Assembly (NCBI GenBank): GCA_937928595.1 | Contig: CALGJV010000004.1 | Coordinates: forward strand, 62,001 to 126,000 | Length of the DNA: 64,000 bases | Source: an uncultured Phycisphaerae bacterium | GTDB lineage: Bacteria; Planctomycetota; Phycisphaerae; UBA1845; Fen-1342 | Reading direction: 5' to 3' | Shown: positions 1-64,000 of the stretch, piece by piece | Layout of the letters: every line of letters starts with the position of its first letter | How positions within the stretch are numbered: the first letter of the stretch is position 1 | Made by a program: the position numbers and the translations under genes | Notes under the pieces: model-generated | What the model saw: the letters and a program-made list of their open reading frames with translations, nothing else | The model's database searches: none | What the model was told of the DNA's origin: nothing

Positions 1-966
1 GCCGATGCGAAAGCGCGGGTCCGAATTGCAGTCCGGGTCCTCCGGGTAGTGGCGGTACGCGACGCGGACGCGGCCGGCATGCTGCGCGAGCACGTTCGTC
101 AGCACCCGGTGCAGCTCGGCGCAGGGGCCGCATTGCAAGTCGGAGAAGACGACGACGGTATGCGGCGCGGCGGGATCGCCCTCGTAGAGCAGGTCGTCGG
201 ACAGGAGCAGCTCGTCGACCACCGGCTGTCGTCGCACGTCCCATGCGATGAATTCCGGGTCGCGCAGCACGCGTTCGTACTCCACCTGCTGGGTCCGCAC
301 CACGCCCCCAAGGATCGCCAGGTACACGACCAGGAGCGTCAGCGCGCCGCCGAGAACGCCGGCCGTGGCCGTGCTGAGGGCCAGGCGCGGGGTCGGGTGC
401 GGCGCCTCGGGCGTCCGCGGCGTGCGCCACGGCCAGGCCCCGGCGGTCAGCGCGAGCAGTCCGCCGTTGAGCGCGTGCACCGCGAGGCAGCCGCCGCACC
501 AGCGGTGCAGCTCCTGATGCATGATGAGGATGTATCCGACCGACTGCCACGCTCCCGCGAGCACCAGCAGCAGGAGCGGCAGGTGCCACAACCGCCGGGA
601 GCGCGACGGCGGCCCGACAAACAGGTACCACAGACCCACCATCAGGAAGTAGGCCAATCCCAGCGCCGAGACCGGCAACTTGAGCGCCCCGACCTCGCGA
701 CCGAGCCGCACGTACGCCTGCGGCGACGTGAGCACGCTGCCGCAATCGCCCTCGGCCGTCAGCCCGCCCTTTCCGCCGCACAGCAGCTCGACCAGCGGGT
801 TGTTGCGTTGCGGCGCGGCCGAGTACAGCAACAACTGGTACGAGAGCACCGCGCCCGCCGCGGCCAGCGCGACGCCGAGCCAGCGCACGACGGGCTTCGG
901 TTGATGGAAGCTCGGCGGAGCGGGCCCCGCGGTTCCCGAAAAGCTTGATTCGGGCATTCCGGGCAT
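1..966 (-). CDS. Vitamin K epoxide reductase / DsbA-like thioredoxin fusion (3' end outside window)
   Basis: This is the N-terminal 322 residues of a membrane thiol-oxidising protein; the rest lies left of the window. Residues 28-50, 96-117, 126-150 and 158-178 look like the four-helix VKOR bundle. It has the Cys63/Cys75 pair and the active-site CxxC at 157-160 (WCGGC). A further hydrophobic segment at about 197-221 leads to a thioredoxin-fold domain with CxxC at 279-282 (DLQCGPC). In this family VKOR passes electrons from its fused thioredoxin partner to quinone, driving disulfide formation in the periplasm. The ATG at 966 is chosen because GGGAGGA lies 8 nt upstream; a second in-frame ATG lies 9 nt further in. 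Confidence 0.9.
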   Translation of the reverse strand, partial: MPGMPESSFSGTAGPAPPSFHQPKPVVRWLGVALAAAGAVLSYQLLLYSAAPQRNNPLVELLCGGKGGLTAEGDCGSVLTSPQAYVRLGREVGALKLPVSALGLAYFLMVGLWYLFVGPPSRSRRLWHLPLLLLVLAGAWQSVGYILIMHQELHRWCGGCLAVHALNGGLLALTAGAWPWRTPRTPEAPHPTPRLALSTATAGVLGGALTLLVVYLAILGGVVRTQQVEYERVLRDPEFIAWDVRRQPVVDELLLSDDLLYEGDPAAPHTVVVFSDLQCGPCAELHRVLTNVLAQHAGRVRVAYRHYPEDPDCNSDPRFRIG

Positions 967-1098
967 CGTGTCCTCCCGCCGGCGCCGGGCGCCGGGCGCA
1001 ACAGCGGCGAGCAGTATAGGGCCGGGAGGCTTGCAGGGGCACCGGCGCGGCCCGCGCGCGGCGCGACGCCGGTCGCTGTTTCCGGACCTCGCCCGCCG

Positions 1099-1656
1099 GT
1101 GGAGAACCCCCCGCGGCCGGTCGATGCGAACCCTATGCAGAGCGCACCGCACGAAGACTTCCCCGCGGCCGGAGCGCCCGTGGCACTGGCCGAGCGGTCG
1201 GTCACGGAGGCACCGCCGCCGCCCGACCGGCGCGCCGTCGGTTCGTCGGCGCCCCGCGCCGGCCGGCCCGCGCCGCCGGGGCGACGGGCATGGTTCGGGC
1301 GGGCGCTCACGCGTCCGCGCCGCGTGCTGCTGGCGCTGGCGGCGGTGTGGGTGGTCAGTACGTTCGACCTGTATTTCACGCTCCAGGAGCGGGCTGCGAC
1401 GCACTTCGTCGAGCTGAACCCGTTGGCGGGCGTGCTGCTGGACCAGCCGCCGCTGGCGGTCGCAACGTTCAAGTTCGCGCTCCTGGCGTTCGGCTCGGTG
1501 ATCCTGGTCACGCTGCGGCGGCACTCGGTCACCGAGCTGGCCGCCTGGTTCCTGCTGACGGTAAAGATCTACGTGGCGGTCCGGTGGTTCGCCTACTTTG
1601 ACAGTCTGGTGACGAGCAAGGTCGATCCGTTCATCACGTGGCCGCCGGGCGGCTGA
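1099..1656 (+). CDS. DUF5658-like small integral membrane protein
   Basis: A 185-residue protein. The first ~70 residues are Pro/Ala/Arg-rich and probably cytoplasmic. Three hydrophobic segments follow (about 76-93, 117-137, 145-165). The second half has a T-F-D-L-Y-F-T-L segment, then E-L-N-P-L-A, then a helix with Lys, which is the layout of the DUF5658 family of unknown function. The start is uncertain: GTG at 1099, or the ATG at 1135 (12 codons shorter); neither has a strong ribosome binding site. It is convergent with rpoN, whose stop is only 16 bp away. Confidence 0.6.
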   Translation: MENPPRPVDANPMQSAPHEDFPAAGAPVALAERSVTEAPPPPDRRAVGSSAPRAGRPAPPGRRAWFGRALTRPRRVLLALAAVWVVSTFDLYFTLQERAATHFVELNPLAGVLLDQPPLAVATFKFALLAFGSVILVTLRRHSVTELAAWFLLTVKIYVAVRWFAYFDSLVTSKVDPFITWPPGG

Positions 1657-1672
1657 GGGGGAAGGGCCGGGG

Positions 1673-3151
1673 TCAGTACCGGACGCGCTGGCGGGCCGGG
1701 GGGATGCCGAGCTGGGCCCGGTACTTCGCGACGGTGCGGCGTTTGATGTCGATGCCCTCCGCGCGGAGCCGGGCCACGATCTCGTCGTCGTTGAGGGGGT
1801 TGTGCTTGTCCTCGCGGGCGATGATCTCCTGCACCTTGGCCTTGATGCTCGCCCAGCCGAGGGCGTCGCCGTCGTCGGTTTCGGCGCCGCCGGTGAAGAA
1901 ATAGCGCAGCGGGTAGATGCCGCGCGGCGTCTGCATGTACTTCTCGTCCACCGTGCGGCTGATTGTGGACGGGTCGCAGCCGAAGCGGGCCGCCAGGTCG
2001 CTCATCCGCAGCACCTTCAGATGCTGCTCGCCACGGTCGAGGAAGTCGCGCTGCGCTTCGACCACCGCGCGCGCGACTTCCAGCAGCCGCTCCCGCCGGA
2101 AGCGCACCGCGTCGATGATCGCGTTGGCCTCCTCGATTTTCTGGCGCGCGAAGTCCCGCGCGCGCTTGTCGTGCCGCGCGGCCTCGAGCAGTTCGCGGAA
2201 TTCCGGCGAGATGCGCAGCTCGCGCTGCGAGACCCGCGAGAGCCGCACGTCGTAGCGGTCTTCGTCGGCGTTGTACTCCACGATCACGTCCGGCACGATC
2301 GGCGGCGTCACACGGTCCGCCACATCCGAGCCGGGATGCAGCGACAGCCGGCCGATCACCCGCAGCGCCGCCTTGACCTCTTCCACGTCCACGTCCAGCG
2401 CCCGCGCGATCGCCGGCAGCCGGTTCCGCTGGAGATCTTCGAAGTGCTCCGCGAGGATGCGGCGTTCCAGCGTGTTGTCCCCCGGCAGCGCCGCCAACTG
2501 GAGCAGCAGACACTCCTGGAGCGACCGCGCCGCCACCCCGGGCGGATCGAGCCGCTGCACCGCCGCCAAAGCGCGCTCGAGTTCGGCCGCCTGCGCCGGC
2601 GGAGCGACCGCGGACGCCAGGTCGCCGAGCGGGACGTCGAGCCGTCCACCGTCGTCGAGACTCTCGATGATCGCCCGGCCGAGCGCCCGTGTGCGCTCGT
2701 CCACGTCCGCCAACTGCCACTGCTCGAGCAGGTACTCCTGGAGCGTGACCGGCCGGGCGGCGGCGTTGGCCATTGCGTCGAGCTTGCCGTCGGTCTCGTC
2801 CGCGTCCCGGGCGCGGGAGAAACCGCCGCGGTACTGGTCGTCGTCCAGCCAGTCGTACTCCTGGACCATCGTGTCCAGGCGCTCGAAATCGGCGCCGCCG
2901 TGCTCGTCCACCACGAGCGGGCGGTCACCGTCCGCGGCCGAGGACGGCGGTTCGGGCTCGGGCGGAGGCGGAGCGTCGACCTCCTCCGGCGTGAAATCCA
3001 GCGCTGGGTTCCGCTCCACCTCGTCCGCCAGCCGCGACTCCAGCGCCAGCGTGCCGAGCTGGAGGATGTCCATGGCCTGGATCAGTTGCGGGGTCAGGCG
3101 CTGCTGCTGAAGCAGGGCTTGGCGCGGGACTTGAGCGAGAAACTGCGACAT
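1673..3151 (-). CDS. rpoN: RNA polymerase sigma-54 factor RpoN
   Basis: Sigma-54, 492 residues. It directs RNA polymerase to -24/-12 promoters and needs an AAA+ activator to open them. Region I at the N-terminus is Gln/Leu-rich (QALLQQQRLTPQLIQAMDIL) and ends in E-R-N-P-A-L. An acidic Pro-rich region II covers about 55-110, followed by the core-binding domain. The C-terminus holds an HTH (LAARFGCDPSTISRTV) and the RpoN box RRTVAKYR at 471-478. The ATG at 3151 is chosen because the conserved region I begins there; in-frame codons upstream lack family similarity. A TATCCT hexamer at 3250-3255 (minus) could be its -10. A sigma-54 activator and a good -24/-12 site lie at 57.6-59.1 kb of this window. 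Confidence 0.96.
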   Translation of the reverse strand: MSQFLAQVPRQALLQQQRLTPQLIQAMDILQLGTLALESRLADEVERNPALDFTPEEVDAPPPPEPEPPSSAADGDRPLVVDEHGGADFERLDTMVQEYDWLDDDQYRGGFSRARDADETDGKLDAMANAAARPVTLQEYLLEQWQLADVDERTRALGRAIIESLDDGGRLDVPLGDLASAVAPPAQAAELERALAAVQRLDPPGVAARSLQECLLLQLAALPGDNTLERRILAEHFEDLQRNRLPAIARALDVDVEEVKAALRVIGRLSLHPGSDVADRVTPPIVPDVIVEYNADEDRYDVRLSRVSQRELRISPEFRELLEAARHDKRARDFARQKIEEANAIIDAVRFRRERLLEVARAVVEAQRDFLDRGEQHLKVLRMSDLAARFGCDPSTISRTVDEKYMQTPRGIYPLRYFFTGGAETDDGDALGWASIKAKVQEIIAREDKHNPLNDDEIVARLRAEGIDIKRRTVAKYRAQLGIPPARQRVRY

Positions 3152-3440
3152 CGCCTTCAGCCTTGGCGCCGGTGGCCGGCCGGCGTGCTGCCCCAAAGAT
3201 CGGCGGGCGCGGGCCGCCGATATGCAAAACGCGTGCCACGCGCAAGAGTAGGATAGCAGCCCCGCCGGACGGTAGTCAAACGGACCTGCGGTGTGGCGTT
3301 CGGCCGCGCCCGACGGGCAGCCCTTCCGTGAGCGGTATCGGTCTGCGGCTGAGCCGTGCTCGTAGGCCGGCTGCGCCGCGTCTCGCCATACAATGCGGAA
3401 GCGCCGCGGCCGATCCGCCACCCGCCGGAGGTTCTTCAGA

Positions 3441-4097
3441 ATGCTCGAGTCGCTCTGCCGCCGGGCGCTGTTCCAGTTCGAGATTCCGATCCGGTACCTG
3501 GCCCGGCCGCCGCGGCTGGACGGTGACGCTTCGAAATGGCCACGCTCGCACCTCGCGCCGCCGCTGGTCGAGCTCGAAGGCCACAGCCCGTTCGCGGACG
3601 TGTACTGGGGCTGGAACGAGGACGGCTTCTACGCCGCGTTCGACGTGGCCGGCCGGACGACCCGCCCGCAGTGCGACCCGCAGCACTGGTGGAAGAAGAA
3701 CGGCGTCCGGCTCTGCCTGGACACGCGCGACGCCCGCGACATCAAGCGGGCGACGCGGTTCTGCCATTTCTTCTACCTGCTCCCCACGGGGGGCGGCCGC
3801 CGCGGGGACGAGCCGGTGATCGGCCTCCACCGGATGAGCCGGGCGAAGGAGCCGCCGCCGCCGGTGGACGTGTCGCAGGCCCGGGTGGCCGCGCACATCG
3901 GCCGGAGCGGCTACTGCATCGAGGTGGCGCTGCCGGCGACGTGCCTGCACGGCTGGGACCCGGCCGAGCATCCGCGGATCGGCGTGTTCTACAAGGTGAA
4001 AGACACGCAGTTCGGCGGGCAGCACCTGACCGTCGATGACGAGCTGGGCTGGAACAGCGACCCGAGCACCTGGGCGACGGGCGTGCTCGTGCGGTGA
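3441..4097 (+). CDS. CBM9-like / DOMON-like domain protein
   Basis: A 218-residue protein without signal peptide. It resembles the family-9 carbohydrate-binding-module fold: R-L-D-G-D-x-S-K-W-P near residue 25, then D-V-Y-W-G-W-N-E-D-G-F-Y-A-A-F-D-V, then a Leu-Asp strand before an Arg-rich loop, and an I-G-V-F-Y-K-V-K-D strand near the end. The family contributes sugar or haem binding, but no ligand can be inferred here. The ATG at 3441 is chosen over an upstream in-frame ATG at 3393 because GGAGG lies about 9 nt before it. TACAAT at 3389-3394 is a likely -10. Divergent from rpoN. Confidence 0.62.
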   Translation: MLESLCRRALFQFEIPIRYLARPPRLDGDASKWPRSHLAPPLVELEGHSPFADVYWGWNEDGFYAAFDVAGRTTRPQCDPQHWWKKNGVRLCLDTRDARDIKRATRFCHFFYLLPTGGGRRGDEPVIGLHRMSRAKEPPPPVDVSQARVAAHIGRSGYCIEVALPATCLHGWDPAEHPRIGVFYKVKDTQFGGQHLTVDDELGWNSDPSTWATGVLVR

Positions 4098-4229
4098 CGG
4101 CCGAGGGCAAAACCGCCGCGCCTCGAGTCCTCATCCGCCCTCAGCGCCCGGGCGATCCCAGGATCTGTCCCTGACCCGCGGCCGTTTTTTCGAGCCCGCG
4201 GGCCGGCGTCCCTCCGCGCCGTGGCCCGC
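4098..4229. other. Short convergent intergenic region
   Basis: Between two convergent genes. It holds an imperfect inverted repeat, CCCGCGG (around 4173) and CCGCGGG (around 4197), whose loop contains a run of six T. This could end transcription from either side, but the T-run lies in the loop rather than after the stem, so the call is weak. Confidence 0.3.
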
Positions 4230-4733
4230 TCATAGCCAGTCCGCGATCGGCCGGATGCGGCGGGCGAACTCCCGGCGGGGCACGTTGACCGTCTCCCAGC
4301 GCGGGCTGCGGACGCGGGCGGACAGGCGGTACTCGTCTATCGGCAGGGCCGCGAAGACGTACCGCGTTTCCCGGAACGCGTGCACGATCTCCGGCGGAGG
4401 ACCGTCGGGCGTCTCCAGGCGGTAGGCGAACACGAGCAGCGCCGCGAACCCCGCCCCGAACACCTCCTGCCACTGCCCGAGCCCGTCGAGGTCCGCCTGC
4501 GTGACCCAGTTCTCCCAGGTCGGCCGCGGACAGCCCGCCCGGGCCCCCCAGCGCCGGCCCTTGACGTCCACGAGCCAGTGGCGGCGATGCGGCGAGTAGA
4601 CGATGAAGTCGAAGCTCTTGAGCCGCGCGTCGCGGAACGCCGCTCGGCGGCCCTCGTCGACGGCCACGTACGGGATCCGCCGCGTCCGCAGGTAGTCCTC
4701 GAAGGCCGCCTCGTAGTCGACGTGCGGTTTCAT
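4230..4733 (-). CDS. HYExAFE family protein
   Basis: A 167-residue protein with the family signature near its N-terminus in the variant form V-D-Y-E-A-A-F-E-D-Y-L (residues 5-15). The central part, F-D-F-I-V-Y-S followed by W-L-V-D-V-K-G-R, has the Asp...(D/E)xK spacing of PD-(D/E)xK nuclease-like folds. That is a fold inference only; the family has no established function that I know of. It is most familiar from planctomycetes. Divergent from mgtE across 121 bp. No strong ribosome binding site is visible before the ATG at 4733. Confidence 0.72.
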   Translation of the reverse strand: MKPHVDYEAAFEDYLRTRRIPYVAVDEGRRAAFRDARLKSFDFIVYSPHRRHWLVDVKGRRWGARAGCPRPTWENWVTQADLDGLGQWQEVFGAGFAALLVFAYRLETPDGPPPEIVHAFRETRYVFAALPIDEYRLSARVRSPRWETVNVPRREFARRIRPIADWL

Positions 4734-4854
4734 CGTGCCGCCCTGGGGTGCGGCTGGCATCCCGCCCGCCGGCCGCCCATAATCCCGCATTCTACCTGCG
4801 GGCGGCCGCGGGACGAGTGGCCCGCCGGCCGCCGGTGCAACGAGGGCGACGCTT

Positions 4855-6213
4855 GTGCCCCCGGAACCGGACCATCCGTCGGCGAACCTGGAGCGGCTTG
4901 CGCCGGACGAGCTGCACGAGGCGTGGCCGGCACTGTCGGACGAAGAGCGGTTGCAGGGGTTCGCGCTGCTCACACCGGAGGAGGCGGAGGAGTTCGTCGC
5001 GCGGCTGCCGTCGCGCGACGCCGCCAAGCTGATGGTGGTCCTGCCGGTCGCGGCGCGGCAGCGCTGGCTGCGGTTGCTGCCGCCCGATGACGTGGCGGAC
5101 ATCGTGCAGGCGCTGGACGAGGAGCAGCGGGAGGGGACGCTGGCGCTGCTGGACGACGCGGCCCGGGACGAGGTCCGCGCGTTGCTGGTCTACGCCGAGG
5201 ACGTGGCCGGCGGGCTGATGAATCCGCGGTACGCCCGGCTGCGCGAGGACATGACGGCGGGGGAGGCGATCGCGTACCTGCGGGCCCAGAAGCAGCGCAC
5301 GGCCGAGATGATCTACTACGGCTACGTCGTGGACAGCGGGCAGCGCCTGCGGGGGGTCGTGTCGTTTCGCGAGCTGGTGACGGCCCGCCCGGACACGCCG
5401 CTGCGCGAGCTGATGACGACCGAGCTCGTGACCGTGCCGGACACGATGGACCAGGAGGCGGTCAGCCACATCTTCGCCCGCCACGACCTGATCTGCATCC
5501 CGGTCGTCGACGCCGAGGGGCGGATGAAGGGCATCGTCACGGCCGACGACATCGTGGACGTCGTGAAGGAAGAGGCCACCGAGGACATGCAGAAGGTGGG
5601 CGGCCTGGAAGCACTCGACGCGCCCTATCTCGACGTCAGCCTGTGGCACCTGATCCGCAAGCGGGCGGGCTGGCTGGCGGCGCTGTTCATCGGCGAGTCG
5701 ATGACGGCCACGGCGATCGCGTTCTTCGAGGACCAGATCGCCCAGGCCGTCGTGCTGGCGCTGTTCATTCCGCTGATCATCAGCAGCGGCGGCAACTCGG
5801 GTTCGCAGGCCGCCACGCTCGTGATTCGCGCCATGGCGCTGGGCGAGGTGCGGCTGCGGGACTGGTGGCGCGTGATCCGCCGCGAGGTGGCCTCCGGGGT
5901 GGCGCTGGGGTCGGTACTGGGCTCGATCGGGCTCGTGCGCGTGCTGCTGTGGGAGTGGCTGCACCGCGCGCTGAAGGGCACCATGCTGTACGGCGAGCAC
6001 TACGCACTGGTCGGACTGACAGTGGCCCTGAGCGTGCTGGGTTGCGTCCTGTGGGGCACGCTGGCCGGCTCGATGCTGCCGTTCCTGCTGCGGCGGCTGC
6101 GCTTCGACCCGGCCAGCGCGTCGGCCCCGTTCGTGGCCACGCTGGTCGACGTGACCGGGGTGGTGATCTACTTCAGCGTGGCGACGCTCGTGCTGCGCGG
6201 CACACTGCTGTAA
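4855..6213 (+). CDS. mgtE: Magnesium transporter MgtE
   Basis: A 452-residue Mg2+ channel/transporter of normal family length. The order is an N-terminal MgtE helical domain (1 to about 130), two CBS domains (about 135-255, including the YGYVVD and ICIPVVDAEG strands), then the plug helix and five membrane helices from about 270. The helix containing the signature S-S-G-G-N-S-G-S-Q-A-A-T is present. CBS domains close the pore when cytoplasmic Mg2+ is high. The start is a GTG at 4855 with GAGGG 8-12 nt upstream; no ATG fits the conserved N-terminus better. Confidence 0.93.
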   Translation: MPPEPDHPSANLERLAPDELHEAWPALSDEERLQGFALLTPEEAEEFVARLPSRDAAKLMVVLPVAARQRWLRLLPPDDVADIVQALDEEQREGTLALLDDAARDEVRALLVYAEDVAGGLMNPRYARLREDMTAGEAIAYLRAQKQRTAEMIYYGYVVDSGQRLRGVVSFRELVTARPDTPLRELMTTELVTVPDTMDQEAVSHIFARHDLICIPVVDAEGRMKGIVTADDIVDVVKEEATEDMQKVGGLEALDAPYLDVSLWHLIRKRAGWLAALFIGESMTATAIAFFEDQIAQAVVLALFIPLIISSGGNSGSQAATLVIRAMALGEVRLRDWWRVIRREVASGVALGSVLGSIGLVRVLLWEWLHRALKGTMLYGEHYALVGLTVALSVLGCVLWGTLAGSMLPFLLRRLRFDPASASAPFVATLVDVTGVVIYFSVATLVLRGTLL

Positions 6214-6226
6214 CCGGCCCGGGCTT

Positions 6227-6261
6227 CCCCGGCGGGAACGCGCGCGGCGCGCCCGCCGGGG
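6227..6261 (+). terminator. Hairpin after mgtE
   Basis: A ten-base inverted repeat, CCCCGGCGGG then CCCGCCGGGG, separated by a GC-rich 15-nt loop. It starts 13 nt after the mgtE stop. There is no U-tract, so it may be a pause, an mRNA-end stabiliser or a Rho-assisted terminator. Confidence 0.5.
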
Positions 6262-6344
6262 CCTGCGGCGGATGACGCCCGGCGACGGCAGAAGACCGGC
6301 GCCGTGGTCGTCGCGCGGGCGAGGCGCAGACCGCCGACCGCGGA

Positions 6345-6503
6345 TCAGGTGCTCGACGAGCCGGCCGCGGCGGCGGCGAGAATCGAAGGCAGGAACGTGG
6401 TCAAGAGATCGACCGCGTAGTACGCGAGATCGATCGCGCAGGCGCCCACCGGCAGGAACACGCCGCTCAGCAGCACCAGCACCGTCGCTTTCCATCTGTT
6501 CAC
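6345..6503 (-). CDS. Small exported or membrane protein (52 aa)
   Basis: A short gene with GTG start at 6503 and an excellent AAGGAGA about 8 nt upstream. It encodes a positive N-terminus (N-R-W-K), a hydrophobic segment (residues 6-22) ending in a G-A-C-A motif, then a second apolar stretch rich in Ala. The G-A-C could be a lipobox, making this a tiny lipoprotein; alternatively it is a two-helix membrane peptide. No family is recognised. Small proteins of this shape are common in planctomycete genomes. Confidence 0.5.
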   Translation of the reverse strand: MNRWKATVLVLLSGVFLPVGACAIDLAYYAVDLLTTFLPSILAAAAAGSSST

Positions 6504-6899
6504 GTGCGGTCTCCTTGTGATACCGGGCCCGGCGCCGCCCGACGACCGGCCGGGGCTGGCCGAGTCACCTTCCCTGATCGTTTCCGGTCCGCGTGGCGCA
6601 GTGTAGCCGCCGGGAAGCGGCGGAATCAAAGGCCCGGTGCCGGCGGAGCGGCCGCCGGCACCGCCGTGGTCGGCACGACGGTCCCACTGTGGTCTATCGG
6701 GAGGCCGCCACTCCGATTCTGAGTCCGGGCGGCCCCGCGGCCCGCACCGCCCCGGGGCGCCGCCGGCGTGCGGCGGCCGGTCGCTCCGCCGGGCCCGGTC
6801 GGCTCAAGGGCGCGCCCGCCCGGGACGATGCTCCCGATATACTCTCCCGGTCGCGCACGGCGACCGAGAAGAACGCGCGACCCGGCCCAGGAGTCCGTT
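6504..6899. promoter_or_regulatory. Divergent intergenic region with wecB promoter candidate
   Basis: A 396-bp space between the small minus-strand gene and wecB. The only clear signal is TATACT at 6838-6843, a -10-like hexamer 56 nt before the wecB start; no -35 match was found at 17 bp. The rest is extremely GC-rich with no convincing gene or hairpin. Confidence 0.4.
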
Positions 6900-8009
6900 G
6901 TGAAGATCATCAGTGTCTGCGGCGCCCGTCCGAACTTCATGAAGATTGCGCCGCTGACCCGCGCGTTCGCCGCCCGTCCCGAAATCCGAAACCTGATCGT
7001 CCACACCGGCCAGCACTACGACGAGGCCATGAGCAAGTCGTTTTTCGACGACCTGCACCTGCCGCGCCCCGACGTGAACCTCGAGGTCGGCAGCGCCTCG
7101 CACGCGGCACAGACCGCGCTCATCATGCAGCGCTTCGAGCCCGTCGTGCTCGAACAGCGGCCCGACGCCGTGCTGGTCGTCGGCGACGTGAACTCGACCA
7201 TCGCCTGCGCGCTCGTGGCCGTGAAGCTGCTCGTGCCGGTCGTCCACGTCGAGGCCGGCCTGCGGAGCTTCGATCGCACCATGCCCGAGGAGATCAACCG
7301 GCTCCTCACCGACGCGCTCAGCGAGCTGCTGTTCGTCACCGAGCCGGCCGGCGTGCGCAACCTCGAGCAGGAAGGCATCCCGGCCGCGAAGATCCACCTC
7401 GTCGGCAACGTGATGATCGACACGCTCCGCGCGCACCAGGCGCTCGCGGAGCAGTCCCGCATCCTCGAAACGCTGCGACTCGCGCCGCAGTCCTACGGCG
7501 TGCTCACGCTGCACCGCCCCGCGACGGTGGACCACCCGGACGTGCTCGCGGGCGTGCTCGACGCGCTGGCCGAGGTGCAGCGCAGCCTGCCGCTGGTTTT
7601 CCCCGTGCACCCGCGCACGCGCGGCAACCTGGAGCGGACCGGGCTGCTGGCGCGGGTACGGCAGATGCCCGGCCTGCGCCTGACGGAACCGCTCGGCTAC
7701 CTGGACTTCCTCAAGCTGATGAGCCGCGCCCGCGTGGTGCTGACCGACTCCGGCGGCATCCAGGAGGAGACCACGGTCCTCGGCGTCCCCTGCCTGACAC
7801 TGCGCGAGAACACCGAGCGGCCCATCACGATCGAGCAGGGCACCAACGAGCTGGTCGGCATGGACCCGCAGAACATCCTCGACGGCTTCCGCCGGGTCCT
7901 GGCCGGGCGGCGCCCCGCGCGCGTCCCGGACCTGTGGGACGGTCACGCCGCCGAGCGCATCGCCGACGTACTGGCGCGCTGGCACGCCGCCCGAGCGGCG
8001 CGCGGCTGA
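6900..8009 (+). CDS. wecB: UDP-N-acetylglucosamine 2-epimerase (non-hydrolysing)
   Basis: A 369-residue cytoplasmic enzyme interconverting UDP-GlcNAc and UDP-ManNAc for surface polysaccharide synthesis. Signatures: V-C-G-A-R-P-N-F-M-K at the N-terminus, T-G-Q-H-Y-D, V-H-V-E-A-G-L-R-S with M-P-E-E-I-N-R, L-H-R-P-A-T-V, and D-S-G-G-I-Q-E-E followed by R-E-N-T-E-R-P near the C-terminus. The GTG at 6900 has AGGAG about 7 nt upstream, and the conserved N-terminus starts there. No other polysaccharide gene is adjacent, so the end product is not evident from context. Confidence 0.95.
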   Translation: MKIISVCGARPNFMKIAPLTRAFAARPEIRNLIVHTGQHYDEAMSKSFFDDLHLPRPDVNLEVGSASHAAQTALIMQRFEPVVLEQRPDAVLVVGDVNSTIACALVAVKLLVPVVHVEAGLRSFDRTMPEEINRLLTDALSELLFVTEPAGVRNLEQEGIPAAKIHLVGNVMIDTLRAHQALAEQSRILETLRLAPQSYGVLTLHRPATVDHPDVLAGVLDALAEVQRSLPLVFPVHPRTRGNLERTGLLARVRQMPGLRLTEPLGYLDFLKLMSRARVVLTDSGGIQEETTVLGVPCLTLRENTERPITIEQGTNELVGMDPQNILDGFRRVLAGRRPARVPDLWDGHAAERIADVLARWHAARAARG

Positions 8010-8194
8010 GCGGCCGCCGGCCGGAGACGTCGCTTGACTTTTACGCGCCGCGGCGGCTAACGTCCTAGCGACGGCTGGTATCGGGCCGGCCACGCTTTAC
8101 AGTCTGGGTGCGTCAACGTCGGGAGCTGTGCGGACCGCGCGTTTGTCTGGGCTGCGCCGGGGACGTATCCATGCCTCGAAGGGAAGGAGAGAAG

Positions 8195-8839
8195 ATGAAG
8201 TGGCTCGCTGCGCGCACGCTCTGCGTGCTCATCGGGAGTGCGACGTTGGCCGGGGCCGCCGTGCCGGGCACGGTGGCGCGTTTCGACACGGACGAAGATG
8301 GCTTCGTCGCCAGCACGATCGCAACCGTCCAGATCTACGCTCCGCTCGGCGGGAATCCCGGCGGACACATCCAGATCCGCAAGGACCTGACGACCGGTTT
8401 CGACATCGGCAGCCGGAACAGCACCTGGCCCGAGTTCCTCGGCGACTACGCCGCGGCCGGCGTGACCGGCGCGGGCTTCGACCTCAACGTGTTCAACACC
8501 ACCCTGTCGTCCGCGCAACTCCGCTTCCGGCGCAACGTGGCCGAGAACGGCTGGCACTACGACTTCGGTCCGGTTCTGCCGAACGGCGGCCTCTGGGAGT
8601 CGTACGACGTGCTCTTCAACCCGAGCTGGGATGACGCCACCGCGCTCGGCAACGGCTGGACGCGGGAGTCCGGCGCCCCGGCCTTCGCCGACCTGCTCGG
8701 GTCCGTCGGCTGGCTCGAGGTGCGCGTGATCAACGACGGCAGCGCGATTGTCGGCATCGACAACGTGCGGCTCGTGCCGGAGCCGGCGGCCCTCGGGCTG
8801 CTTCTGGCCAGCACTGCGCTGTTCGGCCGCCGCCGATAG
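8195..8839 (+). CDS. Secreted PEP-CTERM-sorted protein
   Basis: A 214-residue exported protein. A signal peptide (residues 1-22, hydrophobic core L-C-V-L-I-G-S-A-T-L-A) precedes a beta-rich body with no recognised domain. The C-terminus is V-P-E-P-A-A, an apolar helix, then an R-R-R end, which is the PEP-CTERM tripartite sorting signal processed by an exosortase (not in this window). The ATG at 8195 is chosen over one at 8171 because AAGGAGA sits about 7 nt upstream. A strong hairpin follows the gene. Confidence 0.75.
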   Translation: MKWLAARTLCVLIGSATLAGAAVPGTVARFDTDEDGFVASTIATVQIYAPLGGNPGGHIQIRKDLTTGFDIGSRNSTWPEFLGDYAAAGVTGAGFDLNVFNTTLSSAQLRFRRNVAENGWHYDFGPVLPNGGLWESYDVLFNPSWDDATALGNGWTRESGAPAFADLLGSVGWLEVRVINDGSAIVGIDNVRLVPEPAALGLLLASTALFGRRR

Positions 8840-8865
8840 GCGCGCGACGCGCTGTGCGAAAACGA

Positions 8866-8905
8866 GAGGCCCCGGAGCGCTTCCGCGCCCGGGGCCTCGG
8901 TCTTT
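8866..8905. terminator. Bidirectional terminator between PEP-CTERM gene and folC
   Basis: A perfect 10-bp stem, GAGGCCCCGG (8866-8875) pairing with CCGGGGCCTC (8889-8898), lies between convergent genes and is followed by GGTCTTT on the plus strand. Reading from the folC side, a short A-rich stretch before the first arm (GCGAAAACGA) becomes a T-rich tail, so it can serve both strands. Confidence 0.75.
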
Positions 8906-8921
8906 GCTTACGCGGGGTCGG

Positions 8922-10364
8922 CTACTGCAACTGCCCGGCGGCCAGCAGCTTCTTCGCCAGGCCGACCAGGTAGACGGAGCCGGTGATGCAGATCAGGTCC
9001 TCGCGCGTCACGCAGTTGCACGCGATGCGGTAAGCGTCCTGCAACGCCGGCGCGACCTGCGCCATCTTCTGGCTCTTGTCCACGAAGCGGGCGTGCAGCT
9101 CGTAGGGATCGGCCGAGCGGGCCGTGCCGATGCTGGTGAAAATCACCTTGTCGGCCCCGAGTTGCAACTGGTTCAGCATGCCGTCGATGTCCTTGTCGGC
9201 GGCGCACCCGAAGATCACGACCATCGAATCGTAGGTGATGTTCTGGCCGATGGCTCGCATCAGCGCGCCGACGCTGGCCGCGTTGTGCGCCGCGTCGACG
9301 ATCGTGCGCGGATGGTCGCGAACCAGCTCCAGCCGGCCCTGGATCCGCACCTTCGCCAGGCCGTCGATCGCCGCCTGCTCCGGTACGTCCAGCGCCTTCG
9401 ACCGACGCAGTGCGTCGACGATGCCCAGCGCCACGCCGCAGTTGTGCGCCTGGTGCTCGCCCAGCAGCGGCACCTGCAGGTGATCGAAGCGTGTGGCCGG
9501 CGTCGACAGGCACACCCGAGTGTGCGGGCCGGTGGCGCGCGACGACTCGAAGCGGTAGCTGAACTCGAGATCCTCGCCCAGCATCCGCAGCTCGCACCCC
9601 ACCCGCTCCGCCGCCTTCCGCAACACGCGCCGCACGCCGGGCGTCTGCGGCGCGCTGATCACCGGCACGCCGGGCTTGAAGATGCCCGCCTTCTCCTCGG
9701 CGATCTTCTCGAGCGTGTTGCCGAGCTGCTGCACGTGGTCGTAGCTGATGCTCGTGATGCCGCACACCAGCGGCTTGATGACGTTCGTCGAGTCGAGCCG
9801 CCCGCCCAGACCGGTCTCGATCACCGCAATGTCGACCTTCTGCGTCGCGAAGTACAGGAACGCCGCCGCCGTCATAATCTCGAAGAACGTCGGGTTGTCG
9901 CGCTCGAGCCGGCGTACCGCGGGCGCAATCTTGGCCATCACGCGCGTGAAGTCCGCCTCGGAAATCAGCTTCCCGTTGATGCTGACCCGCTCGCGAATGT
10001 CGACGAAGTGCGGCGAGGTGTACAAACCCGTCCGATAACCTGCGTTCTCCAGCATCGAAGCAACCATGTGGCAGGTCGAGCCCTTCCCCTTCGTGCCGGC
10101 CACATGCACCGTCTGAATCTTCTTGTGCGGGTTGCCGATTGCGGCCAGGATGCGCAACATCCTGGACAGGTTGAAGTTAGTGTGATTATAACCGACTCGC
10201 GACATCTTCTCGTAGTCGGTCTTCGAATTAATGAACTCCAGCGCGGCGCGGTAGGTCCGGATAGACCCGTCTCGCCCCCTACGAGCCGCCGGCTTCTTCG
10301 TGCGGGTGGATGTCTTGGCGACGCGCTTGGCGCGAGCCGAAGCCTTGGCAACTGTTCGCGACAT
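8922..10364 (-). CDS. folC: Folylpolyglutamate synthase / dihydrofolate synthase FolC
   Basis: A 480-residue Mur-ligase-type enzyme adding glutamate to (dihydro)folate. The P-loop G-T-K-G-K-G-S-T is at 90-97; downstream are T-S-P-H-F-V-D-I-R-E-R, E-T-G-L-G-G-R-L-D-S-T-N and V-D-A-A-H-N. The first ~34 residues are an unusual Lys/Arg/Ala/Thr-rich tail with little sequence complexity, then the normal enzyme begins. No ribosome binding site precedes the ATG; TACGAT (10373-10378, minus) ends 8 nt before it, so a leaderless mRNA is likely. Divergent from aroB. Confidence 0.93.
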   Translation of the reverse strand: MSRTVAKASARAKRVAKTSTRTKKPAARRGRDGSIRTYRAALEFINSKTDYEKMSRVGYNHTNFNLSRMLRILAAIGNPHKKIQTVHVAGTKGKGSTCHMVASMLENAGYRTGLYTSPHFVDIRERVSINGKLISEADFTRVMAKIAPAVRRLERDNPTFFEIMTAAAFLYFATQKVDIAVIETGLGGRLDSTNVIKPLVCGITSISYDHVQQLGNTLEKIAEEKAGIFKPGVPVISAPQTPGVRRVLRKAAERVGCELRMLGEDLEFSYRFESSRATGPHTRVCLSTPATRFDHLQVPLLGEHQAHNCGVALGIVDALRRSKALDVPEQAAIDGLAKVRIQGRLELVRDHPRTIVDAAHNAASVGALMRAIGQNITYDSMVVIFGCAADKDIDGMLNQLQLGADKVIFTSIGTARSADPYELHARFVDKSQKMAQVAPALQDAYRIACNCVTREDLICITGSVYLVGLAKKLLAAGQLQ

Positions 10365-10547
10365 AGGGACTTATCGTAGCGACCCGGCGGATTTTCGTCA
10401 ACCGCGGCGGCGGCGCGCGCCGCCGAACCTGGCGACCCTTGCGATCCGTAAGACAAAATGCGGTTTAGACTTATGGATCAGGTCCGGGCGGCTCGGAAGC
10501 CGGCGGCGGCATTCGCCGCTCGCGCTCACGGTACTCCTCTTGTACGC

Positions 10548-10553
10548 TACAAT
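10548..10553 (+). promoter_or_regulatory. Candidate -10 of aroB
   Basis: TACAAT preceded by GC, 22 nt before the chosen aroB start. It matches the -10-like hexamer seen before many genes of this window. No good -35 was found at normal spacing. Confidence 0.4.
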
Positions 10554-10575
10554 GCGGCGAAAGGTGCGGTGTGCG

Positions 10576-11670
10576 ATGACTTCCGGCAACGTTCTTCAGG
10601 TCCGAGTTGACCTCGGCCCCCGGTCGTACCCGATCCTGATCGGGCCCGGGACACGGTCCGAGTTGACGCAAGTCACCCGTTATCGCTCCCGGAACCCGCA
10701 ACTGGTTGTCATCGCCGACCGGACCGTCGCAGACCTGCACGGCATGGCGCTCGCGGCCGCCCTGCCCAATCCGCCCCTGGTCGTCACGTTCGACCCCGGC
10801 GAGAACGCCAAGACGCTCGCCGAATGCCAGCGCATTCAGGAAGCCCTGGCGGCCGCCCGCATCGAACGCGGCGCCGTCCTCCTGACGTTCGGCGGGGGCG
10901 TCGCGGGCGACCTCGGCGGGTTCGTCGCCGCCACCTGGCTGCGCGGCGTGGCGTACGTACAGGTGCCGACGACGCTTCTGGCCGCCATCGACGCCTCCGT
11001 CGGTGGAAAGACGGGCGTGAACCTCACGGCCGGCAAGAACCTCGTCGGGGCGTTTCACCAGCCGCTGGCGGTCGTGGTCGATCTCGACTTCCTCGCCACG
11101 CTCCCGACGCGGACGTACACGGCCGGTTTGGCCGAAAGCGTCAAGCACGCATTGATCCGCGACGCCGATCTGCTGGCGTGGCACGAACGGAACGCCGACG
11201 CGATCACGGCCCGCGCGCCGGACGTCCTGGCCGAGCTCATCGCCCGAAACTGCGCGATCAAGGCGGCGGTCGTGGCGGCGGACGAGCGCGAGGCCGACCT
11301 GCGGGCCATCCTAAACTTCGGCCACACGATCGGCCACGCGCTGGAGCATCTGTTGGAGTACGAGCTTCAGCACGGCGAATGCGTAGCCCTGGGCATGCTG
11401 GTCGAGAACGAGCTGGCGCAGCGGCGCGGGCTGATCGACGCGGCGCTCGCCGACCGCGTGCGGACGCTGCTCGCGCGGCTCGGGCTCCCGGTACGCCTGC
11501 CCCGGCCGGTCGCGGCCGTCGCGGTGCAGCAGGTTTGCGCCGTGGACAAGAAGACGGCGGATGGGGCGGTCACCTTTGTGCTGCTGCGGGCGCTGGGCGA
11601 CCCGGTGAAAGTGCGCGACGTGACGCCGGCCGAAATCGCCGCCGCACTCGAGGTGATCACGCCGACGTGA
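10576..11670 (+). CDS. aroB: 3-dehydroquinate synthase
   Basis: A 364-residue NAD+- and divalent-metal-dependent enzyme making 3-dehydroquinate from DAHP in the shikimate pathway. Visible signatures: G-G-G-V-A-G-D-L-G-G-F-V-A-A-T (NAD site), the P-T-T-L-L-A-A-I-D-A-S-V-G-G-K-T-G-V-N block, E-S-V-K-H-A, and the metal ligands in L-N-F-G-H-T-I-G-H-A. The ATG at 10576 is preferred to an in-frame ATG at 10552 because AAAGGTG lies about 10 nt before it and the upstream ATG overlaps the promoter hexamer. Confidence 0.94.
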   Translation: MTSGNVLQVRVDLGPRSYPILIGPGTRSELTQVTRYRSRNPQLVVIADRTVADLHGMALAAALPNPPLVVTFDPGENAKTLAECQRIQEALAAARIERGAVLLTFGGGVAGDLGGFVAATWLRGVAYVQVPTTLLAAIDASVGGKTGVNLTAGKNLVGAFHQPLAVVVDLDFLATLPTRTYTAGLAESVKHALIRDADLLAWHERNADAITARAPDVLAELIARNCAIKAAVVAADEREADLRAILNFGHTIGHALEHLLEYELQHGECVALGMLVENELAQRRGLIDAALADRVRTLLARLGLPVRLPRPVAAVAVQQVCAVDKKTADGAVTFVLLRALGDPVKVRDVTPAEIAAALEVITPT

Positions 11671-11885
11671 GCGGCGGAGGCTGGGGCCGGGCCGCGCCCC
11701 CGGCTGACCGCGGCGCGTCCGACGCCGGTCGGCGTCGCCAGCCGCCGCCGTGTGGGCGGCGGAGAGCGGGGCTCACGGCGGGCTCGGTACGCCGCCCCGA
11801 TGCCTCTTCAAGGGCGCGCCGGATCCGCCGCTGACCGGGCCGTCGGCGCGTCGTGCCGGACAACGGTTCCGCCGCCTGTGCGTCT

Positions 11886-12908
11886 TCAGCCCATCCCCGG
11901 AAACAGCGGGAGCTGCCGGACGACCGGCCGCGGCGGGTCCGCGCACCGCCAGGGCGGCTCGCCGCTCAGTCCCAGCCGCCGGGCGAAAGTCTCGAACAAG
12001 CGCTGCACGCTCTCCCAGTACGCCCCGTGCGCCTCGAACCGGTGCCCGAAGCGCGGGTCGTTCAGCCGCCCGCCCCGCAGGTCGCGAATGCGCTGCTCCA
12101 CGCGCGCCGCGGCGTCCGGGCTCGTCTCCCGCAGGCGCCGCAAGAACACATCCGCGACGCTGCCCGGCAGGCGCACCGGCGCCAGCCCGGCCGTCTGCGC
12201 GCCGCACTCGGCCGCCTGTTTCAGGATCGCCGGGATGGCGCGGTCGTTCAGTCCCGGAATCACCGGCGCGATGAGCACGCCCGCCGGCACGCCCGCCGCC
12301 CGCAGCCGCCGCAGCGCTTCGAACCGCCGGCTCGGCGGCGGGGCGTGGGGCTCGACCAGCCGCGCGGCGTCGTCGTCCGCGAACGTGACGCTGAACTCCA
12401 CGTACACGCGGCTGCGACGGTGCAGCTCCAGCAGCACGTCGATGTCGCGCACGACGAGGTAGCCCTTCGTCACGATCCCCACCGGCTGCACCGCGTCGCA
12501 GCACACCTCCAGGCACCGCCGCGTCAGGCGGTACGTCGCCTCCAGCGGCTGGTACGCGTCGGTCACGCCCGCAATCGCGATCGGCTCGCGCCGCCACGAC
12601 GGCCGCCGCAGCTCCGCCGCCAGCAGCTCGGGCGCGTTCACCTTCACGAAGATGTGCGTGTCGAAATCGGTGCCGGCGCCGAGCTCGAAGTATTCGTGCG
12701 TCCGCCGCGCGTAGCAGTAGCTGCACGCGTGCTGACACCCGCGGTACGGGTTGATCGACCAGCGGAAGCCGATGTCCGGGCTATCGTTGCACGTAAGCAA
12801 CGACGCGGCCTGCTCCTCGCGGACGGTCAGCCACGCCGGCGGCGGCGGCTCCTCCCACTCCAGCGCCGCGCCCGTCACCCGGCTCGGCGGATTGTCGACC
12901 GGACGCAT
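11886..12908 (-). CDS. PA0069-family radical SAM protein
   Basis: A 340-residue radical SAM enzyme. The iron-sulfur ligands are C58, C62 and C65 in G-C-Q-H-A-C-S-Y-C-Y-A, preceded by the subfamily hallmark N-P-Y-R-G. This is the group that includes PA0069 and Rv2578c, related to spore photoproduct lyase; substrates are unknown. Further matches are the T-D-F-D-T-H-I-F-V-K strand and the G-V-T-D-A-Y-Q-P-L-E-A block. The start at 12908 has TCGGAGGA about 4-10 nt upstream. TATACT at 12985-12990 (minus) may be the -10. Convergent with aroB across 215 bp, in which no feature stands out. Confidence 0.85.
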   Translation of the reverse strand: MRPVDNPPSRVTGAALEWEEPPPPAWLTVREEQAASLLTCNDSPDIGFRWSINPYRGCQHACSYCYARRTHEYFELGAGTDFDTHIFVKVNAPELLAAELRRPSWRREPIAIAGVTDAYQPLEATYRLTRRCLEVCCDAVQPVGIVTKGYLVVRDIDVLLELHRRSRVYVEFSVTFADDDAARLVEPHAPPPSRRFEALRRLRAAGVPAGVLIAPVIPGLNDRAIPAILKQAAECGAQTAGLAPVRLPGSVADVFLRRLRETSPDAAARVEQRIRDLRGGRLNDPRFGHRFEAHGAYWESVQRLFETFARRLGLSGEPPWRCADPPRPVVRQLPLFPGMG

Positions 12909-13009
12909 ACATCCTCCGAGGCCGGCCGATGCGCACGCCGCCGGCGGACGCGCGGCCGGAGCCCGCGATCCTCATCGCTGTCGCAGTATATTCGGTTTTT
13001 GTTTGGTTT

Positions 13010-13357
13010 TCAACCGGGCGTCGGACCGGGCGCGCCGGCCTTCCCGGCCGCCAGCCGCAGCCCGATGATCCCCAGCAGGATCAGCCCGATGCACGCCAGC
13101 CGCGGCCAGTCGTGCGGCTCGCGGAAGAGTAGGATGCCCAGCGCGGCCGCGCCGACGGTCCCGATGCCGGTCCAGACGGCGTAAGCCGTGCCGATCGGCA
13201 GCGTGCGGGCGGCCAGCGCGAGCAACCAGATGCTGCCGGCCATCAGCGCGACGACCACGGCGGTGGGACCGGGGCGCGTGAAGCCCTGCGTGTACTTGAG
13301 ACCAATGGCCCAGGCGACCTCCAGCAGCCCGGCGAGCACCAGACACAGCCATGCCAT
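13010..13357 (-). CDS. SMR-family exporter of the SugE/Gdx type
   Basis: A 115-residue, four-helix small multidrug resistance protein. Its N-terminus ([13 protein letters not shown]) carries the central Glu in helix 1, followed by G-F-T-R and the [11 protein letters not shown] segment, which match the SugE/Gdx subtype. That subtype is known to export guanidinium. The ATG at 13357 has AAGGAG 8 nt upstream. TACAAT at 13382-13387 (minus) is a likely -10 about 24 nt from the start. I looked for a guanidine riboswitch upstream and did not find one. Confidence 0.88.
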
Positions 13358-13400
13358 GCGCGGCTCCTTGCATTCGGGTGGATTGTACGCGCCGCGCGGC

Positions 13401-13525
13401 ATTCGAGCCCGGAGCGCAAGCGACCGGCCCGGCGCGCGGCCCCGCATCCGAGCCCGGAGCGCAAGCTCCGGGTTTCGTCCGGGTCGGCGACCACTGGACC
13501 CCGGCCTGGCGGCCGGGGCTCGGAC
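13401..13525. repeat. Paired palindromic repeats (three units)
   Basis: Three hairpin-forming units lie upstream of the exporter gene. Two have the GAGCCCGGAGCGCAAG form (13404-13420 and 13446-13472; the second closes with CTCCGGG). One has the CCCCGGCCTGGCGGCCGGGG form ending GCTCGGAC (13499-13525). Related pairs occur at 44.8 and 51.4 kb and inside hutU. This fits a REP/BIME-like family; no RAYT-type transposase is in the window. Confidence 0.7.
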
Positions 13526-13609
13526 GGTAGCGGGCGCGCGGGCACGAGCACCGGCCCGGTGTGCCGTGTTCGAGTCGGCGGCCGCTACACCGCGGGCGTT
13601 TCGGGCGGC

Positions 13610-13615
13610 TATGAT
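13610..13615 (+). promoter_or_regulatory. Candidate -10 of bipA
   Basis: TATGAT preceded by GGC, 44 nt before the bipA start codon. It matches the recurring -10-like hexamer of this window; no clear -35. Confidence 0.45.
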
Positions 13616-13659
13616 ACGTCCTGTGTCGGGGGGCTTACGCCGGACGAGGACCGCCGCCC

Positions 13660-15471
13660 GTGACGAACGACAAGATCCGCAACGTGGCCATCATCGCGCA
13701 CGTGGACCACGGCAAGACCACGCTGGTCGACCAGATGCTGCGTCAGTGCGGCCAGTTCCGCGAGGGGCAGCTCAAGGGCGAGCGGATTCTCGATTCGAAC
13801 GACCTGGAGCGCGAGCGCGGCATCACGATCCTCGCCAAGAACATCGCGATCCGGTATCGCGACCTGAAGATCAACCTCATCGACACCCCCGGCCACGCCG
13901 ATTTCGGCGGCGAGGTCGAGCGCGTGCTGATGATGGCCGACGGCTGTCTGCTGCTGGTCGACGCGTTCGAGGGACCAATGCCGCAGACGACGTTCGTGCT
14001 CCGCAAGGCGCTGGAGTGCCGGCTGCGGCCGATCGTGGTGATCAACAAGATCGACCGCCCGGGGGCCCGGCCGCGGGACGTGCTGAACGAGGTGGTCGAC
14101 CTGTTCATCGAACTGGGGGCGGACGAGCCAATGCTCGAGTTCCCGGTGATCTACACGTCGGCCACGCTGGGCTACGCGACGCTCAATCCGGACGAGCGCA
14201 CGGACGATGTGCGCGTGCTGTTCGACGCGATCGTGTCGCACGTGCCGCCGCCGCGCGTCGATGCGGCGGGTCCGCTGCAGATGCTGGTCACGACGCTGGA
14301 CTACAACGACTACGTCGGGCGGATCGGGATCGGGCGCGTCGTGGCGGGGAGGCTGAAAGCCGCCCAGAACGTGATCGTCATTCACCGGGACGGCACGCAG
14401 AAGCCCGAGAAGATCGGCGAGCTGTTCGAGTTCGACGGCCTCGGGCGGCGGAAGGTGGCCGAGGTGCCGGCGGGCGACATTTGTGCGGTGGTCGGGCTCG
14501 AGTCCGTGGACATCGGCAACACGATCGCCGACTGGGACGACCCGCGCCCGCTGCCGCTGATCCGCGTGGACGAGCCGACGCTGCACATGACCTTCCGGGT
14601 GAACGATTCGCCCTTCGCCGGGCGCTCCGGCAAGTATCTCACCAGCCGGCACCTGCGTGACCGGCTCGACAAGGAGAAGCAGCACAACGTTGCTTTGCGG
14701 GTGGAGCCGGGGCCGACGCCGGAGGAGTTTCACGTCTCGGGCCGGGGGCTGCTGCATCTGTCGGTGCTGGTCGAGAACATGCGTCGCGAGGGCTACGAGC
14801 TGGCGGTCGGGAAGCCCAAGGTCATTTACCGGGAGCTGGACGGCCGCAAGACGGAGCCGATCGAGTACTGCGTGATCGAGGTGCCCAGCGCGTACGTCGG
14901 CCCGGTGATGGAGCAGATGGGCGGCCGCCGCGGGATCTGCACGAAGATGGAGGGTCGGGACGAGTACACGCACCTGGAGTTCACGATTCCGGCGCGCGGG
15001 CTGATCGGCATGCGCAACCGGCTGATGACCGCGACGAGCGGCACGGTCATCATGCACCACAGTTTCTACGAGTACGAGTTTCTGCGGGGGGCGATTCCCG
15101 GGCGGAGCCTGGGCGTGCTGGTGGCCAGTGAGGGCGGGCCGGTGACCGCGTACGCGCTCGACGCGCTCAAGGACCGCGGCGAGATGTTCGTCGAGCCGGG
15201 CGACGTGGTGTACGAGGGCCAGATTGTCGGCGAGCACTGCCGGGACAACGACATCGTCGTCAACGTCTGCCGCGCCAAGAAGCTGACGAACATCCGGGCG
15301 GCCTCGGCCGACAAGACGGTCGTCCTGAAGCCGGCCCGCAAGCTGACGCTCGAGCTGGCGCTGGAGTTCATCGAGGACGACGAGCTGGTCGAGGTCGCGC
15401 CGGACGCCATCCGGCTGCGGAAGCGGCAGCTCAAGGAGGTCGACCGCAAGCGGGCGGCACGGGCGACCTGA
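13660..15471 (+). CDS. bipA: Ribosome-associated GTPase BipA/TypA
   Basis: A 603-residue translational GTPase of normal length that acts in late 50S assembly and stress adaptation. The G1 motif A-H-V-D-H-G-K-T-T is at 13-21; G2 is in R-G-I-T-I-L, G3 is D-T-P-G-H-A-D-F and G4 is N-K-I-D. After the EF-G-like domains comes the BipA-specific C-terminal domain with R-G-L-I-G-M-R-N-R and G-T-V-I-M-H-H. The GTG start at 13660 has GAGGA about 8 nt upstream and begins the conserved [13 protein letters not shown]. Confidence 0.96.
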
Positions 15472-15627
15472 CGCCAACCCGGGGCCCGCCGGGATGGCCA
15501 ATCACACGTCCTTAATGTTGTGCTCAAACTCCCGTAACATGCGGGCGGCTATTGGTGCGCTGTCAGGCGCGCCGCCCGGGTCGCATGCGCGACCCCGGCG
15601 GGTGCGCGCCCCGGGAGTACGGATCCC

Positions 15628-16329
15628 ATGGACAGCCGCTCGTCCATTCTGGTGGTCGAAGACGAGGCCGATCTGGCCGACGTGGTGTGCTTTCACCTCG
15701 AGCGTGAGGGCTACGCCGTGCGCCGCGCCGACGACGGCGAACGCGCCGTGGCCGAGGCCCAGCGCCAGCCGCCGGACCTGATCGTACTCGACCGCATGCT
15801 GCCGAAGCTGTCGGGCGACGAGGTGGCCCGGCGACTCAAGCGCGACGCGCGCACCGCGACCGTGCCGCTGATCATGCTGACCGCCAAGGCCGAGGACGAG
15901 GACGAACTCGTGGGATTCGCGTTGGGGGCGGACGACTACGTCCGCAAACCCTTCTCCGTCAAGCTGCTGATGGCCCGCGTGCAGGCCGTGCTGCGCCGGC
16001 GGCGCGCGGCCACGAGCGGACCGGAGGTGCTGACGGCCGGCCCCGTGGTACTCGATCACGGGCGGCACGAGGTGCGGGTGAATGACCGGCCGGTCGAACT
16101 GACCGCGACCGAGTTCCGCATCCTCGCGGCGCTGCTCGGGGCCCGCGGGCGGGTGCTGACCCGGGAACAGCTCATCGATCTGGCCATCGGACACGGTGCC
16201 GCGGTGACCAACCGGGCGATGGACGTCCACATCGCGGCGCTGCGCCGCAAGCTCGACAAGGCGGCGGACTGCGTGCACACCGTCCGCGGCGTCGGGTATG
16301 CGTTTCGCACCTCCGGGGTGGAGGTGTAG
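15628..16329 (+). CDS. phoB: PhoB-like response regulator
   Basis: A 233-residue OmpR/PhoB-type regulator. The receiver domain spans 5-120, with phospho-acceptor D55 (L-I-V-L-D-R-M-L-P) and K107 (Y-V-R-K-P-F-S). The DNA-binding winged helix at about 135-230 contains L-T-A-T-E-F-R-I-L, R-A-M-D-V-H-I-A-A-L-R-R-K-L and T-V-R-G-V-G-Y. Fifteen base pairs separate it from the histidine kinase gene. The phosphate assignment rests on receiver similarity and on the PstS-like, pstB and phoU genes that follow within 8 kb. No Pho box was recognised upstream of it. Confidence 0.85.
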   Translation: MDSRSSILVVEDEADLADVVCFHLEREGYAVRRADDGERAVAEAQRQPPDLIVLDRMLPKLSGDEVARRLKRDARTATVPLIMLTAKAEDEDELVGFALGADDYVRKPFSVKLLMARVQAVLRRRRAATSGPEVLTAGPVVLDHGRHEVRVNDRPVELTATEFRILAALLGARGRVLTREQLIDLAIGHGAAVTNRAMDVHIAALRRKLDKAADCVHTVRGVGYAFRTSGVEV

Positions 16330-16344
16330 ACCGGCAGGCCGGAC

Positions 16345-18177
16345 ATGTTCCTGGGCCGCAAGCCCCGTCGCGTCCTGACGGCCGGCGGGTTCACCATCCT
16401 CGTCACGGGCGCGGCCGCCGTGTGGTTTGCCGTGCGCGAACAGACGGCGTTGCGCAACGCCGAACTTCTGGCCCGGCTCCGTACGGCGGGCGAGCTGGTT
16501 CGCGTCCAAGTTCGATCGGACTGGCCGCACGGCGGCCCGGCGCTGGCGGCCACGGTACAGGCGCTGGCGGCGGGTGCAATCGACGTCGCGGTTGTGACCC
16601 TCGAGGGCGTGTCGCTCGGCGCGTCATCCGGGGCGCCCGATGTCACGGCGCTGCTGGCTGCGCCCGAGGTTCAGGACGCCCTCCGCACGGGATGGGGTCA
16701 AGCCGAGCACTCTTCGGCGGCCGACGCGCGGCGGCTGCGAGTCGCTCTTCGCGTCGGCGACGCGCTGACGCCGGCCGGCATCGTGTGGCTCAGCGCGGCC
16801 ACTTGGGAGTGGGCGGCGCATCCGGAGGACGTGGTCCGCACGCTGCTCGGCGCGGGGTTCATCTTCGCGCTCGTGGTCCTGGCGCTGGTGCTGCTGCACG
16901 TTCGCCTGCGACGCCAGCTTTTCCGCCGCGTGATCGAGGCGGCCCGGCGGCTCTCGGCCGGCAATCTGCCGGAGGACTTCGAGCCGGCCGCCAGCGGCGA
17001 GCTGGCCATGCTGGTTTCCGCCCTGAACACGCTCCGCCGCCGGCTGGCGTCGCAGGTCGCGACGATCGATCGTCAGCGCCAGATGCTGCGGGGGCTGATT
17101 GAGCAGCTCGGTGAGGGGGTGATCGTCGCGCGGGACGACGGCCGCATCGCCCTGGTCAACCCGACCGCGATTCGGCTCCTCCAGATCGCCGTCCCGGCGG
17201 GCGGCCCGGCGGCGCTGCTCGACCGCCCGGTCGAGGCGTGCATTCGGCAGCACGCCGTGCAGGAGCTCTTGCTGGGGCCGCGCGCGGCCGACGATGGGGG
17301 CGCGGACACCGGCAGCGCGCGCTTCACCGTCGACGGACCACAGGGCACGATCCACGTGCTGGCGCGGGCGTCGCGGCTCGATCTGGCAGAAGAGGGGGTC
17401 GAGACCGGCACCGCCCGGGGCCGCGTGGTCGTGCTGACGGACATCACGGAGATCGAGCGCACGGTGCAGTTGCGGACCGATTTCGTGGCCAACGCGTCGC
17501 ATGAGCTGCGGACGCCACTGGCGACGATCCGCGGCGCGGTGGAGACGCTGCTGACGCTCGACCTGGCGCGCGAGGCCGACGCCGCGGCCCCGTTCCTCCA
17601 GAAGATCGACCGGCACAGCGCGCGGCTCCAGCAGATGGTGGCGGACCTGCTGGACCTGTCGCGGCTCGAGAGCCCGACGGAGCGGTTCGAGCCCGAACCG
17701 CTCGATGTGCGCCGCGTGGGGCAGGAGCTGCACCTGCGGTTCGCCGAGGCGCTGGAGCGCAAGGAACTGCGGTGGGAGCTGACCGTTGCGCCGGAGGAGC
17801 TGCGGGGGGTGTCTGCCAATCCGCACCTGCTCCGACTGGCGCTGGACAACCTCGTGGACAACGCGATCAAGTTCACGGAGCCCGGAGGCACCGTGGGCCT
17901 GAGGGTCGCGCCGGCGCCGGGGGGCGTGGCGTTCGAAGTTCACGATACGGGTTGCGGGATTCCGGAGGAGGACCAGCAGAGGGTCTTCGAGCGTTTTTAC
18001 CAGGTCGAGCGGGCCCGCTCCGGGCCGGAACGGGGCACGGGGCTGGGATTGTCCATTGTGCGTCATGCGGTTGGGGCGATGGGGGGAACGGTCCAGCTCA
18101 CGAGCCGACTGGGAGCGGGCACGAGGGTGACCGTGATCCTTCCCGATTTGACGGACGCGGCACCGCCCGGGGTTTGA
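16345..18177 (+). CDS. phoR: PhoR-like membrane histidine kinase
   Basis: A 610-residue sensor kinase, presumed partner of the preceding regulator. Helices at about 11-29 and 166-187 frame a ~135-residue extracytoplasmic sensor region of no recognised family. Then come a HAMP-like segment (188-240), a PAS region (about 245-370), the HisKA dimerisation helix with H386 (N-A-S-H-E-L-R-T-P-L) and the ATPase domain with D-N-A-I-K-F-T, D-T-G-C-G-I and G-T-G-L-G-L-S-I-V. The larger periplasmic domain makes it longer than typical PhoR. In Pho systems PhoU and PstB restrain such a kinase when phosphate is plentiful. Confidence 0.85.
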   Translation: MFLGRKPRRVLTAGGFTILVTGAAAVWFAVREQTALRNAELLARLRTAGELVRVQVRSDWPHGGPALAATVQALAAGAIDVAVVTLEGVSLGASSGAPDVTALLAAPEVQDALRTGWGQAEHSSAADARRLRVALRVGDALTPAGIVWLSAATWEWAAHPEDVVRTLLGAGFIFALVVLALVLLHVRLRRQLFRRVIEAARRLSAGNLPEDFEPAASGELAMLVSALNTLRRRLASQVATIDRQRQMLRGLIEQLGEGVIVARDDGRIALVNPTAIRLLQIAVPAGGPAALLDRPVEACIRQHAVQELLLGPRAADDGGADTGSARFTVDGPQGTIHVLARASRLDLAEEGVETGTARGRVVVLTDITEIERTVQLRTDFVANASHELRTPLATIRGAVETLLTLDLAREADAAAPFLQKIDRHSARLQQMVADLLDLSRLESPTERFEPEPLDVRRVGQELHLRFAEALERKELRWELTVAPEELRGVSANPHLLRLALDNLVDNAIKFTEPGGTVGLRVAPAPGGVAFEVHDTGCGIPEEDQQRVFERFYQVERARSGPERGTGLGLSIVRHAVGAMGGTVQLTSRLGAGTRVTVILPDLTDAAPPGV

Positions 18178-18346
18178 TCCGGCGTTGGTCCACGCGGGGC
18201 GCGCGTTTGCGCGAAGCACACAATACTTTTACCCGAATGTCATATATGCTCCACACACTCCTCACCCAGCGCTTCCACCTTAGGCGGGGGAATGGCGCTG
18301 TTGGGACGCGCCGTCGCCGCCACGCGAAGCCGAGTGGAGACAAGAG

Positions 18347-19402
18347 ATGGCGAGGAACGCGGGATTGCGGAGACGGGCGGCTTTTACGCTGATCGAACTG
18401 CTGGTGGTGGTCGCGATCATCGCGTTGCTGATCTCGATCCTGCTGCCGGCGCTGAGCGGGGCGCGCCGGCAGGCGCGGGCAGTGAAGTGCGCGGCCCAGC
18501 TGCGCAGCGTCGCGCAGGGCATGGCGGGCTACCTGGCCGAGAATCGCGCGGTGTACCCCCCGTCGTACGTCTACGCCCTGGATCGCAGCGGCACGTACGA
18601 TCTCAATCGTCAACCGCAGGCGCCTGTCAACGGGTACATCCACTGGTCGTGGTTCCTGTTCAACCGGGGGCAGGTCGGCAACGAGGCGTTTGGTTGCCCG
18701 GAGTTCCCGCGGAACGGCACGCCGCGCACCAACCCCGGCCCGCAGCAGGCGAACTGGGAAGGCGACCAGCGGGACGTGGAAGGCAGCAGCGCGGCCCATG
18801 CCAACGCGCTCGAGGACCTGCAGGTGCCGCGGCTGGCCTTCACCGGCAACGCCGCGATCTTCCCGCGCAACAAGTTTACGACCGAACTCTCGGGCGGCGA
18901 GCGCGTCAACCGGCTGGTCAATGAGACCGAGCTGAAGAACCCCGGCTCGATCGTGCTGGCGACCGAGCTGAACACGAACTGGAAGGTATCGGCGGTGCCG
19001 GAGTACGGCGAGACGGGGCTGATGAGCAAGAGCCATCGCCCGATCAACCCGTTCTGGAGCCTGTCAACGGGGTCGGACGAGTACGGCGCGCCGCCGAACA
19101 CCGAGACGTTCACGTACACGGGCAATGACTCGCCGTCGGCGCCGTACGGGCTGCTGCCCAAGGCGGTGGTCGATGAGCGGATCAACGCCATCAGTTCGCC
19201 GGGCCTGCCGGAGACGAACGCGGTCGGCCGCCACCATCCGGGCGGCGACAAGCTCGGCGGCACGGCGAACTTTCTGTACGTGGACGGGCATGTGGCCCGC
19301 CGGACGATCTTGCAGACGCTCAAGGACCGGGAATGGGGTGAGAAGTACTATGCGCTGACCGGCAACACCAAGGTGATCGACCGGTACGGCCAGATCCGCT
19401 GA
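18347..19402 (+). CDS. Prepilin-type protein with H-Xn-DG C-terminal domain
   Basis: A 351-residue secreted pseudopilin-like protein. The N-terminus has the type IV prepilin cleavage/methylation signature: basic leader, A-F-T-L-I-E-L-L-V-V-V, long hydrophobic helix (residues 12-37). The C-terminal half contains the planctomycete H-Xn-DG tail: H-H-P-G-G near residue 295 and Y-V-D-G-H about 15 residues later (the usual gap is 9, so a loop is longer here). GGAGA precedes the ATG by about 6 nt. It lies between phoR and the PstS-like gene; the reason for that position is unknown. Confidence 0.85.
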   Translation: MARNAGLRRRAAFTLIELLVVVAIIALLISILLPALSGARRQARAVKCAAQLRSVAQGMAGYLAENRAVYPPSYVYALDRSGTYDLNRQPQAPVNGYIHWSWFLFNRGQVGNEAFGCPEFPRNGTPRTNPGPQQANWEGDQRDVEGSSAAHANALEDLQVPRLAFTGNAAIFPRNKFTTELSGGERVNRLVNETELKNPGSIVLATELNTNWKVSAVPEYGETGLMSKSHRPINPFWSLSTGSDEYGAPPNTETFTYTGNDSPSAPYGLLPKAVVDERINAISSPGLPETNAVGRHHPGGDKLGGTANFLYVDGHVARRTILQTLKDREWGEKYYALTGNTKVIDRYGQIR

Positions 19403-19612
19403 GGCGCGGGCCGCCGCGCTTGGCGGCCGGCAGACCTCGGGATATCGCGGAAGTGCAACCCGGTGCGCAGGAGTGTCGGTGTCACGCAGTGCGTGGCGCC
19501 GGCCGAGTCGGAGAGTGTGCGCACACGGACAGGCCAGAGGGCATCGCGAGGTGCCGGCGGTGGAAGGCAGGCGTGGGCCGAGGGCATCGGCTCGAATGGA
19601 GGACGAAAAGCC

Positions 19613-22393
19613 ATGGTGAGAGAGTTGCGAGTGGTTTGGAGCGTGGCGATCGCAGCAGGTTTGACGGCGGTCGCGGTTGCGCAGCCGGTCAACTACGATC
19701 CGACGGCGCAGAACACGGGGCAGGTGAACATCAGCGGCGCGACGCTATTTCGCCCGTTCTTCGAGGCTCCGGCTTCGACGAATGACGCGATCGACGCCGA
19801 CGGCGACGGGTTCTCCGGGTACGACCCGAACAACTTCCCGTTCGTGGATCAACTCGCGGCGACGTTCTCGCCCGGCAACCCGCTGACCACGGTGTGGGCG
19901 GTGCAGTACCGCGGCGTGGGCTCGGTGAACGGCCTCGAAGAGTTCGTCAATTCGCAGCTCTGCGGGTTGCTGCGGGGCTCGGTCCCGTCGGAGTTGGGCC
20001 TGCTGAACCGCTACGCGTGGGGGATCGGCGGCGTTCGGCAGCTTCCGCTCTGGGAGGACTGCCTGACGGTACCGGTGGGGCAGGTTTACGGCGTAGCCGG
20101 CCCCGACGGCGACCTGACGCGGGACAGCGGGACGCCGCTGTGCACCAGTGAGGTCCACATCGCGATCCTCGACGTGCCCTCGGCGTGGGGCACCCGCGCG
20201 GGCAACCCGGGGGACGCGTACTGGGGCCGCGGCCCGACCACGTCGGGTTACGGTCACAACCCCATCTTCTCGTTCGCGGGCTGGAATCCGCGGCTGGAGT
20301 CGCTGACGCGCGACTGCGGCAGCGGCCCGGTCTCGCTGAACCCGAACACGGCCAACCCGGATGCGAACACGATCTTCGATTCGACCGTCGCGTGGGCGGC
20401 GATCGGTTACATCGCCAACCGCGGCGTGGCCCGTCCGGATCTCAACGGGGACGGCATCGCGGGCGACATCGCGATCAGCGACGTCAAGCACCTGATGGTG
20501 GCGGGCCGGACGCGCTCGGGCGAGAACCTCGCGGGCGTCACGCGCTCGTCGGGCTCCGGCACGCATAACGGCATCTTGAACACGTCGGGCATCGACCCCT
20601 CGTGGGGCCGCGGCGACAACCTGGACAATGAGTGGAACGTGACGGACAACGCGAACCTCGGTCCGGCCCGCAAGCTGACCAACGCGGAGGGCTCAAGCGG
20701 TGTCGAGCGGGCGGTGCAGGTCTCGCGTCTGGCCATCGGGTACACGGGGCTGTTCGGCAACGAGCGCGCGATCTTCGACGCCAACGCCGGCCGTTACGAG
20801 ATCCTGAACATCCAGTTCGATGACCGCGGCGGCAGCGGCTACGTGCGCCCCAGCATCGACAACATCGTCAACAACTGCGACCCGAACACCAGCTTCCAGC
20901 TCGGCGGGCAGGTCACGTTCGTCACGCGCGGCGATCCGCTCGAGACGAACCCGGCGTCCCCGGCGTACATGACGGACCGCGCGCCGGCCATGTATCTCCA
21001 GAACATTCTGGGCAGCATCGCGGCGGTGACCGGCGCTCCCGCGAGCCCCGAGAACTTCAACATGCCGGGCGAGTACCTGGCGACGCGCTTCACGCTGGAA
21101 GCCGGCCTGGACTGCCTGCCGACCTTCAACAATCCGAAGATCTTCGTCGGCAACCCGAACCTCAACCAGGCGTTGCAGGACTACATCATCGCCAGCACGA
21201 CCGTGGTTGTGCCGGCCTACGGCAGCAAGAACCCGGCCGGCCTCGTCCCGCGCCGCGCGACCACCGGTCTGACGCAGGACTGGCTGGACGGCACGCCCGC
21301 CGGGGCGACGACCTACCGCTACAAGGGCGCCGGCGGCAACTACTTCACGATCAACCGCGACGCGAAGCTCGGCTCGCGGAACGCCGTCACCGGCGACTTC
21401 AACCGGGACGGTCTGCGGAACCTCAACGACATCGCGAAGATGATGGAAGCCGCCGCCGACCCGATGAACTTCGAGCAGAACATCGGCCCCGCGGCCGGTG
21501 ACGCCGGCGACCAGACGGGCGGGAACTACGTGATCACGCACATCCTGGGCGATTTCAACGGCGACGGCAACTTCGACGCCGGCGACGTGCGGTACTTCGC
21601 GGACGGCCTGGCGCTCGACCCGGCGTTCCCGAACGGCAAGTACGGCCCGGTGCTGAACCGCAAGCTCGGCTTCCAGCTCGTGGACCAGAACTGGGCGCTT
21701 CAGCCCGGCGGCGACAACAACTACTTCGACACGGTTCTGGCGACGCCGAAGACCTACGCGCCCGGCGATTCGGCGGGCGACGTGGCCGGCCGTCCGACGG
21801 CGCCCGGCGCCGATCCGCGCGGCTTCGACGGGATCGTCGATGCGCGGGACATTGATTACGTCTATGCCCAGTTCCGCAACGCCCGGTTCGGCTGCAACAA
21901 TCTGGAGGCCGACTGGTTCAACCTGGACCAGGCCGTGTTCATGGACCTCAGCGCGGACATGACCGGCCCGGAGATCGTCGGCAGCACCGTGCGGCTGGTC
22001 ATCGATCAGCGTGACGTGGACTACCTGGTGCGGGTGATTCTCGGCACGGACTACGGCGACGCCAACCTCGACGGCGTGGTGGACGCCGCCGACAAGGCGA
22101 TCGTGCTGGCCAACCTGGGTCAGCCCGGCGGCTGGGCTCAGGGCAACTTCAACGGCGACTGCATCGTGGACCAGGCCGACCTCGCGCCGTTCGGCTGCGC
22201 GGGCGATCTGAACTGCGACGGTCAGGTCGACTTCGACGACATCGACCTGTTGGTGGAAGCCCTGAACTACCCGGGCGGCGCCGGCTGGCCGTACGCTTGC
22301 GCGTGGACGAACGGCGACTGCGACGGTGACGGGGCCGTCAGCTTCGATGACATCGACCCGTTCGTCGCCCGCATCGGCGCGACCTGCAACTGA
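19613..22393 (+). CDS. Exported PstS-like substrate-binding protein with dockerin-like repeats
   Basis: A 926-residue protein with a signal peptide (1 to about 23, ending A-V-A-Q). Residues ~30-540 recall phosphate-binding PstS proteins: an early V-N-I-S-G-A-T-L-F block and V-T-R-S-S-G-S-G-T-H-N near 310, comparable to the R-x-D-G-S-G-T phosphate loop. From ~590 to 926 there are six EF-hand/dockerin-type calcium loops such as G-D-F-N-G-D-G-N-F-D and G-D-L-N-C-D-G-Q-V-D. The ATG at 19613 has GGAGGACG about 8 nt upstream; longer in-frame codons lack a signal peptide. Its position before pstB-phoU supports a role in phosphate capture, but the fusion is unusual and the PstS match is by eye. Confidence 0.65.
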   Translation: MVRELRVVWSVAIAAGLTAVAVAQPVNYDPTAQNTGQVNISGATLFRPFFEAPASTNDAIDADGDGFSGYDPNNFPFVDQLAATFSPGNPLTTVWAVQYRGVGSVNGLEEFVNSQLCGLLRGSVPSELGLLNRYAWGIGGVRQLPLWEDCLTVPVGQVYGVAGPDGDLTRDSGTPLCTSEVHIAILDVPSAWGTRAGNPGDAYWGRGPTTSGYGHNPIFSFAGWNPRLESLTRDCGSGPVSLNPNTANPDANTIFDSTVAWAAIGYIANRGVARPDLNGDGIAGDIAISDVKHLMVAGRTRSGENLAGVTRSSGSGTHNGILNTSGIDPSWGRGDNLDNEWNVTDNANLGPARKLTNAEGSSGVERAVQVSRLAIGYTGLFGNERAIFDANAGRYEILNIQFDDRGGSGYVRPSIDNIVNNCDPNTSFQLGGQVTFVTRGDPLETNPASPAYMTDRAPAMYLQNILGSIAAVTGAPASPENFNMPGEYLATRFTLEAGLDCLPTFNNPKIFVGNPNLNQALQDYIIASTTVVVPAYGSKNPAGLVPRRATTGLTQDWLDGTPAGATTYRYKGAGGNYFTINRDAKLGSRNAVTGDFNRDGLRNLNDIAKMMEAAADPMNFEQNIGPAAGDAGDQTGGNYVITHILGDFNGDGNFDAGDVRYFADGLALDPAFPNGKYGPVLNRKLGFQLVDQNWALQPGGDNNYFDTVLATPKTYAPGDSAGDVAGRPTAPGADPRGFDGIVDARDIDYVYAQFRNARFGCNNLEADWFNLDQAVFMDLSADMTGPEIVGSTVRLVIDQRDVDYLVRVILGTDYGDANLDGVVDAADKAIVLANLGQPGGWAQGNFNGDCIVDQADLAPFGCAGDLNCDGQVDFDDIDLLVEALNYPGGAGWPYACAWTNGDCDGDGAVSFDDIDPFVARIGATCN

Positions 22394-22443
22394 TTGACCC
22401 TGGCTTCGGCGCGGTCCCCTGACTGAACCCGCGTCCCAACGAA

Positions 22444-22485
22444 GATGGCGGCGGCCGACTCGTTCGGTCGTCGCCATCGGTTTTC
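22444..22485 (+). terminator. Rho-independent terminator after the PstS-like gene
   Basis: A long stem, GATGGCGGCGGCCGA pairing with TCGGTCGTCGCCATC (one mismatch), separated by a five-base loop and followed by GGTTTTC. It starts about 50 nt after the stop codon. Confidence 0.75.
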
Positions 22486-22578
22486 GGGGGGCTGAAGAGG
22501 ACCGGGCCGCGGAGCCCCGCGACGCCGTTGCGATCCGGCGGGGTCCGGCGATCGCCGACGCCGCGAGTTGCGTGTGGG

Positions 22579-22595
22579 CTTAGCGCTTTCTTAAC
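22579..22595 (+). promoter_or_regulatory. Candidate Pho box upstream of pstB
   Basis: Two similar six-base motifs, CTTAGC (22579-22584) and CTTAAC (22590-22595), start exactly 11 bp apart. This is the spacing of PhoB half-sites. They are the most AT-rich bases in a 419-bp gap before pstB. PhoB half-sites differ between phyla, so this rests on spacing and context only. A GTG with a good AGGAGG follows at 22623 but its reading frame merely runs across pstB. Confidence 0.35.
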
Positions 22596-22812
22596 AGTCC
22601 TCGCGTATCACAGGAGGCGAGCGTGCGGCGCCGGCCCCGTGGGGGGCTGCGGGCGTCGCCGGGGCCGGCGTGGAACGTGTGCCGCCGGACGACCGCGCAG
22701 GCGGGTGCGCCCCTTGCCGTGCGGAAGGTCGTGGATCCCGTTCGTGTCAGTGCGGCATGGTGCCGCGACTCTCGGGCGGGCGCGGATCGGGCGCCGCCTC
22801 ACAGGCTGATCG

Positions 22813-23670
22813 ATGCTCATGAAAGCTCCGGACCTGCCCAGAGCCGTGGTTCCCGCGCCGCGCCCCGCAGCGTCGTCGGAGCCGGTCACGCCGCCGGACC
22901 CGGCTGCCGCGCCGCTCGCGTGGCACGTCGCCAGCGAGGGATTCTCGGTGTACTACCGCAGCGCCGCCGCCGTGCGCGACGTGACGCTGGGCGTCCCGCG
23001 CGGGCAGGTGACGGCCATCATCGGCCCGAGCGGCTGCGGCAAAAGCACGTTCCTGCGGGCGATCAACCGCATGAACGACCTGATCCCGGGGTGCCACACG
23101 ACCGGCCGGTTGTTGCTGGACGGCGAGATGATCTACGGCGCGGGGGTGGACGTGACGGCGTTGCGGCAGCGGGTGGGCATGGTGTTCCAGAAGCCGAACC
23201 CGTTTCCCAAGTCGGTGTTCGACAACGTCGCGTACGGGCCGCGGATCCACGGTGTGCGGCGGATGAGCACGCTGGCGGAGATCGTCGAGCAGAGCCTGAC
23301 GAAGGCCGCGCTGTGGGACGAGGTGAAGGACCGGCTGGGCGAGAACGCGCTGGGGCTGTCGGGCGGGCAGCAGCAGCGGCTGTGCATCGCGCGGGCGCTG
23401 GCGGTGGAGCCGGAGCTGCTGCTGATGGACGAGCCGACCTCGGCCCTGGACCCGATGGCGACGGACCGCATCGAGAACCTGATCGCCGAGCTGCGGGGGA
23501 CGTACACGATCATCATCGTGACGCACAACATGCAGCAGGCCGCCCGCGTCTCGGACCGCACGGCCTTCATGTACGTCGGCGAACTGGTCGAGGTCGGCGA
23601 GACGTCCCAGATCTTCACCAACCCGACCAACAAGCGGACGCAGGATTACATCACGGGCCGCTTCGGCTAG
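22813..23670 (+). CDS. pstB: Phosphate ABC transporter ATP-binding protein PstB
   Basis: A 285-residue ABC ATPase energising phosphate import. Walker [10 protein letters not shown] at 71-79; the phosphate-family marks R-A-I-N-R-M-N-D-L and [14 protein letters not shown] signature L-S-G-G-Q-Q-Q-R at 182-189; Walker [14 protein letters not shown]; switch [13 protein letters not shown]. The N-terminus has a ~35-residue Pro/Ala-rich extension. No pstC or pstA permease gene is present between the binding-protein gene and this one, which is atypical; they must be elsewhere or be replaced. Confidence 0.95.
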
Positions 23671-23735
23671 AATCCGTCCCTTGCCCGCTGCGGGCGGCCG
23701 GGGTCGGCCGGTTCGGGTGGGCCTCTGGGACCGGT

Positions 23736-24395
23736 ATGACCGCGCATTTCGTCAGCCTGCTCGAAGACCTGCGCCGCCGCTCGCTGCGCATGGCCAGCCA
23801 GGTCGAGGACCTGCTCCAGGAAGCCACCGAGGTCGTGTTCGAATGCGACGCGGATCTCGCCCTGCGGGTCATCAACCGGGACGAGGAGATCGACGCGGCC
23901 GAGGTCGAGGTCGAAGCCGAAGTCATCCGGCTGTTGGCGCTGTACCAGCCGGTCGGCATCGACCTGCGGCTGCTCTGCACGATCCTGAAGGTCAACAGCG
24001 ACCTCGAGCGCGTTGCGGACTGCGCCGTGAACATCGCCGAGCGCGCCCGGCACGCGGAGGTGCAGGCCGTCGCCCGCCGCTCACCCGAGCTCAAGCAGCT
24101 CTGCCCCGTCGTACGACAGATCCTGCGCGATGCGATCCAGTGCTACAGCACGGACGACGGCGACGCGGCGCAGAAGCTCGGCGGGCAGGACCGCGCGATT
24201 GACGCGCTGCACGCCCAGATCGTGCGCAGCATCGTGGCCAACGCCGACCGCTCGGCCGAGAGCATGCGCGCCCAGCTCGATGTGCTCTCGATCGCCAAGA
24301 ACCTGGAGCGGATCGCCGACCACGCCACGAACATCGCCGAGGACGTCGTGTTTCTCTCGACCGGGCGGATCGTCCGGCACCAGTTCCGCTCGTAA
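23736..24395 (+). CDS. phoU: Phosphate signalling protein PhoU
   Basis: A 219-residue, all-helical protein with two repeated three-helix PhoU domains. Each has an E/D-rich metal-binding motif: S-D-L-E-R-V-A-D-C-A-V-N-I near 90 and K-N-L-E-R-I-A-D-H-A-T-N-I-A-E near 195. It links the Pst transporter with the PhoR kinase and lowers Pho signalling when phosphate is abundant. It follows pstB by 65 bp. TAGAAT at 23668-23673, overlapping the pstB stop codon, may be an extra internal promoter. Confidence 0.92.
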   Translation: MTAHFVSLLEDLRRRSLRMASQVEDLLQEATEVVFECDADLALRVINRDEEIDAAEVEVEAEVIRLLALYQPVGIDLRLLCTILKVNSDLERVADCAVNIAERARHAEVQAVARRSPELKQLCPVVRQILRDAIQCYSTDDGDAAQKLGGQDRAIDALHAQIVRSIVANADRSAESMRAQLDVLSIAKNLERIADHATNIAEDVVFLSTGRIVRHQFRS

Positions 24396-24448
24396 CGCCC
24401 GCCCACGGGCGGGGGCGCTCGAACGAGGGACGCCACAGGCGGAAGCCA

Positions 24449-25327
24449 TTACGGGCGCGGGGCGGTCGGGCCGGCCCCTTCCGCCGCCGTCACCGTGTGC
24501 TCCAGCAGGACCGCGATCGTCATCGGCCCGACGCCCCCCGGCACCGGCGTGATCATCCCCGCGCGCGCCGCGGCCCCGGCGAAGTCCACGTCGCCCACGT
24601 TGCCCGGGTTGTATCCGGCGTCCACCACCACCGCGCCGGGCTTGATCCAGTCGCCCTGCACGAACCGCGGCCGCCCCACCGCCGCGATCAGCACATCGGC
24701 TCGTCGCACCACCGCCGGCAGGTCGCGCGTGTGCGAGTGGCATAGCGTCACCGTCGCGTGCGCGTTGATCAGCAACGAGGCCATCGGCCGACCCAGGATC
24801 GGGCTCCGCCCCAGCACGACCGCCTCCAGCCCGCGCAGCTCCACGCCGTGCGCCCGCAGCAGCCGCATGATCCCTTCCGGCGTGCACGGCACGAACCCCG
24901 GCAGACCGAGGATGATCCGCCCCAACGTGCCGCTGGTCACCCCGTCCACGTCCTTGCCCAGCGGGATCGCCTCGAACACCGCCCGCCGGTCCACCGGCGC
25001 CGGCACCGGATGCTGCACGAGGATGCCGTGCACGGCGGGGTCGGCCGCGAGGCGCTGCACGCCGGCGACGACCTCGGCCGTCGCGGCGGTGCGGGGGAGC
25101 TCGACGCGGACGGAGCGGATGCCGACCTCCTCGCACCGGCGGGCCTTCATGCGGACGTAGGTTGCGGAGGCGGGGTCGTCGCCGACCAGCACCGTCGCGA
25201 GGGTGGGCGGCGTGCCGGTTGCGGCGCGGAAGGCGGCGGCGCGGCGGGCGGTCTCGGCCAGCAGCTCGCGGGCCGGCGGCCGGCCGTCCATCAGGCGGGC
25301 GGCCGGTAGGGCGGGTTCGGCGGTCAT
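24449..25327 (-). CDS. folD: Bifunctional methylenetetrahydrofolate dehydrogenase/cyclohydrolase FolD
   Basis: A 292-residue one-carbon enzyme. Signatures: V-L-V-G-D-D-P-A-S-A-T-Y-V-R-M-K (catalytic Tyr/Lys), I-L-V-Q-H-P-V-P-A-P-V-D (Q-H-P in place of the usual Q-L-P), D-V-D-G-V, the Rossmann segment G-R-S-P-I-L-G-R-P, and P-V-P-G-G-V-G-P-M-T-I-A. Its ATG overlaps the stop of gatE (ATGA, 25324-25327), so translation is coupled and the two genes form an operon. folC, the next folate gene in the window, lies 14 kb away and is not linked. Confidence 0.94.
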   Translation of the reverse strand: MTAEPALPAARLMDGRPPARELLAETARRAAAFRAATGTPPTLATVLVGDDPASATYVRMKARRCEEVGIRSVRVELPRTAATAEVVAGVQRLAADPAVHGILVQHPVPAPVDRRAVFEAIPLGKDVDGVTSGTLGRIILGLPGFVPCTPEGIMRLLRAHGVELRGLEAVVLGRSPILGRPMASLLINAHATVTLCHSHTRDLPAVVRRADVLIAAVGRPRFVQGDWIKPGAVVVDAGYNPGNVGDVDFAGAAARAGMITPVPGGVGPMTIAVLLEHTVTAAEGAGPTAPRP

Positions 25328-27297
25328 GGCTGTGATGATACCGGCGCGGCGACTGGCAGGCGGGCGGCGACGCGCTGCACGACCTGGGCCGCCGGGATGC
25401 GGCCAACGTAATCATCGAGGATCAGCCCGCACAGGAAGCGCGCCTTCTGTTGCGGGGTGGCGAACTTGCGGCTGTCGAGGCGCGCCAGCCGCCGCGAAAT
25501 CGCCTCGTCGAGCTCGGCGTCCGTCAGCGGCGTGAAGTTGTGCTCGGCGAACACGGCCGCGACGCGGGCCGCCTCGGCTCCGCCGGCGACCGGGGCATGC
25601 TCGGCCGCCAGCCGCAGCACGACGGGCACGCCTTCGCGGCTCAGCCGCCCCTTCGCGTGCGCCGCGCAGACGGCGTAAATCTCCTCCGGCGTCAGCGTTT
25701 CCACCGGGACGCCGCGGCGGCGGAGGGCCTTGAGGCGCTGCCCGAGCAGCACGGCCACGAAGCGCGGGGGCAGGCCCAGTTCGCCGGTGAGGCGGTCGAA
25801 GAGGGCGGCGAGGCGCGGCGCGGAGAGGGCGGGGAGGACGTCGGACGGCAGGCCCAGCGCGTGGTAGCGGGCCTCGCGATCCCAGACGAACTCGGGCAGC
25901 CGGGCGGCGATGCGGTCGAGCCGCTCCTGGCGGATGGCCAGCGGCGGCAGGTCCGTGTCGGGATACATCCGCTCGGCCCCGGGCAGCACGCGCTCGAAGC
26001 CGTTGGTGCCGTCTTTGTACGCCTGGCGCGTGTCGTTGGGCACGCCGATCGTTGCTTCCTTGGCGCGCAGCGCGATCTCGTGGCAGGCGGTCTCCGTGTC
26101 CGCCGCGTTGCCCCACACCAGCAGCAGCGCGTCGCCGTGCTCCGCCCGCAGGCGGCGACGGAGCTGTTTCCAGTCGCGCCCCGCCAGCGTCTCGGACGCC
26201 ATGTCCGAGTGGATCAGGTTGGGCAGCTGCGTCAGGCAGGCGATCACCCGCACGCGATCGGAGAACTCCTTGGCGAACGTTGTGTGCTCCTGCGTCGGCT
26301 CGTTCAGCAGCCCGGCGAAACCGCGCAGCACCACGCACCGCACAACCTGACCGGCCGCGATGGCCGCGCGCAGCGGTTCGTAGTCGGTCTTGGAGACGAT
26401 GGCGGTCACGTCCTGGTGGGCCCAGGCGAACGTCTCCGGCCGGACGCCGCGTTCGTGCAGCAGGCCGCGAATGTACAGCAGGCTACACTGCCGACGGGCC
26501 TCGTTATAGATCAGGCGCGGGTTGCGCCAGATTTGCGGCGTGCCCTTGATCTCGCAGCGTTGTCCGCCGGCGACGCTGACGTTCACGTCCTGCCGCCCCG
26601 CGCCGTAGCCCGTGCGGACCTTGCCAGTGCTGCGGGCCAGGCGCCGCAGGATTTGCCCGACCGCGGCCGCCTCCTGGGGCGTGCGCATGTCGGGCTCGGT
26701 GACCGTCTCGATCAGCGGCATGCCGAGGCGGTCGGTCAGGTAAACGCGGTCGTGCCCGACGTCCGACACCTCGCGGCAGGCGTCCTCCTCGATGGAGAGC
26801 TGCCGGATGCGGATGCGGCGGTCGCCGAACGGGATCCAGCCGTCGGTGCCCAGGATGCCCGTGCGCTGGAAGCCCGTGGGGATCGAGCCGTCCAGGTACT
26901 GCTTGCGGGCGATGTGCAGCTCGCTCACCAGATTCAGTCGCAGCAGCAGGCAGATCTCCAGCGCGATGTCGAGCGCTTCGTCATCGATGAAGAACGGCGG
27001 TGTGTCGTCGAACTCGTACGTGCAAACCGTGTCGTGGTGGATGCGGTAGTAGATGTTCTTGCGGGTCTTCTTCTCCATCAGGGCGGTGCCGTCGTACTCC
27101 CCCAGCTCCGACAGCGTCGGCCGCATGTGCCGCAGGATCACCGCGTCGTAGGCGTCGCTGTAGCGCCCGGCGGGACACCGGCAGAACAACTTGCGCCGGG
27201 TCAGGAGCTGCTGATGGACTTCGAGACCGACCTTCAGACCGATGTTCGCATAGTCGTCCGGCGTCATGTCGTCGAACGACTTGAACGGCAGCGGCAT
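25324..27297 (-). CDS. gatE: Archaeal-type Glu-tRNA(Gln) amidotransferase subunit E
   Basis: A 657-residue protein, far longer than bacterial GatB (~480). It begins with G-L-K-V-G-L-E-V-H-Q-Q-L then K-L-F-C-R-C-P, the GatE form of the GatB/GatE cradle. D-D-T-P-P-F-F-I, R-K-Q-Y-L-D-G-S, G-F-Q-R-T and I-E-E-D-A-C-R follow. A middle insertion (about 290-480) resembles the AspRS-like GAD domain and ends in G-A-E-R-M-Y-P-D-T-D-L-P-P. A YqeY-type helical tail completes it. GatDE converts Glu-tRNA(Gln) to Gln-tRNA(Gln); GatD is not in the window. The ATG at 27297 has AGGAGAG about 9 nt upstream and TAGAAT (27327-27332, minus) 30 nt upstream. Confidence 0.9.
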   Translation of the reverse strand: MPLPFKSFDDMTPDDYANIGLKVGLEVHQQLLTRRKLFCRCPAGRYSDAYDAVILRHMRPTLSELGEYDGTALMEKKTRKNIYYRIHHDTVCTYEFDDTPPFFIDDEALDIALEICLLLRLNLVSELHIARKQYLDGSIPTGFQRTGILGTDGWIPFGDRRIRIRQLSIEEDACREVSDVGHDRVYLTDRLGMPLIETVTEPDMRTPQEAAAVGQILRRLARSTGKVRTGYGAGRQDVNVSVAGGQRCEIKGTPQIWRNPRLIYNEARRQCSLLYIRGLLHERGVRPETFAWAHQDVTAIVSKTDYEPLRAAIAAGQVVRCVVLRGFAGLLNEPTQEHTTFAKEFSDRVRVIACLTQLPNLIHSDMASETLAGRDWKQLRRRLRAEHGDALLLVWGNAADTETACHEIALRAKEATIGVPNDTRQAYKDGTNGFERVLPGAERMYPDTDLPPLAIRQERLDRIAARLPEFVWDREARYHALGLPSDVLPALSAPRLAALFDRLTGELGLPPRFVAVLLGQRLKALRRRGVPVETLTPEEIYAVCAAHAKGRLSREGVPVVLRLAAEHAPVAGGAEAARVAAVFAEHNFTPLTDAELDEAISRRLARLDSRKFATPQQKARFLCGLILDDYVGRIPAAQVVQRVAARLPVAAPVSSQP

Positions 27298-27496
27298 GGA
27301 CCACACTCTCCTGCGTGCGCCGTTCCATTCTACGACCGGCTCGGCGGCGGTCCAAGCGGCGCCGCCGCGCGGCCCTTGCGGAAACGCCGCGCCGGCCGCA
27401 CAGTGTCCGGCTCGGCCGGCGCCCGCGCCGCCGCGGCACGCCCCGCGGTGCGGGTGTGGCGGGCGCAGCGGCCGGGCCCGACCGCGGAGCACGCGC

Positions 27497-28573
27497 ATGG
27501 ACCTGCCGACGTCGTTTTTCGCCACCGGCCTGGGACAGATTCCGCTGCTGGACGACAGCGAGACGCGCTCGATCTGCGCCGAGAACCCGACCGGCGCGCC
27601 CGGCGGCGGCGGGCAGGCCGATCCCGGCGGGCAGGGGCCCGCAGCGAGCCTCGGGCGGGGCTGGAAGGTGCGGCCGTGCATTGACCTGCCCGCGGGCCAG
27701 ACGGTAACGCTGGCGGACATTCCGGGGCCGGGCGTGATCCAGCACATCTGGATGACGTGCACGGCGCGGCTTTATCGCGACGTGGTGCTGCGGTGCTATT
27801 GGGACGGCGAGGAGACGCCGTCGATCGAGGTGCCGCTGGGCGATTTCTTCGCGTGCGGGCACGCGCTGCGGACGAATGTGAACTCTCTGCCGATCTGCGT
27901 GAACCCGTCGGGCGGCTTCAACTCGTACTGGCCGATGCCGTTTCGGCGGTCGGCGCGCATCACGGTAGAAAGCCAGCACCGCGAGCCGGTGCAGGGGTTC
28001 TTCTACCAGATCACGTACGCGCTGCGCGAAGTGCCGGAACAGGCGGCGTACCTGCACGCGCAGTGGCGGCGCTCCCTGACGCGGCGCGAGCACCCGGAGC
28101 ACGTGATCCTCGACGGCGTGAGCGGCCGCGGGCACTACGTCGGAACGTACCTGGCCTGGACGCAGCTCTCGGACGGATGGTGGGGCGAGGGCGAGCTGAA
28201 GTTCTTCCTCGACGACGACCGCGAGTATCCGACGATCTGCGGCACGGGGACCGAGGACTACTTCGGCGGCGCGTGGGGGTTCTACGGGCCGGACGAACGC
28301 GAGGAGCCCTTCTCGACGCCGTTCCTGGGGCTGCCGCTCGTCAAGCACGGGCTCAAGCAGGTGCCGAAGTACGGGATGTATCGCTGGCACATCATGGACC
28401 CGATCCGTTTTCGGCGGGCCATTCGCGTGACCGTGCAGGCGCTGGGCTGGTGGCCCAACGGCAAGTTCCAGCCGCTGACGGACGACATCGCCTCGACGGC
28501 CTACTGGTACCAGCTCGAGCCGCACGCGCCGTTCCCGGCGCTGCCGGGGGTCGAGGAACGGTGGCCGAGATAG
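27497..28573 (+). CDS. DUF2961 / GH172-family protein
   Basis: A 358-residue protein of the DUF2961 family (glycoside hydrolase family 172, whose known members act on fructofuranosides and arabinofuranosides). Motifs: S-I-C-A-E-N-P-T-G near the start, G-V-I-Q-H-I-W-M-T, Y-W-D-G-E-E-T-P-S-I-E-V-P-L-G-D-F-F, and G-T-G-T-E-D-Y-F-G-G-A-W. There is no signal peptide, so it is probably cytoplasmic. GGAG lies about 8 nt before the ATG. The substrate cannot be read from context. Confidence 0.85.
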   Translation: MDLPTSFFATGLGQIPLLDDSETRSICAENPTGAPGGGGQADPGGQGPAASLGRGWKVRPCIDLPAGQTVTLADIPGPGVIQHIWMTCTARLYRDVVLRCYWDGEETPSIEVPLGDFFACGHALRTNVNSLPICVNPSGGFNSYWPMPFRRSARITVESQHREPVQGFFYQITYALREVPEQAAYLHAQWRRSLTRREHPEHVILDGVSGRGHYVGTYLAWTQLSDGWWGEGELKFFLDDDREYPTICGTGTEDYFGGAWGFYGPDEREEPFSTPFLGLPLVKHGLKQVPKYGMYRWHIMDPIRFRRAIRVTVQALGWWPNGKFQPLTDDIASTAYWYQLEPHAPFPALPGVEERWPR

Positions 28574-28617
28574 TGCCGGATCGATCGGCCGCGCCCGCAG
28601 TGCGGTACGATGCGCGC

Positions 28618-29115
28618 ATGTCGGTTCCCGACGTACCCGGCGGGCTCCGGGTCGCGTGCGACGCCATGTGCGGCGGCGTCGCGCGCTGGCTCCGTGTGCT
28701 CGGCGTGGACGCGAGCTACACGCCCGGCATCGACGACGGCGAACTCGTCCGGCACGCGCTGGCCGAGCACCGCATCGTCGTCTCGTCGGACGGCCGCCTG
28801 TTCGAGCGCCGCGCACTGGCGTCCGGCGAAGTGCGCGGCCTGCGTCTCCCGGTCGGGCTCAAGCTGCTGGACCAGGTCCGTTGCGTCGTGCGGGAGCTCG
28901 GCATCCGGCCGGGCTTCCCGCGTTGCACGCTGTGCAACGGCGCACTGGCGGAAGTTCCGCGGGCCGAGGTCGGCGACGTGGTACCGGCCCGGAGCCTGGT
29001 GTGGGCCACAACTTTCTGGCGCTGCGGGAGTTGCGGTCACGTGTTCTGGGAGGGCACGCACTGGAACCGCATCCGGTCCGTGCTCGCGGAACTGGAAAAC
29101 AGCAGTCCGTCTTGA
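28618..29115 (+). CDS. Mut7-C RNase-like domain protein with zinc ribbon
   Basis: A 165-residue protein of the Mut7-C (DUF82) family, a PIN-like nuclease fold. C-D-A-M-C-G-G-V-A-R-W-L-R-V-L-G lies at the N-terminus, acidic residues around D-D-G-E-L-V and S-S-D-G-R-L-F, and a C-terminal zinc ribbon C-x2-C ... C-x2-C (C-T-L-C and C-G-S-C-G-H-V-F-W-E-G-T-H-W). RNase activity is predicted for the family but substrates are unknown. No ribosome binding site; TACGAT at 28606-28611 ends 6 nt before the ATG, so a leaderless transcript is plausible. Confidence 0.85.
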   Translation: MSVPDVPGGLRVACDAMCGGVARWLRVLGVDASYTPGIDDGELVRHALAEHRIVVSSDGRLFERRALASGEVRGLRLPVGLKLLDQVRCVVRELGIRPGFPRCTLCNGALAEVPRAEVGDVVPARSLVWATTFWRCGSCGHVFWEGTHWNRIRSVLAELENSSPS

Positions 29116-29151
29116 CCCGCGCGCGCGGCTCGCGAGAATGGGGAGTACCAC

Positions 29152-30372
29152 ATGAAGGGCAACAAGATGCAGCCGAACACGATCTATTGCGGTGACGTGC
29201 TCCAGTTGCTCGCGACCTGGCCTGCCGGGTCGGTCGACCTCGTCTTCGCTGATCCGCCGTTCAACATCGGCTACGTGTACGACAAGTACAGGGACGACCG
29301 GCCGGATGAGGAGTACGTCGAGTGGTCGCGCGACTGGATGCGCGCCTGCCAGCGGGTGCTCAAGCCCACCGGTTCGTTCTACATCGCCATCGGCGACGAG
29401 TTCGCGGCCGACATCCGCGTCATCGGCCGCGAGCTGGGCCTGCACCTGCGCAACTGGATCATCTGGCACTACACGTTCGGCCAGAATACGAAAGCGAAGT
29501 TCTGCCGGGCGCACACGCACATCTTCTACTTTGTGAAGGACGCGGAGCGCTTCACGTTCAACGACCGGCTGCTGCGGTTCCCCAGCGCGCGGCACACGGA
29601 GTACCAGGACCTGCGCGCCAGTCCGCTCGGCCGGCTGCCGGACGACGTGTGGGACGAGTTCCCGCGCGTCTGCGGCACGTTCCGGGAGCGGGCCGGTTTC
29701 CACGGGTGCCAGATGCCCGAGGCCCTGCTCCAGCGCATCGTGCTCGCCAGCAGCAATCCCGGCGACCTCGTGCTCGACCCGTTCGTCGGCAGTGGCACGA
29801 CCGCGGCGGCGGCCAAGCGCACCGGGCGTCGCTACATCGGCATCGACCTGTCGCCGGAGTACGCGGAGCAGACGCGGCGGCGGCTCGCGGCCGTGCGGGA
29901 CGAAAGCCGGGCGCGCCCGGAGGGCGGCGTGTGGCCGGCGCTGCACGTCGACCACCTGCTCCAGATCTACCGCGAGACCGGCGTGACGCTCAACAACCTG
30001 ATCGGCAACGAGGTGGCGCTGCGCGTGATCGCGGGCGCGCTGGCCGCCCGCAGCGGCCACCCGTACTCCGTGGACGAGGTCCGCGCCAGGTTCGAGGAGC
30101 TCGGCCGCAAGCCCGGCTTCCCGAAGCTCCCCAACGACACGCCGTTCGCGCCGCGCGACCACCGCACGAAGGAGGGCAAGCGCTACGTGCGGACGAAGCT
30201 GCTCCAGAATCCCCGCCGCACCGCCAAGCAGTCCCTGCGGATGCTCGCGCGTGGCGGTCCGCGCCCGCCGGACGCCAACACGCCGCCTGCGGAACCGCGC
30301 CGGCGGGGGCGACCGCGGAAGCACGCGGGGCCGGTGCCCGCGTCGGGCGCCGTGCGCGAAGCGACGGGCTGA
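29152..30372 (+). CDS. Orphan DNA methyltransferase (beta class, DPPF) with AT-hook tail
   Basis: A 406-residue site-specific DNA amino-methyltransferase. The catalytic motif D-P-P-F comes first (34-37) and the SAM-binding motif D-P-F-V-G-S-G-T-T later (about 209), the beta-class order, with the target-recognition part between. After the enzyme domain comes a ~150-residue extension with a small helical domain (about 260-340) and a Pro/Arg-rich tail containing the AT-hook R-R-R-G-R-P-R-K. No restriction gene lies nearby, so it is probably a solitary, regulatory methylase. GGGGAG precedes the ATG at 29152; ATG at 29167 is an alternative. Confidence 0.88.
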   Translation: MKGNKMQPNTIYCGDVLQLLATWPAGSVDLVFADPPFNIGYVYDKYRDDRPDEEYVEWSRDWMRACQRVLKPTGSFYIAIGDEFAADIRVIGRELGLHLRNWIIWHYTFGQNTKAKFCRAHTHIFYFVKDAERFTFNDRLLRFPSARHTEYQDLRASPLGRLPDDVWDEFPRVCGTFRERAGFHGCQMPEALLQRIVLASSNPGDLVLDPFVGSGTTAAAAKRTGRRYIGIDLSPEYAEQTRRRLAAVRDESRARPEGGVWPALHVDHLLQIYRETGVTLNNLIGNEVALRVIAGALAARSGHPYSVDEVRARFEELGRKPGFPKLPNDTPFAPRDHRTKEGKRYVRTKLLQNPRRTAKQSLRMLARGGPRPPDANTPPAEPRRRGRPRKHAGPVPASGAVREATG

Positions 30373-30422
30373 GAGCGCGGCCCGAACGCCGGCCGAGCTC
30401 GAAGGGCAGCGCGGGGTCCCCA

Positions 30423-30468
30423 GTGAGCGATTGCGCGACCGATTGAGGGTCGAGAGATTGAGTAAGGG
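30423..30468. repeat. Degenerate GATTGAGG-type octamer repeats
   Basis: Three or four imperfect copies of GATTGAGG follow the methyltransferase gene, less regular than the array at 43.3 kb. The stretch is less GC-rich than its surroundings. Together with the 30373-30539 gap it has no gene. Confidence 0.4.
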
Positions 30469-30539
30469 CATGAGCGCTCGACCAATCACGTCTTGAAGTC
30501 GGCACGGTAGATTTGCGAGCAGGCCGCCGGACGTGCGGC

Positions 30540-31306
30540 ATGTCCGAGCGTGCGGCGTATTGGCGGCGATTGTTGGTCGCGTGGGAACAGAGGGGTCTGA
30601 GTCAGGCGGAGTTCTGTCAGCCGCGGGGGATCCAGGCCGGGACGTTGGCGTGGTGGAAACGTCGGCTGCGGGCGACCGACGGCGCCGCCGGCGGAGGTCG
30701 GGTGCGTGCGCTACCAGGACGCCGGCCGGCAGTGTCAGGGGCACGTCAGCGTCGGGTCCTGGCCGCCGCGGCCGCTGGACAAGGGCGTGCCGGGGCCGGG
30801 CTTCCTGGCGCAGCTGATCACGAGCCAGTACGCCGACGCGTTGCCGCTCTACCGCCGGCAGCAGGCGGTAGGGCCTGGAACTGCCGCGTTCGACCTTGTG
30901 CGGCTGGGTGGCGTACGTCGCCACGACGCTGGCCCCGCTCGGGGAGGCGATGAAGCCGTGTGTGCGGAGTTCGCGCAAGATTCATACGGACGATACCCCC
31001 ATCACGGTGCTGGACCCGAGCGCGAGGCCGGTTGGCTCGCGGCGTGGGTACCTGCGGGTGTACATCGGCGAGCGGGACGACGTCGTGTTCGAGTACACCA
31101 ACTCGCGTCAGCGCGACGGGCCGGAGTCGTTCCTGGAGGGCTACCGCGGGTATCTGCAGGCGGACGCCTTCGCGGGCTACAACCGCATCTGTGCCGGGGG
31201 CGCGGTGGCTGAAGTGGCCTGCTGGGCCCACGCCCGGCGCAAGTTCTTCGACGCCCAAGGCTCGCACGGCCCCGCCGCCGCTCGGCCCACTCCATCCGCC
31301 GCGTAA
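30540..31306 (+). pseudogene. Decayed IS66-family transposase genes
   Basis: Three out-of-frame fragments lie in order. From 30540, a TnpA-like N-terminus (W-R-R-L-L-V-A-W-E then L-S-Q-A-E-F-C). Around 30760-30880, a TnpC piece (G-V-P-G-P-G-F-L-A-Q-L then S-Q-Y-A-D-A-L-P-L-Y-R). From about 30896 in another frame, the TnpC core (I-H-T-D-D-T-P-I-T-V-L-D, G-Y-L-Q-A-D-A-F-A-G-Y, W-A-H-A-R-R-K-F-F-D-A). TnpB, the first half of TnpC and its C-terminus are missing. It is an immobile remnant with at least two internal deletions or frameshifts. Confidence 0.85.
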
Positions 31307-31669
31307 ATCCCCCGCGGAACCCGCGACAGTCAGTCTCGCGCCGTCAACCCGCCTTTGGTCGAGCACTTACCGCGCTCGGACACGCAACCGGCGACCGGCG
31401 TTGCCGTGTGCGGGCCGGGTAACCGGTCTCAACGTTTCTGGCGGCCTGTGCGGAAGATGACCGGTTCCGGCAATCTCGGCGGCGGGGGCACGTTGTGCCC
31501 TCGCGAGGCCGAGAACCGGCCGCCGGGTGGCGCCGCGGCCGTGCACTCGAACACCGCGGGCGCAGCAGCGGAGGGGCGACCGCCGGCGGGCCGGAAGACG
31601 CCGGACATCCCGCGCGTACGCACCGGCTCAGACGCCGGACAGGGACGTCCGACGCGACCAGCGCGGCCG
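31307..31669. other. Gene-free region between IS66 remnant and hutU
   Basis: 363 bp without a supported gene. CACTTAC at 31364-31370 could be the eroded right end of the IS66 element (family ends carry GTAAG-type tips), but no matching left end was found. The remainder is GC-rich without clear hairpins. Confidence 0.3.
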
Positions 31670-33517
31670 CTACGGGGCGGTCGCGAGGTCCACGCCCGCA
31701 CGCCGCGCGACGTCCTGCGCCGGCTCGTAACCCGCGTCGGCGTGCCGCATGATGCCGAGGGCCGGATCGGCCGTCAGCACCCGCTGCAAGCGCCGGTCCG
31801 CCTCCGGCGTGCCGTCCGCCACGATGACCTGCCCCGCGTGCAGGCTGTAACCGATCCCCACGCCGCCGCCGTGATGCACGCTCACCCACGTCGCCCCGCA
31901 GGCCGTGTTGGCCAGCGCGTTGAGGATCGGCCAGTCCGCGATGGCGTCCGAACCATCGCGCATGCCCTCCGTCTCGCGGTTCGGCGAGGCGACCGAGCCG
32001 CAGTCGAGGTGGTCGCGGCCGATGACGATGGGCGCCGAGACGCGGCCTTCCCGCACCAGCCGGTTGAACACCAGCCCCATGCGGGCCCGCTGCCCGTACT
32101 TCAGCCAGCAGATCCGGGCCGGCAGCCCCTGAAACGCGACCTTCTCCCGGGCGAGGCGGATCCACCGGCAGAGGTGCTCCTCCTGCGGGAACGTCGCCAG
32201 CACCGCCTCGTCGGTCACGGCCAGGTCGGCCGGGTCGCCCGACAGCGCCGCCCAGCGGAACGGCCCGGACCCTTCGCAGAACAGCGGCCGGATGTACTCG
32301 GGCACGAAGCCGGGAATCCGAAACGGGTCGTAATCCGACGCTTCCCCGCGCGCCACGCCCATTGCCGTCCGAGCCCCGGGCGCCAGCCCGGGGCTTGCCG
32401 GGACCGCACCCATTGCCGCCCGAGGCGCCGTGCCCATGGCTGTCGGAGGCTCGGGCGGCAGCCCGGGGCGGTCCCCGGCACTTTTCCGCGCAGCGTGCGG
32501 CTGGTACAGCCCCCGCGCCACCGCTTCGCACGCGTGGCCGCGGAGGTTGTTGCCGTAATCGAACGTGACGGCCCCGCGCCGCTGGAGCGCGAGCATCAGC
32601 GCGACGTGCTCGCCCATCGTGCGCAGTGCGGCGCGGCTGTATTCGTGCGGGTCGCGACGCCGCAGCTCGAGCGCCGCCTCGTACGGCAGGCCGGCGGGCA
32701 CGTAGCCGTTCAGCGGGTCGTGCGCGGACGTCTGGTCGGTCAGCACGTCGGGCGTGATGTTCCGCGCGACCAGCTCCGCGAGCAGGTCCACGATGTTGCC
32801 CAGCCAGCCGATCGACAGCGGCCGCCCGGCCGCGCGGGCCTCCTGGGCCGCCGCGACGGCCTCGTCGAGGTTTGTGCACATCCGGTCGAGGTAGCGCGTT
32901 TTCAGGCGCTTCTCGATGCGCGTGCGGTCCACCTCCGCCGCGAGGCACACGCCCTCGTTGAACGTGGCCGCCAGCGGCTGCGCGCCGCCCATGCCCCCCA
33001 GGCCCCCGGTCACGACCAGCCGCCCGCGGAGCGACCCGCCGAAGTGCTTGCGGGCGCAGGCCGCGAACGTCTCGTAGGTGCCCTGGAGGATGCCCTGCGT
33101 GCCGATGTAGACCCACGAGCCGGCCGTCATCTGGCCGTACATCGTCAGGCCGAGGGCCTCTAGCCGGCGGAACTCGTCCCACGTTGCCCAGCGCGGCACG
33201 AGCATCGCGTTGCTGATGAGCACGCGCGGGGCGTCGGGGTGCGTCTGGAGCACGCCGACGGCCCGGCCGGACTGCACGAGCAGCGTCTCGTCGGATTCGA
33301 GCCGGCGCAGGGCCGCGACGATCCGGTCGAAATCCGGCCAGGAGCGGGCCGCCTTCCCGCAGCCGCCGTAGACGATGAGCTGCTCGGGCAGCTCGGCGAC
33401 GTCGGGGTCGAGGTTGTTCATGAGCATGCGGAGCGCGGCTTCCTGAAGCCAGCCGCGGCAGGACCGCGTGGTGCCGCGCGGGGCGCGGACGATGCGGGGG
33501 CCGGACGGTGCGGACAT
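31670..33517 (-). CDS. hutU: Urocanate hydratase with in-frame repeat insertion
   Basis: A 615-residue urocanase, which converts urocanate to imidazolone propionate in histidine breakdown using bound NAD+. Signatures: [55 protein letters not shown] and [12 protein letters not shown]. It is about 60 residues longer than usual; the excess (about residues 340-392) is Pro/Ala-rich and coincides with palindromic DNA repeats. The ATG at 33517 has GAGGAG 8 nt upstream. No other hut gene is nearby. Confidence 0.93.
32361..32485. repeat. Palindromic repeats inside the hutU coding sequence
   Basis: One good unit (32367-32394) reads GTCCGAGCCCC, then an arm GGGCGCCAGCCCGGGGC. Two degraded units follow: a GCCGCCCGAGG half (from about 32416) and GGAGGCTCGGGCGGCAGCCC (from about 32444). 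They match the intergenic GTCCGAGCCCC palindromes at 43.7, 44.8 and 51.4 kb and keep the hutU reading frame open. Confidence 0.7.
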
Positions 33518-33545
33518 GCGGTGCTCCTCGTCGAGCTGTGCGCAC

Positions 33546-33551
33546 ATTATA
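33546..33551 (-). promoter_or_regulatory. Candidate -10 of hutU
   Basis: A perfect TATAAT on the minus strand, 28 nt before the hutU start. No -35 match at 17 bp. Confidence 0.5.
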
Positions 33552-33604
33552 CGGCGGGCGGCGCGATCGGCCGCGTCCGGACGGCCGCGCGCGGACACCG
33601 CCCG

Positions 33605-33726
33605 GTCACGAAGTTACAACGTGACAAGGTGACGAAGGACGCGCCCCAGATCCCGCTGCGCCGTGCCGGCCGCGGTAACAAAGTCACAGGTTCACGAAGT
33701 CACAAGGTGACAAGGTAACAAAGGTG
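33605..33726. repeat. Two arrays of TnACAAGG-type octamers
   Basis: Degenerate 8-bp units (TCACGAAG, TTACAACG, TGACAAGG, TCACAAGG, TAACAAAG and similar) are repeated head to tail at 33605-33638 and again at 33674-33726. About 35 bp of ordinary GC-rich sequence separate them. The period of eight is consistent while positions 2 and 6-7 vary. Confidence 0.75.
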
Positions 33727-33746
33727 TTGTGGCCGACGCCGCGCCC

Positions 33747-33864
33747 GTAGCGGCCGACGCCCGCGTCGGCCGTCTACCCAAACGCGAGGCGCCAACGAGC
33801 GCGACCGCGAATCCGCTTGATCCGCCGCGCTGCCCAAGACACTGCTCCAGAGCAGTGGCACCCG
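33747..33864. repeat. 118-bp two-hairpin dispersed element, copy 1
   Basis: Matches 43362-43479 without gaps. It starts GTAGCGGCCGACGCC, contains GTCGGCCGTCTACCC at 33765-33779, and ends with a hairpin CACTGCTCCAGAGCAGTG then GCACCCG. A first hairpin is formed by GGCCGACGC and GCGTCGGCC. An internal motif AACGCGAGGCGCC (33781) recurs just after the element at 33865. It sits 20 bp after the octamer array. Confidence 0.75.
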
Positions 33865-33933
33865 AACGCGAAGCGCCGGCGAGCGCGACCGCCGGGTCAA
33901 TCGCCCCACTCGCGCCACCGGCCCGTCGGCCGC

Positions 33934-33939
33934 TACAAT
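33934..33939 (+). promoter_or_regulatory. Candidate -10 of the 33974 gene
   Basis: TACAAT preceded by CGC, 34 nt before the start codon; same hexamer type as before other genes in the window. Confidence 0.4.
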
Positions 33940-33973
33940 CCAACCGACTTGGGCGAGCTCATCTGAACAACGC

Positions 33974-34819
33974 GTGAGGTTCACCGTGCCGGACACTTTC
34001 GCCCGTACGTTCTCCGGTGGCGCCCGTTCCGTTCCCATCCGCCGATTCGGCCCTACGTCCCAGTCCGCCCGCCCGCTCCGCGCTGCCGTGCGCCGCGGCG
34101 CGCTGCTCGCCGCGTGCGGCCTGCTCCTGCTGGCCGCACCGGCCGCGCAGGCCCACTTCCCGTCGCTGGGCGATGGATCCGCGACCGGCCCGGAAACGGC
34201 CATCCGGTGGGACGACCCCCAGGTTTCCCGCGTGGTCTACAGCGAGTTGACGGCCGCCGCGCCGCGGGTCTGGGTCACGTTCGAGGTCGATCGGCCGCAG
34301 ACGCTCCTCGTCCAGCTGGGCGTGCCGCTGATCGAGCGACTGCGGGAGTACCGTCCGGCGCTGGCGCTGCTCGGACCGGGGCTGCCCGACGCAACGCTGC
34401 CGTTCGAGGTTCCCGAGGGGCTCGGCGCGCTGGTATTCGAGAGCAGCACGCGCGAACAGCCCGAGGAGTTCTACGAGCCCTTCTCCGCGACCAGCTCGTG
34501 GATCTGGGTGGACGAGCACGTCGAGCTGCCGGCCGCGGGGCGCTACTACCTCGTGGCGTACCACCCCACCGGCGAACCGGGCAAGGTGTGGGTCGCCGCC
34601 GGTGAGAAGGAGGTGTTCTCCCCGCGCGACCTGCCGTTCCTGACGCGGATCCTGCCCGAGATCCGCACGTTTCACGAGGCCGCCGCGCCGCCCGCGCCGC
34701 CGTGCTTCCTGTTCCCCGCGGCCGTGGGACTGGCGCTGTGGGCGTGCGGGCCGGCCCGGCGGACGTGGCGCGGTTCGCGCGCGCCGAATTCGTGCAACTC
34801 CACGGCAGAACGGCGCTAA
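33974..34819 (+). CDS. Exported, C-terminally anchored protein of unknown function
   Basis: A 281-residue protein. An Arg-rich N-terminus with a hydrophobic core (about residues 40-56) and A-A-Q-A cleavage site looks like a signal peptide; an apolar helix near 236-253 would anchor the C-terminus. The ~180-residue exported part is acidic and beta-rich, with V-W-V-T-F-E-V-D-R-P-Q and W-I-W-V-D-E-H-V-E-L segments, suggesting a beta-sandwich. No family is recognised. The start is GTG or ATG: the GTG at 33974 is used, but a start nearer the signal peptide is possible. Confidence 0.5.
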   Translation: MRFTVPDTFARTFSGGARSVPIRRFGPTSQSARPLRAAVRRGALLAACGLLLLAAPAAQAHFPSLGDGSATGPETAIRWDDPQVSRVVYSELTAAAPRVWVTFEVDRPQTLLVQLGVPLIERLREYRPALALLGPGLPDATLPFEVPEGLGALVFESSTREQPEEFYEPFSATSSWIWVDEHVELPAAGRYYLVAYHPTGEPGKVWVAAGEKEVFSPRDLPFLTRILPEIRTFHEAAAPPAPPCFLFPAAVGLALWACGPARRTWRGSRAPNSCNSTAERR

Positions 34820-35070
34820 TCGTCACAAAGCACAGCAATTGACAGACGACTGACAGCCGCGCGCGGGCATCTTCCTTTGACGTTCGCCGAGGCATCGGCT
34901 AGACGGGCGGTGCTGCACGGGCCGGGACGCTGAGCAGCGTGCCGCCTGCGACGCGCGCCGACTTCCGGGTGCACGAGCCGCCGGCGACAGCCTGCAACGG
35001 CGGCCCACGGCGTCGGTGGCACGCCGTGCGGCCGCCGTATCCGGCGCAGCGCGGACATGGAGACTGCCCC
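34820..35070. other. Intergenic region before the RdgC-like gene
   Basis: About 250 bp. The first 60 bp (CACAAAGCACAGCAATTGAC) are AT-richer than elsewhere and could hold a promoter. Nothing definite was identified. Confidence 0.25.
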
Positions 35071-36258
35071 GTGGGTTTCGCAGCCGGCACCGTCTCGTAC
35101 CAGCGCTTCTTCCTCACCGGCCCCTTTCCGACCGAGGTCGACGACGCCTTCGTCAAGGCCCTCCAGCACCGCGCGTTCGGCCGCGGCCCGGTGCGGCCGG
35201 ACGGCACGCAGATCGGCTGGGTGGGGCCGGCGCATCTGCTGGATTCCGACCTGTCGGGCCCGCACATCGCGTGCGGCTCGTTCGTGCACGTCGGGCTGCG
35301 CGTGGACACGCTGCGCGTGCCGCCGGCGGTGCTGCGGGCCTATCGGCAGCTCGAGGAGGACACCGCGCGCGAGACCGACGGACACGCGACGCTGTCTTCC
35401 TTCGCGCGGCGCAAAGCTCGCGAGGCCGCGGCCGCACGGGCCGCGCAAGACGTCAAGTCCGGCGCGCACCGGCGCATGGCGGTCTATCCCGTGCTGATCG
35501 ATCTGGCCGACCGCGCCGTGTACCTCGGCAGCGTGAGCCCGACGGTCGCGGAGCGGTTGCTGGTGCATCTGTCGGACACGTTCGGCGCCGGGCTCGAGCC
35601 GGCCGGTCCGGGCGAGGTTGCGGGGCGCGTGCTTGAGGCCGCCCGTCGGGCTCGGGCGCTGGAGGGCCTGGCCCCGTTCGCGCTGGTCGATCCGCCGGAT
35701 GGCGCGGGCGAGGAGGCGATCCAGCCGGCCGAAGGCGAGCTGCGGTTCCTCGGCAAGGAGTTCTGCACGTGGCTGTGGCACCAGGTCGAGAGCGATAACG
35801 GCCCGCTGAAGGTCCGCGCCGGTGACGAGGTGAGCGTGCTGATCGAGCGGGTGCTGCGGCTCAAGTGCGACTTCGGGCTGACGGGGGCGGACACGATCGC
35901 GGCGGACCAGCCGGCGGGGCTGCCGGAGGCCCGGGCGGCGCTGCGGGTCGGCAAGCAGCCGGTGCGCATGGGGCTGCTGCTGGCGGCACCCGCCGGCGAG
36001 TACCGGCTGACGCTCGATGGGCCGCGGCTGGCGGTCAGCGGGCTGACGCTGCCGGAGCCGGAGGACGATCTCGCAGGCGAGGCCCTGCGGGAGCAGCGCT
36101 TCGAGCAGATCACGGACGTGGCCCACCTGCTCGATGCGTTGTTCGAGCTCTTCGTCACGGCCCGAACCGGGCGCGGGTGGGACGCGCTGCTGCGGAAGAT
36201 GACGACGTGGGCGCGCGGCGCGCGCGAGGGAGCGTTGCGTAGCGCGGCGTCGGCCTGA
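35071..36258 (+). CDS. RdgC-like protein
   Basis: A 395-residue cytoplasmic protein resembling the recombination-associated RdgC family, whose E. coli member is a ring-shaped DNA-binding inhibitor of RecA. Points of similarity: an early I-G-W-V-G-P segment, F-L-G-K-E-F-C-T-W-L-W-H-Q-V-E-S in the middle, then L-K-C-D-F-G-L-T-G, L-P-E-A-R-A-A-L-R-V-G-K and a L-D-G-P-R-L-A-V-S-G-L-T-L-P strand. It is about 90 residues longer than E. coli RdgC. The GTG at 35071 is chosen because GGAG lies about 11 nt upstream and similarity starts at once; an earlier in-frame GTG exists at 34939. Confidence 0.6.
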   Translation: MGFAAGTVSYQRFFLTGPFPTEVDDAFVKALQHRAFGRGPVRPDGTQIGWVGPAHLLDSDLSGPHIACGSFVHVGLRVDTLRVPPAVLRAYRQLEEDTARETDGHATLSSFARRKAREAAAARAAQDVKSGAHRRMAVYPVLIDLADRAVYLGSVSPTVAERLLVHLSDTFGAGLEPAGPGEVAGRVLEAARRARALEGLAPFALVDPPDGAGEEAIQPAEGELRFLGKEFCTWLWHQVESDNGPLKVRAGDEVSVLIERVLRLKCDFGLTGADTIAADQPAGLPEARAALRVGKQPVRMGLLLAAPAGEYRLTLDGPRLAVSGLTLPEPEDDLAGEALREQRFEQITDVAHLLDALFELFVTARTGRGWDALLRKMTTWARGAREGALRSAASA

Positions 36259-36391
36259 ACGCCGCGACGGCGACCCGGCCGCTGCGCCACGGACTGGCAC
36301 GGCGCAGGCCGCGGGCGGACGCGGCCTCGCGCGCCGGGCCGCCGCTGACCGCCTGTCCCGCGCCGCTTTCAACGGCTATTCTCCGCACGTC

Positions 36392-38422
36392 ATGAAGCAC
36401 GACAGCCTGCTCAACCTGCTGGCGGAGCGGTTCGCGGCCGCCATCGCCGCCGTCGCCGGCCGCGACCCCGCCGCGATCGACCCGGCCGTTCGTCCGGCCG
36501 GCGCCCCCAAGTTCGGCGATTACCAGTGCAACGCCGCGATGTCGCTGGCGAAGGAGCTGAAAACCCGGCCGCGCGACGTGGCCGAGCGGATCAAGGCGGC
36601 CGTCGAGCCGCTGCTGGCAGACATGGCGGCGCCGCTGGAGATCGCCGGGCCGGGGTTCCTCAACATCCGCTTGCGAGACGAGTTCGTCGCGGCATACCTG
36701 GGGGAGATTCCCGCGCCGCCGGACGCCGGACGCGCGGGCCCGGTGCCGCAGAGCGCCGCGACTCCCACGCGCGTGCCTGCGTTGAGCGAGGGTCCCTCGC
36801 TGCCGGGGGCGTCCGAGCCCGCGGACGCGGGACGGCTGTTCGCGCAGGCCCGCAGCGTCGTCACGTTCGAGCCGCTGGCGCCCGGCTTCGACCGCGTCGG
36901 GCTTCCGCCGGTCGAGCGGCCGCAGCGCGTCGTGGTCGAATACTCGCAGCCGAACATCGCCAAGCAGATGCACGTCGGGCATCTGCGGAGCACGATCATC
37001 GGCGACGTGTTCGCGCGCGTGCTGGCTTTCGAGGGGCACGACGTCGTCCGGCAGAATCACATCGGCGACTGGGGCACGCAGTTCGGCATGCTGATCCGCT
37101 GGTATCGCGAGCATCCGCTGCCGACGCCGCAGACGCACGCCGATGTGCTCGAGGCGATCGAGGCCGACTACAAGGCCGCCAACGAGCGCTTCCAGGCCGA
37201 CGCAACGTTCGCGGCCGAGGCCCGGCGGGCCGTCGCGGAGCTGCAAGGCGGCGACCCGGCCGCACGGCGCGTCTGGGAGCAGATCTGCGCGGTGAGCTGG
37301 CAGGCGTTCACGGAGATCTACGAGCGGCTGGGCGTGCTGCTACGGCCGGAGGACGTGCGGGGCGAGAGCTTCTACAACCCGCAACTGCCGGAGATCATCG
37401 CGAAGCTGCGCACGGCGCTGGGGCCGGGGGCCGCGCGGTCCGATCCGTCCGGGCCGCGCGGGGAGTTGCGCGAGGATCAGGGGGCGCTGGTCGTGTACCT
37501 GTACGACGCGCAGGGGGCGCCGCTGTTCCGCAACGCCGAGGGCGAGATTCTCGGCATGATCGTGCAGAAGTCGGACGGCGCGTACCTCTACGCCACCACC
37601 GATCTGGCGGCGATTCACTACCGCCTCACCGCCCTGCCGTTCCGCACGGGCGTCGGCGCCGAGCGGATCATCTACGTGACCGACGCGCGGCAAAAGCTCC
37701 ACTTCCAGCACTTCTTCGCGTGCGCCCGGGCGGCCCGGTGGCTGACCGGCCAGCAGGTCGATCACGTCACGTTCGGCAGCGTACTGGGGCCCGACCGCAA
37801 GCCGCTCAAGACGCGCACCGGCGGCACGATCAAGCTGCGCGAGCTGCTCGACGAGGCGGAACGGCGCGCGCTCGAAGTCCTGCGGCAGCGCGAGACCGGC
37901 GCCGAGGCCGACCCGGAGCTCGACCCGCCGGCTATCGCCCGCGCCGTCGGCGTCGCCGCCGTCAAGTATGCGGACCTGCGCAACGACCGCAACGCCGACT
38001 ACGTCTTCGACTGGGACAAGATGCTGGCGCTCACCGGCAACACCGCGCCGTACCTGCTCTACGCCTACGCCCGCATCCGCTCGATCTACCGCAAGGCCGC
38101 CGAGCGCTTCGGCCGGCCCGACGTCTACGCCCCGCACGTGCGGCTGCGCCTGAGCGCGCCGGCCGAGCGGACCCTCGCCCTGCGCCTCGCGCGCCTGCGC
38201 GAGGAGGTGGACAAGGTCGCGACCGACCTGACCCCGCACACGCTGTGCACGTACCTCTACGATCTCGCGGCCGACTTCATGCGGTTCTACGAGACCTGCG
38301 CCGTGCTGGACGCGCCGGATGAGCCCGCCCGTCTCAGCCGCATGCGGCTGTGCGACCTGACGGCCCGCACGCTCAAGCTCGGGCTCGCGCTGCTCGGAAT
38401 CGACGTACTCGAACGGATGTAA
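36392..38422 (+). CDS. argS: Arginyl-tRNA synthetase with enlarged N-terminal linker
   Basis: A 676-residue class I synthetase (usual length about 560-590). The Add1-type N-terminal domain (1 to about 105) is followed by an unusually long linker (about 106-165), then the catalytic core starting V-V-V-E-Y-S-Q-P-N-I-A-K with the HIGH motif as H-V-G-H (194-197). G-D-W-G-T-Q-F-G-M-L, I-Y-V-T-D-A-R-Q and the DALR anticodon-binding domain (Y-A-Y-A-R-I-R-S-I) complete it. The linker DNA contains GTCCGAGCCC (36811). TATTCT ends 9 nt before the ATG and there is no ribosome binding site, suggesting a leaderless mRNA. Confidence 0.95.
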   Translation: MKHDSLLNLLAERFAAAIAAVAGRDPAAIDPAVRPAGAPKFGDYQCNAAMSLAKELKTRPRDVAERIKAAVEPLLADMAAPLEIAGPGFLNIRLRDEFVAAYLGEIPAPPDAGRAGPVPQSAATPTRVPALSEGPSLPGASEPADAGRLFAQARSVVTFEPLAPGFDRVGLPPVERPQRVVVEYSQPNIAKQMHVGHLRSTIIGDVFARVLAFEGHDVVRQNHIGDWGTQFGMLIRWYREHPLPTPQTHADVLEAIEADYKAANERFQADATFAAEARRAVAELQGGDPAARRVWEQICAVSWQAFTEIYERLGVLLRPEDVRGESFYNPQLPEIIAKLRTALGPGAARSDPSGPRGELREDQGALVVYLYDAQGAPLFRNAEGEILGMIVQKSDGAYLYATTDLAAIHYRLTALPFRTGVGAERIIYVTDARQKLHFQHFFACARAARWLTGQQVDHVTFGSVLGPDRKPLKTRTGGTIKLRELLDEAERRALEVLRQRETGAEADPELDPPAIARAVGVAAVKYADLRNDRNADYVFDWDKMLALTGNTAPYLLYAYARIRSIYRKAAERFGRPDVYAPHVRLRLSAPAERTLALRLARLREEVDKVATDLTPHTLCTYLYDLAADFMRFYETCAVLDAPDEPARLSRMRLCDLTARTLKLGLALLGIDVLERM

Positions 38423-38498
38423 CCCGCACGACAACAGCGACTCGGGGCGAATGAGACCGCGCCGGCCGCACCGGCTGGGCCGCCCCGCGGCGCCCCGC

Positions 38499-38504
38499 TA
38501 TGAT
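38499..38504 (+). promoter_or_regulatory. Candidate -10 of the DHS-like gene
   Basis: TATGAT preceded by GC, 31 nt before the GTG start of the deoxyhypusine-synthase-like gene. Confidence 0.45.
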
Positions 38505-38535
38505 TCCCGCCGGCCTACGGGCCGAGGAGACGCCC

Positions 38536-39606
38536 GTGAACGAACACGCTCCCAAGACCGGCGCCCGCGGCATGGACGAGCTGGCCGACGGCTGGTCGCA
38601 CCAGTTCAAACCGCTCGATCCGATCGACGTCCGCCGGACCCCGACCGCGTCCGACCTGCTCGCGGCCATGAGCCGCACGGCGTTCAGCGGCCGCAGCCTG
38701 GGCGAGGCGGCGGACATCCTGTGCGAAGTGGCGCGCGACGAGAAGTGCTTCGTGGTGGGGACGTTTTCAGGGGCCATGACGATCGCGAAGCAGGGGCTGC
38801 TGATCACCGAGATGATCGACCAGGGGCTGCTGCACGCGGTGGTCGCGACCGGCGCGCTGATGTGCCACGGGCTGATCGAGCAGTCCGGGCACACGCACTT
38901 CCGCCACGATCCGCACTGGTCGGACGAGCAGCTCTACGACGCGGGCTACTGCCGCGTGTACGACACGCTCGAGCTGGAGCGGAACCTCGAGGAGGCGGCC
39001 GACATCATGCAGCACGTGCTCGAGGCGCTGCCGACCGACCGCGCCTGGGGCAGCCACGAGCTCAACTGGCGGATTGGCGAGTACGTGCGGACGCACGTGC
39101 CGGGCCGCGGGATCCTCCAGTCGGCGCACGAGAAGGGCGTGCCGGTGTACATCCCCGCGTTCACGGACAGCGAGCTCGGGCTCGACGTGTACGTGCACAA
39201 CCTGCTGGCGGCGGAGGCCAAGCGGCCGCCCGTGCAGGTGGACCTGCTGCGCGACCTTCACGACTACTACGAGCGCGTCGCGCGGGCGGAACGGCTGGCG
39301 ATCTTCACGATCGGCGGCGGCGTGCCGCGGAACTGGGCGCAGCAGGTCGGGCCGCTGGGCGAGATCCTGGAGCGCCGCACCGACGGCCGACACGGGAAAT
39401 ACATTCGCTTCCATTACGCGGTCCGCATCTGCCCGGAGCCGGTGCACTGGGGCGGGCTCTCGGGCTGCACGTACAGCGAAGGCGTGTCGTGGGGCAAGTT
39501 CGTCAGCGAGAAGGAGGGCGGCCGGCACGCTGAGGTCTACGCCGACGCGACGGTCGCCTGGCCGCTGCTGCTCCGCGGCGTGCTGGAGCGGCTCGGGCGG
39601 GTGTGA
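38536..39606 (+). CDS. Deoxyhypusine synthase-like protein
   Basis: A 356-residue NAD-dependent enzyme of the deoxyhypusine/homospermidine synthase family. The active-site lysine is K321 in S-E-G-V-S-W-G-K-F. Other family features are F-S-G-A-M-T-I-A, A-T-G-A-L-M-C-H-G, P-A-F-T-D-S-E-L-G and F-T-I-G-G-G-V-P-R-N-W. Eukaryotes and archaea use this enzyme on (a)eIF5A; bacteria lack that substrate, and bacterial relatives are thought to make polyamines such as homospermidine, so the real reaction here is open. GTG at 38536 is chosen because GAGGAGA lies about 8 nt upstream. Confidence 0.85.
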   Translation: MNEHAPKTGARGMDELADGWSHQFKPLDPIDVRRTPTASDLLAAMSRTAFSGRSLGEAADILCEVARDEKCFVVGTFSGAMTIAKQGLLITEMIDQGLLHAVVATGALMCHGLIEQSGHTHFRHDPHWSDEQLYDAGYCRVYDTLELERNLEEAADIMQHVLEALPTDRAWGSHELNWRIGEYVRTHVPGRGILQSAHEKGVPVYIPAFTDSELGLDVYVHNLLAAEAKRPPVQVDLLRDLHDYYERVARAERLAIFTIGGGVPRNWAQQVGPLGEILERRTDGRHGKYIRFHYAVRICPEPVHWGGLSGCTYSEGVSWGKFVSEKEGGRHAEVYADATVAWPLLLRGVLERLGRV

Positions 39607-39718
39607 GGCCGGCGGTTCCGCGCGGGCGCGCGTGCGCCCGCTGACGCTTGTCGGCCTACCGCCGCGGGCATGCGGGCAGTACCATCCGAGCTTTGCCCCC
39701 AGGAGCACGGATTTCGCC

Positions 39719-42058
39719 ATGTCCGAGAGCCCCGGTACCGGCCTCCCCCTGCCGCTCAGCTTCCCGCCCGGTGAGTACACTCCGTTCGGATACATCGACA
39801 ACCCGCACCACACGCTGGTGACCAACCGCAGCGGCGTGCTGCGGTCGGTGCCGCCGTTGGGGCTGGGCTGGTGGCGGCGGCGGTTCAAGGGGGCCTACGG
39901 TCCGGGCCCGCGCGACCACGTCAACTACATCTCGTGGCTGGAGCTGGGTGTCACGTGCGGCGGCCTGCGGCTGCTGACGACCGAGGACTTCGCCGCGGCC
40001 CGCGTCCACCTCGTGTCGCGCTACCACACGAAGCATGTGCTGAGCTACGACTTCACGTGCGGCGATGTGGCCGTGTGCCTGCGGTACTTTCTCGCCGGTG
40101 AACACGCCCTCGCCTGCCAGGCCGAGGTGTGCAACGAGAGCGACCTGGGCCAGGTCGTCGCGCTGCACGCCACGCACCGCTACGGCTGCTGGGAGACGCG
40201 CTGGTGGGGCAGCGACGGCATCGGGGCCCGTTACCGCCCCGAACTCGACGCGACCGTCAGCGCCATCTGGGCCTACGGCGACTACTTCGCGCTCGGCGCC
40301 ACCACCCCCAGTCGCGCCCACCACGGCACCGCCGATCCCGTCGCCTGGCAGCGCTGGCTGCGCAGTGACAACCCCGCGTCCGTGGACGGCGCTTCGGTCC
40401 GGGGGCCCGGCCCGCTCCTCCTCACGCACACCTACGAGCTGGTCGTACCCAGCGGCGGCCGGGCGACCACGCTGATCCTGCTTTGCCGCGGCCGCAACGA
40501 GGAGGCCGCCGTTGCGGAACTGGCGGCCGCGCGGACCGGCGCGGCGACGGCGCTCGAGCGTCAGCTCGACGCCGACGAGGCCTTCTGGTCGGTCTGCCCG
40601 CAGTTGACCGGCGACTGGCCGGAGACCTGGAAACGCGGTTGGGTGTACGACTTCGAGACGCTGCGGATGAACGTGCGGCCGCCGGTCGGCATTTTCCGGC
40701 ATCCGTGGGACGCGATGCAGATCCACTCGCCGCGGGTCGTGCTGGGCGAGGCCGCGCTGGACATGTTCGCGCTGGGGCACGCCCTGCCCGAGCTGGCGCG
40801 CGAGGTCCTGCTGGGCACCTTCGCCGACGCACCCGCGCCGAACGTCCCCTGCTGCCGCGAGGACGGCAGCGTGAACATGATCGCGGCCGACGGCTCGGCC
40901 TGCGGCACCGCGCCGTGCTGGTGCTTCCCATTCATCGTCCTGCGGGCGCTGTACGCCGCCAGCGGCGATGACGAGTGGCTGGCGCAGCTCTACCCCCATC
41001 TCAAGGCTTACCTCGACTGGTGGCTGGCGCAACGCACCGACGAGCACGGCTGGTTCCACTGCAAGTGCGACTGGGAATCGGGGCAGGACGGCTCCCGGCG
41101 CTTCCCCGAAGCCGAGGGCGGCCTGGCCGAGTCGGTCCGCACGGTCGATGTCGAGGCCAGCATGGCGCAGGCGCTCCACCTCATGGCCGTGCTGGCCGAG
41201 CGCCTCGGCGCGCGCGAGGACGCGCCGCGCTGGGCCGAGCTGGCCGCGCAGAAGACCGCCGCCACCCGCACCATGTTCGTGGACGGCTGGTTCCGCGACT
41301 TCGACGGGCGCACCGGCCGGCCCATCATCCTGCCCGAGTACGTGGACATCATGATGCTCGCGCCGCTCACCTGCGGCGTGGCGACGCCCGAGCAGATCGC
41401 GGCCGTGCGGCCGAAGTTCGAGTACTTCCGGGCCCATCCGCGCGGCTGGCTCGAGTGGCCGTCGTTCTTCTTCGCGTACACGGAGGCGGCGTGGACCGCC
41501 GGGCTGCGGTCGGTCGCCGCCGAGGCGACGGCGGACATCGCCGACCGCATCTACCCCCGGCTCGACGCTCGCACCCCGCGCTTCGTCGATCCGGGCGACC
41601 CGCTGGGCTATCGCGTGCCGGGCGTCGCCAACGAGTTCTGGCCGCTGTCGAACGACCAGGAGCCCGGCGGCGAGGCGTACGGCTGGGGTGCGACGCTCCC
41701 GCTGCACGTCATCCGCTCCATCTTCGGCTTCCGCGAGACGGCCGACCCGTTCGCGGACGCTTGTCACCTGAGCCCGGCGCTGCCGGCCGCGCTGCGCGTG
41801 CCCGAGCGGCGGTACGGCCTGCGGAATCTGCGGTATCGCGCGCTGGAACTGGATGTCACCGTGGAGGTGCTGGGACCGACGCGGTTGCGGCTGACGCTCG
41901 AGTACGCCGGGCCGGTCGGGCGAACGCTGGTTGTGCGGGACGCGGACGGCCGCGCGCTGCACAGCGCGCCGTGTCCCGAGGCCGGCGGCACGGCGGAGCT
42001 GGAAGTCGATGACGCCGCGGTGCTGACGCTGAGCTGGGCCTCGCCGCCGGCCGAATGA
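39719..42058 (+). CDS. Large glycoside hydrolase-like protein (GH63/MGH1-like alpha-barrel)
   Basis: A 779-residue protein without a signal peptide. A beta-rich N-terminal region (1 to about 270) is followed by an (alpha/alpha)6-barrel-like domain. W-D-A-M-Q-I-H-S, W-C-F-P-F-I-V-L-R-A-L, C-D-W-E-S-G-Q-D-G-S and W-P-L-S-N-D-Q-E-P-G-G-E-A-Y-G-W-G recall the catalytic domains of GH63 and mannosylglycerate-hydrolase-type enzymes, where an Asp in a D-W-E-S-G-like loop acts as acid. A short beta domain ends it. The exact substrate is not predictable. AGGAG lies about 16 nt before the ATG, rather far. Confidence 0.6.
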   Translation: MSESPGTGLPLPLSFPPGEYTPFGYIDNPHHTLVTNRSGVLRSVPPLGLGWWRRRFKGAYGPGPRDHVNYISWLELGVTCGGLRLLTTEDFAAARVHLVSRYHTKHVLSYDFTCGDVAVCLRYFLAGEHALACQAEVCNESDLGQVVALHATHRYGCWETRWWGSDGIGARYRPELDATVSAIWAYGDYFALGATTPSRAHHGTADPVAWQRWLRSDNPASVDGASVRGPGPLLLTHTYELVVPSGGRATTLILLCRGRNEEAAVAELAAARTGAATALERQLDADEAFWSVCPQLTGDWPETWKRGWVYDFETLRMNVRPPVGIFRHPWDAMQIHSPRVVLGEAALDMFALGHALPELAREVLLGTFADAPAPNVPCCREDGSVNMIAADGSACGTAPCWCFPFIVLRALYAASGDDEWLAQLYPHLKAYLDWWLAQRTDEHGWFHCKCDWESGQDGSRRFPEAEGGLAESVRTVDVEASMAQALHLMAVLAERLGAREDAPRWAELAAQKTAATRTMFVDGWFRDFDGRTGRPIILPEYVDIMMLAPLTCGVATPEQIAAVRPKFEYFRAHPRGWLEWPSFFFAYTEAAWTAGLRSVAAEATADIADRIYPRLDARTPRFVDPGDPLGYRVPGVANEFWPLSNDQEPGGEAYGWGATLPLHVIRSIFGFRETADPFADACHLSPALPAALRVPERRYGLRNLRYRALELDVTVEVLGPTRLRLTLEYAGPVGRTLVVRDADGRALHSAPCPEAGGTAELEVDDAAVLTLSWASPPAE

Positions 42059-42110
42059 ACGCCCCGCCGGCCGCGCTCCCCCGAAACCTCCCGCCGCCCT
42101 GTCCCCGCGC

Positions 42111-43244
42111 TCACCGGTCCGCCCGCCCGTACGCCGCCGGCGGACCGACATATTCGGGCCACAGGTCGCGCTCCAGCAGGAACGTCCGCACTTCCGTGCA
42201 CAGGTGGCACTTGTCGGCGTAGCCCTCCGGCGACGCGATATAGCCATATTCGCGTGCGCGCTCGTACAGCGCATAGCTGCCGCCCGCGACCACCGCCGCC
42301 ACGACCGGATGCGCACGCCAGCCGGACGCGAAGCGCGCCCACGCCGCGGCCACGTCGGCGACCGCATCCGGAGGTGGCGGGGGCGACGCGCGGGCAGCGC
42401 CGGTCCGCGGCAGCGCCGCGACGCCTTTCGCACCCGGCTCCGGCGCATCGGCGGGCAGGGCCACGCGACCGAGGACGATTCCCGCGCACAGCCCCGGGAA
42501 CACGTGCCCGCCCGGATCGACATGAATGTGCCGGCTTCCGAGGACCCCCTCCGCACAGTGCCGGCCGCGCAGCGCTTCGACCGGCTGCCGGGGCAGCCGC
42601 GGCGCGAGCTCGCGGGCTGCGCGGCCGGTGAGCCGATCCGGGTGGCGGGCCTGCGTGGCGCGCCAGGCGGCGGCCCGTTCCGCGGCGGGCGCGTCCCGCA
42701 ATTCTTGCGGGTGCTGGAAGAAGTCCCACCAGCGGACGAGGACGCGGCCGGGACCGAGGATCTCGCGGGCCAGCGTCACGCAGCGCCGCACACGCTCGAA
42801 CGGCACATGCTCCTGGTGGTACACGTCGCTGCTGACGACCAGCCGCGTGACGCCCAGCGCGGCCAGCTCCGCGAGCCGGGCGCGGGTGGTCGCGTCGTCC
42901 ACGGCCCACGAAGCGTTGGTTTCGAGCTTCTCGAGCGGGCTCAGGCCGGACGCACGAGCGCCGGCCAGGATCGCGCGCAGCCGCGGCCAGTCGAGACAGG
43001 GTTCGCCGCCGGCCAGATGAATGCGCATCGTGCGGCCGTGCGCCGCGGCCAGCTCGTCCAGCCCGCGCCACAGCGCCAGGGCCCCGGCGACGGACATCTC
43101 GCCGCCGCCGGCGTCGGGGCCGCCGTGCACGTAGCAGAACGCGCAGCGGGCGCTGCACCGGTAGGTCAGCATCAGGCCCGCGAACTCCCAGACGGCGGGG
43201 ACCGGAGCGGCAGGGTCCGGCGGGCGTGGTGCATGGAACGGCAT
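42111..43244 (-). CDS. Radical SAM protein with C-terminal cysteine-rich region
   Basis: A 377-residue radical SAM enzyme. Cluster ligands C30, C34, C37 (Y-R-C-S-A-R-C-A-F-C-Y), G-G-E-P for SAM binding, and extra cysteines in H-C-A-E-G-V-L-G, F-P-G-L-C-A-G and D-K-C-H-L-C, consistent with a SPASM- or twitch-like auxiliary cluster. I do not recognise a specific subfamily; peptide modification is one option but no precursor peptide gene was found beside it. There is no ribosome binding site and TAGAAT (43252-43257, minus) ends 7 nt before the ATG, suggesting leaderless translation. Confidence 0.8.
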   Translation of the reverse strand: MPFHAPRPPDPAAPVPAVWEFAGLMLTYRCSARCAFCYVHGGPDAGGGEMSVAGALALWRGLDELAAAHGRTMRIHLAGGEPCLDWPRLRAILAGARASGLSPLEKLETNASWAVDDATTRARLAELAALGVTRLVVSSDVYHQEHVPFERVRRCVTLAREILGPGRVLVRWWDFFQHPQELRDAPAAERAAAWRATQARHPDRLTGRAARELAPRLPRQPVEALRGRHCAEGVLGSRHIHVDPGGHVFPGLCAGIVLGRVALPADAPEPGAKGVAALPRTGAARASPPPPPDAVADVAAAWARFASGWRAHPVVAAVVAGGSYALYERAREYGYIASPEGYADKCHLCTEVRTFLLERDLWPEYVGPPAAYGRADR

Positions 43245-43305
43245 ATGCCGGATTCTACGCCCGGCGGCCGGCCCGAAGCCCGGGCGGGAGCGAGACGCCT
43301 CAGGC

Positions 43306-43341
43306 GAGGGATTGAGGGATTGAGGGACTGAGCGATTGAGG
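43306..43341. repeat. Array of GATTGAGG octamers
   Basis: Four head-to-tail 8-bp units (GATTGAGG, GATTGAGG, GACTGAGC, GATTGAGG), perfectly phased, just upstream of the radical SAM gene's promoter side. Confidence 0.8.
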
Positions 43342-43361
43342 TTGCGTCTGCGGCGGACCCT

Positions 43362-43479
43362 GTACCGGCCGGCGCCCCCGTCGGCCGTCTACCCGTACGC
43401 GAAACACCTGGGAGCGCGCACTCCACTTCGCCCAATCCGCTGCGTTGCCCAAGACACTGCTCGAGAGCAGTGGCACCCG
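43362..43479. repeat. 118-bp two-hairpin dispersed element, copy 2
   Basis: Aligns without gaps to 33747-33864: GTACCGGCCGGCGCC at the start, GTCGGCCGTCTACCC at 43380-43394, and the terminal hairpin CACTGCTCGAGAGCAGTG then GCACCCG. The terminal stem is conserved while its tetraloop changes from CCAG to CGAG. As with copy 1, an octamer array lies about 20 bp to its left. Confidence 0.75.
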
Positions 43480-43922
43480 CGCAGGGGCCCCCGGCCCCCA
43501 TGCGTCCCGCAGGGAGGGCATGACCGTAGCCCAGCACGAAGTGCTGGGTCCGAGCTACAGGATGGGGACCCCGTGATGAGGGCTCGGGGGCCCCGTTGCA
43601 CCTGCGTCGGCCGTTGGCCGGTGCCACACAAACACCCCGGCACGCGTCGCAAAATGCCCGCCGCCGTCCGAGCCCCGATCACCCTCCGAACGACGCGGGC
43701 GCGCGTCGCGGTCGCCGTCCGAGCGGACCTGACGGGCCGGTCGCCGTCCGAGCCCCGGCTGCCAAGCCGGGGCCTATTACCCGCCGCCCGCGCCGCGAAA
43801 AAACCACCGTTACCGGACCATCGCGCGCGATTTGCCCCCGCGGCCGCGATCCGCCAAACTAGCACCGTGGACCGGCCGGCGCGCGGGCGTCGGCGGAGAC
43901 CACACCCGGCCGGCGACGAGCC
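43480..43922. repeat. Repeat-rich gene-free region
   Basis: No gene is supported. It holds a hairpin CCCAGCAC-GAA-GTGCTGGG (43530-43548) followed by GTCCGAGC. There are two copies of GGTCGCCGTCCGAGC 29 bp apart (43710 and 43739), a half unit GTCCGAGCCCC at 43666, and one full palindrome GTCCGAGCCCCGGCTGCC...GGGGC at 43746-43773. All share the GTCCGAGC core of the palindrome family. Confidence 0.65.
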
Positions 43923-44483
43923 ATGAACGCCCCAGAGCCCGATCGTCTCGACCGCGAGCACGCCCAGCTGCTGGTCGTCGATATTCAGGAAAAGCTGCTG
44001 CCGCACATTCACGGGCACGAGCGCGTGCTGGCGCAGGCGGAGCGGATGATCCGCGCGGCCGAGGTGCTGCGGCTGCCGATCACGATCTCGGAGCAGTACC
44101 CGGCGGGCCTGGGGCCGACGGCGGCCCCGCTGCCGGCGGCGACCCGCAGCGCGGTCAAGGTCGAAAAGACGACGTTCAGCTGCTGCGCGGACGCCGGCTG
44201 TCGGCGGCGGATCGCGTCGGTCCTCCGGCCGCAGGTCCTGCTGGTCGGGATTGAGACGCACGTCTGCGTGCAGCAGACGGCGCTGGACCTGCTCGAGGAG
44301 CGGATGCAGCCGATCGTGCTGGCGGACGCGGTCGGCTCGCGGCGCGAGTTCGATTTCCAGATCGCGCTGGACCGGATGCGGCACGCGGGTGTGATCGTCA
44401 CGACCGTGGAGGCCGCGATCTTCCGGATGGTTCAGGACTCGGCCGGCGACCTTTTCAAGCGGATTCTGCCCATCGTGCGCTGA
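43923..44483 (+). CDS. Isochorismatase-family cysteine hydrolase
   Basis: A 186-residue hydrolase with the family triad: D20 (V-V-D-I-Q-E-K), K82 (E-K-T-T-F-S-C) and C115 (G-I-E-T-H-V-C-V-Q-Q-T). The sequence is nearest the ISOC1/YcaC-like branch, whose substrates are mostly unknown. Its stop codon overlaps the ATG of the next gene (TGATG at 44481-44485), so the two are translationally coupled. Confidence 0.87.
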   Translation: MNAPEPDRLDREHAQLLVVDIQEKLLPHIHGHERVLAQAERMIRAAEVLRLPITISEQYPAGLGPTAAPLPAATRSAVKVEKTTFSCCADAGCRRRIASVLRPQVLLVGIETHVCVQQTALDLLEERMQPIVLADAVGSRREFDFQIALDRMRHAGVIVTTVEAAIFRMVQDSAGDLFKRILPIVR

Positions 44484-44803
44484 TGCCCCACAGCCGCCCT
44501 GACGACGAATGGGATCCGGAGGCCGAGGCCGCGGAGGACGCGGACGTGGCCGCGGACGACCCGGACGCCGATCCCGAGGGCCCGCAGGAGATTGACCTCG
44601 TCGCTGGCGACGACGAGGCGGAGACTGTCGCGTGCCCGCACTGCGGGACCGACGTGTACGAGGATGCGGACCGCTGCCCGCACTGCGGCGAGTGGATCGC
44701 GGCGGGCGGCGGCGGGTCGACCTGGCCGCTGTGGGTGGCGGGGGTCGCGCTGGTACTGATCCTGTACCTGGCGTACCAGTCTTACGGCGCGGGCGGCGGG
44801 TAA
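44483..44803 (+). CDS. Zinc-ribbon membrane protein (106 aa)
   Basis: A small protein with a strongly acidic N-terminus (residues 7-47, mostly Asp, Glu and Ala). A zinc ribbon has C51, C54, C65 and C68 (C-P-H-C ... C-P-H-C), and a Gly-rich hinge leads to one membrane helix (about 79-98). The ribbon probably faces the cytoplasm. The function is unknown; coupling to the isochorismatase-like gene suggests co-production. Confidence 0.75.
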   Translation: MPHSRPDDEWDPEAEAAEDADVAADDPDADPEGPQEIDLVAGDDEAETVACPHCGTDVYEDADRCPHCGEWIAAGGGGSTWPLWVAGVALVLILYLAYQSYGAGGG

Positions 44804-44807
44804 TGGG

Positions 44808-44890
44808 CCCCGGCTTGGCAGCCGGGGCTCGGACGGGGACCGGCACGTGAGCTCCGCAGGGTCTCCGAGCCCGGAGCGGGAGCTCCGCGC
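44808..44890. repeat. Paired palindromic repeats
   Basis: CCCCGGCTTGGCAGCCGGGG followed by CTCGGAC (44808-44834), then, 28 bp on, TCCGAGCCCGGAGC...GGAGCTCCG (44863-44890). They lie between the ends of two convergent genes, where they could also act as transcription stops. Confidence 0.72.
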
Positions 44891-44924
44891 CTGGGTTCGG
44901 GTTTCGCTCCGGACCCCGGTTGGC

Positions 44925-47390
44925 TCAACGTGGGGGTGAGGGGTTGTCCTGTTCGCCGGCCCACGTCGCGACGTAGCTCGCCGCCAACGCCCGCACCAGT
45001 TCATCGGCGTCGGTGCGCGCGATCTCGCGGGCTGCGTCGACGAACGTCGGCCCTTGCCGCGCGAGCACCCGCAGCGCCAGCAGCCGCACGAGCCAGTGGG
45101 GGTGCGTCGCGTTGGCCTGCACCGCGTCGAGCAGCGTGCGGTCGAGCCCGGCGACCATCAGTGCGTCGAGCGTCCGCGCGCGTGTCTCCCACGCCGGGGC
45201 GGCCAGCGCGTCGCGCAGCGCGGCCTGCACGCGCTCGGCCGCGATGGACGTCGGCGTGTAGCCGAGCGGCTGGCGCGCCGCGCGCTGCTGCTCGCCCAGC
45301 AGGTCGGCCAGCACCTCGAGGGCCCGCCAGCGGGCGTCCTCGTTCTCCCCGCCTAGGGCGGCCACGAGGCTGCTGATCGACTCGCGCGCCGACAGCGCGG
45401 GCACGCGGTTGAAGTATACCGTGCGCGGCACCTGGCCGACCGGGCCGGGCCGCCATGTGCCGTCGGCGCCGCGCTGCGCATCGAGGATGGTGTTCACGAT
45501 GACCCGCTGGAGCTGTTGCGGGCTCCGGCGGCTCACGTCACGCAGCGGACCGACATCGAGCGTGCAGCGCACCCGCACCGTCTGGCCGGGCTGGAGCACC
45601 CGCACTTCGTCGAGTGTCACGGTCAGCAGGGCCGGGTACTCGCGCTTGCGCTCGCCTTCGAGCGTGACGGACACCAGAAACACCGGGTTGGCCGCCTCGT
45701 CGGCTCCGAGCGCCAGGGGCGTCGGTCCACGGTTCGTGAGACGGAACTCCAGCCACCACGGCTCGCCGGGACCCGGGCTGCGGTGCTCCGGCTCGACCGC
45801 CGCTTCGAGAAACCGCCCCGGCTCCCGGTAGTAGTCCAGAATTCGCGGATCGAAGCGGGCCCACGCGGCCGCGACGGCCGGATCCGGTTGCGCCGGCCGG
45901 ACCGGCGCGGGCGGCGGCAGCGCGCCCGGTGCCTGGGGCGCGGCCGCGGGGGCGGGACGCCCGGGCGGGGATGCATCGGCCGGTTGGGTTGCGGGGGGAG
46001 CTGTCGGGGCGGCGAGGGCCGTGGCAACCGCGGCCGGCGCCGCGGGGGGGCTGCCGTTTGGCGTCGCTTCCAGCTCAGCGAGCAGGTCGGCCGCATAGCC
46101 CGCGGGCGGACGGTACTCGAGCTGGGACAAAACACGCTCGGCGCCGGCTGCGTCATCCGCCGCCCGCAGAAGTCGCACGACCTGCACGGCCGCGAAGGGG
46201 TCGCGCTTCGCCAGCGGGGTGAGAACGGCGAGGGCCTCGTCGGCCTTGAGATTCACGGCCAGCGCCCAGCCGAGCACGCGCTGGACGAACGGGTCCGAAG
46301 GGGCCCGCTCGCGCGCGGCCCGCGCGAGCATCAGCGCGCGGTCGGGTTGCGCGTCGAGCGTGACGTAGTACCAGGCGGCCTGCGCCAGCTCGCTCACGGG
46401 ATGTTCGGAGGGCTCGCGGATGGCCGCGAAGCGCCGGGCGAGAGCGCCCTGAACTTCCACGGCCTCCAGATCGCGGCCGGCCCGCCGCAACAGGTAGTAC
46501 TCCAACAGCGCGGCCTGCGCCGCCTCGGCCGGGGCCGTGCGCACCGCCCGCTCGGCCGTCGCGATCGCCGCTTCGAGCTGACCGCGGGCGAACTGGTTGC
46601 GGGCGGCGTCGAGCAGGAACCCGCCGGGAAATGGCGCCGCGGGGTGCACGGCGGCGTGCATGGCCAAGCCGTAGTCGTACAGCCGGCCGGCCTCCTCCCG
46701 TAACCCGCCTTCGTCGAGCAGCAGGGCCGCGTCCCACACGGCCGCGAGCGACAACGGCCGCGCACTAACGAGTTGCAGCAGCGACGCAACACGCTCGGCG
46801 AGCGGGTCTTCGTCGGCCAGGGTCTCCACTTGCAGTGCCGCGGCCACCGGGCTGCCGGGCTGAAGTGTCAAGGCGCGGGCGGCATGCTGTCGCGCGGTCG
46901 CCGGGTCCAGCCGCTCGAGAGCGAGCCGGGCCAACCATTCCTGAACCTGCGCCGCCAACGCCGCCGGGCGTTCCACCGCGGCCTGCTCCTCGAGCCAGCG
47001 GACGCGCTGCTCGGCCGTGGGCTGCGCGCGCAGGCCGGCGTCGAGCCAGCGCTCAAACGCCCCCTCGTGCCGCGGGGCGGCCTTCAGCAGGCCGGCCAGC
47101 GCCTGGTCCGCGGCGCGGGCGTCGGCATCGAGCAGTGCGACCTCGTAGAGCCACGCCCAGGCGTCGGCCAACTGCGGATCGAGCCGCACGGCGGCCAAGA
47201 GAAGCGTGCGGACGTGCTGCCGGTCGGCGGCCGACGCGGGCCGGGCGCGCGTCAGACCGTGGTCGCGAGCGCGGTCGGCGAGCAGTTGCGCGAGCGTGCG
47301 GGCCGGCGGGCCGGCAGCCGCGGCGGCCAGCGTACCGCAGCAGAGCGTGAGGGCCAGGGCGTACGGTCGGACCCGCCAGGGGCTCGGCAT
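44925..47390 (-). CDS. Exported TPR and HEAT-like repeat protein
   Basis: An 821-residue protein with a signal peptide (about 1-27). Tetratricopeptide-like helical pairs fill about 45-440, a Pro/Ala/Gln-rich linker covers about 450-510, then a beta-rich domain (W-W-L-E-F-R-L-T-N-R-G-P-T-P-L), and the last ~150 residues look like HEAT-type helices (W-L-V-R-L-L-A-L-R-V-L-A). No catalytic motif. It probably scaffolds periplasmic or cell-surface complexes. The ATG at 47390 is used because CGGAGA lies about 7 nt before it; an in-frame TTG at 47405 is less likely. TATCAT (47420-47425, minus) is a candidate -10. Confidence 0.7.
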   Translation of the reverse strand: MPSPWRVRPYALALTLCCGTLAAAAAGPPARTLAQLLADRARDHGLTRARPASAADRQHVRTLLLAAVRLDPQLADAWAWLYEVALLDADARAADQALAGLLKAAPRHEGAFERWLDAGLRAQPTAEQRVRWLEEQAAVERPAALAAQVQEWLARLALERLDPATARQHAARALTLQPGSPVAAALQVETLADEDPLAERVASLLQLVSARPLSLAAVWDAALLLDEGGLREEAGRLYDYGLAMHAAVHPAAPFPGGFLLDAARNQFARGQLEAAIATAERAVRTAPAEAAQAALLEYYLLRRAGRDLEAVEVQGALARRFAAIREPSEHPVSELAQAAWYYVTLDAQPDRALMLARAARERAPSDPFVQRVLGWALAVNLKADEALAVLTPLAKRDPFAAVQVVRLLRAADDAAGAERVLSQLEYRPPAGYAADLLAELEATPNGSPPAAPAAVATALAAPTAPPATQPADASPPGRPAPAAAPQAPGALPPPAPVRPAQPDPAVAAAWARFDPRILDYYREPGRFLEAAVEPEHRSPGPGEPWWLEFRLTNRGPTPLALGADEAANPVFLVSVTLEGERKREYPALLTVTLDEVRVLQPGQTVRVRCTLDVGPLRDVSRRSPQQLQRVIVNTILDAQRGADGTWRPGPVGQVPRTVYFNRVPALSARESISSLVAALGGENEDARWRALEVLADLLGEQQRAARQPLGYTPTSIAAERVQAALRDALAAPAWETRARTLDALMVAGLDRTLLDAVQANATHPHWLVRLLALRVLARQGPTFVDAAREIARTDADELVRALAASYVATWAGEQDNPSPPR

Positions 47391-47474
47391 GGGCGTCTCC
47401 GGCAAGTGGGTTCGGCGACATGATACTGCCGCGCGGGTGGGGGGCCACTGGCGGCGCGGGGCGTCCGGCGACGC

Positions 47475-47927
47475 TTACTCGGCCGGCTCGAGGATGGCCG
47501 TCATCGAGCCGCGGCAGCGGGCGATGCGGGGGTCCGGTCCGTAGGCGTGAATCTGCTGCTGCTTGAACTCGGCTCGCTCGAAGATCGTGGTCTCGACGAT
47601 GACGCGGCCGGTGGTGTCCACCTCGCGCGCCATCTCATAGGCGCGCTGCGGGTCATACCCGAAGAGCCGTCCGAGCATCTCGATGACGTACTCGTAGGTG
47701 TGATCGTCGTCGTCGAGCAGGATGACGTGCCAGAGGGGGGCCCGCCCGGTCTGCGGCCGGGCGACCTCGGGCCGGGCGGTCGCGCCCCCGGCGGCGGCCC
47801 GCCGAGTCGGTGCGGGCGGGCGCAAGCGGTGACGGCGTTCCTTTGTCAGCACAAGCGACATCTGTTGCGCTACCAAGCTGAGCGGGGCGGTCGCGTGGCC
47901 GCGGCCGACGCGAGCTCCTTGACTCAT
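47475..47927 (-). CDS. clpS: ATP-dependent Clp protease adaptor ClpS (long N-terminus)
   Basis: A 150-residue protein whose C-terminal ~85 residues are a ClpS domain: P-L-W-H-V-I-L-L-D-D-D-D-H-T-Y-E-Y-V, then M-A-R-E-V-D-T-T-G-R-V-I-V-E-T. ClpS feeds N-degron substrates to ClpAP. The first ~65 residues are low-complexity and not conserved. The ATG at 47927 gives this extension; an in-frame ATG at 47861 would remove 22 residues and may be the true start. Confidence 0.88.
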   Translation of the reverse strand: MSQGARVGRGHATAPLSLVAQQMSLVLTKERRHRLRPPAPTRRAAAGGATARPEVARPQTGRAPLWHVILLDDDDHTYEYVIEMLGRLFGYDPQRAYEMAREVDTTGRVIVETTIFERAEFKQQQIHAYGPDPRIARCRGSMTAILEPAE

Positions 47928-47980
47928 TAATACCCGCGCGATCAGGCGAAGCGCAGCGCAATCGGGCGAGATTGGGGGCG

Positions 47981-48009
47981 TTGCCGGCCGCCGGCGGCCG
48001 ACGTATAAC
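47981..48009 (+). promoter_or_regulatory. thiC promoter
   Basis: TTGCCG (47981-47986) and TATAAC (48004-48009) are separated by 17 bp, a good sigma-70-type layout. It is immediately upstream of the TPP riboswitch. Confidence 0.65.
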
Positions 48010-48020
48010 GCGCGGTGGTG

Positions 48021-48145
48021 CTAGGGGTGACCGGGCGCGACCGGTCTGAGATCCGCGCACGCGGCGCGGAGACCCTCCGAACCTGATCAGCGTCGGACGC
48101 TGCCCGGCCGGGGCCGGCTTCGTCGCGGCTGCGGAGGGAAGCACA
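48021..48145 (+). promoter_or_regulatory. TPP riboswitch (THI element)
   Basis: All conserved THI-box blocks are present in order: CTAGGGGTG (48021), CTGAGAT (48046-48052), ACCCT (48072-48076), GAACCTGATC (48079-48088) and GGAGGGAAGC (48133-48142). It binds thiamine pyrophosphate and lowers expression of the downstream thiC. A GC-rich hairpin (about 48152-48176: CGACGGGCCCG, loop TCTTC, CGGGCGTCG) follows without a U-tract. The expression platform may therefore act by hiding the GGAG before thiC or by Rho-dependent ending. Confidence 0.92.
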
Positions 48146-48226
48146 GCCCGCCGACGGGCCCGTCTTCCGGGCGTCGACCCGCTTCCTTCCGCCGGGTTCG
48201 TACCAGTCCGCGATTGGAGTACGCCC

Positions 48227-49654
48227 ATGACGCAGCTCGAAGCGGCCCGCGCAGGGTGCATCACGCCTGAAATGGCCATCGTCGCCGCCCGCGAGAAGGT
48301 TGCACCGGAGTTCGTCCGCGACGGCGTGGCCCGCGGCCGGATCGTCATTCCCGCCAACGTGCGCCACCTGGCGGGCAGCAGCGGGCAGGCACCGGCCGGT
48401 CCGCCGGCGGAGCGGGCTTCGGCGGAGGCGCTGGCGGCCGCGGCGCGGCCCCGCCGGACGGTGGCGGAGCGCCGCGCGTGGCTCGACGCGCCGGCTCCGG
48501 CCGGCGAGCGGGCGCCGCGGCGGCTGGAGCCGATCGGCATCGGGCGGGCCCTGAGCACGAAGATCAACGCGAACCTGGGCGCATCGCCGCTCTCGAGCGA
48601 CGCCGCGGGCGAGCTGCGGAAGCTCCGGACGGCGCTGCTGTACGGGGCGGATACCGTGATGGACCTGTCGACCGGCGGTGACCTGGACGCCTGCCGCCGG
48701 CTCTTCGTGGACCACAGCCCGGTGCCGGTGGGGACGGTGCCGATCTACAGCATGATCGTGGAGCGCCCGATCGAGGAGCTCGACGCCGACACGATTCTGC
48801 GGACGATCGAGCGGCAGGCGCAGCAGGGGGTGGACTTCTTCACGATCCACGCGGGGATCCGGCGGGCGCACCTGCCGCTGCTGGGGCGGCGCACGCAGGG
48901 CATCGTCAGTCGCGGCGGGGCGCTGCTGGCGCGGTGGATGACGTACCACGGGCGCGAGAACCCGCTGTACGAGCGCTTCGACGACATCAGCGCGATTCTG
49001 CGGGCGTACGACGTGACGTACTCGCTGGGCGACGGGCTGCGGCCGGGGTGTCTCGCGGACGCCGGCGACCCGGCGCAGCTCGCGGAGTTGCGCGAGCTGG
49101 GGGAGCTGGTGCACCGGGCCCGCGACGCGGGCGTGCAGGTGATGGTGGAGGGGCCGGGCCACGTGCCGCTCAACGAAGTGGCGTTCAACATCGAGACGCA
49201 GCGGCGGCTGTGCGACGACGCGCCGTTCTACGTGCTGGGCCCGGTCGTGACCGACGTGTTTCCCGGATTCGACCACATCACCAGCGCGATCGGCGCGACC
49301 GAGGCCGCGCGGGCCGGGGCGGCGCTGCTGTGCTACGTCACGCCGCGCGAGCACGTCGGCCTGCCCGACGAGGACGACGTGCGCCTGGGATGCATCGCCT
49401 ACCGCATCGCGGCTCACGCCGGCGACGTGGCCCGCGGCGTGGCGGGCGCCGCCGACTGGGACCGCGACATGGCCCGCGCCCGCGCCGCGCTCGACTGGCC
49501 GCGGCAGTTCGCGCTCGCGTTCGACGGCGAGCACGCCCGGGCGCTGCGCGCTGCGCACCTGCCGACCGACGCGCCGTACTGCTCGATGTGCGGCCGGGAG
49601 TGGTGCAGCCAGCGGCTCAGCGGCGAGCTGACGAGCGGGTGCCCGGTGCCGTGA
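48227..49654 (+). CDS. thiC: Phosphomethylpyrimidine synthase ThiC
   Basis: A 475-residue radical SAM enzyme converting aminoimidazole ribotide to HMP phosphate in thiamine synthesis. Conserved blocks: I-P-A-N, E-P-I-G-I-G, T-K-I-N-A-N-L-G, D-T-V-M-D-L-S-T-G-G, G-V-D-F-F-T-I-H-A-G, M-V-E-G-P-G-H-V-P, and the C-terminal cluster C452, C455, C460 (C-S-M-C-G-R-E-W-C). Between I-P-A-N (near 43) and E-P-I-G-I-G there are about 50 extra Ala/Pro/Arg-rich residues where most ThiC proteins have only a few. GGAG lies about 8 nt before the ATG. Riboswitch-controlled. Confidence 0.95.
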   Translation: MTQLEAARAGCITPEMAIVAAREKVAPEFVRDGVARGRIVIPANVRHLAGSSGQAPAGPPAERASAEALAAAARPRRTVAERRAWLDAPAPAGERAPRRLEPIGIGRALSTKINANLGASPLSSDAAGELRKLRTALLYGADTVMDLSTGGDLDACRRLFVDHSPVPVGTVPIYSMIVERPIEELDADTILRTIERQAQQGVDFFTIHAGIRRAHLPLLGRRTQGIVSRGGALLARWMTYHGRENPLYERFDDISAILRAYDVTYSLGDGLRPGCLADAGDPAQLAELRELGELVHRARDAGVQVMVEGPGHVPLNEVAFNIETQRRLCDDAPFYVLGPVVTDVFPGFDHITSAIGATEAARAGAALLCYVTPREHVGLPDEDDVRLGCIAYRIAAHAGDVARGVAGAADWDRDMARARAALDWPRQFALAFDGEHARALRAAHLPTDAPYCSMCGREWCSQRLSGELTSGCPVP

Positions 49655-49664
49655 GGCCGCGCCG

Positions 49665-50603
49665 TCAGGCCGGCGCAAGCGTGCGCCGGTAACGCCAGAA
49701 GACGCGCGCCACGCGGCAGCCCGCCCACGCGTGGTAGAACGAGATCGGCCCGACCCACGGGATCAGCGCCGTGCGGTGGCCGGCCGCCCGCAGGTCGTTC
49801 AAGCAGTGCCACAGCAGCACGCGGCCGAGCCCGTGCCCGCGGGCTTCGGGCGCGGTGCCCATCGGTCCGAAGAAGCCCCACTCGCGGTTCTGGCCCGAGT
49901 GCGCCGCGAACGCGATGATCCGGTCCTGCCGCAGCGCGAGGTGCAGCCCCGGCGGCGACTGGGCGTGGGCCAGGTGCACCTCGAACCGCCAGTCCGCGCC
50001 GAAGTTCGCCGCGAAGAACGCATCCAGCCGCGGGCCGTCGTCGTCCCGCGCGCGGCGGATGACGATCCCGTCGCCGGCCAGCCGCGCCTCCTCGGCGGCC
50101 GTGTCGAACGGCCGCTCAAGCTCGCCGACGAGGTTCACGCAGTCGCGGAAGCGCTCGAAGCCGCAGCGCTCGAGAAAGCACAGGGCCGTCGTGTAGCGGG
50201 GATCCAGGCCGGGCGTGAAGTAGTTGCCGGGAATGGCGAGCACCTCGACCTCGGCCGTGTCGGCGGGCCACGTTTGCTCGGCGCGGGCCAGCAGCCGACG
50301 CGCCACGCCCCGCCGGCGGTGCGCGGCGTCCACCGCGAACAGACCGACCCAGGCCTTCGGTGCGCCCAAGCCGCCCGCCAGCACCGGCCGCCGCACAACC
50401 GTCTGGAGAAAGCCGACCGGCCGGCCGTCGCGCTCGGCGACGAAGTTGCGCCAGTCGAACTCGGGCGTGCGCGGCGCTGCGAATAGCTTCTCGGACAGCA
50501 GCGCGGGGCTGAACGTATCGTGCACCAGGGCGGTACGGGCCAGGTCATACAGGGCGGGCAGGTCGGCCGGCACGGCCGTCCGAATCGTCTCGCTTTCAGC
50601 CAT
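49665..50603 (-). CDS. Tandem GNAT-domain acetyltransferase
   Basis: A 312-residue protein with two GCN5-type acetyltransferase folds. The first (about 5-150) has V-G-L-F-A-V-D-A-A-H-R-R-R-G-V-A-R-R-L-L, a full acetyl-CoA binding Q/RxxGxG/A-type loop. The second (about 160-305) has A-R-G-H-G-L-G-R-V-L-L. The acceptor substrate is unknown. Ten base pairs separate its stop from that of convergent thiC. GCGAGA near -10 is a weak ribosome binding site. Confidence 0.8.
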   Translation of the reverse strand: MAESETIRTAVPADLPALYDLARTALVHDTFSPALLSEKLFAAPRTPEFDWRNFVAERDGRPVGFLQTVVRRPVLAGGLGAPKAWVGLFAVDAAHRRRGVARRLLARAEQTWPADTAEVEVLAIPGNYFTPGLDPRYTTALCFLERCGFERFRDCVNLVGELERPFDTAAEEARLAGDGIVIRRARDDDGPRLDAFFAANFGADWRFEVHLAHAQSPPGLHLALRQDRIIAFAAHSGQNREWGFFGPMGTAPEARGHGLGRVLLWHCLNDLRAAGHRTALIPWVGPISFYHAWAGCRVARVFWRYRRTLAPA

Positions 50604-50935
50604 CGGCGTATCTCGCTGGGTCCGGGGCGCGGCGGCCGCGCATCGTAACCGGCCGCGTCGCGGCGAGCATTTCTCGGGACCCAGCCGGCCGACCGCCGAA
50701 TTGCCGGCGGGGCGCGGGCCCCGGGAGAGGCGCTTCCCTATAAAAGATGCGCGGCGGAAGCGGGCGTGGGCCCGGCTCGCCGTGTCGGGCGGCCGGGCGG
50801 CGGAACGCCGGGAGCGCTTGGGCGGGCGCGGTTTGGGCGGGCGTAGAATGTGGCGGAGCAAGGGAAGGCGGCGGAGCGACCGCCACCGGCTGATGCGACC
50901 CACGGCCCGGTAGTGTCCCCTGGAGGAAAGAAGCC
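50604..50935. other. Divergent intergenic region
   Basis: 332 bp without a gene. TAGAAT at 50844-50849 is a candidate -10 for the coiled-coil gene at 50936. CTATAAAAG near 50740 could be an AT-rich promoter core for either direction. The rest is GC-rich and featureless. Confidence 0.35.
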
Positions 50936-51250
50936 ATGAACGAGGCCGAATTCCAGAAGCGGCTGGCGGAACTGGTGGCCGAGATCGACGCACTGCCGGA
51001 GGGCGAGCGGGAGCGGCTAAAGGCCCTCGCGGCCGAGACGCGCGACCGGCACGAGCAGATCAAGCAGAGCGTGCGGAGCCTTCAGGAAAGCATCGATTTC
51101 CTGCGGCTGGGCATCAAGTACATGATCTTCGACCTGGAAGCGACGCGGCGCGAGAACGCGTACCTCCGCAAGATGCTCGAGCAAGACCCGAACGGCAACA
51201 ACGGCAACCCGGACGGCGGCAACCCGGATGGGGGCGGAAACGGCTTCTGA
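50936..51250 (+). CDS. Small coiled-coil protein
   Basis: A 104-residue soluble protein. Residues 3-84 are almost wholly helical with heptads (L-A-E-L-V-A-E-I-D, R-D-R-H-E-Q-I-K-Q-S-V-R, L-G-I-K-Y-M-I-F-D-L-E-A-T-R-R-E-N-A-Y-L-R-K), then an Asn/Gly/Asp repeat tail. The central Y-M-I-F-D-L-E-A-T-R-R-E-N block has the feel of a conserved planctomycete family, but I cannot assign a function. GGAGGAAAG lies about 5 nt before the ATG, the strongest ribosome binding site in the area. Confidence 0.75.
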   Translation: MNEAEFQKRLAELVAEIDALPEGERERLKALAAETRDRHEQIKQSVRSLQESIDFLRLGIKYMIFDLEATRRENAYLRKMLEQDPNGNNGNPDGGNPDGGGNGF

Positions 51251-51352
51251 AGCGACCCTCCAGGCGCTGGCCGGTGGCGCTGCGACCCGCTGCCGGCCGG
51301 CACGACCCACGCCCGTGTAAGGTCGAGTGTCTCCTACCTGACCCAGGGGCGG

Positions 51353-51386
51353 AACCCGGCGGCTTGGCAGCCGCCGGGTTCGTTTA
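51353..51386 (+). terminator. Terminator after the coiled-coil gene
   Basis: A perfect 11-bp stem AACCCGGCGGC / GCCGCCGGGTT with loop TTGGCA, followed by CGTTTA. The TTGGCA loop is the same as in the CCCCGGCTTGGCAGCCGGGG palindromes just downstream. Confidence 0.75.
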
Positions 51387-51397
51387 TGCGCGGCGGC

Positions 51398-51467
51398 GTC
51401 CGAGCCCGGAGCGCGAGCTCCGGGCCCCATCTCACCCCGGCCCCGGCTTGGCAGCCGGGGCTCGGAC
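51398..51467. repeat. Paired palindromic repeats overlapping the parA 3' end
   Basis: GTCCGAGCCCGGAGC...GAGCTCCGGG (51399-51426) and, 14 bp on, CCCCGGCTTGGCAGCCGGGG with CTCGGAC (51441-51467). The pair is bounded by GTCCGAGCCC on the left and GGGCTCGGAC on the right, an outer inverted repeat. The second unit lies within the last codons of the ParA-like gene. Confidence 0.75.
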
Positions 51468-52322
51468 AGCGGCCCCGCCACGCGCTCTGCCGTCGTCCGC
51501 CACGCCCTGACGCCACCCCCGTCCGGGCCCCCCGTCCGGGCACCCGGCGGGAGCGGCCGCGGGATCGGCCCGCGCGGGCGTGCGCTTGTCGGGTGTGGGC
51601 GGCGGGTTCGTCGGGGCGGCTTGCCAGACCGCTGTCAACGGGCGCGTGACGGCGGACGTCGGGGCGGCGACGGGCGTCTCCGCAGCGACGACCGGCGCGA
51701 GCACTTCCTCGAACAGTCGCTCGATTTCCAGCGCGGCATCGCGGGCCGCGGGTCCCATCCGCCAGACCGCGCTGCGGGCCCCGCACGCCTCCGCGTAGGC
51801 CGTTCGGAGCCGCAGCGGGGTGGCCGCGACCGGGAAGCCGAAGCGCTGCACCGCCTCGACCGCCACGCGGGCCAGACGTGTGCGGGGCTGGACGCGGTTG
51901 AGCACGGTCCAGACGCGCGGGCGATCGGCACGCGGCCCGCGCAGCCGCAGGCGGTACAGCAGCCGCGCGGTGCGGTACGACGCCCAGATGTCCATCATGG
52001 ACGGTCCGATCGGCAGCAGCACGATGTCGGCGGCCGCCGCGAGCACGGCCGTCTCGGGGCTGAGCGCGGCGGGGCCGTCGGCGATGACCACGGCATGGAT
52101 GGCGGTCAGGCGCGGCAGGCGGTCCTGAAGCGCGGCCACGTTGTCGCAACGCTCGAGCCGGATGCGCGGAGCGGCGATGGTGAGCCATTCGGATGTGCTA
52201 GCCTGGGCGTCGGCATCGACGACGGCCACGCGAATGCCGCGATCGTGGAGCCACAACGCGGCGTGGGCCGCGAGCGTGGACTTGCCGACCCCGCCCTTGC
52301 TGTTGAGGACCGCCACGAGCAT
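51432..52322 (-). CDS. ParA/MinD-like ATPase without ParB
   Basis: A 296-residue deviant-Walker ATPase. K-G-G-V-G-K-S-T at 9-16 carries the signature first Lys, followed by V-V-D-A-D-A-Q-A-S-T-S and V-V-I-A-D-G-P-A (Asp of the Walker B-like strand). The ATPase domain ends near 215; the remaining ~80 residues are Pro/Ala-rich and disordered, the last dozen encoded by a palindromic repeat. Its ATG lies one base after the stop of the cyclase gene, with GGGGAG about 8 nt before it, so the two are coupled. No parB or parS was seen, hence an orphan ParA, perhaps positioning a protein in the cell. Confidence 0.85.
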   Translation of the reverse strand: MLVAVLNSKGGVGKSTLAAHAALWLHDRGIRVAVVDADAQASTSEWLTIAAPRIRLERCDNVAALQDRLPRLTAIHAVVIADGPAALSPETAVLAAAADIVLLPIGPSMMDIWASYRTARLLYRLRLRGPRADRPRVWTVLNRVQPRTRLARVAVEAVQRFGFPVAATPLRLRTAYAEACGARSAVWRMGPAARDAALEIERLFEEVLAPVVAAETPVAAPTSAVTRPLTAVWQAAPTNPPPTPDKRTPARADPAAAPAGCPDGGPGRGWRQGVADDGRARGGAAVRAPAAKPGPG

Positions 52323-52323
52323 C

Positions 52324-53760
52324 TCAGCCGCTCCCCAAGGCGATGGGAGTCGAGCGGGGCGGTTCCGCCGCCGGGTCGTGCGCAACGCGGGCCGCGCCGG
52401 GCCGGTCGCGCTCGGGCGGTGGCGGCGTCTCGTCCGCGTACGACACGACGCGGTTCCGGCCGGTCTGCTTGGCGGCGTACATTGCGCGGTCGGCCATCTC
52501 GATGAGCTGAAGCGCGTCCCACGGCGCCCGCCACTGGGCGGCGCCGATGCTGGCGGTGATGGGCAGCGCGACGCCGCGGAAGCGGGCGTCGCCGTCGCGG
52601 ACGGACTCGAGCAAACGGCGCGCGACCCGCTGCGCGCCGGCGAGGTCGGTGGAAGGAAGCAGGACGACGAACTCGTCGCCGCCCATGCGCGCCGCGCCGT
52701 CGAACTGGCGCAGCACGCCGCGGATGCGCGTCGCGACGTGCTGAAGCAGGGCGTCGCCCGCCGCGTGCCCCTCGCGGTCGTTGACCGTCTTGAGGCCGTC
52801 CAGGTCGATCATCAGCAGGGACAGCGGGCTGTCGAAACGCTCCGCTCGACGGATTTCGCGCTCCAGCGTCTCCATCAGCCAGCGCGGGTTGAACAGGCCC
52901 GTGAGGGCGTCAACTCGGGCCTCGGTCTGGGCCTGCTCGAACCGCCGTGCGTAGTGCAGGGCGCGGGCCACAAACGCGCAGATCGGCTCGAGCGCCGGCG
53001 GAGGCACCGTGGCGCCGGCCGAGGTCGTGCAGAGATTCAGCACGCCCACCAGGCGCCCGTCCACCCGCAGCGGCGCAACCAGGCACGCTTCATCCGGATA
53101 GCGGGCCGTGTCCGCCGGCGGCAGGCTGCGCCCGCGCCGCTCAGCCGCGGCCTGCGTGGTCTGGAGCACGCGCCCGCTCAGCGCCACGTCCACCATCAGG
53201 TGGCCCGCCGGGTCATCGAGCGGCACCAGAGCCTCCAGCGGCCGCGTGTGCGTCGACTCGACCAGTTCGAGCACGGCGCGCCCGGGATCGTGTAGGTAGA
53301 GCGAGGCGGTCGCGTAGCCCAGCAGCGGCGGCAGGTCGTGGACGAGCTTGTGACACAGCGCGCGCAGCCGGAGCTCGTGAAAGTGCAGCAGCCAGCCCGG
53401 CAGCCACCCGACCTCGGGCGGCGCGATGGGGGGCGGGGCGGGTCCGGTCCCCGCCCAGAGCACTTGGAAGACTGTGGCGGAACAGGGTTTGCGGACGAAG
53501 AGCCCGGGCGGCAGGTCGGCGGGGGTGGACCGACGGCGCGAGTAGAAGTAGACCCGCCGAACCGGTGTGTCGGGGGGACGCGCGCGGATGGAATCGAGGT
53601 CAAGCCAGAGATGCGCGGCCGGGACCGATTGCGCCACACTCCACTCGGCGGGGTCGAGGCACGTCAGTTGCGCGTGGGGCGGGCGATGTCGCTCGACGGC
53701 GGCCCGCAGCGGGGCGTCGGCGGTGACGAGCACCACGTCGATCCGGGGCGAAGCGACCAC
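52324..53760 (-). CDS. GAF-GGDEF diguanylate cyclase
   Basis: A 478-residue predicted c-di-GMP synthase. The N-terminal ~100 residues form a degenerate receiver-like region (V-L-V-T-A-D-A-P-L; a strand with F-V-R-K-P). A GAF-type sensor (about 130-285) follows, then the cyclase domain with D-A-L-T-G-L-F-N-P and an intact G-G-D-E-F at 360-364. R351-x-x-D354 stands exactly five residues before it, the canonical product-inhibition site, so it should be active and feedback-regulated. GTG start; TAGAAT (53782-53787, minus) 21 nt upstream. First gene of a two-gene operon with the ParA-like ATPase. Confidence 0.92.
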   Translation of the reverse strand: MVASPRIDVVLVTADAPLRAAVERHRPPHAQLTCLDPAEWSVAQSVPAAHLWLDLDSIRARPPDTPVRRVYFYSRRRSTPADLPPGLFVRKPCSATVFQVLWAGTGPAPPPIAPPEVGWLPGWLLHFHELRLRALCHKLVHDLPPLLGYATASLYLHDPGRAVLELVESTHTRPLEALVPLDDPAGHLMVDVALSGRVLQTTQAAAERRGRSLPPADTARYPDEACLVAPLRVDGRLVGVLNLCTTSAGATVPPPALEPICAFVARALHYARRFEQAQTEARVDALTGLFNPRWLMETLEREIRRAERFDSPLSLLMIDLDGLKTVNDREGHAAGDALLQHVATRIRGVLRQFDGAARMGGDEFVVLLPSTDLAGAQRVARRLLESVRDGDARFRGVALPITASIGAAQWRAPWDALQLIEMADRAMYAAKQTGRNRVVSYADETPPPPERDRPGAARVAHDPAAEPPRSTPIALGSG

Positions 53761-53967
53761 GGCGCGGACTCCTTGGCGCGGATTCTATCGGAAGCGCCTG
53801 GGACGGGACTGAAGCCGAACCTGCGCCGGCGGCTTGTGCGCCGCCGCGCAAATCTGATACGCCGGCGGGCCGCAACCTTCCGATAGGACCCGCGTCGTCG
53901 CGAGGCCGCGGCGAGCGCGGAGAGCGCGCCCGCGCCCGGCCCCCGCAGGAAGCAGGACACGCACAGG

Positions 53968-56217
53968 ATGAGCTCCGGCGGAGTGTTCAGACAGGCAGCC
54001 GAACTGCTGACCGGACGCTGGCAGGTGCCGCTGGCGCTCCTGGCGACGGCGGCCGCCGCCGTCGCGCTGCTGCGGCTCGCGCCGGACGCCCTGCCGGTCG
54101 ACAGCGCCGCGGTGCTGGCCGACGCGCGTCTGCTGGAAGACGCGGGCGAACTGACGGTGGCGGCGCAGGCGCTGGACGAGGTGCTGCGCCGGCAAGCACC
54201 GGCCGACGCGGCGTCGCGCGGCGCGCTGCGCGCGGCGCTGGCCCGGATCAGCTTCGAGCTGGCGCGGGCGACGGATCCGCCGGCGCCGGAACTGGCCCAG
54301 CGCGTGATCGCCCAGCAGTTGGCGGCGTGGGCGGACGGGGTGCCCCGCGAGCCGCGCGCCGCGCTGCGCGTGGCCCTGGCGCGGGCGTGGGCGGGCGACG
54401 ACGCTGGCGCGCTGGCGGACCTGCGCGGGATGCTGGCCGAGGCGCTCGACCCCGACGTGCGTCGCAGCGTCGTGCAGTCGGCCGTCCGCATCCTGGCGCG
54501 ACATCCGGAACTGCGGGCCGAGCGGCGTAGTCTGCTCGACCAACTGCTGTCCGATCCCGCGTTGCAGCCGCCGCAGCTCTGGTGGGGCTTGCAGCAGATC
54601 GTGCAGGATGCGCTGGCCGAGCACGATGTGCCGCGCGCGGAGGCCGCGCTCGCCCGGCACGCCGACGCGCTGACCAGCTCCGATCTGAAAGGCTACCTCC
54701 GCTATCTCGAAGCACTGGTGCTGTTCTACGCGGGGCGGCTGGCCGAGGCGCTGCCCGCGGCCGACTGGGTCAACGAATGGCTGGAGCACGAGGGGCACAC
54801 GACGCCGGCCCTGGACGAGAACGGGCACCTGCCGACGCTCAACCGCTGGCTGATCGGGCGCATCCACCTGGCGGAGGACCGGCCGCAGGAAGCGCTGTCC
54901 ACGATCGACGCCGCGTTGGAGGGAGGGCCGGACGCGGAGCTGCGGCTGCCGCTGCTCGTGGGACGCTGTGCGGCGCTGACCGCGCTGGGACAGGAGGAGC
55001 CCGCGCTCGCGGACTACCGGCGGGCCCGTGCCCGACTGGCCGAGACGCGCGACGTGCCGCCCGACCTGCGGACCGAGTACGAGCAGACCCTGGCGAGCTG
55101 CGTGCGGCGTCTCGTTAACGAGTTCACGCGGCAGCTCCCGGCCCGTAGCACGGGCGGCGAGCCGGCGCGCGCGCGGCTCGAGCAGGCCGCCCGCGACTGG
55201 GAAGCGGCGGCAGCGCTGACGCGCGGCGACGAGGAGCAGTTCGGCCTGCTGACCCTGGCGGCCGCGGGGGCCTACGACGCGGCCGGTCGGCCCGAAGATC
55301 AGCGGCGAATGCTGGAAGCCTTCCTGGCGGGCCGTTCGCGCGACCCGCGGATGCCGACGGTGCTGCTGCAACTGGGACAGGCGTGCGAAGCCGCGGGCGA
55401 CAGTGCCGCGGCTCTCGAGGTCTACCGGCAGTTGATCGCGGACTACCCGCGGATCGAGGAGGCGGCGCGGGCGCGCGTGCTGCGGGGCGGGCTGCTGATG
55501 GGGCTCGGCCCCGATTCGTACGCCGACGCGGAAGCGGAGCTGGAGGCGCTGCTCCAGGACGACTACGTGTCGCCGGAGGCCGTCGTGTACCGCGACGGGC
55601 TGCTGGCGCTGTGCGAGCTGCTGCGTCGGGAGGGTCGCTACGGCGAGGCGATCGGGCGCCTGGAGAGCTTCCTGGAGCTTTATCCGCGCGATCCGGAGAT
55701 TCTGCGGGCGCGTTTCATGCTGGCGGAAGCCTATCGCGCCAGCGGCATGCAGCTGCTCGCGGCGGACAGCGCCGCAGCGCAGGCGGAGGGCCGGGCCCGG
55801 CTGCGAACGGCGGCCGAGCGCTTCGAGCGGCTGCTGGACGAGCTGGCGACCGGGGTGGACGAAGAACAGACGCTGTACGCGCAACTGGCGTCGTTCAGCC
55901 GGGCGGATTGCCTGCTCGCGCTGGACGAGCCGGAGGCGCTGGCCGCGGCCCTGGCGGGCTACCGCGAGGCGGCGGCGCGGTTCGCGGGGGAGCCGGCGGC
56001 CCTGGCGGCGCAGGTGCAGATGGCCAGCATCCACCTGCGGCAGGGGGACGTGGTGGACGCGGCCCGCGCCATCGAGAAGGCGCGCTGGCTGGCGCGCAGC
56101 ATTCCGGACGAAGCCTACGCCCGCGCGGGCGGCGTGAACCGGCAGGGTTGGGAGCAGTATCTGGCAACGATCGCGGCCTCGGACCTGTTTCGCGAGGCCC
56201 GGGCGGACGCACGGTAG
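53968..56217 (+). CDS. Membrane-anchored TPR protein at the head of the flagellar cluster
   Basis: A 749-residue protein. One helix near the N-terminus (about 17-37) anchors it, and the rest is built of tetratricopeptide-like helical pairs, e.g. A-L-E-V-Y-R-Q-L-I-A-D-Y-P and A-I-G-R-L-E-S-F-L-E-L-Y-P-R-D-P. No enzymatic motif. It precedes the FlgN-like gene by 28 bp and lies in the flagellar gene run, so a role in flagellar assembly or secretion is possible but not proven. It is not a recognised flagellar protein. Confidence 0.7.
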   Translation: MSSGGVFRQAAELLTGRWQVPLALLATAAAAVALLRLAPDALPVDSAAVLADARLLEDAGELTVAAQALDEVLRRQAPADAASRGALRAALARISFELARATDPPAPELAQRVIAQQLAAWADGVPREPRAALRVALARAWAGDDAGALADLRGMLAEALDPDVRRSVVQSAVRILARHPELRAERRSLLDQLLSDPALQPPQLWWGLQQIVQDALAEHDVPRAEAALARHADALTSSDLKGYLRYLEALVLFYAGRLAEALPAADWVNEWLEHEGHTTPALDENGHLPTLNRWLIGRIHLAEDRPQEALSTIDAALEGGPDAELRLPLLVGRCAALTALGQEEPALADYRRARARLAETRDVPPDLRTEYEQTLASCVRRLVNEFTRQLPARSTGGEPARARLEQAARDWEAAAALTRGDEEQFGLLTLAAAGAYDAAGRPEDQRRMLEAFLAGRSRDPRMPTVLLQLGQACEAAGDSAAALEVYRQLIADYPRIEEAARARVLRGGLLMGLGPDSYADAEAELEALLQDDYVSPEAVVYRDGLLALCELLRREGRYGEAIGRLESFLELYPRDPEILRARFMLAEAYRASGMQLLAADSAAAQAEGRARLRTAAERFERLLDELATGVDEEQTLYAQLASFSRADCLLALDEPEALAAALAGYREAAARFAGEPAALAAQVQMASIHLRQGDVVDAARAIEKARWLARSIPDEAYARAGGVNRQGWEQYLATIAASDLFREARADAR

Positions 56218-56245
56218 CGTCCGCGGCGTGGCTGAGGAGCCGAAC

Positions 56246-56710
56246 ATGGGAATCGCCCCGAACGCGCCCGATGCAACCCGGATCGTGGCACTGCTGACGC
56301 GGCAGCGCGACCTGTACCGGCACTTGCGCGAGCTGAGCGAGAAGCAGCGGCACACGATCACCGGTGACCGGCCGGAACTGCTGCTGTCGATCCTGCGCGA
56401 CCGGCAGCAGCTCGTGAACGAGCTGGCCCGGCTCAACACCGAGATGGGTCCGCTGCGGCGGAACTGGGATGCGGCGTACGCGGCGCTGCCCGAAGCAGAG
56501 CGGGGGCAGGCCGCGGAGCTGTTGCAGGAGATCAACGGCCTGCTGCGCGTGATCCTGCGGACCGACCAGGAGGACGGCGCGCTGCTGGCGGCCCGCAAGC
56601 AGGCCGTGGCCGCGGAGATCGCCGGGCTGGCCGGCGGGCAGCAGGTGAACACCGCGTACGCCCGGCAGGCCGGGACCCCGGTCGGGCCGGCGGCGGACGT
56701 GTCGGGTTGA
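56246..56710 (+). CDS. FlgN-like flagellar chaperone
   Basis: A 154-residue helical protein with the layout of FlgN (export chaperone for hook-associated proteins FlgK and FlgL). Two long helices cover residues ~10-115 (L-L-T-R-Q-R-D-L-Y-R-H-L, L-L-S-I-L-R-D-R-Q-Q-L-V-N-E-L) with a flexible Ala/Gly tail. The ATG at 56246 has GAGGAG about 6 nt upstream; a GTG at 56228 is an alternative. The assignment is based mainly on fold and neighbours. Confidence 0.6.
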   Translation: MGIAPNAPDATRIVALLTRQRDLYRHLRELSEKQRHTITGDRPELLLSILRDRQQLVNELARLNTEMGPLRRNWDAAYAALPEAERGQAAELLQEINGLLRVILRTDQEDGALLAARKQAVAAEIAGLAGGQQVNTAYARQAGTPVGPAADVSG

Positions 56711-56721
56711 GGAGCGGCGGG

Positions 56722-57615
56722 ATGCCCGGTGAGCGCTCGGGAACGGCGACTTCTCCGGCGGCCGCACCGGACGGCGGTCTGGGCGACGTCCTGCGCGAGT
56801 ACCTGGACGTGGCCGGGCGGCTCCAGCGCACGCACGAGGCGCTGCAGGGCGAGATCGCGCGCCTGCGACAGGAGCTGGCCAGCAAGGACCGCGAGCTGGA
56901 GCTGCGGCGCCGGCTGGCGGCGCTGGGCGAGCTGGCGGCCGGGGTCGCGCACGAGGTGCGCAATCCCCTCGGCGCGATTCAGCTCTACAGCGGTCTGCTC
57001 CGCAACCAGTGCCGCGCGGCCAACCTCGGCTCGGCGCTGCAACTGATCGAGAAGATCGAGGCGGGAATCGCCGCAATCGACACGGTCGTCAAGGACACGC
57101 TGGCCCTCGCCCCGCGCGACCGCCGGCTGGCGCCCTGCCCGCTGGGGCCGGTGCTCGCGGCCGTCGCGGACGCGGTGCGGCCGGCGCTGGACCGCAACGG
57201 CGTGCGGCTGGTGATGCAGGGGGCGGAGACCGCGCCGGCGGTGCGGGCCGACGCGGCCGGGCTCCAGCGCGTGTTGGTGAATCTGGTGGTCAACGCCGCC
57301 GAAGCCACGCCGGCCGGCACGACGGTGACCGTGGCGGTGAGCCGCCCGGCGGAGGAGCTCGTCGAGGTGCAGGTGCTCGACGAGGGGCCGGGGCTGCCGG
57401 ACGACCTGCGGGACCGGATTTTCGATCCATTCTTCACAACCAAGGAACACGGCACGGGACTCGGGCTGACGATCGCGCACCGCCTCATCGAGGCGTTCGG
57501 CGGCCGGCTGTCGGCGGGCAACCGCCCGAGCGGCGGCGCGGTGTTCACGCTGGCGCTGCCGGCGGCGTCGCCGGACGCCGACGAGCGCGCGACGCCCTGC
57601 CCGAATGCTGCTTGA
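56722..57615 (+). CDS. flrB: NtrB/FlrB-type sensor histidine kinase
   Basis: A 297-residue soluble kinase. After a short coiled coil (about 30-65) comes the dimerisation helix with H77 (G-V-A-H-E-V-R-N-P-L-G-A-I), then the ATPase domain with N-A-A-E-A-T, D-E-G-P-G-L, F-D-P-F-F-T-T-K and G-T-G-L-G-L-T-I-A. No membrane helix and no clear PAS domain, as in FlrB/AtoS-like flagellar sensors that respond to assembly state. GAGGAG lies 8 nt before the ATG. Presumed partner of the sigma-54 activator that follows 16 bp later. Confidence 0.85.
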   Translation: MPGERSGTATSPAAAPDGGLGDVLREYLDVAGRLQRTHEALQGEIARLRQELASKDRELELRRRLAALGELAAGVAHEVRNPLGAIQLYSGLLRNQCRAANLGSALQLIEKIEAGIAAIDTVVKDTLALAPRDRRLAPCPLGPVLAAVADAVRPALDRNGVRLVMQGAETAPAVRADAAGLQRVLVNLVVNAAEATPAGTTVTVAVSRPAEELVEVQVLDEGPGLPDDLRDRIFDPFFTTKEHGTGLGLTIAHRLIEAFGGRLSAGNRPSGGAVFTLALPAASPDADERATPCPNAA

Positions 57616-57631
57616 CAGACAAGGAGGAACG

Positions 57632-59035
57632 ATGGCCTGCATCTGCGTAATCGACGACCAGGCGATGATGCGCGACTCGTTGACGGCCGCGCTGACCGCC
57701 CAGGACCATAGGGTCTACGGGTACGAGAGCGCCCAGGAAGCGCTCACGATGATCAAGCAGCAGCCGTTCGACGTGGTGCTGACGGATCTGCGCATGCCGG
57801 GGCTCGACGGCGTGGCGCTGCTCCGCGAGCTGCGGCGGCTGGGACTGGACGTGCCGGTGATCCTCATGACGGCCCACGCCTCGGTCGAGACGGCCGTCGA
57901 GGCGATGAAGCTCGGCGCGTTCGACTACGTGCAGAAGCCGTTCAACGCCCAGGAGATCGAGATCGTGATCGAGCGGGCGCTGCGCGAGCGCGCGCTGCTG
58001 CGCGACAACGAGATCCTGCGCCGCACGGTGGAGGATCTCAGCCGCCACCGCGAATTGATCGGCCAGTCGCCGGCGATGCGACCGGTGCTGGAGAAGGTCC
58101 AGCGCGTGGCGCAGAGCTCGGCGACGGTGCTGATCACGGGCGAGAGCGGCACGGGCAAGGAGCTGATCGCGCGGGCGATCCACGCGGCCTCGGCCCGGGC
58201 GGAGCAGCCGCTGCTGTGCGTGAACTGCGCCGCGTTGTCGCCGACGCTGCTCGAAAGCGAGCTGTTCGGACACGAGAAGGGCGCGTTCACCGGCGCCGAC
58301 CGGATGCGCAAAGGGCGCTTCGAGCTGGCGGACGGCGGGACGCTGCTGCTGGACGAGGTGTCCGAGATCGCGCCGGCGCTCCAGGCCAAGCTTCTGCGGG
58401 TGCTCCAGGAGCACGAGTTCGAGCGGGTCGGCAGCTCCGTCACGCGCCACGTCGACGTGCGCGTGATTGCGACGACCAACCGCGATCTGCGCGAATGGGC
58501 CGCGAAGGCCCGTTTCCGCGAGGACTTGTTCTACCGGCTGAGCGTGCTGCCGATCGAGGTGCCGCCGCTCCGCGACCGGCGCGAGGACATCCCGCTCCTG
58601 CTGGACTCGTTCATCGGGCGGATCACGGCCCGCGAGGGCCGGGAGCGGCCGAGGCTGACGCCCGACGCGCTGAAGCTGCTCCAGGAGTACGGCTGGCCCG
58701 GCAACGTGCGCGAGCTCGAGAACCTGTGCGAGCGCGTCTGCGTGCTGGAGGCCGGGCGCGAGGTGGGGCCGGGCACGCTGGCGCCGCTGCTCACCGGCCC
58801 GCTCAAGGTGGCCAGCGCGCCGGCCGCGAGCGTGGCGTACCGCGACGGGTCGATCCTGGACGACGCGGAGCGCGACCTGATTCTGCGTACGCTCGAGCGC
58901 TTCAGCGGACACCGTGAGAAGACGGCCCGGGCGCTGGGCATCGGGCTGCGGACGCTGGGTCTCAAGCTGAAGCGCTGGCGCGAGGAAGGCTCGTTCCACG
59001 AGGAGCGGCAGCGCCGGGCGACCACGTTCGCCTAG
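57632..59035 (+). CDS. flrC: NtrC-family sigma-54 activator, FlrC/FleR-type
   Basis: A 467-residue response regulator. Receiver domain 1-120 with D52 (V-L-T-D-L-R-M-P-G-L-D-G); AAA+ domain with Walker A G-E-S-G-T-G-K-E (about 170-177) and the sigma-54 contact loop G-A-F-T-G-A (about 217-222). A Fis-type HTH closes it (T-A-R-A-L-G-I-G-L-R-T-L). Phosphorylation lets it hydrolyse ATP and open RpoN promoters. AAGGAGG lies 6 nt before the ATG. A -24/-12 promoter lies just after its stop, before flgB, its likely target. Confidence 0.93.
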   Translation: MACICVIDDQAMMRDSLTAALTAQDHRVYGYESAQEALTMIKQQPFDVVLTDLRMPGLDGVALLRELRRLGLDVPVILMTAHASVETAVEAMKLGAFDYVQKPFNAQEIEIVIERALRERALLRDNEILRRTVEDLSRHRELIGQSPAMRPVLEKVQRVAQSSATVLITGESGTGKELIARAIHAASARAEQPLLCVNCAALSPTLLESELFGHEKGAFTGADRMRKGRFELADGGTLLLDEVSEIAPALQAKLLRVLQEHEFERVGSSVTRHVDVRVIATTNRDLREWAAKARFREDLFYRLSVLPIEVPPLRDRREDIPLLLDSFIGRITAREGRERPRLTPDALKLLQEYGWPGNVRELENLCERVCVLEAGREVGPGTLAPLLTGPLKVASAPAASVAYRDGSILDDAERDLILRTLERFSGHREKTARALGIGLRTLGLKLKRWREEGSFHEERQRRATTFA

Positions 59036-59046
59036 GACCCCGGGCG

Positions 59047-59062
59047 CGGCACGCGACTTGCT
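59047..59062 (+). promoter_or_regulatory. Sigma-54 promoter (-24/-12) upstream of flgB
   Basis: CGGCACGCGACTTGCT matches the consensus TGGCAC-N5-TTGCA/T at all but the first base. The invariant GG (59048-59049) and GC (59060-59061) have the exact 10-base gap. The start site would fall near 59073, about 19 nt before the flgB ATG. It directly follows the gene for a sigma-54 activator. Confidence 0.75.
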
Positions 59063-59091
59063 CGCCGCAAGGTGACGACGAGGACCCCGCG

Positions 59092-59529
59092 ATGTGGATC
59101 GACCGGTTGACGGGTTCGCGGACGACGCACGCCCTGGAGCTGTCGGCCAAGTTCGCCGAGCAGCGTCAGCGGGTGCTGGCCGAGAACCTCGCCAACGTGG
59201 ACACGCCGGACTACCACACGCAGCGGCTCGATCCGCGCGCGTTCCAGGCGTCGCTGGCCGCCGCGCTCGCGCGGGCCCGGCCGGGCCGGTCCGACCCGCT
59301 GGAACTGCGCGACAACGCACAATTTGCGGTCGGGCCGGGCGGGGCGCCGCGCGTGCGGCCGGTCCGCGAGCCGGCGCCGAACGTGTTGTTCCACGACGGG
59401 ACGAACGCGCGGCTGGAGACGCTGCTGACGGACGTGTCGGAGAACGCGCTGCACTACGAGCTCGCCACGGGACTGCTGCGCGGCAAGTACGAGCAGCTCC
59501 TGCGGGCCATCCGAGGTCGGATCACATGA
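59092..59529 (+). CDS. flgB: Flagellar basal-body rod protein FlgB
   Basis: A 145-residue proximal rod protein. It carries the axial-family N-terminus with A-E-N-L-A-N-V-D-T-P-D-Y near residue 35, a variable middle, and a C-terminal helix E-N-A-L-H-Y-E-L-A-T-G-L-L-R-G-K-Y. It is exported through the flagellar type III apparatus. GAGGA is about 7 nt before the ATG. Its stop overlaps flgC (ATGA). Confidence 0.92.
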   Translation: MWIDRLTGSRTTHALELSAKFAEQRQRVLAENLANVDTPDYHTQRLDPRAFQASLAAALARARPGRSDPLELRDNAQFAVGPGGAPRVRPVREPAPNVLFHDGTNARLETLLTDVSENALHYELATGLLRGKYEQLLRAIRGRIT

Positions 59530-59924
59530 TCGGCACTTTCGACATCACCGCGTCGGCGCTGGTCGCGCAGCGCACGCGTCTCGACGTGATCGCCGGCAAC
59601 CTGGCGAACGCGGAGGTGACCCAGCAGGAGGACGGCACGATCCGGCCCTACCGCCGCCGGTTCGTGACGTTCATGAGCGGGGACGGCGCCGGCGGCGCCG
59701 GCGTGCACGTGGACGCCGTGCGCGCGGACCCGTCGCCGTTCCGCGCCAAGTACGACCCCGAGCACCCCCATGCCGATGCCGCCGGCTACGTTCAACTCCC
59801 GAACGTCAGCATCACGATGGAGTACGTGGACGCGCTGGCCGCCAGCCGCGCGTACGAGGTGAACGCGGCGATGCTGAACGTGACGCGGACGATGGCGCAA
59901 CAGGCCCTGCGCCTGTTCGCCTGA
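59526..59924 (+). CDS. flgC: Flagellar basal-body rod protein FlgC
   Basis: A 132-residue rod protein. It has the characteristic S-A-L-V-A-Q-R-T-R-L-D-V-I-A-G-N-L-A-N-A motif at the N-terminus, then G-Y-V-Q-L-P-N-V and the C-terminal N-A-A-M-L-N-V-T-R-T-M. Starts inside the flgB stop (59526-59529), so it is translationally coupled. Confidence 0.94.
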   Translation: MIGTFDITASALVAQRTRLDVIAGNLANAEVTQQEDGTIRPYRRRFVTFMSGDGAGGAGVHVDAVRADPSPFRAKYDPEHPHADAAGYVQLPNVSITMEYVDALAASRAYEVNAAMLNVTRTMAQQALRLFA

Positions 59925-59950
59925 GGCGGGCCCCCTGCGGGCGCGCGGAG

Positions 59951-60271
59951 ATGCCCATGGTGCAGCCGGTCTCATTCTCGCCCCTCTCCCCGGTCGGACC
60001 GCTCCGGCCGGCGGAGACGCCCCGGCCCGCGGAGGTCCCGTCCGTTCCGGGCGGCGACTTCGCCGGCGAGGTGCGGCGGCAGCTCGAGCAGGTCAGCCGG
60101 ATGCAGGCCGAGGCCGATGCCGGCGTGCACCAGCTCCTGACCGGGCAGTCCAACGACCTGACGGGCGTCTTCACCACCGCGCGGAAGGCCGAGGTCGCCT
60201 TCAGCCTGCTCATGGAGATCCGCAACAAGCTGGTCGACGCGTACACCGAGCTGCGCCAGTTGCGCGTCTAG
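59951..60271 (+). CDS. fliE: Flagellar hook-basal body protein FliE
   Basis: A 106-residue adaptor that joins the rod to the MS ring. Pro-rich first 35 residues, then helices with V-R-R-Q-L-E-Q-V-S-R-M-Q-A-E-A-D, S-N-D-L-T-G-V-F-T-T-A-R-K-A-E-V-A-F and M-E-I-R-N-K-L-V-D-A-Y, the FliE C-terminal signature. Confidence 0.92.
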   Translation: MPMVQPVSFSPLSPVGPLRPAETPRPAEVPSVPGGDFAGEVRRQLEQVSRMQAEADAGVHQLLTGQSNDLTGVFTTARKAEVAFSLLMEIRNKLVDAYTELRQLRV

Positions 60272-60420
60272 CGGCGGACCGTCCGCCGCCGCGCCGCTGA
60301 GCGGTCGGCCCGCGCGCCCGGCCCGGGCTGCGCCGCGGCGCGGCCGCCACGACGCACCGGAGGAGCCGGTGCCGGACGGACACGGGTTGCAGGCGGCGGA
60401 GGCCGCCGGGAGTCGCCCGG

Positions 60421-62148
60421 ATGGGAGTGCTAGCGAAGGTCGCGGGCCAGATCCTCGCGCGGTTGCGCGACGTGAACACGTCGCAGAAGATCGCGCTGCT
60501 GCTGGGGGGGCTGCTCGTGGCCGTCTCGCTGGTCTGGCTGGCGCAGTGGGCCGCGCGGCCCGAGATGGTGCCGCTGCTGGACCAGGATCTCCAGCCGGAG
60601 GAACTGGCGCAGGTTCGGTCGGGGCTCGAGCTGATCAACGAGCCCTGCGAAGTGCGCGGCAACCGCGTGTACGTGCGGGCCACGGCCAACCGGCAGGCCC
60701 TCTACGCACAGCTGCTCCAGCAGGACAAGCTGCCGGCCAACACGAGCGTCGGCTTCGCCGCCCTGGTCAAGCAGTCCGACCCGTGGATTTCGCAGGCCGA
60801 GCACGAGCGCCGCTGGACCTACGCGCTCCAGGAAGAGCTCAAGGCCGTGCTCCGCCAGTTCCAGAACGTGCGCGACGCGCGCGTTTTCCTGAACCTCAAC
60901 ACCCAGCGCGGCTTCTCGCGCGACCCGGCCCCGAAATCCGCCAGCGTGACTCTGATCATGAAAAGCGGCGAGCCGGTGCCGCGCGCCCTGGCCATCGCCG
61001 CCGCCCGGCTCGTGGCCGGCGCCGTCGCCGGGTTGTCGCCGCAGGCCGTGCAGGTCCTCGACGCCGGCGGCGCGCCGGCGCTGGACTGGGAGGGCGAGCG
61101 CGACCCGGCCGGGCTGCTCGCGCGGCACCTGGCGCAGATCGAGCAGCGCTACGTCGAGAAGATCCGCTGGCAGGTGCCGGACCCCAAGGCGCTGGTGAGC
61201 GTGCAGGTCGAGCTCGACAACACCACCCGCACCGGCCGCACGGAGCAGCCGCTCAAGGGCCAGCCGGTGATGGAGGAAAGCACGCGGGAATCGACCACGC
61301 GCACCCGGCTGTTCGAGGAGCCGGGGGTGCGGCCGAACGTCGGGATCGTGGCCGGCGGAGGCGGCACCGGGGAGAGCCAGGAGCGCGAAACCAGCAAGAC
61401 CGAGAACCAGCCGGGTCTGGCGGTGAAAACGGAGTCGACGCCGGCCGGTGAGGTGAAGCAGGTTACGGCCGCGATCAGCCTCTCATACAGCTACCTCGAG
61501 GGCGTGTGGCGGCTGGCCAATCCACAGGGCGAGGCACCGACGTCGGAGCAGATCGAGCAGGTGTTCCAGCAGGAGCGCACGCGGCTGGTCGCGCAGATCG
61601 CCAAGCTGGTCAAGCCGCAGGACGAGGCGAACGTGGCGATCGCGCGGTACTACGACACGGTCGTGGCGCCCCCGGGGGCGTCGCCCGCGGCGCTGGACGA
61701 AGCGCTGGGGCTGGTGAAGCTCTACGGGCCGCAATCGGCGCTGGGGCTGCTGGCGCTGGTGTCGCTGGGCCTGATGCTGCGGATGGCGCGGAAGTCGGAC
61801 TCGGCCGACTCGTTCGGGCTGGAACTGGGCCTGCCGGAGGACGCGATCGCGGCGGCCCGGCAGGCGGCGGAGGACGTCAGCGACGTGGTCGCGACGCGCG
61901 CCACCCGGGCGCGCGCCGGCGGGCGCCGCGCGGACGGAGGCGACGGGGGCGACGGTGCGGAACAGGTCCAGCAGGCCGCCGCGACCGAAGGCATGCTGGT
62001 CGCCCAGGAGGTCGATCCGGCCACGGTCCAGACCCGCAAGATGCTCGACCAGGTGGCCCAGATGGTCGGCACCGACCCCGAGGTCGTCGCCGGGCTCGTC
62101 GAGCAGTGGGTGCAGCGCAACGAGCAGTACCACGAGGGAGCCGCATAG
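60421..62148 (+). CDS. fliF: Flagellar MS-ring protein FliF
   Basis: A 575-residue inner-membrane ring protein. Membrane helices at about 23-40 and 439-457 flank the large periplasmic part with the secretin-like RBM domains (the N-terminal block Q-E-L... L-V-K-Q-S-D-P-W-I-S, R-D-A-R-V-F-L-N, P-K-S-A-S-V-T-L-I-M-K). A cytoplasmic tail after 457 contacts FliG. In place of the usual short linker, about 60 residues (500-535) are rich in Arg, Gly and Asp. fliE is 149 bp upstream with no feature between. Confidence 0.94.
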   Translation: MGVLAKVAGQILARLRDVNTSQKIALLLGGLLVAVSLVWLAQWAARPEMVPLLDQDLQPEELAQVRSGLELINEPCEVRGNRVYVRATANRQALYAQLLQQDKLPANTSVGFAALVKQSDPWISQAEHERRWTYALQEELKAVLRQFQNVRDARVFLNLNTQRGFSRDPAPKSASVTLIMKSGEPVPRALAIAAARLVAGAVAGLSPQAVQVLDAGGAPALDWEGERDPAGLLARHLAQIEQRYVEKIRWQVPDPKALVSVQVELDNTTRTGRTEQPLKGQPVMEESTRESTTRTRLFEEPGVRPNVGIVAGGGGTGESQERETSKTENQPGLAVKTESTPAGEVKQVTAAISLSYSYLEGVWRLANPQGEAPTSEQIEQVFQQERTRLVAQIAKLVKPQDEANVAIARYYDTVVAPPGASPAALDEALGLVKLYGPQSALGLLALVSLGLMLRMARKSDSADSFGLELGLPEDAIAAARQAAEDVSDVVATRATRARAGGRRADGGDGGDGAEQVQQAAATEGMLVAQEVDPATVQTRKMLDQVAQMVGTDPEVVAGLVEQWVQRNEQYHEGAA

Positions 62149-62151
62149 GCC

Positions 62152-63192
62152 ATGGCGCGCCAGACGTTTCGCACCGAGCTCAAGTCGGTCGAGGATCTGA
62201 ACGGACTCCGCAAGGCGGCCGTGCTGCTGATGGCGCTCCAGCAGGACACCGCCGCGCAGATTCTCAAACACCTGGACCGCGAGCGGGTCGAGGAGATCTC
62301 GCGGGAGATCGCGGCGATCGACGCGGTGGCCCCGGAGGTGCGCGAGGCGGTGATCCGCGAGTTCTACAACCTGCTCATGGCCCGGCAGTACATCGACGCC
62401 GGCGGCATGGCCTGGGCCCGGGCCCTGCTCCAGAAGACGCTGCCCCCGGACGAGGCCCGCCGCGTCATCTCGGTCATCGAGCACCAGGTCCACGAGCAGC
62501 CCTTCAGCTTCCTCCAGAAGACGGAGAAGGAAAACCTGGTCATGTTCCTCCAGGAGGAGCACCCGCAGACCATCGCCTTGGTGCTCTCCCACCTGCCGCC
62601 CAGCATGGCCACGGACATCCTCGCGGGGCTGCCGACCGAGCGGCAGATCGAGGTCGTCCAGCGCGTCGCGAAGATGGACCAGACCAGCCCGGACGTGATC
62701 AAGGAGGTCGAGCGCGGCCTCGAGAAGCGGCTGGCCGGTCTGGTCGCCGAGCAGTTCGAGCGCGTCGGCGGGGTCAAGGCGGTCGCCGAGATCCTCAACA
62801 TGGCCGGACGCGCAACCGAGAAGGCCATCCTCGAAGGTCTGGAGCAGTCCGACCCGCAGCTCGTCGAGGAAATCCGCCGCCTCATGTTCGTGTTCGAAGA
62901 CATCATCCGGGTGAACGACAAGGGCATCCAGTCCGTGCTCAAGGAGGTCGAGAACGAGGAGCTGGCCCTGGCGCTCAAGACGTGCAGCGACGAGCTCAAG
63001 AACAAGATCTTCAGCAACATGTCCGAGCGCGCCGCGCAGCTCATCCGCGAGGAAATGGAGTACATGGGGCCGGTGCGGGTCAGCGACGTCGAGGCCGCCC
63101 AGCAGAAAATCGTCGACATCGTCCGCCGCCTCGAGGACGCCGGCGAGGTCATCATCGCCGGCCGCGGCGGCGAGAGCGAACTGGTCGTCTAG
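62152..63192 (+). CDS. fliG: Flagellar motor switch protein FliG
   Basis: A 346-residue rotor protein of standard length. All three domains are visible: the N-terminal FliF-binding helices (L-R-K-A-A-V-L-L-M-A-L), the middle domain with E-H-P-Q-T-I-A-L-V-L-S-H-L, and the C-terminal torque domain with R-L-M-F-V-F-E-D-I and G-I-Q-S-V-L-K-E-V plus the E-M-E-Y-M-G-P-V-R end. Three bases separate it from fliF. Confidence 0.97.
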   Translation: MARQTFRTELKSVEDLNGLRKAAVLLMALQQDTAAQILKHLDRERVEEISREIAAIDAVAPEVREAVIREFYNLLMARQYIDAGGMAWARALLQKTLPPDEARRVISVIEHQVHEQPFSFLQKTEKENLVMFLQEEHPQTIALVLSHLPPSMATDILAGLPTERQIEVVQRVAKMDQTSPDVIKEVERGLEKRLAGLVAEQFERVGGVKAVAEILNMAGRATEKAILEGLEQSDPQLVEEIRRLMFVFEDIIRVNDKGIQSVLKEVENEELALALKTCSDELKNKIFSNMSERAAQLIREEMEYMGPVRVSDVEAAQQKIVDIVRRLEDAGEVIIAGRGGESELVV

Positions 63193-63218
63193 CCCGCCGG
63201 ACGCGAGGAGCCTGACGC

Positions 63219-63917
63219 ATGGGCGCTGTCATCCGCCGCGAAACCGCCGCCGACGCCCGGACGTTCTCGTTCGAGGACCTCGACCGCCGCGCCCGCGCGA
63301 TCCTGGCCGCCGCCGAGGAGCGGGCCCGCGCGCTCACGGCCGACGCCGAGCGGCGGGCCCAGGCCCTGACGGAGCGGAGCCGACAGGAAGGCTACGCCGC
63401 GGGCCTGGCCGAGGGCCGCACCGCCGGGCGGCAACAGGCGTACGCCGAGGCCCGCGCCGCTGCGACCCAGGCCGTGCAGGCCGACGTGACGCAGGCCGTG
63501 GCCGCGCTCCAGGCCGCCCGCGACGCGTTCGAGCGGGAGCGCCGCAACCTGCTCGCCCAGGCCGAGGCGGGCCTCATCCGGCTCGCTCTGGCCGTCGCGA
63601 CGCGCGTCTGCAAACGCCTGCTGGCGGACCCGGGACCGGTGGCGCGGGCCAACGCCCGCGCCCTGCTCGACGCCGTCGCCCGCGACCACGCCGTCGAGCT
63701 GCACGTGCATCCGGACGACCTGGCCCACCTGACCGACCTCGCGGAGGCCGTGGGGCGGCCGTCCGAGTTCGTCGCGCTGCTACCCGACCCCGACGTGCCG
63801 CGCGGGGGCTGCGTGCTGCGCACCGGCGACAGCACGGCCGTGGCCACCGTGGCGGAGCAACTGGACCGGATTGCCGCCGCCCTGTGCGTGGACGCCGCGC
63901 GCGAGGACGCGCCATGA
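63219..63917 (+). CDS. fliH: Flagellar assembly protein FliH
   Basis: A 232-residue FliH/YscL-type stator of the export ATPase. The first ~120 residues are a charged coiled coil with the G-x-x-x-G-like repeats of FliH (G-Y-A-A-G-L-A-E-G-R-T-A-G). The C-terminal half has R-L-A-L-A-V-A-T-R-V-C-K-R and the P-R-G-G-C-V-L-R-T motif that binds FliI. GAGGAG lies 8 nt before the ATG. Its stop overlaps the next gene (ATGA). Confidence 0.85.
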   Translation: MGAVIRRETAADARTFSFEDLDRRARAILAAAEERARALTADAERRAQALTERSRQEGYAAGLAEGRTAGRQQAYAEARAAATQAVQADVTQAVAALQAARDAFERERRNLLAQAEAGLIRLALAVATRVCKRLLADPGPVARANARALLDAVARDHAVELHVHPDDLAHLTDLAEAVGRPSEFVALLPDPDVPRGGCVLRTGDSTAVATVAEQLDRIAAALCVDAAREDAP

Positions 63918-64000
63918 GCAGGCCGCCGGTCGACGTCCGCCCCGCCGCTGGCGCGCCGGACCTGTTCAGCGCGCTGGCCGACGAGGTGCGGGGCGTGCTC
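63914..64000 (+). CDS. fliI: Start of flagellar export ATPase FliI (partial)
   Basis: Only the first 29 codons are in the window, overlapping the fliH stop by four bases. The peptide is too short to show ATPase motifs; the call rests on gene order, in which fliI normally follows fliH, and on the coupled start. Confidence 0.55.
   Translation, partial: MSRPPVDVRPAAGAPDLFSALADEVRGVL

Follow-up and report, generated by a model that had tools for sequence, protein, structure and literature searches.

The window analysed here is a 64-kb stretch of DNA from an uncultured Phycisphaerae bacterium (C4:62001-126000 of a 3.69-Mb, 46-contig assembly), and it carries a family of short palindromic repeats which are found singly and as close pairs (Table 1). 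The REP unit is 26 nt long and consists of the foot TCCGAG and a 20-nt hairpin, in which an 8-bp stem is capped by a GCNA tetraloop. Two types can be distinguished on the correct strand, type A (TCCGAG-CCCGGAGC-GCAA-GCTCCGGG) and type B (TCCGAG-CCCCGGCT-GCCA-AGCCGGGG), and these are united by their polarity, as in both the foot is followed directly by the hairpin. A scan of the window for the foot plus 20-nt hairpin recovered seven units, all with the full TCCGAG foot (13447+, 13524-, 32368+, 43747+, 44833-, 51399+ and 51466-), compared to a mean of 0.28 and a maximum of 2 in dinucleotide shuffles of the window when a CCGAG foot was specified, and a mean of 2.03 and a maximum of 6 for a GAG foot. 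The type A 27-mer including the flank was matched four times with up to three mismatches (0.00 expected from shuffles), while the type B 14-mer had seven matches with up to two mismatches, three of them exact, against 2.96 expected; as type B alone is near or moderately above chance, the signal is carried by the pairing. No Rfam family was matched in the window.

Table 1. Repeat units and related hairpins in the 64-kb window (positions are those of the window).
Feature	Position	Strand	Remarks
Degenerate single REP, foot TTCGAG	13402..13427	+	Stem start as in type B; identified by eye
Doublet 1, feet outside (REPIN-like)	13446..13525	+	Foot to foot 77 nt
Doublet 1 halves	13447-13472; 13499-13524	+; -	REP; inverted REP
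REP, TCCGAG + CCCCGGGC GCCA GCCCGGGG	32368..32393	+	Within predicted ORF 31670-33598 (-)
Single REP, type A	43747..43772	+	
Middle locus, type A REP	44808..44833	-	With 44864 forms a feet-inside doublet (TT), 31 nt foot to foot
Middle locus, type B REP with imperfect (degenerate) hairpin	44864..44889	+	Partner of 44808
Related hairpin, 10-bp stem, same GCCA loop	51356..51379	-	Foot ACGAA on the minus strand, not TCCGAG; identified by eye
Doublet 3, feet outside (REPIN-like)	51398..51467	+	Foot to foot 67 nt
Doublet 3 halves	51399-51424; 51441-51466	+; -	REP; inverted REP

An earlier note on this DNA had reported close pairs of palindromes at 13446, 44808 and 51398, and these are real, with coordinates correct to within one base. 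Its description of the first and third loci as one large inverted repeat around two hairpins also holds, as both pairs have their feet outside and fold much more stably than shuffles (z -3.9 and -4.9, respectively), the first into two hairpins with the feet paired to close the structure. The middle pair differs in that it is arranged tail to tail, its second hairpin is imperfect, and it is no more stably folded than shuffles (z -1.0). Among the singles said to lie at 43666-43773 we could find one real hairpin (43747-43772), and the list of copies was incomplete, as the REP at 32368-32393 and the degenerate copy at 13402 had been overlooked. The codon score drops to a non-coding-like value (-0.26) across the former, its flanks being coding-like (0.33 and 0.36), and it is possible that this is an intragenic insertion in the long predicted ORF. 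We note that the related hairpin at 51356-51379 sits between convergent genes; it gives a weak covariance-model match (51357-51376, E 1), and its membership of the REP family is uncertain.

The repeats are dispersed beyond the window. We scanned about 99 kb of the source genome, in stretches chosen by repeat searches, and found 51 foot-plus-hairpin units with up to one mismatch in the foot, 36 of these with the exact TCCGAG foot, so that the genome total is at least 36 REPs with an exact foot. In the same 99 kb, neighbours lying no more than 130 nt apart formed ten feet-outside (HH) pairs with spacings of 66–67, 77 and 82 nt, four feet-inside (TT) pairs of which one is spurious, and three tandem (HT) pairs. 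A covariance model (R1), built from an alignment (A1) of 13 doublets, returned 15 strong elements (E up to 6.3e-10), although this is circular for 13 of the 15 as these were its own building set, and 23 elements with E below 0.01. The stems covary, with both-side changes at 2 of 22 pairs in the 13 copies (covariation 0.139 compared to 0.094 when shuffled). Several doublets share the spacer TTTCGTCCGGGTCGGCGACCGATGGA or one near-identical to it, which argues that the doublet spread as a unit, and the ten HH pairs and shared spacers are what is expected of REPINs, i.e. inverted REPs with feet outside and a short spacer that spread together (presence or absence of a whole doublet is known from sister species of another genus, described below). 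The exact type B REP was not found in our genome contig collection, from which the source genome itself may be absent.

Genes were predicted using a home-made codon-bias caller trained on the window (coding fraction 0.82). The best 15 elements are effectively intergenic, with eight free of any ORF overlap and seven overlapping only 5' ORF extensions with negative (non-coding-like) codon scores. When all 30 loci are considered, eight lie between convergent, five between unidirectional and two between divergent genes; an ORF is overlapped at 13, and the remaining two are at edges.

One Y1 transposase was found in the source genome (C8:53613-53978; L041/L130) and, in agreement with the earlier note, which had seen no RAYT-type transposase in the window, this lies on another contig. 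It is classified as a RAYT by the NCBIfam equivalog model (81.8 bits versus a cut-off of 80). The expectation that an IS200-like RAYT with the same flanks would be found in the genome was not borne out, as the flanks of this gene read GTAGCGTCGGACCTCCGTGTCCGACGC, a classic GTAG REP unrelated in sequence to the TCCGAG units, with hairpins of the GTAGCGTCGGAC type; a class 2 RAYT would be expected to be flanked by the REP that it serves, with a GTAG foot, whereas the foot here is TCCGAG. We rejected this gene as the partner of the TCCGAG REPs because its flanks differ, and the gene and its GTAGCGTCGGACCTCCGTGTCCGACGC hairpins form a separate canonical REP system in the source genome. The REPIN/BIME-like reading of the earlier note consequently stands in terms of architecture, dispersal, pairing and intergenic placement, but not in the canonical RAYT link that it implied.

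A different group of enzymes, the class 3 HUH-Y1 proteins, has been described as rare and found mainly in Planctomycetes, Acidobacteria and Proteobacteria, with genes flanked by structures having a 5' foot of CnGA; this was based on 24 proteins, and in that account their origin and behaviour were left open (PMC6006769, 2018). TCCGAG contains CCGA, so that all 36 exact-foot REPs, including the seven in the window, have a foot of this form. We identified 239 class 3 relatives in the genome contig collection and kept 80 loci, mostly from Phycisphaerae, other Planctomycetota and Acidobacteriota. In two relatives of the same family, G021 (L190; the Phycisphaerae MAG DeMMO2_9) and G001, class 3 genes encoding proteins with the motifs NHVH or RHVH, WTRQ, and YVVEQQ or YVVELQ are flanked by TCCGAG hairpins of the TCCGAGCCGAC type (for G021, which has two class 3 genes, this refers to the one other than C386). 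G021 also has 31 R1-matching doublets, and in those inspected the stems are quite different while the foot and loop type are unchanged.

A first scan of the 80 class 3 loci, using near-perfect stems and a TCNGA foot, was positive at just one locus. Inspection of the flanks showed tandem GA/GA mismatches, which led to a relaxed scan and then to a template. The relaxed scan was positive at 33/80 class 3 loci, with 1.22 hits per kb near the genes and 0.34 far from them, and at 8/21 class 2 control loci, with 0.54 per kb near versus 0.77 far. The 20-nt template required the outer four and inner two pairs and a 4-nt loop (near being within 400 bp of the gene), and with this 94 GAG-foot hairpins were found near and one far from the class 3 genes, with 34 of the 80 named loci positive and 46 having no such hairpin within 400 bp, although it should be noted that the template was drawn up after inspecting the flanks at 13 of these 80 loci. 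No GAG-foot template hairpins were found near class 2 controls (0/21 loci, these being the 21 of 30 that were long enough; Fisher p 5.9e-5 for 34/80 versus 0/21). In a second set of loci from the order, 21/30 class 3 loci were positive, including 14/20 outside the named set (ten loci are common to both sets), while the other Y1 loci of the order had none (0/14, the 14 of 29 that were long enough; p 2.4e-10 for 21/30 versus 0/35). A template-free comparison gave GAGCC as the top enriched 5-mer beside class 3 genes, in 116/160 near windows and 62/142 far windows, and TAGGG and GTAGG as the top words for class 2 genes.

The loops of the 94 hairpins are nearly all GNNA. Both middle pairs are mismatched in 65/94, in 39 cases as tandem GA/GA, unlike the stems of the source genome, which are perfect. 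The exact TCCGAG foot occurs beside class 3 genes at L170/L270, L179, L272, L281 and others, though feet vary and ACGAG, CAGAG and TAGAG are also seen (in the order set, 38/79 were CCGAG and 24/79 CAGAG). At L234, the exact type B stem is found beside a class 3 gene with the foot AAGAG. Some class 3 genes among L190–L269 have template hairpins with GAA or GTA feet (44 and 29 near matches, respectively), which are further foot subtypes.

The class 3 proteins themselves resemble known Y1 enzymes. For four members the match to Y1_Tnp is weak (E 4.6e-4 to 2.5e-8), the solved relatives found by sequence with the family profile are the IS200-type transposases 2f4f and 2ec2, and an AlphaFold2 model (pLDDT 84.7) matches IS200-type transposases and the RAYT–REP complex 4er8. 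On the strength of this model and the PDB matches 2f4f and 4er8, the class 3 protein is predicted to have an HUH fold.

Class 3 genes are present in 55/114 genomes of the order and 13/27 of the family, and of the ten family genomes with R1-like doublets, six have class 3 and four do not, while seven have class 3 without R1-like doublets; since R1 is specific to the stems of the source genome, this co-occurrence count is a weak test. In the source genome itself no class 3 gene was found at E<=0.001 (46 contigs, 97.9% complete), and a 15-row class 3 profile run at E 10 matched the class 2 RAYT only. An active system should be accompanied by a class 3 gene in its genome, but this does not hold for every relic, and in the source genome such a gene may lie in an assembly gap.

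Evidence bearing on mobility comes from G016 and G026, sister species of one genus in the family whose long aligned blocks are mostly 82–94% identical. One class 3-type doublet of G016 (ATCAGAG...CTCTGAC, L305:658-740) is part of 99 nt that are missing from the syntenic region of G026 (L313). The difference is in frame and leaves the ORF open in both species, the G016 product being 33 residues longer; a clear target duplication was not seen at this one empty site. In this comparison of two genomes with no outgroup, the difference may reflect either gain or loss of the doublet. Of the four class 3 doublets compared, this was the one clean absence, two occupy matching positions in both species, and for the fourth (L306:9296-9378) homology between the two species ends beside it. 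G016 has class 3 genes and G026 has none.

These data allow alternative explanations of the repeats to be weighed. It is unlikely that they are REPINs served by the canonical class 2 RAYT of this genome, acting on two REP types, even though one RAYT above the NCBIfam cut-off is present and REP and RAYT together are the usual state, because its flanks carry hairpins made up of GTAG + GCGTCGGAC/GTCCGACGC rather than TCCGAG ones and none of the 21 class 2 loci had GAG-foot template hairpins nearby. That they are immobile host RNA or DNA elements such as transcription terminators or mRNA-end stabilisers seems to us quite improbable: the eight of 30 loci between convergent genes and the strong folding would be in keeping with such a role, but there is no terminator-like site in 43000–52000, some copies are found between divergent genes or within an ORF, and the conservation of the foot is left unexplained. 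A secondary host role after insertion may nevertheless exist.

The size of 70–95 bp and inverted ends would suit a MITE of a DDE transposon with the terminal inverted repeats GTCCGAGCC/GGCTCGGAC. We consider this very improbable, given that no clear target duplication is seen at the sole empty site, single REPs and feet-inside pairs occur, stems vary while the foot and loop stay, and units of this kind are also found flanking HUH genes. The repeats also recall the CGTC-tagged REPs, a known superfamily with no dedicated transposase, in that type A ends are often GCCGTCCGAG, which contains CGTC; this motif is not adjacent to the stem and is absent from most type B ends (GGCATCCGAG), and the alignment of copies shows TCCGAG as the conserved tag, with no CGTC at the stem base, making membership of this superfamily extremely improbable.

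We therefore regard the repeats of the source genome as probably REPs of the class 3 TnpA_Y1 kind, arranged mostly as inverted doublets (REPINs) and orphaned here. Relatives carry this kind of REP next to class 3 genes, and a class 3 TnpA_Y1 is a better candidate for the cognate enzyme than the genome's RAYT. Canonical enzymes recognise a REP by its foot and hairpin on a single strand, and cleavage takes place at a CT close by; a bulge is required in some groups and a perfect stem in others, and bases in the loop can be indispensable (PMC8266576). A conserved foot and loop with a freely changing stem would fit this recognition logic. By analogy, the class 3 HUH-tyrosine nuclease would bind one folded strand, on which the CCGA(G) foot would serve as its guide and the GCNA hairpin with its 8-bp stem as the address, and would cut beside the hairpin and move or copy the doublet via a single-stranded intermediate. 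With the two REPs inverted, either strand would present one foot-plus-hairpin of the right polarity. Because the assembly has no gene for this enzyme, the TCCGAG copies are most likely relics which are no longer mobilised, or else are mobilised in trans.

The repeats agree with the published class 3 TnpA_Y1 structures (PMC6006769) in the CCGA/CAGA foot, the many-copy hairpin repeats and their occurrence in Planctomycetes, and the class 3 signature given there (NHVH, W[TA], YV..EQ) is found in relatives beside matching REPs. They differ in that the source assembly has no class 3 gene and the stems are perfect with no tandem GA/GA mismatch, and doublet mobility is absent from that account as far as its class 3 sections go. 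They resemble the REPINs and BIMEs of GTAG RAYTs as inverted REPs with feet outside, measuring 66–82 nt from foot to foot, dispersed and intergenic, but have the TCCGAG foot and a genome whose RAYT lacks these REPs. Like CGTC-tagged REPs (PMC3733652) they have 8-bp stems, 4-nt loops, mostly HH dimers and no dedicated transposase found, but the tag is TCCGAG and AT pairs at the stem foot are absent. In the literature on such repeats we found the survey of class 3 and its CnGA foot, and no account of doublets with a TCCGAG foot from Phycisphaerae. The kind is already known though barely studied, and it is these members and the mobility evidence which are new.

The class 3 REP can now be precisely defined as a 20-nt hairpin with an NGAG foot and a GNNA loop, organised in doublets. 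It is a realistic possibility, though slightly less likely than not, that class 3 HUH enzymes and NGAG-foot, GNNA-loop REPs constitute a third, separately evolving REP system in Planctomycetota and Acidobacteriota, in which doublets would be mobile as whole units, with insertion even in frame within genes, and REPs could outlive their enzyme, as here. Together with the sister-species empty site and the orphan genome, this definition makes the class 3 substrate and its movement directly testable. It also suggests that where planctomycete genomes contain doublets of this kind, these are a form of mobile DNA and not regulatory motifs.

Other repeats were also encountered in these relatives. Many of the G021 TCCGAG doublets (L093–L107) are nested in a longer element with the ends GTAGTCCAAAACTGTGG/CCACAGTTTTGGACTAC. 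In G016, an inverted repeat (CACGAAGGACACGAAG...CTTCGTGTCCTTCGTG, L306:8174-8276) is absent from G026, where the flanking matches overlap by 11 nt, as are two tandem copies of a second repeat, AGCGGCCGACNCNNGTGTCGGCCG (L306:13613-13726; also in the L024 and L036 flanks), which resembles another GTAG-type REP. Both differences were set aside as belonging to these other repeats.
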